The translations under genes were made by a program, and so were the position numbers. A stretch of DNA of 39,807 bases from Candidatus Gastranaerophilales bacterium (GTDB lineage: Bacteria; Cyanobacteriota; Vampirovibrionia; Gastranaerophilales; Gastranaerophilaceae), in assembly GCA_944322625.1 (NCBI GenBank), contig CALUPN010000009.1, positions 1 to 39,807 of the forward strand. Reading direction: 5' to 3'. The notes below the pieces were generated by a model that saw only the letters and a list, made by a program, of their open reading frames with translations, did not search any database and was not told the DNA's origin. Numbering within the stretch: position 1 is the stretch's first letter; the number at the start of each line of letters is the position of its first letter. Below are positions 1 through 39,807 of the stretch, piece after piece.

Positions 1-105
1 GTTTACCTTTTTAAGGCCTTTAACATCTTTGATATCAAACTCCTCCGATAGTGCAGGCAAACCTATTAAAACCGATAAAATAAATACTACAGCGATTCTT
101 TTCAT
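1..105 (-). CDS. Secreted protein, N-terminus only (truncated by window edge)
   Basis: Reading leftward from an ATG at 105 there are 35 open codons running off the window start. The peptide begins MKRIAVVFILSVLIGLPALS and continues with charged residues, which is a typical Sec signal peptide (two basic residues, a hydrophobic core, a small-residue end). No Shine-Dalgarno is visible upstream. The gene begins 53 nt after the stop of the guanidinium exporter on the same strand, so it may be co-transcribed with it. The mature protein is not in the window, so no function can be given. Confidence 0.6.
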   Translation of the reverse strand, partial: MKRIAVVFILSVLIGLPALSEEFDIKDVKGLKKVN

Positions 106-158
106 ACATATATTTTAGTTTAAATTTATCAGGATTTCAATTGATATTTTATTTTCTT

Positions 159-476
159 TTAATGGGTCAATAACTTTAAACCTGTAATACCGCTTATAAT
201 TAATGCAATGCAAAACAGCCTCATTGCGGTAACAGGCTCCTTAAATAGTATAATCCCAAATACTACCGTCCCTATGGTTCCAATACCTGTCCAGATTGCG
301 TATGCAGTACCTAAAGGAAGATGTTTTAGTGCAAGTGCAAGAAAATAAAAGCTGGCAATCATACCTATTACTGTAAGTATTGACGGAATAATATGAGTAA
401 ACCCATGCGTGAACTTAAGTCCTACAGCCCAGCTGATTTCAAACAATCCGGCTATGAATAAATAAATCCAATGCAT
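159..476 (-). CDS. sugE: SMR-family guanidinium exporter (Gdx/SugE)
   Basis: This is a 105-residue small multidrug resistance protein with four hydrophobic helices filling its length, the usual SMR size; these work as dual-topology dimers exchanging substrate for protons. Glu13 (in GLFEISWAVGLK) is the conserved SMR proton/substrate carboxylate. The AVGLK...THGF stretch, the TAYAIWTGIG motif and the C-terminal GLKLLTH match the SugE/Gdx branch rather than EmrE. I start it at the ATG at 476, because a good AAAGGAG ribosome site sits 5 nt upstream; an in-frame ATG five codons earlier (491) would put that site inside the gene. The leader carries a guanidine-I riboswitch and attenuator, which independently supports guanidinium (Gdm+) as the substrate. 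Family identity is very likely; substrate is inferred from the riboswitch and family. Confidence 0.93.
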   Translation of the reverse strand: MHWIYLFIAGLFEISWAVGLKFTHGFTHIIPSILTVIGMIASFYFLALALKHLPLGTAYAIWTGIGTIGTVVFGIILFKEPVTAMRLFCIALIISGITGLKLLTH

Positions 477-500
477 AATTTCTCCTTTCATCCTCTATAT

Positions 501-536
501 AAAAACCCGGGAGATATATTATTCTCCCAGGTTTTT
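501..536 (-). terminator. Attenuator hairpin of the guanidine riboswitch
   Basis: On the minus strand two 14-nt arms (523-536 and 501-514) pair fully apart from one G-U, around an 8-nt loop, and end in a U-run, making an intrinsic terminator just before the sugE ribosome site. Its 5' arm uses the conserved CCTGGGAGA segment that belongs to the 3' end of the aptamer. Ligand-bound aptamer and terminator would therefore be mutually exclusive, an ON switch. Confidence 0.88.
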
Positions 537-606
537 ATCCTTCCGTGTTCACATATTGTGAGTTTTCTCTCGGTCCAGTCCGGCATAAAGCTGCGGAACC
601 CTAGAA
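523..606 (-). promoter_or_regulatory. Guanidine-I riboswitch (ykkC motif), class I aptamer
   Basis: On the minus strand the leader of sugE contains the conserved ykkC blocks in order: CTAGGGTTCCG (604-594), CTGGACCGAGAGAAA (about 578-563), and ACACGGAAGGATAAAAACC followed by TGGGAGA (about 548-523). These are the hallmark segments of the guanidine-I riboswitch, known to activate guanidinium exporters and carboxylases when guanidine accumulates. The overlapping terminator at 501-536 and the downstream SugE/Gdx gene complete the expected architecture. Confidence 0.93.
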
Positions 607-632
607 AACATTTATTATTAAATTATAGAAAA

Positions 633-661
633 ATACTATTATAAAACTTTACTTTTTTCAA
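633..661 (-). promoter_or_regulatory. Possible promoter for the guanidine riboswitch transcript
   Basis: On the minus strand TTGAAA (661-656) is followed after 17 nt by TAGTAT (638-633), a reasonable sigma70-like pair about 30 nt upstream of the aptamer. A perfect TATAAT hexamer lies nearby but has no well-spaced -35, so the exact site is uncertain in this AT-rich stretch. Confidence 0.4.
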
Positions 662-699
662 CTATGAATTATACCCGACTGCCGGAGCCAATCGGAGAA

Positions 700-727
700 T
701 GTAACAACTATCAATTATTGGTATAAA
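700..727 (+). promoter_or_regulatory. Possible extended -10 promoter for the Skp-like gene
   Basis: TGGTATAAA (719-727) looks like an extended -10 element. A weak -35 (TGTAAC, 700-705) lies 16 nt before the hexamer. It sits 25 nt upstream of the start codon at 753, which has a strong AAGGAGGGG ribosome site. Confidence 0.4.
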
Positions 728-752
728 TATTAAGAAATTTAAGGAGGGGTAA

Positions 753-1199
753 ATGAAAGATAAATTTGCACAAAGAAGTTTTGTTATAACAATATTGGGA
801 TTTTTTCTTGCGTCTGGTTATGTTTATGCAGCGGATTCGATTGCTGTGGTTGATTTACAGAAAATAGTCAGTAACTCTTCTCAGGTAAAGCAATTAAAAC
901 AAGAACATAAGAAAAAAATGGATGAGCTTAATAAAATCATAGTGAATGCACGCGGAGCAATTGCGAACGAAACCGACAGTGCAAAGATTTTGCAGCTTGA
1001 AGAAAAATATACAAATGAATTTAATACAAAAAAGCAAGCGTTAGAAAAAGATTATGCAAATCGTCTTGAAGCAATAGAAAAAAATATTCAGGCAGAAATT
1101 GCTAAAAAAGCCCAGAAAGATAAGTATGACTACGTTTTTGCTAAAAGTGTAGTTTTGTACGGCGGAAAAGATATTACGGGGGAAATAAATGTAAAATAA
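753..1199 (+). CDS. OmpH/Skp-family periplasmic chaperone
   Basis: The 148-residue protein has a signal peptide ending near VYAAD (residue ~27), then the family opening IAVVDLQKIVSNSSQVK, a long charged helical stretch (~45-120) rich in Lys and Glu that would form the coiled-coil tentacles, and the characteristic C-terminal VVLYGGKDITGEI. Skp trimers hold unfolded outer-membrane proteins in the periplasm. Length matches the family. A very strong ribosome site (AAGGAGGGG) lies 4 nt upstream. In many genomes skp follows bamA; here it stands alone between the riboswitch region and a small secreted protein. The window's several outer-membrane proteins (TolC, TpsB, SLH protein) are plausible clients. 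Confidence 0.87.
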   Translation: MKDKFAQRSFVITILGFFLASGYVYAADSIAVVDLQKIVSNSSQVKQLKQEHKKKMDELNKIIVNARGAIANETDSAKILQLEEKYTNEFNTKKQALEKDYANRLEAIEKNIQAEIAKKAQKDKYDYVFAKSVVLYGGKDITGEINVK

Positions 1200-1268
1200 A
1201 AATACCCCTTGTTCTTTTTAAGTTTTTTGTAATATAATAATATTACTCTATAACTTAAGGAGAACAGC

Positions 1269-1715
1269 ATGAAAAAAAATCTAATATCGTTAAGTTTAGT
1301 AATAATATTATCGGCTGTAATTAGTGCGGCGTACGCAAATTCTGCAATCTATACCGATGATTTGGGCAGAATGCACTTTTTAGGCAAAGATCCTTCTATA
1401 TATTTGCATGATACAAAATTTGAAAATATTGATACAGAGAAAAAAGATTTTAATGATATAATATACAAAAATGCTCCGAATACAAGTGGTGAAACTAAGG
1501 TTAATACAACCGAACAAGGCGGAGAAAGCGGTGTGTCTCCCGTAAACGAAACTAAACCGGAACATATGAATAAGTCCAAAGGTTCGTTTACATTTAATAA
1601 GGGAGCAATGGATGCATCCGATCCTTATACATTCGGCGAAACAAATATTCAACCGAAAACAAAAGATAATAGTTCACCCAAAACGGAAAAGAAACATTTT
1701 TGGGATAACTGGTAA
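1269..1715 (+). CDS. Small secreted protein, unknown function
   Basis: This 148-residue protein starts after an AAGGAGA ribosome site and has a clear signal peptide (MKKNLISLSLVIILSAVISA, ending near AYA). The mature part is hydrophilic and low in cysteine, with Ser/Thr/Asn/Lys/Glu-rich, probably disordered sequence from about residue 75 onward, ending in an aromatic KKHFWDNW. I recognise no family. It follows the Skp-like gene by 69 nt on the same strand and precedes a tRNA. It could be a small envelope protein particular to this lineage. Confidence 0.7.
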   Translation: MKKNLISLSLVIILSAVISAAYANSAIYTDDLGRMHFLGKDPSIYLHDTKFENIDTEKKDFNDIIYKNAPNTSGETKVNTTEQGGESGVSPVNETKPEHMNKSKGSFTFNKGAMDASDPYTFGETNIQPKTKDNSSPKTEKKHFWDNW

Positions 1716-1727
1716 AAAATAAATTAT

Positions 1728-1798
1728 TCCCGGATCGTCTAGCGGCAGGACGAAAGATTCTGGCTCTTTTAACGGTGGTTCGAATCCATCTCCGGGAG
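1728..1798 (+). tRNA. tRNA-Gln (anticodon CTG)
   Basis: The 71-nt cloverleaf folds completely: acceptor TCCCGGA (1728-1734) with TCCGGGA (1791-1797), D stem GTCT/GGAC, anticodon stem AAAGA/TCTTT (1753-1757/1765-1769), loop TTCTGGC with anticodon CTG at 1760-1762, a 4-nt variable region, and T arm GGTGG/CCATC with loop TTCGAAT. The CTG anticodon reads CAG (Gln). The 3' CCA is not encoded (G discriminator then TTTTTT), so it needs CCA-adding enzyme; the T-run directly after can act as terminator. Confidence 0.95.
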
Positions 1799-1808
1799 TT
1801 TTTTATTT

Positions 1809-3182
1809 TTATAAATTATTATTTAATTTATATAAATTAATTCCGCCGGCAGCTTTATATAATCCGATTGTTGATATTAAAGAGTTGATTTTGTCGGAAA
1901 TTTCTTCTTTTTTTACCGTTAAATAGGCCTCTCTTGCATATAGAACATCCAGGTCGCTTGAAGCGCCTATGGTATGTTTATCCAGCATTAAAGAGTAGAT
2001 TTTATCCTGCATTTTTAATCTGTTAAGAGCTTCTTCATAGTTCTGCAAGGCCGTTTTATACTCAACCAGGCCGGAATTCATTTCTTTTATACATTGAAGT
2101 ATGGTTTTCTGATAGCTGTTAAGAGCTTCTTCATACTCAAACTTTCGATATCTTAAAAGTGCAAGTTTTCTTCCTCCTGAAAACAAGTCCATAGACGGTA
2201 AAATCCCCGCATTAAAGAATTGTGATGCCGCATTAAACAAAGAGTCAAGATGGTATGCATTCAACCCGATTTGTCCGTAGATAACAAATTTGGGCAAAAA
2301 ATCCCGTTTGGCAACTCTAACATCAAACCCGATTCGCTTTATATTACTCTCTTCCTGTTTATAATCAGGTCTGTTTGTAATAATTTCGCTGTTATATAGA
2401 GTCGGAATATTTTTTAGCAGTGTGATATTATCATAACTGTTCCTTGCAATATTTCCGTCGGAATCTGCTAAATATACCCGCAGGCTGTTCAGCAAAGTCT
2501 CTTGCGTTTTTAAATAATTATTTCGTTCTTCTTTTAATGCGGTAAGCATTTTCTGTTCGGATAGAAGTTCATTGATTGAGCATAAGCCGATTTCATACAT
2601 ATCGGCAGTTTTATTTACTATATCTTTTTGTATTTCTGTAATTTCATCCTGAATTTCTAAAAATTTATCAGTCTTAATTAAATTGAAATAATCTGCTGCA
2701 AAGTCCGAAGTTAAAGCAATATAAGTTGCGCGCTCTGCCTGTTTTATTATTTCAAGTTGTTCTTTGGCACTTTTTGTCTTTAACCTGTTTGCACCCCAGA
2801 TATCAATTTCATAAGCCGCAGTTATCGGTAAAAGGTAATTATACTGGGAATAATTCGGAATTCTCATGTTTCCGTATTGTTGCATGGGGCCTCTTAAATC
2901 TCTTGATAAATCTCCTGATAAAGAGAGGGTTGGAAGCTCGTTTGCAAATTGCATTTTTACAATCTGTTCATTCTCTTTAACTTTGAGAGCCGTATTTTTC
3001 AAATCATAGTTATTTTCGTAGAGTTTTAAAAGATTATTTGATAAATTTTCATCTCCGAAATTTTCCCACCATTCAAGGTTCATGTATTCGATATGTTTTT
3101 GAGGCTCTGAATTTTTTCCGCGTGCAAAAGCCGGAGAAAACAAGAGTAAATATGTTAGCAGTATAATATAGAATTTTTTCAT
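1809..3182 (-). CDS. TolC-family outer-membrane efflux channel
   Basis: The 457-residue protein has a signal peptide (MKKFYIILLTYLLLFSPAFA) and two similar halves with the alternating long helices and short strands of the outer membrane efflux protein family. Visible landmarks are WWENFGDENLSN near the N-terminus (the 'W..F.D..L..L' start), VTAAYEIDIWGANR-like sequence (here ITAAYEIDIWGANR) in the first half, and VYGQIGLNAYHLDSLF with PSMDLFSGGRK in the second. No lipobox Cys follows the signal peptide, unlike the NodT/OprM lipoprotein branch. It would form a trimeric barrel and periplasmic tunnel for tripartite efflux or type I secretion. No membrane-fusion protein or inner-membrane pump is adjacent, so its partner must be elsewhere. 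A possible -35/-10 pair lies in the 3183-3230 leader. Confidence 0.88.
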   Translation of the reverse strand: MKKFYIILLTYLLLFSPAFARGKNSEPQKHIEYMNLEWWENFGDENLSNNLLKLYENNYDLKNTALKVKENEQIVKMQFANELPTLSLSGDLSRDLRGPMQQYGNMRIPNYSQYNYLLPITAAYEIDIWGANRLKTKSAKEQLEIIKQAERATYIALTSDFAADYFNLIKTDKFLEIQDEITEIQKDIVNKTADMYEIGLCSINELLSEQKMLTALKEERNNYLKTQETLLNSLRVYLADSDGNIARNSYDNITLLKNIPTLYNSEIITNRPDYKQEESNIKRIGFDVRVAKRDFLPKFVIYGQIGLNAYHLDSLFNAASQFFNAGILPSMDLFSGGRKLALLRYRKFEYEEALNSYQKTILQCIKEMNSGLVEYKTALQNYEEALNRLKMQDKIYSLMLDKHTIGASSDLDVLYAREAYLTVKKEEISDKINSLISTIGLYKAAGGINLYKLNNNL

Positions 3183-3260
3183 GAAATTTTTCCTGAATAT
3201 TATTGTGCTATAATTACATCACAAGAATATTTTAATATCAATATCCGTAAAAACGTAATG

Positions 3261-3300
3261 GTGCAAAGTCCGGAAAATATATTTTTATACCCTCCGGCAC
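3261..3300. other. Bulged hairpin in the divergent tolC / hydrogenase-like intergenic region
   Basis: GTG (3261-3263) pairs with CAC (3298-3300) and CCGG (3270-3273) with CCGG (3294-3297), leaving a 6-nt bulge on one side and a 20-nt AU-rich loop. It is the only GC-rich patch in the 248-nt divergent region. It might be a leader structure or an operator; no known riboswitch core could be matched. Confidence 0.25.
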
Positions 3301-3430
3301 TGTTTCAGATTTCAGGTAAAATATTTTGAAATTTCGATATAATATTATTGCATTTCAACTTTTTCTTTTGTGATATATTTATATACGGAGAGTAATAAAC
3401 TAGTCGATTATTTAAAAGAAGAAGGTAATT

Positions 3431-4894
3431 ATGAACTGGATAATAACAGAGAATAACAGGAAGATTAATGCGCTTGATATTCCGACAGCTTCTATTGAAG
3501 AAATAAAGTCGGATGTGGAAAAAATGAAAATGAGAGTTATCGGGTTCTTTGGGAAACAAGAATTTGAAAATGTGAGATTATATGTTGTTTTGGCAGACGA
3601 TAAAGTCGGGAAAATATATGTAACTTCTTCGCTGTTTCCGCCTGATGTTAAGTCTTACGAATCTTTTACTCAAAAATTCCCCGCATTTCATATTTTTGAA
3701 AGGGAATTTTATGAAGAATTCGGTATTGAGCCGCTAAATCATCCTTGGCTGAAGCCTGTGAGAGTTAATCAGGATAAATATCCTTTCTTTGAAATGCAGG
3801 GAGAAGATATTCATCAGGTAGCGGTCGGCCCCATACACGCCGGAGTAATTGAGCCGGGACATTTTCGGTTTATGTGTATGGGAGAAAAGGTTTATGATTT
3901 GGAAATAATGCTGGGCTATCAGCACAGGGGAGTTGAGGATTTATTTTTAAAGAATAGAAATTATAATAACAGACTTGCAGAATCTGTCTGCGGTGATACG
4001 GTTATCGGGTATAATATGGCTTATTCTCAAGCAATGGAAACTTTATCGGATACTAAAATCTCTAATAAGGCTCAAATTATAAGACGTGTTGCTCTTGAAA
4101 TGGAACGAATTGCAATTCATATCGGCGATATGGGTGCAATTGCGGGAGATATGGCATATCTTATGGGTGCTTCTATTTTCGGTATAACGAGAACTCTTGT
4201 TATCAATACTATGCTTGAAATCTCCGGAAGTCGTTTCGGGAGAGGGTTAATTAACGTGGGCGGTGTTAATTTTGATATAGATGACAAAATGGCTGATAAA
4301 ATTATTGAAATGCTTGACGGAGTTGCTAAAACCGTTGACAGAACAACAAAAGTTATGCTGAAAAAACCGACTTGTATATCAAGAATGGAAAGAACGGGGG
4401 TAGTAAGCAGCGAAAGCGCAAGAGCTTTAGGAGCTGTCGGAATGGCTGCCCGTTCTTCCGGCGTGGATATTGATTCAAGATTTGATTTTAATGACGGTTG
4501 GTATACTTCACTAGACGTTATAAAACCTTTTAAAGCGACTGGAGATGTTCATTCAAGATTTACTTTGAGGTATAAAGAAATTAAGCAATCTATGCAGATA
4601 GTGAAAAAACTTCTTGCAAAATTAAAAGAATATAAAGATGAGCCGATTAAAATTCGACCAAATCAAAACCTTGCGCCGAATTCTTTTGTCGTATCAATTG
4701 CTGAAGGCTGGCGCGGTGAAATCGTTCATATTGCAATAACGGGAGCAAACGGAGAGTTGTTGCGGTATAAAATGAAAGATCCGTCTTTCAATAACTGGTA
4801 TATGCTGGCTATGGCAGTCAGAAACAACGGAGTCTCTGACTTCCCGTTATGCAACAAAAGTTTCAACTTGTCCTATTGCGGCAATGACTTATAA
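3431..4894 (+). CDS. Energy-converting hydrogenase/complex I-like large subunit (NuoC-NuoD fusion, HycE/HyfG-like) with degenerate NiFe ligands
   Basis: The 487-residue protein is a fusion of a NuoC-like N-terminal domain (about 1-115, with FEREFYEEFGIEPLNHPWLK matching the 30-kDa subunit signature) and a NuoD/[NiFe] large-subunit domain (from GPIHAGVIEPGHFRF; GYQHRGVE). This is the HycE/HyfG layout of group 4 hydrogenases. The metal-site motifs are changed. The L1 motif RxCGxC reads SVCGDT, keeping only Cys187. At the C-terminus the DPCxxC motif reads LSYCGNDL, with only Cys483 in position (another Cys at 474), so two of the four Ni ligands are missing. It is therefore unlikely to be an ordinary hydrogenase and may belong to the 'energy-converting hydrogenase-related' class. 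It is followed 82 nt later by its small subunit. No membrane subunits are present here. Ribosome site AAGAAGG. Confidence 0.82.
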   Translation: MNWIITENNRKINALDIPTASIEEIKSDVEKMKMRVIGFFGKQEFENVRLYVVLADDKVGKIYVTSSLFPPDVKSYESFTQKFPAFHIFEREFYEEFGIEPLNHPWLKPVRVNQDKYPFFEMQGEDIHQVAVGPIHAGVIEPGHFRFMCMGEKVYDLEIMLGYQHRGVEDLFLKNRNYNNRLAESVCGDTVIGYNMAYSQAMETLSDTKISNKAQIIRRVALEMERIAIHIGDMGAIAGDMAYLMGASIFGITRTLVINTMLEISGSRFGRGLINVGGVNFDIDDKMADKIIEMLDGVAKTVDRTTKVMLKKPTCISRMERTGVVSSESARALGAVGMAARSSGVDIDSRFDFNDGWYTSLDVIKPFKATGDVHSRFTLRYKEIKQSMQIVKKLLAKLKEYKDEPIKIRPNQNLAPNSFVVSIAEGWRGEIVHIAITGANGELLRYKMKDPSFNNWYMLAMAVRNNGVSDFPLCNKSFNLSYCGNDL

Positions 4895-4898
4895 CAAA

Positions 4899-4941
4899 AA
4901 TAAGTGACTGCTAATATTTCCTATTAACTAATTCACTTATT
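4899..4941. repeat. 9-bp inverted repeat between the two hydrogenase-like genes
   Basis: AATAAGTGA (4899-4907) is perfectly inverted as TCACTTATT (4933-4941) with a 25-nt spacer; a further partial copy (TTATTCAC) follows at about 4944-4951. It lies wholly within the 82-nt gap of an apparent two-gene operon and could be an attenuating or RNA-processing hairpin. AT-rich background makes chance occurrence possible. Confidence 0.35.
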
Positions 4942-4976
4942 AACTTATTCACATTGAAAACAGAGGTAATTAAAAC

Positions 4977-5717
4977 ATGTTAGATACAATAAAACTAAAA
5001 TATTTTCAAGGAAAACAATATATACCGGATATACCAAACGCTGCTATGCGCAGTCAGTTCAGAGGATTTCCGATTTTAAAACATTGTGAAGGTTGCAATA
5101 TTGATGAAACAGTTTGCCCTACAGGTGCTTTGAAAACAAATCCGCTGTCTGTTGATTTAGGCAAATGTACGCTATGCGGAGAATGTAAATGCGAAGCTAT
5201 TCAATTCAGTAATTATTATAAATTGTCTTCAACAAGCAGAGATAAACTTATAATAACCGAAGGAATGACTCCGGAAGAATTTGAAAAGGCCGCAGTAGAA
5301 GTAAGAAAGGAGATAAAAAGAGTATTTTCAAAATCTTTAAAACTCCGTCAGGTTTCGGCTGCAGGTTGTAACGGATGCGAAATGGAATTAAATGCCTGCT
5401 CAAATTGCAACTTTGATATGGGAAGATTCGGGATTGATTTTGTAGCTTCTCCGAGACATGCAGACGGTATTGTTATAACCGGGCCGATATCAGAAAATAT
5501 GGCTTACGCTCTTGAAGATTGTTATAAATCCACTCCGGATCCTAAAATTGTCATTTTGGCAGGTGCTTGTGCAATTTCAGGCGGTGTCTTTCAAAATTCG
5601 ATAAATTTAAACAGGGAATTTTTGGAAAAATATCCGATTGATTTGTATATTCCCGGTTGTCCGGTTCACCCGCTTACATTTATTAACGGAGTGCTGGATT
5701 TTATTTCCAAAAAGTGA
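4977..5717 (+). CDS. Ferredoxin - NuoB/HycG-like small-subunit fusion
   Basis: This 246-residue protein joins an N-terminal iron-sulfur domain (Cys37, 40, 47 with CP; then Cys64, 67, 70, 72 in CTLCGECKC) to a C-terminal NuoB/HycG-type electron-transfer subunit. The latter keeps the four cluster cysteines in the usual order: CxxC at 131/134 (AAGCNGCE), GAC at 198 and GCP at 228 (YIPGCPVHP), consistent with the proximal [4Fe-4S] cluster. In formate hydrogenlyase-type complexes these are separate HycF- and HycG-like subunits, so the gene is a natural condensation. It would pass electrons between a ferredoxin-like donor and the degenerate large subunit encoded just upstream. The first ferredoxin motif is irregular (CxxC-x6-CP), so whether one or two N-terminal clusters form is uncertain. 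Confidence 0.82.
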   Translation: MLDTIKLKYFQGKQYIPDIPNAAMRSQFRGFPILKHCEGCNIDETVCPTGALKTNPLSVDLGKCTLCGECKCEAIQFSNYYKLSSTSRDKLIITEGMTPEEFEKAAVEVRKEIKRVFSKSLKLRQVSAAGCNGCEMELNACSNCNFDMGRFGIDFVASPRHADGIVITGPISENMAYALEDCYKSTPDPKIVILAGACAISGGVFQNSINLNREFLEKYPIDLYIPGCPVHPLTFINGVLDFISKK

Positions 5718-5730
5718 TATATTCTTAGTC

Positions 5731-6648
5731 ATGCTGTCAGTTATTATACCTACGGTTCAGAAGAAGATTGAGGTTTTGAAAACACTCATAAACCTCCTGC
5801 AAAAAGATTCTTCTGTAGATGAAATTTTTATAATAAATAATAAACCGGAGTTTTCGCTTGAATTCAGCGGTAATAAGTTAAAAATTTATACGCCGGAAGC
5901 AAATATTTATGTAAATCCCGCTTGGAATTTAGGTATTAATAAAATAAAGAATGAAAACTTTGTTTTACTGAATGATGACTTGCTTGTTTGTGAAGATTTT
6001 TGTAAAAGAGTCGTAAATTCGGAGATTTTTAATGATAAAAAGACCGGTTTAATAGGTGTTTATCCGGGTTCTATAACGCAATTTTCCAAGGCAGACAATA
6101 TAGATGTGCCTGAAAATAAGATAAATGCAGAACCTGAGTTTTTACCGCTTGACAGATATCTCGGCACAGGTGACTGGGGGGTTGCAATTTTCGGGAAAAA
6201 ACAAAATTATTATGAAATACCGGAAGATTTAAAAATAATATACGGGGATAATTATTTAATTTATCAAAATATGAAAAATCATAAACAAAATTATTCAGTA
6301 TCAAATTTGCCAATAAATCATATACATTCTTCTTCCAGCGCCAGTCCGGAGTTTTCAAAAATAGTGGCGGAGGATATCTTAAATTCAAAAAAATACTTTT
6401 CTGCAGATAACAGTATTCCTGCTGCGGATATAAATTCTGACTTTAAAATTGAATATCGCGGTAATGTTTGTATAGTTAATTTTACAGACGGTAAAACTTC
6501 CTTATATTTCATGTATCGGAATGATAAAGGAATGCTTCCGGATAAGAAAATAACATTACAGCTTTGTTCACTCATGCCTGACAACAATATGCAGCTTGCG
6601 CTAAAAATTATAAATACAATCAAATCAGACCAAAATAGACCTTGTTAA
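5731..6648 (+). CDS. Glycosyltransferase family 2-like (GT-A fold) protein
   Basis: Starting at the ATG at 5731, the 305-residue protein opens MLSVIIPTVQKKIEVLKTLI, the first strand and helix of GT2 enzymes, continues with VDEIFIINNKPEF and NPAWNLGINKIKNENFVLLNDDLLV, where NDD takes the place of the metal-binding DXD, and contains YLGTGDWGVAIFGKK, a possible acceptor-site region. An in-frame extension upstream would overlap the preceding gene and adds no plausible sequence. No ribosome site is evident. It begins 13 nt after the hydrogenase-like small subunit, so it may be read through from that operon, although the function is unrelated. The C-terminal third (from ~220) is not recognisable. 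Activity and sugar donor are unknown. Confidence 0.7.
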   Translation: MLSVIIPTVQKKIEVLKTLINLLQKDSSVDEIFIINNKPEFSLEFSGNKLKIYTPEANIYVNPAWNLGINKIKNENFVLLNDDLLVCEDFCKRVVNSEIFNDKKTGLIGVYPGSITQFSKADNIDVPENKINAEPEFLPLDRYLGTGDWGVAIFGKKQNYYEIPEDLKIIYGDNYLIYQNMKNHKQNYSVSNLPINHIHSSSSASPEFSKIVAEDILNSKKYFSADNSIPAADINSDFKIEYRGNVCIVNFTDGKTSLYFMYRNDKGMLPDKKITLQLCSLMPDNNMQLALKIINTIKSDQNRPC

Positions 6649-6925
6649 GTTCGGCTATATTCATTGCACCCAATCTTTGCACTTCTAATTCGGTCCGTTG
6701 CGTTTCTCTCGTATTTTCAAGCGGCTGTGCTTGTATCTCCTGCTTAAATTCTTCATCCTGTTTATTTTTGATTTTTTGTATAAATTCGGCCTTTGCTTGT
6801 TCCAGCTTTGCTTTATCAACAGTTTTATTTCCGCTCGGAGCTATTCCGAGTTCCATTAATTCTCTAAGTATTCTCAAATACTCAGGATCACAATAAGAGC
6901 CTATTGCTTGTATAGCTGCTACCAA
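6620..6925 (-). CDS. Small helical protein of unknown function
   Basis: A 101-residue ORF starting with TTG at 6925, supported by AGGAG 6 nt upstream on the minus strand. The protein has a mildly hydrophobic start (MVAAIQAIGSYCDPEYLRIL) and then a long charged Lys/Glu/Gln helix likely to be coiled coil. No family was recognised. It is convergent with the GT2-like gene and their 3' ends overlap by 29 nt. The ribosome site and sensible amino-acid composition argue it is real, but it is short. Confidence 0.5.
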   Translation of the reverse strand: MVAAIQAIGSYCDPEYLRILRELMELGIAPSGNKTVDKAKLEQAKAEFIQKIKNKQDEEFKQEIQAQPLENTRETQRTELEVQRLGAMNIAELNKVYFGLI

Positions 6926-6984
6926 TTTATACTCCTGTTCGTAAAGTTATGTAACGAGGTGATATTTAAATAATTCCACTATTT

Positions 6985-7006
6985 ATATGATTTATAACAA
7001 TCATAT
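6985..7006. promoter_or_regulatory. Perfect 8-6-8 dyad upstream of the tpsB-like promoter
   Basis: ATATGATT (6985-6992) and AATCATAT (6999-7006) are perfect inverted arms around TATAAC. The dyad lies 20 nt upstream of the proposed -35 of the TpsB gene and about 60 nt upstream of the TTG start of the divergent small gene. It could be a transcription-factor operator; AT-rich composition lowers certainty. Confidence 0.35.
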
Positions 7007-7025
7007 GAAAAAATCTTTACAAAAA

Positions 7026-7054
7026 TTTACAAATACGGTAAAATAAAATATATT
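7026..7054 (+). promoter_or_regulatory. Likely sigma70-type promoter for the tpsB-like gene
   Basis: TTTACA (7026-7031) and TATATT (7049-7054) are separated by exactly 17 nt. The predicted transcript would have a leader of about 110 nt before the ATG at 7170. Confidence 0.5.
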
Positions 7055-7169
7055 ACGTTAATATTTTGTTACAATTTAGCAAATAAATTTGTTTTGGGAT
7101 TTTAAGTAAATTATAATGTTAAATACAGTACAAAATTTTAACCCAATAATAATTAGGAATTCGGATACT

Positions 7170-8942
7170 ATGAAAAAACAATTAAGTTACTTAATCGCAG
7201 CAGTTTGTCTTTTAGCGGCAGGAAAGGCTTTTGCAGATCCGGGGGTAATGCTTCCGGCGCAGGTTCAGGCAGAGATGGGCGGATATAACCCGGGTGCTTA
7301 TAACACAACCGAGATGCAGAATATTAACCACTATCAGATTGATAAGAGTTATATTCAGTCTTTTGATGACGTAACAAAAGATGAACAGATATATGATGCT
7401 TCTATTGAAGAAAATCAGGCTCGTGAGGGTATGTTATATAACCCGCACTTTTTACTTCAAAAAATAAATTTTGAAGGTAATACAAAAATTTCATCTGAAG
7501 AGTTAGAAAAACTCGGTTTAGAAGTTTTGGGCGAAGATATTTTCTTTGATGAATTGTTGGAAGTATGCCAGAAAGTAACAAATTATTACCGTTCAAAGGG
7601 ATATTTGACATCTTATGCAACAGTTCCGCCGCAGAGAATTGTGGATGGTGTTGCAACTATTAAAATTATTGAAAGTAAAGTCGGTTCTCTTGATATAGAA
7701 GGTGAAAAATGGACAAGAGAATGGTACTTAAGACATATAATTATGGGAAAAGCAGGGCTTAGAGAAGGCGATGTATTTAACGCTAAAAACCTTCAAAGAG
7801 CAATGAAAGAAATTAACCGTGAGGATTATGTCCAGGTTCAGACCGAAGTCGAAAGAGAGCAGGAAGGCGATGAAAATACTGCAATTACCTTAAACGTAAG
7901 AGACAGATTTCCGGTTAACCTGAACTTCTCATATGACGATTACGGCCGTTCTTATACCGGAGCTCAAAGAGTTTCATTCCTTGTTGGTATGGATAATTTA
8001 ACAGGTCTGGGGGATAAGATATACGGCGGTACAATTTTATCATCAGGTGCAACAGGCTGGATGGCAGGCTATTCGCTTCCGGTATCATCCTATGGAACCA
8101 GATTATCGTTCGATTTTTCTGACTCTCACGTTAGATTAGGCGGCCCTTATAAATCTTTGAATGTAAAAGGTAATGCTCAGAGTTACTTCTTTAAATTAAC
8201 CCAGCCATTAATTCAAACTGCAAAGACTGATTTAATATTCTATACCGGCTATGACTATGTAAATGCCAATACATCCGCTACTATAGCAGGTAATCCGTTA
8301 AGACTTTCTACATATAACTTGAATGTATGGCGTTCAGGATTGTACGGTATGACAGATGATAATTACGGTCGTTGGATTGGTAATTTAGGGGTTGACTTTG
8401 GTATGGGCGGTGACGGCCACGGAGCAATTCAGGATACAACATTCTTTAAAGTTACTGCCGGCGCAACCCGTGTTCAAAGATTATTCGGAAGAAGTATGGG
8501 TATTGTAAGAGTCGGCGGTCAGTATTCACCAAACAAATTGTTTGCAGCCGAACAAATGCAGATGGGCGGTCCTTATACATTAAGAGGCTATCAGCCGGCT
8601 GAATTAATCGGTGACTATGGTGTAACAGGTACGGTTGAATATCGTTTCCCGATTCCGTTCTTAGACAGATTATGGCCTAAAGTGGATGAAAGAATAAGGC
8701 TGGCTGTATTCTACGATTGGGGCTGGTTAGGTGAAAACGGTAATATCTATAATTATCCGCAGACATTCTTACATTCGGTTGGTTTCGGTACTTATATTAA
8801 CTTTACCGATTGGCTGACGGCGCAAATAGGTGTAGGCTTCCCTCTCGGACGTTCGTATGACGAGAATACCGCAAGATTTTACTTTAGTGTAAACTCTGAT
8901 TTGGACAGACTAATTCCGCTCAGAAATCCGGAAAAATTATAA
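7170..8942 (+). CDS. TpsB/ShlB-type two-partner secretion transporter (Omp85 superfamily)
   Basis: The 590-residue protein is an outer-membrane transporter. It has a signal peptide (start ATG at 7170: MKKQLSYLIAAVCLLAAGKAFA; an in-frame ATG 18 codons upstream would bury it). Next come a ~70-residue linker, a ShlB-type POTRA (~95-170, LLQKINFEGNTKISSEELEK...YRSKGYLTSYATVPPQ) and a second POTRA (~172-250, IESKVGSLDIEGEKW). The remainder is a beta-barrel of alternating amphipathic strands. The lid-loop signature appears as TLRGYQPAE, matching the [VT]RGY of FhaC/ShlB. These proteins secrete or insert large beta-helical TpsA partners. No TpsA gene is next to it. It has a good promoter upstream and a strong terminator directly after the stop. 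A general Omp85 role cannot be excluded. Confidence 0.87.
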   Translation: MKKQLSYLIAAVCLLAAGKAFADPGVMLPAQVQAEMGGYNPGAYNTTEMQNINHYQIDKSYIQSFDDVTKDEQIYDASIEENQAREGMLYNPHFLLQKINFEGNTKISSEELEKLGLEVLGEDIFFDELLEVCQKVTNYYRSKGYLTSYATVPPQRIVDGVATIKIIESKVGSLDIEGEKWTREWYLRHIIMGKAGLREGDVFNAKNLQRAMKEINREDYVQVQTEVEREQEGDENTAITLNVRDRFPVNLNFSYDDYGRSYTGAQRVSFLVGMDNLTGLGDKIYGGTILSSGATGWMAGYSLPVSSYGTRLSFDFSDSHVRLGGPYKSLNVKGNAQSYFFKLTQPLIQTAKTDLIFYTGYDYVNANTSATIAGNPLRLSTYNLNVWRSGLYGMTDDNYGRWIGNLGVDFGMGGDGHGAIQDTTFFKVTAGATRVQRLFGRSMGIVRVGGQYSPNKLFAAEQMQMGGPYTLRGYQPAELIGDYGVTGTVEYRFPIPFLDRLWPKVDERIRLAVFYDWGWLGENGNIYNYPQTFLHSVGFGTYINFTDWLTAQIGVGFPLGRSYDENTARFYFSVNSDLDRLIPLRNPEKL

Positions 8943-8947
8943 TTTAA

Positions 8948-8983
8948 AAAAAGAACCCGATATTTAAATATCGGGTTCTTTTT
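8948..8983. terminator. Strong bidirectional intrinsic terminator
   Basis: A perfect 18-bp inverted repeat (GAACCCGATATTT / AAATATCGGGTTC core) flanked by A-run on the left and T-run on the right. It lies between the convergent TpsB gene and the tandem CheW gene and can terminate both. Confidence 0.92.
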
Positions 8984-8993
8984 AATATATCTG

Positions 8994-9995
8994 TTACATA
9001 TCCGTAATAATAATTCTTTTATCAGATGTGATTTTATCGATATTAAGGATAGTGTAAAGAGAGTCATTATATATAAACTCATTTGAAAAGTATCCGTCTC
9101 CGGGTTCTAATAAATCATTATCCATAAATTCAAATAATTCGTTAATTTTATCTATTAATAATGCAAGTTTGAGTTCATTACACTTTACTATAATGACAGG
9201 TTTTTTATCCGGAGCGATTCCTGCTTCCAGTCCTAAAAATTTTTTTAAATTGATAACAGTAATATAATCACCTCGGAGGTTCATTATGCCTTCAATAAAA
9301 TCGGGAATCCCCGGAACTTTAGTTATTGAAGTATCCTTCAAAACCTCTTTTACAAAATCCAGTGCTATACAATAAGAATCGTTATTTAGATTAAACGATA
9401 TATATTTATTTTTTGCGTGCAACTCGCCGGAGGCAAGTTTTAAGCTGGACTTGTCCGCAATAGCGAGAGTTCTTTTGGTCATAATTGATTTAGACTCTTC
9501 ATCCTGCGGAAATAATGAGATAATATCAACATCCGCCCAACGGCTGTCATGCTGTTTCAGCAGATTTTCTATTGCGTATATATTAATAATAAAAATGGTT
9601 TCCTGATTAAATTTATAGAGTGAATCAATAATCATCTTATTATCAACGAACGGAATTGCGTCCATCTGCGCGGTATCAAAAGGAAGAATACCTATTACTT
9701 TATCTGTAATTATTCCGAAAATTACTTCGTCTGTTTTGACTATCAACAGTTCGTTATGTGTTGTATAAGGAGGTACCTCTATGTTTAAATAGAACCTAAT
9801 ATCAACAACATTAATAACAAAATTGTTGTATTTTAAAAGTCCGACAATATTATTCGGGAGTTTCTGCGGATAGTCTAAAGCCGGCAGTTTCATAATTTCA
9901 AGTATGTTATCGGAATTTATCGCATACTTATTTTCACCTGTTTGAAAATACAGATGAGTATTTTTCTTTTGTTCAATTAAATTACTGCTGCTCAT
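8994..9995 (-). CDS. Tandem CheW-domain coupling protein
   Basis: The 333-residue protein has two CheW domains. The first (~10-150) begins LYFQTGENKYAINSDNILEI and includes NNIVGLLKYNNFVINVVDIR. The second (~195-325) begins YISFNLNNDSYCIALDFV and includes IEGIMNLRGDYITVINLKKF, the classic CheW core. CheW links receptors to CheA; a tandem version could bridge two array positions. I start it at the ATG at 9995, which overlaps the end of the GGDEF gene by 14 nt, indicating translational coupling; a longer in-frame start at 10046 would lie deep inside that gene. It is transcribed away from, and presumably works with, the MCP and CheA genes on the other strand. Confidence 0.88.
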   Translation of the reverse strand: MSSSNLIEQKKNTHLYFQTGENKYAINSDNILEIMKLPALDYPQKLPNNIVGLLKYNNFVINVVDIRFYLNIEVPPYTTHNELLIVKTDEVIFGIITDKVIGILPFDTAQMDAIPFVDNKMIIDSLYKFNQETIFIINIYAIENLLKQHDSRWADVDIISLFPQDEESKSIMTKRTLAIADKSSLKLASGELHAKNKYISFNLNNDSYCIALDFVKEVLKDTSITKVPGIPDFIEGIMNLRGDYITVINLKKFLGLEAGIAPDKKPVIIVKCNELKLALLIDKINELFEFMDNDLLEPGDGYFSNEFIYNDSLYTILNIDKITSDKRIIITDM

Positions 9996-11439
9996 AGAGT
10001 ACAACCCTGTTTCTTCCGCTCTCCTTAGCTTTGTATAAAGCTTCATCTGCGGATTTTAATATGTCTGCCGGAGTATTAAATTCCGGATAGTTCATTGTAA
10101 GCCCGATACTTACGGTAACTTTTGCTTTTACGTTATTATAATCAAAATCGTATTCTTCAACCATTCTTCTGAGTCTTTGAACCGGAATAATAGCTCCTTC
10201 TATATTTGTTTCCGGCATAATCATGACAAGCTCTTCTCCGCCGTATCTGTATAGAAGGTCTGTTTTTCTGAATGCAGATTTCATTAAATCTGCGACGGTT
10301 TTTAAGACATAATCGCCGTATTGGTGACCGTATGTATCATTAACTTTTTTGAAGAAATCGATATCCAGAATAGCAAGGCTGAAATCTGAAGGGTGACGCT
10401 TAGTACGGTTGTGTTCTTGTTCCAAACTGATTTCGAACTGTCTCCTGTTATATAGTCCGGTGAGTCCGTCAAGAACCGACATAAATTCTTTTTCTGTATA
10501 TTGATATTTCATTTTGAATATGGCAAGCAGTTCGCTTATCATAATGTCGAAATATCTGAAAGATGCATAATCCATATCCTGACGTGTATAGAAACAAATT
10601 CCGCCGATGAGTTTTTTATCAAAAATTAACGGTATGATAATTTTTGATCTTAAATCTGTAAATTGATACTCAAGTTCTTTACCCAGAAGAATTCTAACTA
10701 CTTCAAATTTGGTATTTTTAAAGTTTCTGAACTCTTCCATTTTTCTGAAAAAATCATATTGTATATCAGAAAGAAGATTTTTGCTTAAATTTTTCCCGAG
10801 AGTATCAATGTATAAAATATTTTCGGCAAAATCATCAGGAGAAGCGAAAAATACGCCGGCTACGCTATATTCTACAAAAGAACTCAAAAGTGAGAATAAT
10901 TTCTCAACAAGAACTCTTTCATAATTCAAAAAGTCGCTTAAGTTTCTGAATTCATTTGCAAATACCGACTTTAGCAGCAAATCGTTCAGAATCGTGTTTA
11001 AGCGTGTCTGAGCTACATTATCTGATTTAGACTTAAGAGCCAGCGTTGTTTTATATTCCTGCGTAAGAGGATATCTTCTTAGAGTTGCATTAATATTTCT
11101 TACCAGTTCGTCCATGTTAATGGATTTAGATAGGAAAAGCTGCGCGCCTGCTTTTTTCCCCCAGAAACTGTCTATTTTTTTATCAAGAACCGTGAGAAGT
11201 ATTACGGGAATTTTTTTTGTTTCATCAACGTTTTTAATCATTCTGCATAGCTGGTAACCGTCAATTACGGGCATCAAAATGTCTGAAACAATTATATCCG
11301 GAATGTATTCAAAAACCTTTTTATATGCTTCTGCGCCGTTAACTGCGGTTTCCACTTCAAAACCGTTCTGAATAAGCCCGTCTTTAAGGAATTTCAGTTG
11401 TGTTTCACTATCTTCTACCAATAAAATCTTTGATGTCAT
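9982..11439 (-). CDS. Response regulator with GAF-like middle and GGDEF diguanylate cyclase domain
   Basis: The 485-residue protein has an N-terminal receiver domain (1-~125, phospho-acceptor Asp53 in IIVSDILMPVIDGY, acidic pair at Glu9/Asp10, conserved Lys in FLSKS), a GAF-like segment (~150-310), and a GGDEF domain. The active-site motif is GGEEL (~400-404), and RKTD sits exactly five residues before it, the standard RxxD product-inhibition site. It should therefore make c-di-GMP when phosphorylated and be feedback-inhibited. This matches the WspR/PleD type of output. It precedes the tandem CheW gene with a 14-nt overlap and is divergent from MCP-CheA, which would supply the phosphoryl group. 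Start ATG 11439 has AGGA upstream. Confidence 0.92.
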   Translation of the reverse strand: MTSKILLVEDSETQLKFLKDGLIQNGFEVETAVNGAEAYKKVFEYIPDIIVSDILMPVIDGYQLCRMIKNVDETKKIPVILLTVLDKKIDSFWGKKAGAQLFLSKSINMDELVRNINATLRRYPLTQEYKTTLALKSKSDNVAQTRLNTILNDLLLKSVFANEFRNLSDFLNYERVLVEKLFSLLSSFVEYSVAGVFFASPDDFAENILYIDTLGKNLSKNLLSDIQYDFFRKMEEFRNFKNTKFEVVRILLGKELEYQFTDLRSKIIIPLIFDKKLIGGICFYTRQDMDYASFRYFDIMISELLAIFKMKYQYTEKEFMSVLDGLTGLYNRRQFEISLEQEHNRTKRHPSDFSLAILDIDFFKKVNDTYGHQYGDYVLKTVADLMKSAFRKTDLLYRYGGEELVMIMPETNIEGAIIPVQRLRRMVEEYDFDYNNVKAKVTVSIGLTMNYPEFNTPADILKSADEALYKAKESGRNRVVLYEQQ

Positions 11440-11522
11440 ATATTCCTGTATTCCAATTTTGTTAATTTTAGTATAAAATAATTATATAATAAATACTTAA
11501 AAAAAACTATAGGAGAGATGAC

Positions 11523-12569
11523 GTGCTTAATGAATGGAATTTTGGATTAAAACAGAAGTTTAATATTAAATGTATAATAGATATGGTGGTATTTGTATTC
11601 GCCTGTGTTTTATTTTTGTTTTTTGCAAAAATCAACCGTGTTGCGCCATATGAAACATTTGTGTTTTTGGTTGTTATTATTGCTTTAAACGCAACCGCGC
11701 ATTTTATCACAAAACAGTGGATTGTTAGAGCTATAAAGAAGTCTTATACCGTACAATCGGATTCGTTAACGGAAACTACAAATGAAATTATGGATACAAT
11801 AAACTCTCAAAAACGTATTTTTGAGACACTGTCTGCAAATACAAAAAATATTTCCATGTTAATAGAAAAGTTGAAAACGCTTTCGGAAGATTCGGTCACA
11901 ACGTCTAAGAATACTGAAAAGCAGGTAAGCCAGTCAATCAGTTTTTCGGAAAAAGAACACGAAGCAATTTCTGCAAATGCCGATAAAATGCTTGTTTTGA
12001 GGCAAAAAATCCAGATGATTGCAGAGCTTATACTGGAACTATCCGAACATTCCCAGCAAATCGGTAATACTATAGGAGTGGTTGATGACATAGCGGAACA
12101 GACGAACATGCTTGCTCTGAATGCTGCGGTAGAAGCTGCTCGTGCAGGAGAACACGGAAAAGGTTTTGCGGTTGTTGCTGGTGAAATCAGAAAACTTGCA
12201 GATGAATCAAAACAGGCTATTACGAAAATTACATCTCTTACAAGCAATATTCAATTTACAACGAATTCTACCGTAATGGCAACGGAAGAAGGCTCTAAAG
12301 AAATTGAAGCTGTTGTTAAAGATATTAACGCTGTATCTTCTAACTCCGAAACGCTTCTCAATTTGATTAAAGAGATTTTGGATTCTCTGGATGCCCTAAA
12401 TCAGAATGCAAAGAAGCAAAATGATATTATTGAAAGATTAAATATTATAGATGAGGAAAATTCCGGAATAGCGGAAAGCTTAGTTCAGGCAATGGCATCA
12501 AACAGTGAAAGAATTGCAAAACTAAACAGTTTGTCTAACGATATAAAGCAATCTGCAATTGAAAGCTAG
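11523..12569 (+). CDS. Minimal methyl-accepting chemotaxis protein (membrane hairpin, no periplasmic sensor)
   Basis: The 348-residue receptor starts with GTG at 11523, preceded by AGGAG. Two adjacent transmembrane helices (about 19-40 and 48-66) are joined by only about 7 residues (NRVAPYE), so there is no periplasmic ligand domain. I see no HAMP domain; a long coiled coil follows directly. The signalling tip is well conserved ([20 protein letters not shown], then [21 protein letters not shown]) near residues 185-225 and would bind CheW and CheA. It is followed 15 nt later by cheA. No cheR or cheB is nearby. It probably senses a membrane or intracellular state, or surface contact, rather than a soluble ligand. 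Confidence 0.9.
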
Positions 12570-12584
12570 GAGCAGGCGGATAAA

Positions 12585-15566
12585 TTGGATTTTACGGACA
12601 ACGAAAACAACAATAAAGAGGTAATGGCAATCTTCCAGGCAGAGTCAGAAGAGATTCTTGAGCGTATCTTTAATAATCTTTTTTCTCTGGAGAATACTCC
12701 TGCAAATAAAGAGCTTATCGGTTCCATATACCGCGACCTTCACAGCCTTAAGGGAGCTGTCAGAATGGTCGGCTTTAATAATATTCAGACCATTTTTCAC
12801 AAAATGGAAGATATTTTTGATGCGGTAAATAATGATAAATTTGTCTTGGACGTAGAAGTTATCAAACTAATGTCGCGTTCTTTGGAAACGGCTGCGAAAT
12901 ATTTGCAAAAATCAGTGGAGAATGAACGTGAGATTATTGACGAAGAGTTTAGTGCGGTAATCTCTAATTTGGAATATATTTTAGATGTTGAAATAAAGGA
13001 GCATGCTGAAAAAGCTCAAAATGAAGTTCCTGCGGTTGCGTCAATTGCGTCGATTGCAGCGTCTGACTTGGCTCAAGACAAGCTTTCCGCCTATCAGGAA
13101 GAAATCAATTTTGCATTCAATAATTGTTTTGAAATTATTGACGGTATAGTGCCTGAAGAAGAGTCTCAGGATATTGTTATACTGAAAGAAGAAGTGCAAA
13201 AGATATACGAATTCTTTAAAGATACTAACTTGTACGAAGTAAAAAGTGCATTAGAAAATATTCTTACAAAAATCGATTTTGTAATGAATGCCACAAATAC
13301 TCTCACTGTAAGTGAAATCTTAGAATTAAGAAATGAATTAAGCTCTGTTGCGGCAAAATATAATACTTCCTGTATTGAAACCGAAAATACCGGGCTTTCA
13401 TTTTTTGATGTGGCGGAAAAAATTACCATGCTCCAGGGAAGCAGTGTTTATACAAACGAAATTAAAGAAGATATCCTTAAGCTAAAGGATAATATTGATG
13501 ATAACAATATAATGGAAGTCGTCAATATGATTCTTGAGATATTGGATTTTATAACGGAAAACTCTGTTCAGCTGGAAGAACAAATGATGCTGACTCTAAA
13601 AAGTGCGGTTGAGTATTGTGCATCTCCGAGTGAGAGTGTCGATAGTGATTTAATTGTTCAGCAGCTTGAAATTATGAAACAGCTGCTTGAATTAAATTAT
13701 AAAAAAGATACCGGTGTAAGTGAAATAAAGAGTCTTTCTACGCAAACATCATCGGGCGGCGGTAAAGCATCTTCTTCAACAGAAATTAAAACTCTGCATG
13801 TAAATGCACAAAAACTGGATTTACTTGTTAACCAGCTTGGTGAATTGATTATTACAAAGATTAAGACCGAAAAAAATCTGGAAAAAATTGATAATATTAA
13901 AAATGTTAATGAAAATTGTCAGAAAGATTTACTAAAGACCTCAAATTATTTGCGATATTATAACCGCAAATATTTACAGACCGGTGCAACCGAACAGTAT
14001 ACAAGTGCTTTTGTAAAGCAGGTATTTTCGTTATTGTCTGATATCACACAGAATGTATCAAGAACAATATATGACTTGAATTCTCTTTATCGTTCTTCAA
14101 AAGAAGATGATATGAAGATGAGACTTATCATCGATGAGATGGAGTCTATGGTGAAAAATATACGTGTATTGCCAATTTCAACCGTATTTAATTCTTTTAC
14201 CAGAATGGTAAGAGATATTGCTAATGAAAAAGGCAAAGATATTGATTTCGAAATAGAAGGAAAAGATACTTGTGCTGATAAAAAGATTATTGAAGAAATT
14301 AAAACTCCTCTTATTCATATCTTAAGGAATGCAATTGACCATGGTATTGAGTCAAAAGAAGAAAGAATTGCAAACGGCAAAAATCCTGTAGGCCGAATTC
14401 TTCTTTCTGCCAAGCAAGATGATAATAAAGTAATAATAGAAGTTATGGATGACGGACACGGGTTCAATCTTGAGAAAATCAAAGACCGTGCTGTATCACG
14501 CGGTTTTCTGACTCAGGAAGAAATTGATTCTATGAGCGATGAAGCTGTAATGAATATAATTTTCTGGCCCGGTTTTACAACGGGTGATTCCATTACAAGT
14601 ATTTCAGGACGGGGAATAGGCCTGGATGTTGTTAAAACGAAAATTTCGCAGCTAAACGGTAAGGTTAAAGTAATATCCGAGTTTGGCAAAGGTAGTTGTG
14701 TGCATATCGAAATCCCTGTTACGTTGACTACTTTGAGGGTATTTCTTGTAAAAATTTCCGAACAAATATTTGCAATACCTATTCAGGTTATTACGACATT
14801 TATTTTAAAGGATCAAAGTGAAATAAAAACGAATAACGGTTTACGTTCAATTGTATATAACGGTAATATTATTCCGCTTTATTACCTTTCTGATATTTTA
14901 CAGTTAAAACCTGTTCCGAGAGGTGAAAAAGAAACTATACTTATTATAGAAGCTGATGAAAAAACTATAGGTCTTGTTGTTGATAAACTTCTGGGAGATC
15001 AGGACATATTACAGAAGAAGTTATCACCGCCGTTATATAAAGTTAAGAATATATCAGGCATTACTAACCTCGCTTCAGGTGAATTGTGTTTGATTTTGAA
15101 TATGCAGGATATAATGCATTATGATTTTAATAAGGCAGCGACATCTTCTTCCGGTCCTCCGGCACTCCCGATAGATATTATGTCTTATAAGCGTATTCTT
15201 ATTGTAGATGATTCAATTACAACAAGAACAATGATAAAAAATATACTTATGAATATCGGTTACGGAGTTGATGCCGTGCTTGATGCACAAGAAGCTCTGG
15301 TTAAGTTAAAATTGAACCATTATGATTTAATTGTTACAGACTTAACTATGCCAAAGATTGATGGTTATGAATTCATAAGTAAATTGAAAAATGATGAAAT
15401 GTATGCTGATATACCGGTGATAGTAATGAGTTCTTTGCCTGAGAAAAAAGCACAGAAACGCTTGTCGGCATATAAGATAGAGTATTATATGCAAAAAGAC
15501 ACATTTAACCAAGTAGAGTTTTTGCAACAGGTAAAAAGGATTCTGACTAAATACCACCATACTTAA
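12585..15566 (+). CDS. Hybrid CheA histidine kinase with C-terminal receiver (PilL/WspE-like)
   Basis: The 993-residue kinase has, in order: an Hpt/P1 domain (1-~115, phospho-His53 in RDLHSLKGAV); a ~290-residue acidic helical region with no P2 signature; a P3 dimerisation helix (from ~405, NAQKLDLLVNQLGELI); an ATPase domain (HILRNAIDHGIE, DDGHGF, GRGIGLDVV); a CheW-like P5 domain; and a receiver domain (from ~870) with Asp919 in IVTDLTMPKIDGY. The RxLPISTVFNSFTRMVRD-type segment before the ATPase domain resembles PilL/WspE kinases. Start is TTG at 12585 with AGGAG about 12 nt upstream; an ATG 13 codons later is an alternative. Its likely targets are its own receiver and the REC-GGDEF protein. 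The 3' end overlaps convergent coaD by 20 nt. Confidence 0.92.
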   Translation: MDFTDNENNNKEVMAIFQAESEEILERIFNNLFSLENTPANKELIGSIYRDLHSLKGAVRMVGFNNIQTIFHKMEDIFDAVNNDKFVLDVEVIKLMSRSLETAAKYLQKSVENEREIIDEEFSAVISNLEYILDVEIKEHAEKAQNEVPAVASIASIAASDLAQDKLSAYQEEINFAFNNCFEIIDGIVPEEESQDIVILKEEVQKIYEFFKDTNLYEVKSALENILTKIDFVMNATNTLTVSEILELRNELSSVAAKYNTSCIETENTGLSFFDVAEKITMLQGSSVYTNEIKEDILKLKDNIDDNNIMEVVNMILEILDFITENSVQLEEQMMLTLKSAVEYCASPSESVDSDLIVQQLEIMKQLLELNYKKDTGVSEIKSLSTQTSSGGGKASSSTEIKTLHVNAQKLDLLVNQLGELIITKIKTEKNLEKIDNIKNVNENCQKDLLKTSNYLRYYNRKYLQTGATEQYTSAFVKQVFSLLSDITQNVSRTIYDLNSLYRSSKEDDMKMRLIIDEMESMVKNIRVLPISTVFNSFTRMVRDIANEKGKDIDFEIEGKDTCADKKIIEEIKTPLIHILRNAIDHGIESKEERIANGKNPVGRILLSAKQDDNKVIIEVMDDGHGFNLEKIKDRAVSRGFLTQEEIDSMSDEAVMNIIFWPGFTTGDSITSISGRGIGLDVVKTKISQLNGKVKVISEFGKGSCVHIEIPVTLTTLRVFLVKISEQIFAIPIQVITTFILKDQSEIKTNNGLRSIVYNGNIIPLYYLSDILQLKPVPRGEKETILIIEADEKTIGLVVDKLLGDQDILQKKLSPPLYKVKNISGITNLASGELCLILNMQDIMHYDFNKAATSSSGPPALPIDIMSYKRILIVDDSITTRTMIKNILMNIGYGVDAVLDAQEALVKLKLNHYDLIVTDLTMPKIDGYEFISKLKNDEMYADIPVIVMSSLPEKKAQKRLSAYKIEYYMQKDTFNQVEFLQQVKRILTKYHHT

Positions 15567-16029
15567 TATTAAGATACTTAGAAACGGGTTCCGGAACAAA
15601 GGAGGTGATATCGCCTTTATTTATAAGGATTTCTCTTACGCAAGATGAAGAGATAAAGTTATATTCGGGCTTTGTTATTAAAAAGACCGTTTTAATATTA
15701 TTATATAAAGCCTGGTTTGTTTGGGATAGCTGCATTTCATATTCAAAGTCAAAAGATGTTCTGAGCCCTCGAAGCAGTACATCTGCTCCGCGCTTTTTTG
15801 CATATTCAACTGTTAATCCTTGAAAACAATCTACTTCTGCATTCGGAATATCTTTAATACTGTCCCGAATAAGTTCAGCTCTTATATTGGGCGGTAAAAA
15901 GCCTTCTTTATCTGCATTGTAAGCAACCGCAATAATAACTTTATCAAAAATTTCCGCTCCGCTTCTCAATATGTCAATATGTCCGTTAGTAATCGGGTCA
16001 AAACTGCCCGGATAAATTGCGATAGTCAT
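15547..16029 (-). CDS. coaD: Phosphopantetheine adenylyltransferase (CoaD)
   Basis: The 160-residue enzyme adenylates 4'-phosphopantetheine to dephospho-CoA, the penultimate step of coenzyme A synthesis. It begins MTIAIYPGSFDPITNGHIDI with the nucleotidyltransferase TxGH motif, and has LLRGLRTSFDFEYEMQL and the ISSSCVREI loop of bacterial PPAT. Its length is exactly that of the family. AGGAG lies just upstream of the ATG at 16029. The gene is convergent with cheA, sharing 20 nt of 3' sequence. Confidence 0.97.
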   Translation of the reverse strand: MTIAIYPGSFDPITNGHIDILRSGAEIFDKVIIAVAYNADKEGFLPPNIRAELIRDSIKDIPNAEVDCFQGLTVEYAKKRGADVLLRGLRTSFDFEYEMQLSQTNQALYNNIKTVFLITKPEYNFISSSCVREILINKGDITSFVPEPVSKYLNIKYGGI

Positions 16030-16115
16030 ATTATCTCCTTGTATAAAAGTATTATAGCATGGAAATATTAAAGATGAATGTATTAAAGCAGAAGTGTATG
16101 TTATTTCACAATTAA

Positions 16116-16145
16116 ACGGGGTTAAATTAATATATTTAACCCCGT
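16116..16145. terminator. Hairpin terminator after the symporter gene
   Basis: ACGGGGTTAAAT (16116-16127) and ATTTAACCCCGT (16134-16145) form a perfect 12-bp stem with a 6-nt loop, 25 nt beyond the symporter stop on the minus strand. The following T-tract (TTTAATT) is modest. Confidence 0.75.
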
Positions 16146-16170
16146 CATTATTTATATTTTAAGTTATTAT

Positions 16171-17496
16171 TCAGTTAATTATATCTCCGTATTCTTCGGG
16201 ATTATTTAATAAATCATAGTTGATTTCATTTTCATTATCCGCAATTGCTGCTGCAACTACTGCGTCTGATGTTACATTCAATAATGTTCTCATCATGTCT
16301 GTAATTCTTTCAATTGTAAACAAGAATGCAAAACCTGCTACAAGCTGTTCCGGACTTAATCCCATACCGTTGAGAACAAGTGCTATTGTAATCAAACCGG
16401 CTCCGGGAATTCCGGCGCAGGTAGAAGATGCTATAATTGCTAAGAGTGCAATTTGGATTACCAGGAAAGGAGTCAGAACTACACCGTATGCCTGGGTTAA
16501 GAATATAACCGCAATTGTTTGAAGCATTGCCGTTCCGTCCATATTTAATGTAGCACCCAGAGGCAGAACAAAACTTGAAACTTTATGAGAGATACCTCTT
16601 TTTTCGCAGCATGCAATTGTTAGAGGTAAAGTTGCAGAAGAGCTTGCAGTACCGAATGCTACCATCATGGCTTCAGCTATTGCAGCATAAAGCATCAAGA
16701 CCGGAACTTTTGAGAATATTTTCAAAAATACCGGATATACAATAAAGAACTGTATTGCAAAACCGAGAGCAAGAACTCCTAAATATTTAGATATACTCAT
16801 AAAGATATCAATACCGAATGATGAAACCGCAACTGCAGTAAGAGCAAATACTCCGGGGGCCGCAAAACACATAATCCAATCCGTAACCTTCATTGTTGCA
16901 GCAAATACCGATTCAAAAAAGCCTACAAAAGGCCTGTTGATATCTCCGGCTTTTGCAAGAGCAATAGAGAAGATTAAAGCAAATACAATAATCGGAACCA
17001 TGTCACCGCTTGCAATAGAAGCCAGCGGATTTTTAGGAATAAATCCTAAAATTATATTTAATAAGTTTCCTTTTTGTGCTTCAATTGTAGCTGCAACCTG
17101 AGCTTGAATATCAGCAGCAGTATCAAGGTTTATATAATGAGCTGCTCCTAATCCCGGTTTTAAAAGCAGAGCCAGTACAGCACCTATGGTTACCGCCATT
17201 ATGGTAATAATACCGTAATAAAATATCATTTTTGTGCCGAGCTTTCCTATTTGCTTACTGTCTCCGACACTTGTAATTCCGATTACAATCGCAGAAATTA
17301 CAAGCGGTATAACAACCATTTGAATTAATCTTATAAAGACTTGTCCTATAAACGTTAAGGTTGTCATTAAAATAGGGCTGGGCTCATTATGAAGCCAAAC
17401 CCCCACAATTACACCGAGTACAAGTCCGGCAAAAATATGCCAGTTTCTTTTTAAGCCCAAACCAAGTGCAATTAACACTTGCATATAAAACTTCAT
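16171..17496 (-). CDS. Dicarboxylate/amino acid:cation symporter (DAACS, GltP/GltT-like)
   Basis: The 441-residue inner-membrane protein shows the family fold: several N-terminal helices, a serine-rich re-entrant loop ASSSATLPLTI (HP1), the NMDGTA motif of helix TM7 that helps bind cation, and the second hairpin ASSTCAGIPGAGL (HP2). It would import glutamate, aspartate or C4-dicarboxylates with Na+ or H+. Exact substrate cannot be read from the sequence; in this genome context glutamate would feed the glutamate synthase and CoA metabolism only indirectly. Single-gene unit: a hairpin terminator follows and GAGAGG lies upstream of the ATG at 17496. The C-terminus ends with an acidic tail. Confidence 0.93.
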   Translation of the reverse strand: MKFYMQVLIALGLGLKRNWHIFAGLVLGVIVGVWLHNEPSPILMTTLTFIGQVFIRLIQMVVIPLVISAIVIGITSVGDSKQIGKLGTKMIFYYGIITIMAVTIGAVLALLLKPGLGAAHYINLDTAADIQAQVAATIEAQKGNLLNIILGFIPKNPLASIASGDMVPIIVFALIFSIALAKAGDINRPFVGFFESVFAATMKVTDWIMCFAAPGVFALTAVAVSSFGIDIFMSISKYLGVLALGFAIQFFIVYPVFLKIFSKVPVLMLYAAIAEAMMVAFGTASSSATLPLTIACCEKRGISHKVSSFVLPLGATLNMDGTAMLQTIAVIFLTQAYGVVLTPFLVIQIALLAIIASSTCAGIPGAGLITIALVLNGMGLSPEQLVAGFAFLFTIERITDMMRTLLNVTSDAVVAAAIADNENEINYDLLNNPEEYGDIIN

Positions 17497-17563
17497 ATAT
17501 AAATCCTCTCATATACTTATATAACCAGATTATTGTACTATGTTTTTTACAAATTGTAAAGAT

Positions 17564-18058
17564 TTATTCGGATAATATGCTCTCTCCTGAAATCTTTTCG
17601 CCCTTAATCATATATTTTGCATGCTCTGTTTTCATGAGATGATTATCAACTAAAGAATAAGACTCCAGAGTTAAATCATTGATACCGGAAAAAGTGTTTT
17701 TGTCCAGCCTTATTGTAACGGTATCAGTTAAAATTTTATTGTCATAAGGTGCTTTTTTTGAAAATACAATTAAATTACCTTCGACGGTTTTAACTGAAAT
17801 TTCGGCATTCGCTCCGCTAAACGGGTTCGAAAGCGTAATCTTGTCTCCGACACGAGATAAATTCCACATGTCAGTGCTTGCCGGCTTAAAAGTTCCGTAA
17901 CTGTTAGTATCTGCTAAATTCGCTTTAACTCTCCAACTTCCGAAAAATGCTTTTGGAATGTCATTAATTGACACTCCGGCATTAAGGACTATATCATCAG
18001 CAAATACAGTTCCAACTGATAACAATAATAAAATTAAAAATAATATAACTCTCTTCAT
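17564..18058 (-). CDS. Secreted protein, possible lipocalin-like beta barrel
   Basis: The 164-residue protein has a signal peptide (MKRVILFLILLLLSVGTVFA) and a mature part of alternating strands. FFGSWRVKANLADTN, a short GxW-like segment at the start of the mature domain followed by repeated amphipathic strands, resembles small lipocalin-type barrels, but this is only a pattern impression. No lipobox Cys is present. It is divergent from the PDZ gene (91-nt gap). Function unknown. Confidence 0.65.
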   Translation of the reverse strand: MKRVILFLILLLLSVGTVFADDIVLNAGVSINDIPKAFFGSWRVKANLADTNSYGTFKPASTDMWNLSRVGDKITLSNPFSGANAEISVKTVEGNLIVFSKKAPYDNKILTDTVTIRLDKNTFSGINDLTLESYSLVDNHLMKTEHAKYMIKGEKISGESILSE

Positions 18059-18149
18059 ATAGTTATTATACCAGTAATTTAAAAAAAGTCATTTATAATA
18101 CTTACATTATAACTTTTCATGCTATTATAGTTAAAAGGAGTTGTATTTT

Positions 18150-18863
18150 ATGAAAAGATTTATATTAGTCTTGCTTTTTTTTGTTTTTACATGCAGTTAT
18201 TGTCTTGCCGGAACAGCCGGTATTTTTGAAAATTATAAAGCCGATAAATTGCGTGATAAAATAATAAAGCTCTATGTCCTTGAAGGAGCGCAAGTTGAAA
18301 ATTATGTAACAAATGCAAATTCTTTTAGTATTGCAAAAAACAATGTGTCATACGGTTACAATTTCCGGGAGTTGTATAATTATACAATTGTGCAAGACGG
18401 TAAAAACGCTGTTGTATCATTAGCAATAAGTTCCGGGGTGGGAGCATATTCGAATTTTGCGAATTTAACCAGTTCGGAGCAAAAAGAGTTAGAGCGCGTT
18501 AAGGGAATTATTTCCGGCTATTATTCATACGGACTTAGTTTTCCGGAGAAAACTTATTTTTATAATGAATATAATCAAGACGGAATGTTGGTACAGAAAA
18601 ATGTAATTGCGGGTTCACAAAGATTTCGCGGATTTAAGCTTACGGCAGTGAGTTATGATGCCAAAGCAAAAGGCTTATACATAGGGGACAGAATAATAAA
18701 AGTAAACGGCATTAAACTAAAGAAATATTCCCGCCCGGAGTTAGCAAAACTTTTTAAACCGACCTCAAAGGATGATTTTATCGATATTACATATAAAAGA
18801 GGAAAAATCATAAAAGACATAAGAATTAATGCCGAATTTGTAAAACCGAAAGCAGGATTATAA
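18150..18863 (+). CDS. Secreted PDZ-domain protein
   Basis: The 237-residue protein starts at the ATG at 18150, 8 nt after AAAAGGAG (an in-frame TTG at 18141 would sit on the ribosome site itself). It has a signal peptide (MKRFILVLLFFVFTCSYCLA), a middle domain of unknown type (~25-140), and a C-terminal PDZ-like domain (~155-230) with FRGFKLTAVSYDAKAKGLYI and GDRIIKVNGIKLKKYS, the GD.I..VNG core of PDZ folds. No protease triad is visible, so it is likely a periplasmic binding or scaffold protein. The ankyrin gene follows after 5 nt, so the two are probably one transcript. Confidence 0.75.
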   Translation: MKRFILVLLFFVFTCSYCLAGTAGIFENYKADKLRDKIIKLYVLEGAQVENYVTNANSFSIAKNNVSYGYNFRELYNYTIVQDGKNAVVSLAISSGVGAYSNFANLTSSEQKELERVKGIISGYYSYGLSFPEKTYFYNEYNQDGMLVQKNVIAGSQRFRGFKLTAVSYDAKAKGLYIGDRIIKVNGIKLKKYSRPELAKLFKPTSKDDFIDITYKRGKIIKDIRINAEFVKPKAGL

Positions 18864-18868
18864 AAATT

Positions 18869-19378
18869 ATGAAAAAAATCTTAATTACCTTTTTTATATT
18901 ATCTGTATCTTGTTTGAATTTTTGCTTTTCTGCAAATGAAGATGGTATTTTTAGGCGAGAAATTATGAACTCCGGTTATTCATTTAATACCACAGGGTTT
19001 ATTAATGCTATTAATAAAAATGATATCAGAGTTGTTAAAATTTTTTTACAAGCCGGAATGAATCCGAATGCAACTTATACCGGAACTCCTGCTCCGATGT
19101 ATGCCTTATTTTTAAATAGAAATGAAATATTAGATATTTTGTTGGAAAATGGAGCTGACCCGGAAACAAAAGTGCCTGCTTTATATGTTGCATTGAAACC
19201 TCAAAATTTGCTATCTCTTGCTATAAAACGGGGAAATGTTGAAGCTGTTGAAATTTTAATAAATCATAATGTTGATATAAATAAGCCATTTAATAAAAAA
19301 ACACCGTTAGAGTATGCAAAAAAATGTAAACAAAGTGAAATCGCAGATATTTTAATTAAAAACGGAGCAATTGAATAA
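18869..19378 (+). CDS. Secreted ankyrin-repeat protein
   Basis: The 169-residue protein has a signal peptide (MKKILITFFILSVSCLNFCF) and about four ankyrin repeats: GFINAINKNDIRVVKIFLQA-type, then PMYALFLNRNEILDILLENG, LSLAIKRGNVEAVEILINHN and PLEYAKKCKQSEIADILIKNG. The repeats fill the mature protein, so it is a pure binding scaffold in the periplasm or outside the cell. It begins 5 nt after the PDZ gene. Binding target unknown. Confidence 0.85.
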   Translation: MKKILITFFILSVSCLNFCFSANEDGIFRREIMNSGYSFNTTGFINAINKNDIRVVKIFLQAGMNPNATYTGTPAPMYALFLNRNEILDILLENGADPETKVPALYVALKPQNLLSLAIKRGNVEAVEILINHNVDINKPFNKKTPLEYAKKCKQSEIADILIKNGAIE

Positions 19379-19455
19379 TTTTCTTACGCAGGCCGGCATG
19401 TTTCAATCTAATGTTTGTGAAATATTTCTTTTTGTGCGAATTCTTTTTATACTGT

Positions 19456-19474
19456 TTCATTAAAGTTTAATGAA
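19456..19474. promoter_or_regulatory. Perfect 9-1-9 palindrome upstream of prfA
   Basis: TTCATTAAA (19456-19464), G, TTTAATGAA (19466-19474): a nearly continuous dyad, too tight for an RNA hairpin loop and therefore more like a dimer-binding operator. A possible -10 (TTTTATACTG) lies directly before it. The 200-nt gap 19379-19578 between the ankyrin gene and prfA holds nothing else recognisable. Confidence 0.4.
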
Positions 19475-19578
19475 CTGTTTTCGTCAAGAGGTATAAATGC
19501 TTGATTAAGACTGCTTACAGCCCGATAATATACATTTCCCCCTGTTTTTGTTATACTTTTTATATGAGGTAAATTTAT

Positions 19579-20664
19579 ATGAAAGATATGTTAGATAAAA
19601 TTATTCAGATTGAAAAGAAATATACCGAGCTTGGCGAAACTCTTTCAAAGCCTGAAGTTATTGCAGATTATAACAAATTCCGTGATTTATCAAAACAAAG
19701 AAAATCAATGGAAGAGACTGTTGAACTTTACTATGCCTGGAAAAAAGCAGTGGATGCTATTGAAGAAGCGAAACAGCTTATTCACGAAGAAAAAGACGAA
19801 GAAATGCGCCAGTTCTTAAAATCTGATATGGAAGAAAACGAAAAGAAGATTGCGGAATATGAAGAGCGTATGAAGGTTCTTCTTCTTCCCAGAGACCCGA
19901 TGGATGATAAAGATATTATGCTCGAAATCAGAGGCGGCGCCGGCGGAGATGAGGCAAATATTTTTGCGGGTGACTTGATGAGAATGTATATGCGCTATGC
20001 GGATAAAAAAGGCTGGCAGACGCAAATTCTCAGTAAGACCGACTGCGAAGCAGGCGGAGTAAGTGAAGTTATTATTTCAATGAAAGGCGACAGCATTTAT
20101 TCACGTCTTAAATACGAGTCTGGCGTTCATCGAGTTCAAAGGGTTCCGGCAACAGAATCGCAAGGACGTGTTCATACTTCAACCGCAACAGTTGCCGTTA
20201 TGCCGGAGGTTGATGATGTAGAAGTTGAACTTAATATGAATGATGTGGAAATCTCAACAGCCCGTTCAGGCGGTGCCGGCGGACAAAACGTTAACAAGGT
20301 AGAAACTGCGGCAAGAGTATTCCATAAACCGACCGGTATAATGATTTTCTGTACAGAAGAACGTTCACAGCTTCAAAACAAAGAACGCGCACTTCAGATT
20401 TTAAAGGCGAAGCTTTATGATATGGAAGTTCAAAAACAAATGAAAGAGATTACTGACTTAAGGCGTTCACAGGTCGGAACGGGTGACAGGAGCGAACGTA
20501 TAAGAACTTACAATTTCCCGCAGGGAAGACTTACCGACCACAGAATAGGGCAGAACCTTAACGTTTGGACAGTAATTGACGGCGATTTAGATGAGCTTAT
20601 TGATTTACTGACAGAATATGACCAGAAGCTTAAGCTGGAAAAATTAGCAGAAACACAAGCATAA
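19579..20664 (+). CDS. prfA: Peptide chain release factor 1
   Basis: The 361-residue protein reads stop codons UAA and UAG and triggers peptide release. It carries the PAT tripeptide anticodon (about 190-192, [16 protein letters not shown]), which distinguishes RF1 from RF2 (SPF), and the catalytic GGQ at 234-236 in [15 protein letters not shown]. The C-terminal [15 protein letters not shown] is also RF1-typical. Full length and no frameshift (prfB is the one normally frameshifted). GAGG lies upstream of the ATG at 19579. Followed by a strong hairpin. Confidence 0.97.
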
Positions 20665-20686
20665 GGCAATATTTATTGTAAAAGTT

Positions 20687-20720
20687 AAAGTAGGGTGCGG
20701 TTGCTACCGTGCCCTACTTT
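20687..20720. terminator. Long GC-rich hairpin between prfA and a convergent gene
   Basis: AAAGTAGGG (20687-20695) pairs with CCCTACTTT (20712-20720) and the inner TGCGGT with ACCGTG (two wobble/mismatch-tolerant pairs), giving a ~15-bp stem with a 4-nt loop. T-tracts are short on both sides. It is most simply a bidirectional terminator, though its GC content stands out from the surroundings and it could be a dispersed palindrome. Confidence 0.6.
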
Positions 20721-20721
20721 G

Positions 20722-21340
20722 CTAATCAAAGAAATCTATTAATTTTTCCCAAAGAGACGGTTTGTTTCTTTGTTGTTGTTGTTGGATTGTGCTGCTACGT
20801 AAAGTGCGGTTAAACGCGTTGACTTCATCTAAAGCCAGTTGTCTTTCTATATACTGAGGATCTAATTTATAATTATATACTTTATAATTCTTTTTTTTGA
20901 AAAGTTCCGGATAATAAGTGTATTTATAAAAACGTTCAAAAGTCTTAACAGCAGTACCCTCCGGTAATTTTCTCAATTCAGCAATAACATCATCAACTTC
21001 AAGGCCGTCAACCCGGAGACGTGTTGCCATTTCAATACTTGCCCGATTTTTCTTATCTATTTTTTTTTGGATCAACAAGTCGCAGATGTGTACCTGCTTC
21101 CATAGCGTGAGTATAATAATTAGTGGTATACTCTATTGCTTTAAGATTAATACCTACATTATCAAACAATCTTACTAATTTTTTAATTTCCGGGTTGCGC
21201 ACTAATTCTTTGATCAATTCCGTACTATAACAAAAATTATCAATTATTAATTTTCCAAAGCTGGGATTGTTTTGTTTTTGTGGATTTTGTACAGTTCTAC
21301 GATTATAATCTGTTGCCGGAGATATTTTGTTTATTTTCAT
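20722..21340 (-). pseudogene. Hypothetical protein interrupted by a frameshift at an A9 run
   Basis: Two minus-strand ORFs overlap: an N-terminal one (21340-21053, 95 aa, MKINKISPATDYNRRTVQNP, with NPSFGK) and a C-terminal one (21078-20722, 118 aa). They meet at nine consecutive A on the minus strand (T9 at 21060-21068). Removing one A joins them into one 205-residue reading frame (DPKKIDKKNRASIEM at the junction). The second ORF has only a TTG at 21078 with no ribosome site, so it is unlikely to be an independent gene. The product is charged, with no recognised domain, and a Gln-rich tail. The cause may be a sequencing/assembly error, phase variation, transcriptional slippage, or a true disruption. 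It faces prfA. Confidence 0.65.
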
Positions 21341-21479
21341 TTTTATGGAGTCCCTTTCTTTCTCTAATAAAAATTCTAAAATTTTTTTTGCTAGTGTTAT
21401 AACAATTATTCATCACTTATTCCGGCCTTTTGTGTGCATAAAACTTTTATATAAATAATATTTATGGTATAAAAAATGT

Positions 21480-21728
21480 ATGAATAAGCAAAGAAAATGT
21501 GTCGGTTGCGGGGAACTTAAACCCCGCGAAGGGATGATTAAAATAACAAAAAATCATAAAGACGGAAAAGTTATTGTTAATCCGGACTCCTTCACATTTG
21601 GCAGATCTGCATATCTTTGTTATAATCAATCTTGTATAGAAGCAGCATTAAAAAAATCAAAATTAAACAGAGTATTAAAAACCTCTGAGGACTTGAAAGG
21701 AATATTAGATGGACAGTATAAGAGTTAG
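21480..21728 (+). CDS. YlxR-family RNA-binding protein (RNase P modulator RnpM)
   Basis: The 82-residue protein opens with RKCVGCGELKPREGMIKI and has the GRSAYLCYNQSCIEAALKKSK segment of the DUF448/YlxR family. YlxR/RnpM of Gram-positive bacteria binds RNase P RNA and influences its activity. It overlaps infB by 20 nt, the conserved ylxR-infB arrangement normally found downstream of nusA; nusA is not next to it here (a 139-nt gap and an unrelated gene precede it). No strong ribosome site is seen before the ATG at 21480. Confidence 0.9.
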   Translation: MNKQRKCVGCGELKPREGMIKITKNHKDGKVIVNPDSFTFGRSAYLCYNQSCIEAALKKSKLNRVLKTSEDLKGILDGQYKS

Positions 21729-24183
21729 TGAATTAGCACGCGAGCTGGGTAAAACCAGCAAAGAAGTTATAGAAAAATTTGGTGAGATTGATATAATTGT
21801 AAAATCGCACTCTAATACTGTAACTCCTACTCAAATAAGAAAATTGAAAGAATATTTAGGTCTTACGCCCAAAAAGTCTTCCTCTAAGCCGAAGGCTTTT
21901 GTTGTTAAAAAAGCAAAACCTTCTGTAGAAGAGACTCCCAAAGAAGAAGTGAAAACAAAAGAACCTGAAAAGAAGGAAGAGGTTAAAGAGGAGAAAAAGC
22001 CTGAAAAAAGCGTAGTCAGGGTTGAAAGAACTAAAATAGAATATCCGAAAAACCAATCCAGAATTGAGATTGTGCGAAAAGCTCCTCCAAAGCCGGTAAA
22101 ATCTGCTTCTGAGTCAAAAACCGGCTCAAAAGATGATAAGGATAAAAAAGTCCCTGAAAAGAAAAATTTTGTAAAAGCTCCGCAGGAAAAGAAACTTGTT
22201 GAGAGAAGAATAATCCCTCAAGAAATTTATGAAGGAAAAGGCGGGCCTTCTTCTAAGAGAAAAAATGATTCTAAAAAGAAGGATAAGGATTATAATTCCA
22301 AAAAAGAAGATCAAGAGATGATTTCTCTTGAAAAAGCCGCGGCGCAAAAGCATAAAAAGAAATCTCATAAAGAAGAAGCGCAGGAAGAAGTTAAACAAAT
22401 TGTAGTAAATTCAGCTATGACAATCAGCGAGCTTGCTGATAAAATTCACAAAACACCTGCGGAAATCGTTAAATTTCTGATGTTTCAGGGTATTATGGCA
22501 ACAGTTAACCAGCTTATTGATGTTGATACGATTAAAAAAGTCTGCGCTGAATATAATTTAGAAGTTCTTGAAGAAGACATCGATGCTTATATAGAAGAAG
22601 AACTTGAAAAAGAACAGAAACAAAAGGCTTTGACTGAAGTCGATAAGAAACTTTTGAAAAAGCGTGCACCGGTTGTAAGTATTATGGGACACGTTGACCA
22701 CGGTAAAACGACTTTGTTAGACAGTATCCGGGCTTCAAAACACAAAATTGTAGCAACCGAAGTCGGTGGTATAACCCAGTCAATCGGTGCTTATACGGTT
22801 TATCTGGACAACAATCACGATAAGAAAATTGTATTTGTAGATACTCCCGGTCACGAAGCTTTTACGGAAATGCGTGCACGCGGTGCTAAAGCTACTGATA
22901 TTGCCATTCTTGTTGTTGCGGCAGATGACGGTATAATGCCTCAAACTATAGAAGCAATAAATCACGCAAAGGCTGCTGAAGTACCGATTATTGTTGCTGT
23001 TAACAAAATTGATAAACCGGGTGCGGATCCGGATAGGATTTTACAGCAGCTTACTGAACACGGGCTTGTGCCGGAAGCATGGGGCGGCGATACAATAACG
23101 GTTAAAGTTTCTGCGCTTCAAGGAACGGGGATTGATGAACTTCTTGAATATATTCTGCTTGTTGCAGATATTCAGGATTTGAAAGCTAATCCGAAAGCAG
23201 AAGCTTCCGGTGTTGTTATTGAAGCAAACCTTGATAAAGGAAAAGGGCCGGTAGCTACGCTTTTAGTACAAAACGGGACTTTAAGGGCTGGTAATTGTAT
23301 TGTAGTGGGCACTGCTTGCGGAAGAGTAAGGGCTCTTTTATCCGATTCCGGCGAAAGAATTCAAAAGGCAGAACCATCTACTCCGGTAGAGATATTAGGT
23401 TTAACAGAAGTTCCTAATGCCGGTGATTTCTTTGAGGTTGTTAAAAATGAAAAAGAAATGAAGGCTATTGTAGATAAACGAAAAGAAAAAGAACGTAATA
23501 AGCGGCTTGATGCAATGCTTCCGGCTCATATGAGACGCGAGTCAGGAGATGCAGAAGGCGGTATTCCGCAGCTGAATTTGATTATTAAAGCTAATACACA
23601 TGGTGCGGCGGAAGCTGTTTCGCAGGCTATTGCGCAATTAGAGTCAAAAGAGATTGCAACTAAGATTATTCACGTAGGTGTAGGTGATATATCAGAAGCG
23701 GATGTTATGTTAGCTTCAGCTTCCGGTGCAATTATACTCGGGTTCACGGTTAAAGAGGATGCAAATGCTTTAGCTGCTGCGGAAAAAGAAGGCGTTACAA
23801 TTAAGAAGTATGATATTATTTATCAAATCTTAGAAGATATTGAAAAAACAATGATTTCACTTCTTTCACCTGAGGTTAAGGAAGTAGCAACCGGTCAGGC
23901 TGAAATCAGACAAATCTTTACTATAGGTAAAATTCATAAGATTGCGGGCTGCTATGTTACAGAAGGTAAGATTAACCGCAACGATACTGCTGCAATATAC
24001 AGAGACGGAAAAGAAATCTTTAAGGGTGCTGTTGATCAGCTTAAACGGTTTAAAGATGATGTTAAAGAAGTTGCTCAAGGGTTTGAGTGCGGTATTTCTT
24101 TCGTTAAATTTAATGATATTCAGGAAGGTGATATTGTTAAATTTACAACTAAGCAGGAAATTGAGCGTTCAGAATTAGAATAA
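21709..24183 (+). CDS. infB: Translation initiation factor IF-2
   Basis: The 824-residue GTPase delivers initiator fMet-tRNA to the 30S subunit. It has an N-terminal IF2_N motif (VSELARELGKTSKEVIEKF), a long Lys/Glu/Pro-rich low-complexity linker (~60-225), a second IF2_N segment (MTISELADKIHKTPAEIVKF), and the GTPase domain with G1 GHVDHGKT (327-334), G3 DTPGHEAF and G4 NKID. Domains II-IV follow, ending normally. AAAGGA lies before the ATG at 21709, inside the end of ylxR, so the two are translationally linked. The expected rbfA-truB genes are not downstream; a convergent glutamate synthase gene follows. Confidence 0.98.
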   Translation: MDSIRVSELARELGKTSKEVIEKFGEIDIIVKSHSNTVTPTQIRKLKEYLGLTPKKSSSKPKAFVVKKAKPSVEETPKEEVKTKEPEKKEEVKEEKKPEKSVVRVERTKIEYPKNQSRIEIVRKAPPKPVKSASESKTGSKDDKDKKVPEKKNFVKAPQEKKLVERRIIPQEIYEGKGGPSSKRKNDSKKKDKDYNSKKEDQEMISLEKAAAQKHKKKSHKEEAQEEVKQIVVNSAMTISELADKIHKTPAEIVKFLMFQGIMATVNQLIDVDTIKKVCAEYNLEVLEEDIDAYIEEELEKEQKQKALTEVDKKLLKKRAPVVSIMGHVDHGKTTLLDSIRASKHKIVATEVGGITQSIGAYTVYLDNNHDKKIVFVDTPGHEAFTEMRARGAKATDIAILVVAADDGIMPQTIEAINHAKAAEVPIIVAVNKIDKPGADPDRILQQLTEHGLVPEAWGGDTITVKVSALQGTGIDELLEYILLVADIQDLKANPKAEASGVVIEANLDKGKGPVATLLVQNGTLRAGNCIVVGTACGRVRALLSDSGERIQKAEPSTPVEILGLTEVPNAGDFFEVVKNEKEMKAIVDKRKEKERNKRLDAMLPAHMRRESGDAEGGIPQLNLIIKANTHGAAEAVSQAIAQLESKEIATKIIHVGVGDISEADVMLASASGAIILGFTVKEDANALAAAEKEGVTIKKYDIIYQILEDIEKTMISLLSPEVKEVATGQAEIRQIFTIGKIHKIAGCYVTEGKINRNDTAAIYRDGKEIFKGAVDQLKRFKDDVKEVAQGFECGISFVKFNDIQEGDIVKFTTKQEIERSELE

Positions 24184-24251
24184 AAAGCTCTCTGTAATTA
24201 TATAAGAAATTATACCGCAAATGCGTGTTTGTGTAACAATGCCGGAGGACT

Positions 24252-25877
24252 TTAGCATCCGTATTGTATGTCCAGTCTTTTTGCAATGTGTTTGTCGACT
24301 GTAATCAATGCATCAGAACGTCCTACTGGTAGGGATGAACATCCGACAGGGGCCATAAGCTTTTTAAGTTCTATATCAGTTGCCAGAATATAGTTTACCA
24401 AGTTTTGAGCGACTTTATCAACATCAAGTCTTTTTACAAGATTATCGTTCTGTGCAGCAATACCGGCAGGACAAAGCCCGGTGTTACAAGCATTGCATTT
24501 CCCTGTATCACTTCCTACGCAACCTGCAATTTCCATAAGCATTCTTCCTGTAAATACTCCGTTCGCCCCAAGACATATAAGCTTAAAGGCGTCAGCTGCA
24601 AAGCTTCCGGTTTGCCCCAAACCACCGCCTGCAAATAGCGGAATTTCACCCTGTCTGCCTTGTTTTACAGCAGTTAAGTAACAATCGCGTAATTTTGATG
24701 TAATCGGGTGTCCTGTATGATTCAAAGAAATTTCGTGTGCTGCTCCCGTGCCTGCGGCAAGACCGTCAAGGAAGAAACCGCCTACAATATTATATGGATC
24801 TCTGAGCAAATTATTGTATACGGAAACACTTGTAACGGATGCTGCAACTTTTATAGCTACCGGAACTTTAAAATTAAATGCTGCGTTCATCGAAAGAAAC
24901 ATTTTCTGGACACTTTCTTCTATTGAATATAATCCCTGATGTGTCGGAGGTGAAAGTAAATCAGCCTTTGGAACTCCTCTTATTTCCTGAACATATTTTG
25001 CCACTTTACTTGCAAGCAAAAGTCCGCCGTCTCCGGGTTTTGCTCCCTGCCCGATTTTAATCAGAATTCCGGCGGGATCTTCCGTCATATTCGGCATAGC
25101 TTTTATAATTCTGTTCCATCCGAAATGTCCTGAAGCTATTTGCAAAATCATATATTTTACGTATCTGGATTTTAAGAGTTTGGTAGGAATGCCGCCTTCT
25201 CCGGTACACATGCGGATAGGAATACCCATAACTTCATTTAAATATGCAGTTGCAATTGCCATAGCTTCCCACATACGCCATGATACTGCGCCTATAGACA
25301 TATCACCGAAAATTACGGGATATATCCATCGGTTGGGTGGAAGCTGCGTTGTTTCTATTATTTTACCGTCTTTAGCTTCAAAATTCAGTTTATCTGCTTT
25401 TAAAACTCTGCCAAACGGAGTTCTGAGTTCAAATGTGTGTCTTTGAGCATCTAAAGACGGGTCTGTCATTTGTGAAATTCTTCCGACTTTTATTTTATCT
25501 AATGTTCTTCCTTCTGTATTTAGGTTAGAACGCCCGCCTTTTTTAAAAGAGTCGGCTTTTATTGCTCTGTATACAACGGAGTATTTATCGTCCTTATTTC
25601 GAACGGCTCTTATTGCTCCGTTAGGGCATACATTCGCGCACATTCCGCATCCTCGGCAGTAATTTTCCAGCGAAATATTCTGCTTTATAACAAGTACCCG
25701 TTCCGTTTTAGCTTTATTAATAATCGAATTTGTTTTTCTTGATTCCACTGCAGGGCTTATTGCGCTAAAAGAACATGCTGCCGTGCATTTGCCGCATTGG
25801 ATACATTTGGACTCATCATATTCGATAATCCAAGGTAAATCGCTTTTATGTAGTTCATTTATTTTTACTGCTGCCAT
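24252..25877 (-). CDS. Archaeal-type glutamate synthase, FMN/iron-sulfur subunit
   Basis: The 541-residue protein combines an N-terminal ferredoxin domain with two clusters (Cys25/28/31/35 and Cys74/77/80/84) and a glutamate synthase central/FMN TIM-barrel domain. The barrel shows KIGQGAKPGDGGLL, TGAAHEISLNHTGHP and a GGLGQTGSFAADAFKL flavin-binding segment, followed by the CNACNTGLCPAGI cysteine motif of the 3Fe-4S region. It converts 2-oxoglutarate plus ammonia (from glutamine) to glutamate, using electrons from ferredoxin or a partner. The class II amidotransferase subunit is encoded directly upstream with a 13-nt overlap (start 25877 lies inside that gene). The GXGXG domain of full-length GltB is not in either gene nor elsewhere in the window. 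Confidence 0.9.
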   Translation of the reverse strand: MAAVKINELHKSDLPWIIEYDESKCIQCGKCTAACSFSAISPAVESRKTNSIINKAKTERVLVIKQNISLENYCRGCGMCANVCPNGAIRAVRNKDDKYSVVYRAIKADSFKKGGRSNLNTEGRTLDKIKVGRISQMTDPSLDAQRHTFELRTPFGRVLKADKLNFEAKDGKIIETTQLPPNRWIYPVIFGDMSIGAVSWRMWEAMAIATAYLNEVMGIPIRMCTGEGGIPTKLLKSRYVKYMILQIASGHFGWNRIIKAMPNMTEDPAGILIKIGQGAKPGDGGLLLASKVAKYVQEIRGVPKADLLSPPTHQGLYSIEESVQKMFLSMNAAFNFKVPVAIKVAASVTSVSVYNNLLRDPYNIVGGFFLDGLAAGTGAAHEISLNHTGHPITSKLRDCYLTAVKQGRQGEIPLFAGGGLGQTGSFAADAFKLICLGANGVFTGRMLMEIAGCVGSDTGKCNACNTGLCPAGIAAQNDNLVKRLDVDKVAQNLVNYILATDIELKKLMAPVGCSSLPVGRSDALITVDKHIAKRLDIQYGC

Positions 25878-26971
25878 CTTTCTACCGTCAAATCGTTTCT
25901 AATTATAATTGTTTCCCGTTCGTTCGGATAAACATCCCGTGCAATGTCTCTATTTGGCATTAAATCATTTATGCCGGCGACTTCCGAAGTCATAATAACT
26001 GTATCATTGTCTTTTCCGATTACAACCGGCCGAAGCTTTTTTGAGTCACAAACACAAAGAAGCTCTTTATCTGGAGTAACGGCTAAAAATGTATTTGGGC
26101 CGTTAATCTCCAGATTGGCTAATGAAGCTTTTATTCTGAGCAAAATTTCACTATCATCTCTTTTTATGATTTCATCATAGGGAAGCGGGGTTATTGTGTG
26201 CTTAAAATACTTAACAGGCCATTTTAAAATCTTATGTATATAATGCAGAGTATATAAAAGGCACTGCGAGTCTGACTCAAACCCTATATAACCTTTATAC
26301 AGTTTTTTTTGGTAGTCTTTATTTTTTTCAAAAAAAGTATTTTCTCCGTTAACAAGTCCGGTATATCCTTCCAAAAAGAAAGGATGTGCGGCATATCGTA
26401 CGATATCGTAATTTGTATTTTGTCTGCACTGAGCAGTAATTATGCTTGCCGTTAAATCTTTATTTTCATCCCACAGATTAAAATAGGTGCCGATATCTTT
26501 TGGGCTTCCAATTTCTTTTAATGTTAAAACATCCGGCCAGAATGAATAGATGTAGCCGGAATTAGTTTCTTCCAGTGTATTTCTTAGTCTTATTGCCGTA
26601 TCAATGAGCAGTTCTTCTTTTTCTTCTTTAGTAGCGTGTTTAAAACTTTTCGGATATTGAAGAACTTCAAATATATAATTAGGCATAGCTTCAATTTTTA
26701 AGCCCTTCAAATTGTTTATATCGGGCGACCATTGTAAAACTCTTGTAAAGCCAAGCTCACGCAAAATATCTTCTGCAAGCCTGGTTCCTTCAACGGTAGC
26801 AGCCATTGATAAGAGCGGTAAGTCTTTGTAATTTTCAAACAATCCGCCCATATCCTGCATAACAAAAGCAAAGCCCGAATCATCATGGCCTTCTTGCTGG
26901 CTCCTCATAAGCTTTAATGCTATAGAGGGATGTAGTTTTTTCTTAGATTTTATAGCCCCAATTCTGCACAT
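25865..26971 (-). CDS. Class II glutamine amidotransferase, likely glutamate synthase GATase subunit
   Basis: The 368-residue protein begins MCRIGAI, placing a catalytic Cys2 at the N-terminus after Met removal, as in Ntn amidotransferases, and has the RSQQEGHDDSGFAF motif equivalent to Q..GxDSxG. It would hydrolyse glutamine and channel ammonia to the FMN subunit, whose gene overlaps its 3' end by 13 nt. This mirrors archaeal and some anaerobic bacterial split glutamate synthases. A GlmS or PurF identity is unlikely: there is no isomerase or phosphoribosyltransferase domain. The C-terminal part (FLAVTPDKELLCVCDSKKLR, then PVVIG) is typical of GATase II. Divergent from the PilZ gene. Confidence 0.85.
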   Translation of the reverse strand: MCRIGAIKSKKKLHPSIALKLMRSQQEGHDDSGFAFVMQDMGGLFENYKDLPLLSMAATVEGTRLAEDILRELGFTRVLQWSPDINNLKGLKIEAMPNYIFEVLQYPKSFKHATKEEKEELLIDTAIRLRNTLEETNSGYIYSFWPDVLTLKEIGSPKDIGTYFNLWDENKDLTASIITAQCRQNTNYDIVRYAAHPFFLEGYTGLVNGENTFFEKNKDYQKKLYKGYIGFESDSQCLLYTLHYIHKILKWPVKYFKHTITPLPYDEIIKRDDSEILLRIKASLANLEINGPNTFLAVTPDKELLCVCDSKKLRPVVIGKDNDTVIMTSEVAGINDLMPNRDIARDVYPNERETIIIRNDLTVERWQQ

Positions 26972-27020
26972 TTCTATACGATTGTACTGTTTTTATACTG
27001 CGGCGTCAAGTTTTTATTAA

Positions 27021-27040
27021 AAGTTGTTATATAATAACTT
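27021..27040. promoter_or_regulatory. Imperfect 10+10 palindrome over a TATAAT at the PilZ/GATase divergent region
   Basis: AAGTTGTTAT (27021-27030) and ATAATAACTT (27031-27040) are inverted with one mismatch. The dyad covers a TATAAT hexamer that could be the -10 for the PilZ gene (no convincing -35). It could be an operator controlling one or both divergent genes. Confidence 0.35.
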
Positions 27041-27071
27041 ATATGTTAAGATAGTTAAAGAGAGGTTTAAT

Positions 27072-27719
27072 ATGCAACATAATATATTACGTGATTCAAA
27101 TATTACAAAGATTTTTTTAATTTATGTTCATAACGGTGCAAGAAAAAGAGAAGTTGTATCTTTACGCTTTATGGATAACAAAGAATGCTATTTTGCGGCT
27201 CCGACCCCGGTGAAATTTGATAAACCGAAAAGAAAAATTCCGGCAGAATTGAATGTTTTTACATCAGACGGAGTTTACAAAACAAAAGTAACACTTTTAG
27301 ATACAAATATGTCTCTTAGAGAAGTATTGTACGAAGTAAGTATTCCGAAGAGCTGGGATTTTATACAGTTACGGGCAAGTTCAAGAAAAGTTGTAAGTTT
27401 ACCTGTAAGCATTAAGTTTAATGATGGTTATACGATAAGTGCTACTACGTATGATCTTTCGCTCGGCGGGATTTCTTTTTTCACTAAAGAGCCTATTTCA
27501 AGTATATATAAGAAAGTTTCGGGGATTTTAACTCTTGAGCTTCCGAGAGAAACTTTGATAAATTTTCCCGGCGGAAAGATGACGGTTGAAACTAAATTTG
27601 TACGTGAAAAAACTGATGTGGAAGAACATTTCGGAGAAACTTTCGTTATATTTAAGTTTATTGGTGTAGTGCCGGATGATGAAATTGTCTTGAAAAACTT
27701 TTTAATAAAACTTGATTAA
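27072..27719 (+). CDS. PilZ-domain protein (c-di-GMP receptor)
   Basis: The 215-residue protein starts at the ATG at 27072, after AGAGAGG; an in-frame upstream extension has no ribosome site. The N-terminal half (~1-95) resembles the YcgR-type flanking beta domain. The C-terminal half is a PilZ domain with the c-di-GMP-binding RxxxR motif at 101-105 (RASSRK) and D-x-S-x-x-G at 128-133 (YDLSLGGISF). Both motifs are intact, so binding is expected. It is likely an effector of the diguanylate cyclase found about 16 kb away, although any other cyclase in the genome could supply the ligand. It is followed by a small hypothetical gene 60 nt later. Confidence 0.9.
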   Translation: MQHNILRDSNITKIFLIYVHNGARKREVVSLRFMDNKECYFAAPTPVKFDKPKRKIPAELNVFTSDGVYKTKVTLLDTNMSLREVLYEVSIPKSWDFIQLRASSRKVVSLPVSIKFNDGYTISATTYDLSLGGISFFTKEPISSIYKKVSGILTLELPRETLINFPGGKMTVETKFVREKTDVEEHFGETFVIFKFIGVVPDDEIVLKNFLIKLD

Positions 27720-27779
27720 TAATATTTGACTTTGTTAAATTTTGGACTAATAATATTTTATATATAAGAAGGTATTGGG

Positions 27780-28031
27780 ATGAAGTTAATAAACAGACTC
27801 AAAATTTTTGAACAGAAGTATGTTTTTTTAAGATGGGCGACCGGAGCTGAGTACGGTAAAATTGTGTATGTAGGCGAGGATTATATTGAATTTAATATTG
27901 TGGATGTAGATACAATGGAGTACAGAGAAACCACGGTAATAAATTCAGCTTTGATACTTGAAGTTATATTCGGCGGTCCGGATATTGCAAGGATTGTTGC
28001 GGAAATTTCTTCCATGTTACCCGATATGTAA
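27780..28031 (+). CDS. Small conserved-looking hypothetical protein
   Basis: An 83-residue protein starting at 27780, after AAGAAGG. It begins MKLINRLKIFEQKYVFLRWA and continues as a compact alpha/beta pattern (EYGKIVYVGEDYIEFNIVDV; VINSALILEVIFGGPDIARI). It has no signal peptide or transmembrane helix. The strand-rich middle suggests a small beta barrel (Sm/SH3-like) but no family is recognised. It sits between the PilZ gene and comM on the same strand (20 nt before comM), so it is probably co-transcribed. Confidence 0.7.
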   Translation: MKLINRLKIFEQKYVFLRWATGAEYGKIVYVGEDYIEFNIVDVDTMEYRETTVINSALILEVIFGGPDIARIVAEISSMLPDM

Positions 28032-28051
28032 TTTTATAATATAATAAACTA

Positions 28052-29575
28052 ATGGTTACAAAAGCAATAACAGCAGCTACGTTTGGTATAGATTCCCGTA
28101 AAATAGAAGTGGAAGTTGATACTACAAGTTCTCTTCCCGGAATGAGTATTGTAGGTCTCCCTGATAATGCTGTTAACGAGGCACGGGAAAGAGTACGTTC
28201 CGCAATAAAAAACTCAGGTTATACTTTTCCTTCCGGTAAAGTTATTGTTAATCTGGCTCCGGCTGATATCCGTAAAGAAGGCACCAATTTTGATCTTCCG
28301 ATTGCAGTATGCATATTAAAAGAGGAAGGGATAGATATCCCGGATGATGATAAAACCGCTTTTCTCGGGGAATTGTCATTGGATGGTTCTTTAAGGAAAA
28401 TAAACGGAGTAATTTCTCTTGTGAGTGGACTTAAAGACAGCGGGATATCTACGGTTTTTGTTCCGGAGGAAAATTCAAAAGAAGCTGCGCTTGTAGACGG
28501 GGTAAAGGTTTTTGGTGCAAAGCATTTGTGTGAAATAGTTTCGCATTATCTTGATAATCCGATTAAAGAAACTGCAGCGGATATAAAGAAATATTTTTTA
28601 AAACATACAGAAGAGGACTTTGTTTTTGATTTTAAAGATGTAAAAGGACAAAATAAAGCAAAAAGAGCCTTAGAAATAGCTGCGGCAGGGGGACATAATC
28701 TTCTTATGACCGGTTCTCCCGGGTCAGGAAAAACGCTTATGGCAAAATGTTTGCCGTCAATTCTTCCTCCGTTGGAATTTAGGGAATCTTTGGAACTTAC
28801 TAAAATATACAGTATTTGCGGACTTTTAAATCCGGAAGAACCTCTGGTAGTAAAGCGTCCATACAGGGCTATCCATCACACAGCTTCACCAAATGGTATT
28901 ATAGGAGGCGGTACTAATCCCAAGCCGGGCGAGATAACGCTTGCTCACAGGGGAGTTTTATTTCTAGATGAAATGGCGGAATTCCCGAGACAGGTTTTGG
29001 AGGTTTTGCGACAGCCTCTAGAAGACGGAGAGATTGTTATATCACGAGCTAAGACATCAATAAAATATCCTGCTAAATTTATGCTTATAGGTGCTATGAA
29101 CCCTTGTCCCTGTGGTTTTTTAGGCGATAAAGAAAAAGAATGTAAGTGTACGGATTTCCAAATTCAAAGGTACCGTTCAAGGCTTTCAGGCCCGCTTTTA
29201 GACAGGATTGATTTGATAGTGAATGTGCCGCGATTGACAACGGAGGAGCTTATTAATACCAAAGCAGAGGCGGAACCGTCTGCAAAAATCAGAGAACGTG
29301 TTATGGCGGCAAGAAAAATTCAGGCTGAGAGATATAAGCATGAAGGCATTTTAACAAATTCAGAATTGACATCGAAACAAATTAAGATTTTTTGCGAGCT
29401 TGATAAAACAAGTTCTGATTTTATGAAAGAAGCTGCCCAAAAATATATGCTGTCCGGAAGGAAGTTTAATCGTATATTAAAAATAGCAAGAACGATTGCC
29501 GATTTGGAACAAAAAGAAAATATCGAACTTAAGCATCTTACAAATGCTCTTCAATATAAAGTTGATATGAACTAA
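28052..29575 (+). CDS. comM: YifB/ComM-family Mg-chelatase-like AAA+ ATPase
   Basis: The 507-residue protein has the N-terminal ChlI-like domain (SLPGMSIVGLPDNAVNEARE, VRSAIKNSGYTFPSGKV), an AAA+ core with Walker A GSPGSGKTLMAK and Walker B-like FLDEMAEF, the CPCG segment (NPCPCGFLGD), and the C-terminal Mg_chelatase domain. ComM is a DNA helicase that promotes branch migration during natural transformation. No clear ribosome site precedes the ATG at 28052. It is followed by a pilin-like gene whose promoter -35 lies within the last codons of comM, an appealing neighbour for competence. Confidence 0.93.
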   Translation: MVTKAITAATFGIDSRKIEVEVDTTSSLPGMSIVGLPDNAVNEARERVRSAIKNSGYTFPSGKVIVNLAPADIRKEGTNFDLPIAVCILKEEGIDIPDDDKTAFLGELSLDGSLRKINGVISLVSGLKDSGISTVFVPEENSKEAALVDGVKVFGAKHLCEIVSHYLDNPIKETAADIKKYFLKHTEEDFVFDFKDVKGQNKAKRALEIAAAGGHNLLMTGSPGSGKTLMAKCLPSILPPLEFRESLELTKIYSICGLLNPEEPLVVKRPYRAIHHTASPNGIIGGGTNPKPGEITLAHRGVLFLDEMAEFPRQVLEVLRQPLEDGEIVISRAKTSIKYPAKFMLIGAMNPCPCGFLGDKEKECKCTDFQIQRYRSRLSGPLLDRIDLIVNVPRLTTEELINTKAEAEPSAKIRERVMAARKIQAERYKHEGILTNSELTSKQIKIFCELDKTSSDFMKEAAQKYMLSGRKFNRILKIARTIADLEQKENIELKHLTNALQYKVDMN

Positions 29576-29590
29576 AAATTTTGATATAAT
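29562..29590 (+). promoter_or_regulatory. Sigma70-like promoter for the pilin-like gene
   Basis: TTGATA (29562-29567), a 17-nt spacer and a perfect TATAAT (29585-29590). The start site would fall near 29597, giving a ~25-nt leader with a GAGAGAGGG ribosome site before the ATG at 29622. The -35 overlaps the 3' end of comM. Confidence 0.7.
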
Positions 29591-29621
29591 CAAGTAGTAG
29601 AAATGAGAGAGGGTTGTATAC

Positions 29622-30338
29622 ATGTTTAATAAAAAAGGTTTTACTCTTGCAGAAGTTCTGATTACGATATGTATTATAGGGGTTATGGCAGCAATTACTT
29701 TACCGGCATTAAAATATAATGTTGATAAAAATACCTGGGCGACAAGCCTAAAGACATCTGTTTCTGTGTTGACAAACGGCTTTGCTCAAATGATGGCTTC
29801 AGAAGATGTGGATGATTTGCGCGATACAACACTATGGTATGAATATGTGAAGGGTGATACGGGCTCTAATGCATCACAAGAGGTAAAAGATGCAATTAAA
29901 GAGGAACTTAATAAATATTTTAAAGTGGATAAGATGTCAGACGGGGTTCCGACTCCTGTATATAATCTTCAAAACGGGGTAAGTACCGGTATGGATAATT
30001 CATTAAGGTTTTATCTGCCGAATTCAACAACTATGAATATAGTGTTTTATAAACCTGTATTCTCTGCTTCATGTAAAAAAACTTTTTGTAATCCTGTAGC
30101 AAATGTTTTTATTGATGTAAATGGTGATAAGAGACCTAATACATATGGAAAAGACATTTTTAGATTTTTTCTAAGCGAACGAGGACGGTTATATGGTTAT
30201 GGCAGTGAAACTGTTAATGAATACAGTTCCGGTTTTAAAAAATGGCAGGATGCTTGTGCAGGTAAAGACCCACAAGGAGACGGATACGCTTGTACCGGAA
30301 GGGTCATCGACGAAGGTTATGAAATAAACTATAAGTAA
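29622..30338 (+). CDS. Type IV pilin-like (pseudopilin) protein
   Basis: The 238-residue protein has a class III signal MFNKKG-FTLAEVLITICII, with cleavage expected after Gly6 and Glu11 as the conserved +5 residue, then a hydrophobic helix to about residue 30. The C-terminal domain contains two cysteines close together (SCKKTFC) and a DVNGDKRPNTYGKDIF motif of a type common to GspG/GspH-like and Gastranaerophilales pilin-like proteins. It would be processed by prepilin peptidase (not in the window) and assembled into a pilus or pseudopilus. Its own promoter is visible. Close to comM, a competence gene, so a DNA-uptake role is possible. Confidence 0.88.
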   Translation: MFNKKGFTLAEVLITICIIGVMAAITLPALKYNVDKNTWATSLKTSVSVLTNGFAQMMASEDVDDLRDTTLWYEYVKGDTGSNASQEVKDAIKEELNKYFKVDKMSDGVPTPVYNLQNGVSTGMDNSLRFYLPNSTTMNIVFYKPVFSASCKKTFCNPVANVFIDVNGDKRPNTYGKDIFRFFLSERGRLYGYGSETVNEYSSGFKKWQDACAGKDPQGDGYACTGRVIDEGYEINYK

Positions 30339-30418
30339 TTTATATGATATTGTAAACTTTAATTAAAATTAGTCAAATAAGTGTTCACAAACTTGATTTA
30401 AATGTGTATGATATATAT

Positions 30419-31237
30419 ATGATAAACTTAGAGGATTTATATTCGGAAGTTCCGCCGACAAAGCTGCGTAATATCGATGAAAAGTTTCGTCCGGCTCAGA
30501 CTTCACCGTTTTGGCTGTGGGTTGCAGATAGGTTTTTTTACGGAATGCTGGAGAACAGGTTTTATGCATTTCGTTATAAAGGTGCAGAAAATTTTTATAA
30601 AAAAGATCCGAGTACTCCGATAATACTTTTTGCGCCGCACAGTAACTGGTGGGACGGAATTGTCGGTTATAATATTTGTAACAGAATTTTTAAAAAAGAA
30701 ATACGGCTTATGGTTGAGGAACTTAATCGGTTTCCGCTGTTAAGAAGAGGCGGGGCGTTTAATGTTAATAAAAAATCCGCTCAAGCTTCAATGCAGGCAT
30801 TGAAATATTCCGTAGAAATTCTTGGTGATCCGAATAATATTCTATATCTTTTCCCGCAAGGTATAATTAAACCTCCAAATCACAGACCTATAGAGTTTCA
30901 AACAGGGCTTACGTATATAGCGGAAAAAGCGGCAAAAAAATACGGTAAAGTAGCATTAATGCCGATAGCGGTAAATTATATGTTTTTACGTGATAATCGT
31001 CCGGAAGTTTTGGTTGAAATGGGTGAGTTAATCGAGCTTGATAACGATAAACCGAACAGAAAAGAATATTCCGAGTATCTTGCAAAGACGCTTGAAGCGC
31101 TTTGTGATAAACAATTTAAAGATATAAGTAATGCGAATTTCAAGGGGTATGACACTCTTTTCCAAAGAAAATTGAAGTGGTATCGCAGAATTGAGCAGCG
31201 TTTGAAAAAAATTGAAGTAAAGGGTTCAGGAGTTTGA
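30419..31237 (+). CDS. PlsC-like glycerolipid/lysophospholipid acyltransferase
   Basis: The 272-residue protein has the LPLAT active-site motif HSNWWDG (H-x4-D) and the phosphate-binding FPQG segment (YLFPQGIIKPPNHRPIEF). No signal peptide is seen; it is likely a peripheral inner-membrane acyltransferase acting on a lipid acceptor. The chosen start is the ATG at 30419; a GTG 5 codons upstream is possible and no ribosome site distinguishes them. It stands alone, convergent with the hypothetical at 31271. Distinct from the DUF374 protein elsewhere in the window. Confidence 0.85.
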   Translation: MINLEDLYSEVPPTKLRNIDEKFRPAQTSPFWLWVADRFFYGMLENRFYAFRYKGAENFYKKDPSTPIILFAPHSNWWDGIVGYNICNRIFKKEIRLMVEELNRFPLLRRGGAFNVNKKSAQASMQALKYSVEILGDPNNILYLFPQGIIKPPNHRPIEFQTGLTYIAEKAAKKYGKVALMPIAVNYMFLRDNRPEVLVEMGELIELDNDKPNRKEYSEYLAKTLEALCDKQFKDISNANFKGYDTLFQRKLKWYRRIEQRLKKIEVKGSGV

Positions 31238-31270
31238 TACATTGCCAGGGAGTAATATATTCCTGTTAAT

Positions 31271-31993
31271 TTATATGTTATAGTCTATTCCGTGTTTTTT
31301 AAACAAGTTGTTAAAAAAATCTTTATGTTTTATAAGATTTTTATTTGTTAATATCATATCTATACCGCTTTGGAACGGATGAAATTTGTAATTTCCGGCA
31401 GGATTTTTAGCACGCTCAATGTATTCTTTTATAAGTTTATTAACAGAGAGGCATAGTTCTCTTTGTTCTTCTGCGGTTTGGCAGATATTGATTTTATGTT
31501 GTAAGTTTTTCCCTTTTTGTGACAGATCGCTGAAATTTTTATTTTTATCTTGAATTATTGTCAGTAAAGCGGCATCTCGTTCATGAAAACTTGTTATATT
31601 AGGTTCAAATTTGTATTTTGAATGGAAATAAATTGCCGTAGATTTTGAATAAATTTTAAAAAGAGTTTTTTTATTTTCCAGCATCTCTATAATACTGGCA
31701 AGTCTGACAATTTCTCCCAGTCTGAAATTTCTTTTTCCGTTATTTGTATATTCCGGATTAACTTGTATATACAATCCGGTTATGCTGTCTGTATTGCTGC
31801 CCAAGGCTAATTCTTCATTTGCTAAAATTTTTTTTTGTTTATTCAACAGCTCAATAAATAATCTTTTAAAACCATCGTTATAATCCATTCGGCTTGCTAC
31901 GCTTATATCGCCTAAAACAGGATGGTTGATATTAAAAGAACACAATTTACGATTGTCTATAGGGCTGATTGTTATCTTAGGCTTAATATTCAT
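31271..31993 (-). CDS. Hypothetical protein with possible GNAT acetyltransferase-like segment
   Basis: A 240-residue protein with no signal peptide. The segment LYIQVNPEYTNNGKRNFRLG, followed by EIVRLASIIEM and IYSKSTAIYFHSKYKFEPNI, has the order of a GNAT fold: a strand with P after it, a glycine-containing cofactor loop, a helix, and the A..FY..K.GF-type C-terminal motif. The rest is a charged helical C-terminus. The similarity is only by eye, so the assignment is tentative. The gene is convergent with the acyltransferase and is followed upstream by the TPR-glycosyltransferase gene on the same strand (25 nt). Confidence 0.55.
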   Translation of the reverse strand: MNIKPKITISPIDNRKLCSFNINHPVLGDISVASRMDYNDGFKRLFIELLNKQKKILANEELALGSNTDSITGLYIQVNPEYTNNGKRNFRLGEIVRLASIIEMLENKKTLFKIYSKSTAIYFHSKYKFEPNITSFHERDAALLTIIQDKNKNFSDLSQKGKNLQHKINICQTAEEQRELCLSVNKLIKEYIERAKNPAGNYKFHPFQSGIDMILTNKNLIKHKDFFNNLFKKHGIDYNI

Positions 31994-32018
31994 ACTATAT
32001 ACCTAAAACCTATAAAAA

Positions 32019-33608
32019 TTATTTTTGCGTTTTTAATTTTTCAAGGATTTTATTAATCGGCTCTTCCCAGGAAATGTGGTCTGTTTGCTTGAATATTTCA
32101 ATACTTTTATACCAAGGAGTTGTTTCGGTGTCCGTAAACCAACGCCAGTCTGAAGCATACGGAAGAAGTAAATATGTTTTTACCCCCAAAGCTCCAGCCA
32201 AATGAGCAACAGACGTGTCAACCGACACTAACACATCCATTGCTTTAAGAGAGGCTGCAGTATCTGAAAAATTTTTAAAATCTTTTCCGAGATTAATCAT
32301 TTGAGGATATTTTGTGCATCCGTCAAGAGTATCGTTAACTTGAAAAGAGTATATCTGAATATTTGCAAGATTTAGCAGAGGTTCAAAACATTTTATGTGA
32401 ATAGTTCTGTTAATCATTGTTCTTATTCCAGCACTGCCGGCTTCCCAACAAAGGCCGACTTTTAATTTTTTATTTTTTATATCGGCGGTGCTGCTTTTTA
32501 AATAACCTTCACTAAAAGGGATATGATTAAAGTCAATATTTAGAATGTAAGCTAAATCGGTAACTCGTAAGGATTGCGTATCGGGGTTAATTTCATCATA
32601 ATCAATAAACTCAACAGACGGATAGCTACGGCTGAAAATTTCTTTTAAGGTCTTTGGCGCCGCAACTTGTATTTTTTTTGCCGGAATAAACGGTAAATAT
32701 CTGATAAATTGAATATGATCTCCAAAACCTTGGTCGCAGATAACAACAACTTCGTCTGCAATTTTATCTTCGAGTTTCCAGGGGTTATTTGTTTTTTCCG
32801 CAAGCTTAGATTTATCACGTCTGAAAAATAAATCATACCCTTCTTTAAATTTTTTTTGTGTCAAATAGCACATGCCGAGAGATGTTAAGGTATCTATGTC
32901 TGCCGGGTATTTATCAAGCATTTTTTTGTAATATTTTTCTGCGTCTTGAAATTCTCCCAATTTTACACAGCTTACGGCAATATTGTAATCGGCATCAGGA
33001 TTTCCTAAATCGGATGCAATTTTATAGCATTCCCTTGCCTTGTTGTCATCGCTGAATATAAGTTCTTTTAAAAATCCGAGTTGAAACCATAAAACTGACA
33101 TATCAGGATTTTTTTTGATGGCATTCACGCAAAGTTCGTGTGCTTCAATAAGTTTTCCGGATTGTGTTAAGGCTTTTATTTTGTTGGATATGGCTCTATA
33201 ATCATCGGGATAAAGTTCATACATTTTATTTGCGAATTCAACCGCTTTTTTATAATACTTTATCTCAAACAAGCTCATAATAAGCTTGTTATAAATATCA
33301 GCGTTTTCACCAAAGAGCAGGGATTTTTCTAAATATTCCGCAGCTTTTTCATAGTCCTTACGTTCAAATTCCGCAAAACCCAGAGCTGATAATGTGCCGA
33401 GAGTCTCTTTTATATTGCAGGCTTTTAGTAAAATCTCAGAAGCTTTTTCAAAATTTCCGATATTAACGTAAAAAAGTCCGAAAATAGATAATAAATCAGG
33501 GTTTTCAGGATTATCTTTCAATAATCTTTCATAAATATTTTGCGCTTCGTCTGTTTTTCCTGACTTTGTTAATGCTATAGCTTTTTTTACAAGATCTAAA
33601 TCAATCAT
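32019..33608 (-). CDS. TPR-repeat protein with C-terminal glycosyltransferase-like domain
   Basis: The 529-residue protein has an N-terminal TPR solenoid (~5-270, repeated A...G....A...Y...L...P pattern, e.g. PDLLSIFGLFYVNIGNFEKA) followed by a GT-B-like C-terminal domain similar to GT9/GT41-type proteins: GFGDHIQFIRYLPFI near its start and VSVDTSVAHLAGALGVKTYL near its end, the sugar-nucleotide-side signature. TPR-GT fusions of this sort occur in many bacteria and are often linked to surface glycan or protein glycosylation; the acceptor here is unknown. Its ATG overlaps the stop of the YggT gene by 4 nt (ATGA), so the pair is translationally coupled. Confidence 0.85.
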   Translation of the reverse strand: MIDLDLVKKAIALTKSGKTDEAQNIYERLLKDNPENPDLLSIFGLFYVNIGNFEKASEILLKACNIKETLGTLSALGFAEFERKDYEKAAEYLEKSLLFGENADIYNKLIMSLFEIKYYKKAVEFANKMYELYPDDYRAISNKIKALTQSGKLIEAHELCVNAIKKNPDMSVLWFQLGFLKELIFSDDNKARECYKIASDLGNPDADYNIAVSCVKLGEFQDAEKYYKKMLDKYPADIDTLTSLGMCYLTQKKFKEGYDLFFRRDKSKLAEKTNNPWKLEDKIADEVVVICDQGFGDHIQFIRYLPFIPAKKIQVAAPKTLKEIFSRSYPSVEFIDYDEINPDTQSLRVTDLAYILNIDFNHIPFSEGYLKSSTADIKNKKLKVGLCWEAGSAGIRTMINRTIHIKCFEPLLNLANIQIYSFQVNDTLDGCTKYPQMINLGKDFKNFSDTAASLKAMDVLVSVDTSVAHLAGALGVKTYLLLPYASDWRWFTDTETTPWYKSIEIFKQTDHISWEEPINKILEKLKTQK

Positions 33609-33868
33609 AGTCCTAAATTATTCAGAAATCCGACAATGAATCCTTGCAATATTTGAAGAAGAATAATTGCTACAATCGGCGAAATATCAAGCATACCAAT
33701 AGGAGGTATTATGTTTCTGAAAATATTTAAAAACGGATCCGTCACGGCGCGAATTCCTTCAAAAGGCTGACTCATCCAATCGATAGTGGGAATCCAACTT
33801 AAAAATATTCTGATAATAATAAGCAGGTAATAGAAATAAAACAATGTATTTACTGCTCTTGATAACAT
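33605..33868 (-). CDS. YggT-family small membrane protein
   Basis: The 87-residue protein has two hydrophobic helices and the family motif RIFLSWIP with PFEGIRAVTDPFLNIFRNII between them. YggT proteins are integral membrane proteins of uncertain role, in cyanobacteria and plants implicated in division/nucleoid or photosystem assembly. AAAGGAG lies 6 nt before the ATG at 33868. It overlaps the TPR-GT start by 4 nt. Confidence 0.9.
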   Translation of the reverse strand: MLSRAVNTLFYFYYLLIIIRIFLSWIPTIDWMSQPFEGIRAVTDPFLNIFRNIIPPIGMLDISPIVAIILLQILQGFIVGFLNNLGL

Positions 33869-33924
33869 TTTTTCTCCTTTAATTTCTCTTTAAGGCTTGA
33901 ATATTCTACTAATCCGCCATTTTA

Positions 33925-34722
33925 CTATCCTTGTGAAGCTTTTCTTGTATTTGCACATTCACAGGTATTATTTTCTGCCGGAATCTTTTCTATCATAGTA
34001 AATAAAAGTTTTTTCAAATTATCCAGATTATTATTAAATACATGCATAACTTCCTGGTGAGATACAGGAGGAACATCTCCGACAAGTCCTGCATCATAAT
34101 CGGTAATTAAAGAAATATTTAAAGGGCACATATCCATTTCTTTAACAAGATAAGCTTCCGGAAAAGCTGTCATATTAATAACTTCCCAGCCTTGTGAAGT
34201 GAAGAATTTAGACTCAGCTTTCGTTGAAAATCTGGGGCCGTTTATAACAACAACAGTTCCTGTTTCGTGGACTTTTATGCCTAATTCTTTAGCCGTATCA
34301 ATTGCAAGTTTTCTAAGCTCAGGGCAATACGGTTCTGCAGCGGACGGGTGTGTAACAATCGGGCCTTCAAAAAATGTTGATTTTCTGCCGTCTGTCCAAT
34401 CTACGAATTGGTCGCATATAACAAAGTTACCGGGTTCTACATGCTTTTGCAAACTGCCGGCCGCACAGGGCGAAATTACTCGCTTACAGCCAATTTCTTT
34501 CATTGCCCAAACATTGGCTCTGTAATTAATCAAATGCGGAAGTATTGTGTGACTTCTGCCGTGACGAGGCATAAAGGCAACATTATGGTTTCCTATCTTA
34601 CCGACAAATAAACTGTCGGAAGGCATTCCGTACGGGGTTTCCACTTTAACCTCTTTAATATCATCCAAAAATTTGTAAAATCCCGAGCCTCCAAAAACGC
34701 CTATGTCTGCAAGTTTTTCCAT
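33925..34722 (-). CDS. mtnP: S-methyl-5'-thioadenosine phosphorylase
   Basis: The 265-residue protein cleaves MTA to adenine and 5-methylthioribose-1-phosphate in the methionine salvage pathway. It opens IGVFGGSGFYKFLDD, has the phosphate-binding FMPRHGRSHTILPHLINYRA, and the substrate-site NMTAFPEAYLVKEMDMCP with ITDYDAG. Length and motifs fit the MTAP family rather than purine nucleoside phosphorylase (NMTxxPE). AAAGGAA precedes the ATG at 34722. It ends with an unusual Cys-containing tail (CECANTRKASQG). Confidence 0.94.
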   Translation of the reverse strand: MEKLADIGVFGGSGFYKFLDDIKEVKVETPYGMPSDSLFVGKIGNHNVAFMPRHGRSHTILPHLINYRANVWAMKEIGCKRVISPCAAGSLQKHVEPGNFVICDQFVDWTDGRKSTFFEGPIVTHPSAAEPYCPELRKLAIDTAKELGIKVHETGTVVVINGPRFSTKAESKFFTSQGWEVINMTAFPEAYLVKEMDMCPLNISLITDYDAGLVGDVPPVSHQEVMHVFNNNLDNLKKLLFTMIEKIPAENNTCECANTRKASQG

Positions 34723-34788
34723 TTGATTAATTCCTTTCTTATATCTATTGATTTTATCATGAACAAAATTAAAAAGAACGATTTACTG

Positions 34789-36117
34789 TTATAATTTCAG
34801 GTAGGCTTCTCTTAAAAGATAATCTTCCAAAGCTTTCATATCAGAGATTGTTGAAGTTGTGTCGTTTATTATTATACAAAAGGCATATTTATTTCCGCTT
34901 TTTGATGTCAAATAACCTGCAATTGAACTTAAATCCCCAAGAGTTCCGGTTTTGGCTTTCAGATTTTCTTTTAAAGGAAGCATTCTGTGTGTAAGTGTAC
35001 CTTCCCCTGGGGTTGGAAGTTTTTCAAGTGTTTTATTGTCTTTTGTTTTTACCAGAAATTCCGAAATGAAATCTGCGCTTATGAGATTATTCTTTGACAC
35101 ACCGCTTGCATCCGTTATTCTTATTTTGGAATTATCAAGCCCGATTTTTTTACAGTATGCGTTAAAAACTTTTATCCCGTTCAGGTCACTTCCTCTGTCC
35201 TCATAAGCTTTTCCTCCCGCCAGTTTTGCAACCGTTTCGGAAGCTAAATTATCGCTGTTTTTCAATATATCATTAATTGCATTATCAATGGGATGTGTAA
35301 CTCGTCCCATTACAATATCGGTATCAACTTGTTTATTTACAATAAAGTTTTCTTTAAGATAAATTTTTTTGTCAGCAAGAGTATTTTTAAGTCTTATGTC
35401 AAAATATCTTTTAAGGTTGTTTGTCGGAATATAAAGTGTAACCGGTTTGTTTACGGTACCTTCAAGAATGAGCGTATTATTGGATATTGAATTATCTCTT
35501 GTAATTCTTACATTGTTTTCTTTTCCAGTAACAATGCGGTTAAAAAATACGAGCGGATATTTACTCGGATTAATAATAGCCGGAGTTTTACCGGCTTCTG
35601 TCGGCATAACGGTTATTTTTATAAGATTTTTATCCAGATTGTATGAATTAAATCTCGGCATAAGAATATTCATATCATCATCCCATTGCCAGCCTTCGCC
35701 CCAGTCTTTTTTTTCTAAAACAGAATCATCAATAAATATTTCTTTTGTATCTGAATCAATATTATTAACCAGCTTTTTCAAATCGGATGATGTAAAATAC
35801 GGGTCTGCCCCCAGTTTTATTAAATAAGCATCCTCTCCTCTTTTATAAATTTCTGTAGTGAATTCATAATCTTCTCCGAGAACGTCAATAGCTGGAATTA
35901 AGGTTAAAACTTTTTGGACGGAAGCCGGATGCATTAGGATTTTTTCATTTAATTCATAGACGGGTTTTCCGCTATTCAAATCTTTGATTGAAACAGCAAT
36001 TGAATTTTTATCTATATCAGAATCATTTATAACCCCGGAAAAATCGCGTTTCACGGCTTTTGCGAACACCGGAGTGCATAAGATGAGCATTAATAAACAT
36101 ATAAAAAGTTTTTTCAT
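34789..36117 (-). CDS. dacB: D-alanyl-D-alanine carboxypeptidase/endopeptidase (PBP4, family S13)
   Basis: The 442-residue protein has a signal peptide (MKKLFICLLMLILCTPVFA) and the serine penicillin-binding motifs in order: SVQK with catalytic Ser66, SDN in NSDNLASETVAK (~290), and KTG in AKTGTLGDLSS (~390). The large insert domains between the first two motifs are typical of DacB/PBP4. It trims peptidoglycan D-Ala residues or cross-links in the periplasm. Its start overlaps the omega-amidase-like gene by 4 nt (ATGA), placing it at the end of a three-gene operon. Confidence 0.93.
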   Translation of the reverse strand: MKKLFICLLMLILCTPVFAKAVKRDFSGVINDSDIDKNSIAVSIKDLNSGKPVYELNEKILMHPASVQKVLTLIPAIDVLGEDYEFTTEIYKRGEDAYLIKLGADPYFTSSDLKKLVNNIDSDTKEIFIDDSVLEKKDWGEGWQWDDDMNILMPRFNSYNLDKNLIKITVMPTEAGKTPAIINPSKYPLVFFNRIVTGKENNVRITRDNSISNNTLILEGTVNKPVTLYIPTNNLKRYFDIRLKNTLADKKIYLKENFIVNKQVDTDIVMGRVTHPIDNAINDILKNSDNLASETVAKLAGGKAYEDRGSDLNGIKVFNAYCKKIGLDNSKIRITDASGVSKNNLISADFISEFLVKTKDNKTLEKLPTPGEGTLTHRMLPLKENLKAKTGTLGDLSSIAGYLTSKSGNKYAFCIIINDTTSTISDMKALEDYLLREAYLKL

Positions 36118-36935
36118 TTTGTAATTACCTCATATGAGTTTTTTATATCATTTAAAATATTACAATTTGCACGGAAATCATACATCTTTTCTAAATCAAT
36201 TTCCGCATAAATTCCGCCCTCGATTTCTTCAATTTCGTCTAAGATTTGTCCGTTGTAATCATAAATTATCGAGTGGCCCAGATTTTCCTCTCCGCTTGCA
36301 AGAAGTCCTGTTTGAGTGAGCGCAATCATATATGTTTGATTTTCAATTGCTCTTGCTCTGGTAAGCGTATCCCAGTGAATTTTTCTTGACTTAGGCCATG
36401 CCGCCATATTAACTAAGATATCAGCACCGGCTTTCCTGTAAGCTCTGTATATTTCAGGGAATCTGATATCATAACATATTGAAATTCCCAATTTTATACC
36501 TTCAATTTCAGTCAAAACGGGAGAAGCTCCGGCTGTTATATATTGATTTTCTGTATCGCCATTGTATGAATAAAGATGGTTTTTATCATAAATACATACA
36601 ATTTCACCCCTGCGGTTAATTACCGGGCAGCTGTTAAACAGTCTGCCGCCATCTTTTCTTACAAAACTGCCGCCTAGAATATTTACCCCGAACTCTTTAG
36701 CAACCTCTTTGAGCATTCTGACGCTCTTTGCGTCCTCAAGAGTTTCAGCGCATTTCGGAATTGACGGGCAATCCCATCCGACGGTCCAGAGTTCGGGCAG
36801 AAATACAAAATCCGCATCCTCATATTTTTCAAGATTTGCAATCAAAAGGTTTTTAACAGTTGCGATATTCAGTTCAATATCTCCTAAAGAGGATTCCATC
36901 TGGATTGCAAGAAGTTTTATTTTTTTCTTTTCCAT
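36114..36935 (-). CDS. Omega-amidase-like carbon-nitrogen hydrolase (YafV/NIT2 family)
   Basis: The 273-residue nitrilase-superfamily enzyme has the full catalytic triad: Glu48 (FLPELWTVGWD), Lys118 (YDKNHLYS) and Cys154 (ISICYDIRFPEIYR). ICYDIRFPE is characteristic of the NIT2/YafV omega-amidases, which hydrolyse 2-oxoglutaramate or 2-oxosuccinamate left by glutamine/asparagine transaminases. YafV homologues are known in methionine salvage (MtnU), which is notable because mtnP lies about 1.4 kb away on the same strand. It overlaps both neighbours (19 nt with the DUF374 gene, 4 nt with dacB). Confidence 0.9.
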   Translation of the reverse strand: MEKKKIKLLAIQMESSLGDIELNIATVKNLLIANLEKYEDADFVFLPELWTVGWDCPSIPKCAETLEDAKSVRMLKEVAKEFGVNILGGSFVRKDGGRLFNSCPVINRRGEIVCIYDKNHLYSYNGDTENQYITAGASPVLTEIEGIKLGISICYDIRFPEIYRAYRKAGADILVNMAAWPKSRKIHWDTLTRARAIENQTYMIALTQTGLLASGEENLGHSIIYDYNGQILDEIEEIEGGIYAEIDLEKMYDFRANCNILNDIKNSYEVITK

Positions 36936-37588
36936 ATGCCGAATCTGTATACCTCATCAAATGCTGCCGGAGCTTTGCGCTCTAAATCCTCTAAACTTGC
37001 CTGAAGTCTTACCCTTGCTTCTTCTTCATCTCCGTCTTTTGCAATATAAATGGGATTACCATATAAATTAATCAAATTTGTAGCAAAAACAGGAGAGCGC
37101 ATCTCATCCCATGAAGGGAATTTAGCAAACGTGAAATTTTTAGAATACCAATAAACAGGAACAATCGGAACACCTGCCATTTTTGCAATTTTAATAACAC
37201 CGTCTTTGACGATTCTTGGAGGTCCTTTAGGCCCGTCAACCATCATTGCGCAATTTTCGCCTGATTTAAGAATAGATATCATCTGCATTGTAGCCTCAAC
37301 AGCGCCTTTTTTGCCTTTAGAACCGCGAACGGTTTGAAAACCCCATCTTTCTACAACATCGGCGATAATCTCTCCGTCACGGGAACGGCTTATTAAAACG
37401 TGAAGTTTATCTCTGTGTCTTATTCCGTGAATACAAAACTGATGTGCATGCCACATTGCATAAATACAAGGCATAATATCATGGTTGTTTACCTCTATTA
37501 TTCTTGTAAAAAGCTCTTGAAATTTGAGAATTCTGTAAACCAAATGAGAAGTTTTTACTATGTTACTTTTATCTGATAATCTTACCAT
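36917..37588 (-). CDS. DUF374-family lysophospholipid acyltransferase-like protein
   Basis: The 223-residue protein matches DUF374: YAMWHAHQF near residue 45, SRSRDGEIIADVVERWGFQT, the RGSKGKKGA segment and DGPKGPPRIVK. DUF374 proteins are related to the LpxL/LPLAT acyltransferases and occur in Gram-negative and cyanobacterial genomes, where an outer-membrane lipid role is suspected. It is first in an overlapping operon with the omega-amidase and dacB. A TATAAT-like -10 (GTGTATAAT) lies about 15 nt upstream of the ATG at 37588, but no ribosome site is visible, so the transcript may be nearly leaderless. Confidence 0.88.
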   Translation of the reverse strand: MVRLSDKSNIVKTSHLVYRILKFQELFTRIIEVNNHDIMPCIYAMWHAHQFCIHGIRHRDKLHVLISRSRDGEIIADVVERWGFQTVRGSKGKKGAVEATMQMISILKSGENCAMMVDGPKGPPRIVKDGVIKIAKMAGVPIVPVYWYSKNFTFAKFPSWDEMRSPVFATNLINLYGNPIYIAKDGDEEEARVRLQASLEDLERKAPAAFDEVYRFGIWKRKK

Positions 37589-37878
37589 AGTTTTAATTAT
37601 ACACTAAACTTATTAAATCTTATATAATCTGATTTTTCATTAATTATTTATTCTCCGATACTTTTAATTCCCCGACTGGACTCTCTTTTTCGGTAATGTT
37701 TTAATTTACAAAAAATACCATAATTTATGTGTTCGGCAGTAAAAGAAGGGATATAGCAAATCTTGTCGAACCAAAAATACAACTACGCAAAACGTAAATT
37801 CTCCCGAATTTTTATAGTCGGAAGAAATAAAACATAACGTCGAACGTAATATTCTATCCAGTTTAAAAGGAGGTTAAA
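37589..37878. other. Divergent intergenic region and long leader of the SLH protein gene
   Basis: The 290-nt region separates the DUF374 gene (minus) from the SLH gene (plus). It holds the likely -10 for the DUF374 gene at its left end and an excellent AAAAGGAGG ribosome site at its right end. Near-direct repeats occur (TGTCGAACC ~37763; ACGTCGAACGTAATATTC ~37838; AACGTAAATTCTC ~37792). No consensus -35/-10 pair for the SLH gene was convincing, and no known leader RNA was recognised. Confidence 0.4.
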
Positions 37879-39798
37879 ATGACGATTAGAAAACTTACTG
37901 TGGCAGCTGCAATTGCCGTCGGTATAGCAACGTGTTCGTTCAATACGGTAATGGCAGCTTGCCCTTGCGACGAGCGTCCTGTGGTAACTCAGGGTGCGTG
38001 CCCTTGTGAGGATATTCCGGAGGTTACAGGACCGGCATGTCCTTGCGAGGCAGAACCTAAGTGTGATCCGGATCCGGTGCCGTCCTGCGCTTTATGTCCG
38101 GGTACAAAAGATTTATCAAGAGCTGATATGAAGCAGGTTTATTCATATCCGAATGCTGTTTACGGCTACAATAACTTTGTAGGTACAGAAAAAGATTCAA
38201 TCTACAAGGCTGAAGGTTTTTCGGTAAACCGTGAAATCAATAAGCTTACAGCAGGTACTATGGGTACAACAATAGCTTCTGACGGTTCAATGACAGGTGC
38301 AGCTACAAATATTCCTTGTCTGAATGAGTTAACAAATAATACCGGCGCACCAATTGTTAGAGATGAAGCAAAAATGGACGGTATGGGCTGTCCGATACAA
38401 ATGGGTACAGCAAATTCAATCCAGGCAATCAAAAAGACATTAGAGCCTTTTGATTTAACTCCGTTCAGTAATATGACCGGAGCTGCTGCCGGCTTGCAGA
38501 TGTTCCCTGACGTGCCGGAAGGTTACTGGGCTTCTTGCGAAATTGATAAACTTGCAACTAATGATGTTGTAGTGGGTTATCCTGACAGATTATTTAAGCC
38601 GTCAAGAAACATTTCACGTGCAGAATTTGCAACTATGTTGGTTAAAGGTTTTGATAAAGATATGTATTCTTGCGCACCTGAAAAATTGTTCTCTGATGTT
38701 CCGACAAACCACTGGGCTAATTCAGCTATCACAGTTGCAGTTCATCAGGATTTACTCAAAGGTTATCCGAACGGCAAATTTATGCCTGACCATAATGTAA
38801 CAAGAGTTGAAGCACTCTGCGCTTTAGCTAAGGGTATTAAATGCGCTGATATTGATAAATGCAAGGCTCAGGAAATCTTGTCCAAATACTCTGACGGAAA
38901 CACCGTTCCTGAATGGGCACAAATTCCTATCGCTAAAGCATTAGATAAAGGTGCATTGAATAATTCGCCAAATCCGAATAAAATTGCTCCGTTTAAAGAT
39001 GCTTCACGTGCGGAAATTGCAGCAATGTTACAGAATATCCGTGTTGCAGCAGGCATAGATAAAAACCCTGTAACAGCAAACAACGATTGTCCGATTTGTC
39101 CGGTTGACAAGAAAGCATTTATTGAAAACGAAGAAATTGTTCAAATTCCGACATTACAGTTAGAATTTAAGGATCAGGTAAGTGCTAAATCTTCACACGT
39201 CGGCCAGAAGTTTGCAGCTAAGACATTAGAAGATGTAACAATTAACGGTCAATTGTATCCTTGCGGCTCTAATGTATACGGTAAAGTTGTCGAAGTCGTA
39301 AGACCGTCAGGCTGCCAGAAGGGTGCTTTGAAGCTTGCATTTACAGAAATCGAAAACTGCGGATGCAGGGCAACATTACCCAGACAAATACTTAATGCAG
39401 AAATCAACAAATCTAATACTCCTAATATTGTATCAAGAATTGTAACAGCTCCTCTAACCTGGGGCGGCCAGATGTTAGGTATAGTAGGCCGTACAACAGG
39501 CGGTATGCTGTCTAACTTGGGTAACGCTTTAGAAGACGTAGCTTCAGGTACAGGTATTGCGCTTGGCGAAGCTTTCCAAGGTCAGTTTATGGCATCAGCA
39601 AGAAGTGTAGGAGATGTTGTTAAAGATACAATTAAAGCTCCTATAGATATAACGAGAACTGCCGTATCCGGTACAGTCGGTCTTGTTCAGGCAACCGGCG
39701 ACGAAATCGGCTACCTTGTAGATGCTAAAGGCTACAAAATTTCTGCTATTAACCCGAAAGAACACGTAACTATCGCATTCGGCTGCAGCGGCGAATAG
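37879..39798 (+). CDS. Cys-rich SLH-domain envelope/surface protein
   Basis: The 639-residue protein has a signal peptide (MTIRKLTVAAAIAVG...MAA) followed at once by a cysteine-rich repeat segment (residues 28-72). After a ~130-residue Thr/Gly-rich region come three SLH repeats (about 208-258 FPDVPEGYWASCEIDKLATN, 270-320 FSDVPTNHWANSAITVAVHQ, 333-393 ILSKYSDGNTVPEWAQ), which in cyanobacteria bind peptidoglycan-linked polymer. A ~230-residue C-terminal region includes KTLEDVTINGQLYPCGSNVY and a Gly-rich amphipathic stretch (APLTWGGQMLGIVGRTTGGM). It is not the usual SLH-porin: the C-terminal beta-barrel pattern (OprB) is not obvious. An optimal ribosome site suggests high expression. It may tether the outer membrane to the cell wall or form a surface layer. 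Confidence 0.88.
   Translation: MTIRKLTVAAAIAVGIATCSFNTVMAACPCDERPVVTQGACPCEDIPEVTGPACPCEAEPKCDPDPVPSCALCPGTKDLSRADMKQVYSYPNAVYGYNNFVGTEKDSIYKAEGFSVNREINKLTAGTMGTTIASDGSMTGAATNIPCLNELTNNTGAPIVRDEAKMDGMGCPIQMGTANSIQAIKKTLEPFDLTPFSNMTGAAAGLQMFPDVPEGYWASCEIDKLATNDVVVGYPDRLFKPSRNISRAEFATMLVKGFDKDMYSCAPEKLFSDVPTNHWANSAITVAVHQDLLKGYPNGKFMPDHNVTRVEALCALAKGIKCADIDKCKAQEILSKYSDGNTVPEWAQIPIAKALDKGALNNSPNPNKIAPFKDASRAEIAAMLQNIRVAAGIDKNPVTANNDCPICPVDKKAFIENEEIVQIPTLQLEFKDQVSAKSSHVGQKFAAKTLEDVTINGQLYPCGSNVYGKVVEVVRPSGCQKGALKLAFTEIENCGCRATLPRQILNAEINKSNTPNIVSRIVTAPLTWGGQMLGIVGRTTGGMLSNLGNALEDVASGTGIALGEAFQGQFMASARSVGDVVKDTIKAPIDITRTAVSGTVGLVQATGDEIGYLVDAKGYKISAINPKEHVTIAFGCSGE
37960..38058 (+). repeat. Cys-Pro-Cys 13-residue repeat at the mature N-terminus of the SLH protein
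   Basis: CPC[DE] occurs at residues 28-30, 41-43 and 54-56, an exact 13-residue (39-nt) spacing: CPCDERPVVTQGA, CPCEDIPEVTGPA, CPCEAEP. The DNA copies begin at 37960, 37999 and 38038 (TGCCCTTG, TGCCCTTG, TGTCCTTG). More Cys follow (62, 70, 73). Confidence 0.85.
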
Positions 39799-39807
39799 TA
39801 AGTATAA

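Follow-up and report, generated by a model that had tools for sequence, protein, structure and literature searches.

The gene pair at positions 3,431 to 5,717 of the window, a 39,807-nucleotide stretch of a draft genome of Candidatus Gastranaerophilales, very probably encodes the peripheral arm of a six-subunit membrane complex of the energy-converting hydrogenase-related (Ehr) type, the genes of which lie at two separate loci. The preliminary description of this DNA had rightly pointed to the Ehr complexes as relatives. The assignment is based on the gene set and on the lost [NiFe] ligands, the tree containing Ehr sequences of this lineage only. This kind of complex is already known, since the available part of one paper describes a six-subunit enzyme annotated as a NiFe hydrogenase, without hydrogen-binding motifs and beside an 11-subunit complex I, in gut Melainabacteria (Di Rienzi et al., 2013; PMC3787301), and that of another describes Ehr complexes in four Melainabacteria (Matheus Carnevali et al., 2019; PMC6349859). 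As far as these parts go, the complexes agree with ours in lineage, in the number of subunits, in the missing NiFe motifs and in the 11-subunit complex I alongside. They differ in that the operon of the window is split and that ligands of the outer cluster are lost, neither of which is mentioned there. In the literature searched, we found no report of the split, of the reduced cluster set or of the near-exclusion between Ehr complexes and [FeFe] hydrogenases described below.

Gene 5 of the complex (3,431–4,894; all features of the window given here lie on the forward strand) encodes the large subunit, a NuoC-NuoD fusion of the HyfG/HycE type with 487 amino acids and no NiFe site, which matched the Pfam families Complex1_49kDa (E 1.2e-37) and Complex1_30kDa (E 6.3e-6). 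Gene 6 (4,977–5,717) encodes a fusion of a HyfH/HycF-like ferredoxin with a HyfI/NuoB-like small subunit (246 amino acids; Oxidored_q6, E 1.2e-27). The order first described, a NuoC-NuoD fusion followed by a ferredoxin-NuoB fusion, is thus borne out by the open reading frames, by Pfam and by NCBIfam, which also confirmed both fusions. In sequence, the pair comes nearest to the solved structures of the membrane-bound hydrogenase MBH and of the E. coli formate hydrogenlyase. The large subunit, modelled with AlphaFold2 (pLDDT 87.8, pTM 0.90), found its best fold match in E. coli HycE (7z0s_E, TM 0.85); the small subunit gave a less confident model (pLDDT 76), which was left out of the geometry. 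The TolC-like and GT2 neighbours of the pair had been named correctly. The GT2-like gene (5,728–6,648) lies outside the complex; in relatives it belongs to the flank that normally follows the six-gene operon, and the gene of a ShlB/FhaC-like outer-membrane protein (7,116–8,942), likewise a usual downstream neighbour, marks the ancestral locus.

Membrane subunits had been reported as missing. This is true of the locus, but the genome does contain their genes. HyfB-, HyfC-, HyfE- and HyfF-like genes are located on contig C24 of the same genome at about 7,058–12,157. The gene at 9,046–9,960 shows 88% identity to the HyfC-like gene of a relative, and the other membrane genes lie at 7,265–8,548, 10,021–10,725 (86%) and 10,721–12,154 (83%). 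Compared with E. coli, the proteins reach 36% (HyfB), 28% (HyfC), 25% (HyfE) and 36% (HyfF), and the best NCBIfam matches were subunits B, E and F of hydrogenase 4. The charged and histidine residues of antiporters are conserved in the HyfB-like (E142/K221/K252/H344/H348/K352) and HyfF-like proteins (E143/K232/H343/H347/E406). Antiporter-like membrane subunits, a mark of Ehr complexes, are therefore encoded both in this genome and in the operon of its relatives.

The orthologous loci, which stem from Candidatus Gastranaerophilales, i.e., gut Melainabacteria, have a fixed order of HyfB-, HyfC-, HyfE- and HyfF-like genes followed by the two genes of the window, and in about 50 of the 55 orthologues the six genes form one operon. 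It is still joined in L084, which is sister to the window sequence in the tree and 94% identical to it. The preliminary description had itself named complete operons with membrane subunits in close relatives, encoding ordinary complex I or hydrogenase, as evidence against its reading. Such operons exist, but their product is neither a complex I of the ordinary kind nor a functional hydrogenase. Upstream of the membrane genes on C24 lie genes for SpoU, a CDP-alcohol phosphatidyltransferase (CDP-OH_P_transf) and GFO/MocA, as in L066, L074, L076 and L081, and downstream of the pair in the window follow GT2, a small open reading frame and the ShlB-like gene, the usual downstream flank of the operon. 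With the upstream flank and genes 1–4 on C24, and genes 5–6 and the downstream flank in the window, the loci indicate that a rearrangement broke the ancestral operon apart between gene 4 and gene 5 and moved the four membrane genes elsewhere in the genome. Genes similar to murD and murG now stand behind gene 4; at this locus (L055, G000:C24, 7,058–13,580) the membrane genes end 100 bases upstream of the murD-like gene, which has the same direction. Since the genome is a draft of 156 contigs, the split could be a mis-join; genome G011, however, shows the same two halves, with the membrane genes on its contig C154.

Genes 5 and 6 are separated from gene 4 in four of the 55 loci (window, L063, L064 and L067), and no breaks between other genes of the set were seen among the 55. 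Two further candidates were revised: L097 was downgraded from a full split, as only a short insert separates its genes 4 and 5 (one of 55 loci), and L102 proved to be joined, the overlapping open reading frame being spurious. In all five separated loci, L097 included, gene 5 is preceded by a block of about 65 conserved bases, which includes an extended -10-like core, TTTTGTGnTATATTT, and the leader is shared as well (window 3,348–3,430; L063 7,920–8,000; L064 7,890–8,000; L067 1,900–2,018; L097 6,800–6,899). In the window, the block and the 5' leader of the large-subunit gene read TTGCAT...TTTTGTGATATATTT...GGAGAGTA...CTAGTCGATTA...AGAAGG, with an exact match of the core at 3,366. The block probably acts as a promoter of gene 5 in its own right, and its occurrence in the separated loci is apparently a new detail. 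We rejected the idea that it had been copied from the promoter of the operon (local alignment score 40, compared with a mean of 34 and a maximum of 54 for shuffled sequences). The block is absent from the joined loci except for a partial trace in L077, where the 69-base gap between genes 4 and 5 contains the leader fragment TAGCC..CCGATTA..ATTAGTTTTGAAA, which suggests either a deletion that re-joined the genes or an insertion in the ancestor. On the large-subunit tree the separated loci do not form one group, so that repeated breaks compete on equal terms with one early insertion followed by re-joining, and with exchange by recombination.

The large subunit lacks the two NiFe-binding CxxC motifs of group 4 [NiFe] hydrogenases. 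One cysteine is left in the L1 region (Cys187, 3,989–3,991) and one near the C-terminus (Cys483, 4,877–4,879), as already noted from the sequence. The alignment with E. coli HyfG confirmed this, placing Cys187 at the first Cys position of the L1 motif and Cys483 at the second of the L2 motif; the second position of L1 is occupied by Thr/Ser190 (Thr190 in the window) and the first of L2 by Leu480. The chain ends four residues past Cys483, compared with 35 residues past the CxxC in HyfG, and a cleavable C-terminal maturation tail is not retained. The reported lack of hydrogenase maturation genes extends beyond the locus: HypD was found in none of the 37 relatives, this genome included, while the positive controls gave matches. 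Glu141 (3,851–3,853) is invariant in the 55 orthologues and stands at the position of MbhL E21, the proton-transfer glutamate (PMC7684303). Compared with hydrogenase 4 and formate hydrogenlyase of E. coli (HyfB-I, HycC-G), the complex is homologous in HyfB, C, E, F, G and H+I, and HycE is its best fold match, but it has no NiFe ligands, maturation tail or Hyp genes, no HyfA, HyfD or formate dehydrogenase, and its H and I subunits are fused. In this genome, neither an [FeFe] hydrogenase nor HypD nor a molybdopterin oxidoreductase was found. Formate dehydrogenase, proposed as the Ehr partner in other lineages, was rejected in this role, as no molybdopterin oxidoreductase occurs in the 37 relatives.

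The small subunit has kept the four cysteines of the proximal [4Fe-4S] cluster listed in the preliminary description, Cys131 and Cys134 in a hydrogenase-type CNGC motif, Cys198 and Cys228 (5,367–5,660). All four are invariant in 58 orthologues, and the CNGC motif aligns without gaps to MBH and HycG. In the ferredoxin domain, Cys47, Cys64, Cys67 and Cys70 (5,115–5,186), also invariant in 58 orthologues, are the binders of the inner cluster according to the standard 2[4Fe-4S] ligand pattern. The remnant of the outer-cluster motif (5,085–5,105) consists of Cys37, Cys40 and Asp43, the last replacing the third cysteine, so that the motif of the window reads CxxCxxD and is one ligand short; the second motif is shortened, with Cys72 as a possible further ligand. 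The first three outer-cluster ligands are complete in just six of the 58 orthologues. The ferredoxin domain has thus lost most ligands of the outer cluster and kept all four of the inner one, a detail that is apparently new. We take the inner cluster to be N6b and the outer one N6a, an assignment transferred from NuoI-type proteins generally and not from a structure of this protein. The loss of the outer cluster could alternatively mean that the donor is not ferredoxin.

A ferredoxin-to-acceptor ion pump is a reasonably likely function of the complex, with donor, acceptor and ion inferred. Electrons from reduced ferredoxin would reach the proximal cluster by way of the inner, N6b-like one, and an acceptor other than H+ or a quinone of the complex I type would be reduced in the cavity beside the former NiFe site. 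This reduction would drive ions through the two antiporter-like subunits. The four membrane subunits made from the C24 locus would join the two products of the window, a joint assembly that we infer from homology.

It is rather unlikely, although still a reading to be weighed, that the complex works as a complex-I-like ferredoxin:quinone oxidoreductase. The two have NuoC/D/B/H/L/M-type folds in common, among them a HyfC/NuoH-like subunit, and the genome encodes a UbiA-family prenyltransferase (L166, G000:C22, 632–1,630) with weak MenA-like matches. However, the positions of the quinone-site residues His38 and Tyr87 of NuoD are occupied by Ile140 and Thr190, and the proximal cluster is bound by the CxxC motif CNGC in place of the adjacent Cys pair of NuoB in complex I. 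In addition, the genome contains a separate 11-gene complex I operon on contig C17, the NuoD of which keeps both H38 and Y87.

A comparison with MBS/MBX of Pyrococcus leads to a further alternative, a sulfane-sulfur or polysulfide reductase in which ferredoxin would reduce S-S bonds at the proximal cluster while ions are pumped. Here, too, two of the four NiFe cysteines are left, equal in number and apparently in position to MbsL C85 and C385 (PMC7684303), the equivalence of Cys187 and C85 being drawn from the aligned ranges and this paper and not from a direct alignment with MbsL. Both complexes are without NiFe, and the complex I quinone residues H38 and Y87 are absent from both. MBS, however, needs a loop shortened by three residues and a proximal cluster with three cysteines, whereas the CNGC motif of the window is intact and its four ligands are invariant. 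The glutamate equivalent to MbhL E21 is missing in MBS but invariant here as E141. We therefore consider such a reductase improbable.

The distribution of the complex was surveyed across the genus in 65 genomes (handles of the survey genomes, G000–G079). The Ehr large subunit was present in 37 of them and an [FeFe] hydrogenase in 30: 33 genomes had Ehr only, 26 had [FeFe] hydrogenase only, four had both (G024, G029, G030 and G036) and two had neither, these two being 74% and 78% complete. With the 65 genomes counted as independent and their kinship ignored, the near-exclusion has a Fisher p of 1.2e-11. Mapped on the RpoB tree, which covers 43 genomes, each of the two labels needs only three to four changes, and the exclusion pattern therefore rests on few events. 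If the ancestor had both systems, at least two losses of each have probably occurred. The near mutual exclusion of Ehr complex and [FeFe] hydrogenase in the genus, resting on few independent events, is apparently new. A tentative suggestion would be that in the genus Ehr replaced the [FeFe] hydrogenases in taking up electrons from ferredoxin, each lineage keeping one of the two systems. Cells like this one, in which no hydrogenase was found, would then conserve energy with a pump that oxidises ferredoxin without making H2, has a shortened cluster chain and has its peripheral arm under a promoter of its own. Two genomes with [FeFe] hydrogenase contain partial Ehr operons (G016:C87 and G017:C85), in which the search flagged a stop in gene 4 (G016) and in gene 3 (G017), so that they are possibly decaying copies.

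The same survey bears on a proposal made for this lineage by Di Rienzi et al. (PMC3787301), namely that the complex runs in reverse and an ion gradient drives the reduction of ferredoxin. Relatives of complex I are reversible in principle. However, the [FeFe] hydrogenase that is said to need this ferredoxin is missing from most genomes bearing the complex, and there is no obvious subunit for a high-potential donor, which makes the reverse direction a doubtful candidate.

The preliminary description had preferred a soluble or separately assembled ferredoxin-dependent oxidoreductase of two subunits, possibly with a changed metal site on Cys187 and Cys483, a reading that we now regard as highly improbable. 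The locus itself does contain two genes only, and the window and most relatives have both cysteines. Yet the membrane genes occur in the same genome and are linked to the pair in nearly all relatives; the pair therefore belongs to a rearranged operon and not to a soluble module. Cys187 is replaced by Ala, Asn or Thr in 10 of the 55 orthologues and Cys483 by Ser in seven, so that neither is a required ligand. In MBS of Pyrococcus, both leftover cysteines (C85 and C385), their apparent equivalents, were mutated with the activity intact and take no part in catalysis (PMC7684303). The drift of the two cysteines in the family, the absence of HypD and the loss of the cleavable tail make a new metal site on them unlikely, and the MBS mutants also speak against it.

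Both genes of the window are under strong purifying selection. Between the window and its three nearest relatives, dN/dS is 0.044–0.051 for the large and 0.026–0.045 for the small subunit, and these values (0.026–0.051) lie within the range of pairs of joined loci (0.017–0.093). A decaying relic without function is scarcely credible: the NiFe site and the outer cluster have lost ligands and the operon is no longer intact, but dN/dS is about 0.03–0.05 in both genes after the split, the inner and proximal cluster ligands are invariant and the leader block is conserved.

The question of the Ehr substrate bears on the step that separates hydrogenases from complex I. Should Ehr complexes and [FeFe] hydrogenases indeed nearly exclude each other, this would be a first genomic handle on the role of Ehr, as an alternative outlet for ferredoxin, and Gastranaerophilales whose genomes carry a NiFe hydrogenase annotation may produce no hydrogen whatsoever. 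The loss of the outer cluster would be a natural experiment on the minimum of clusters that an electron path requires.
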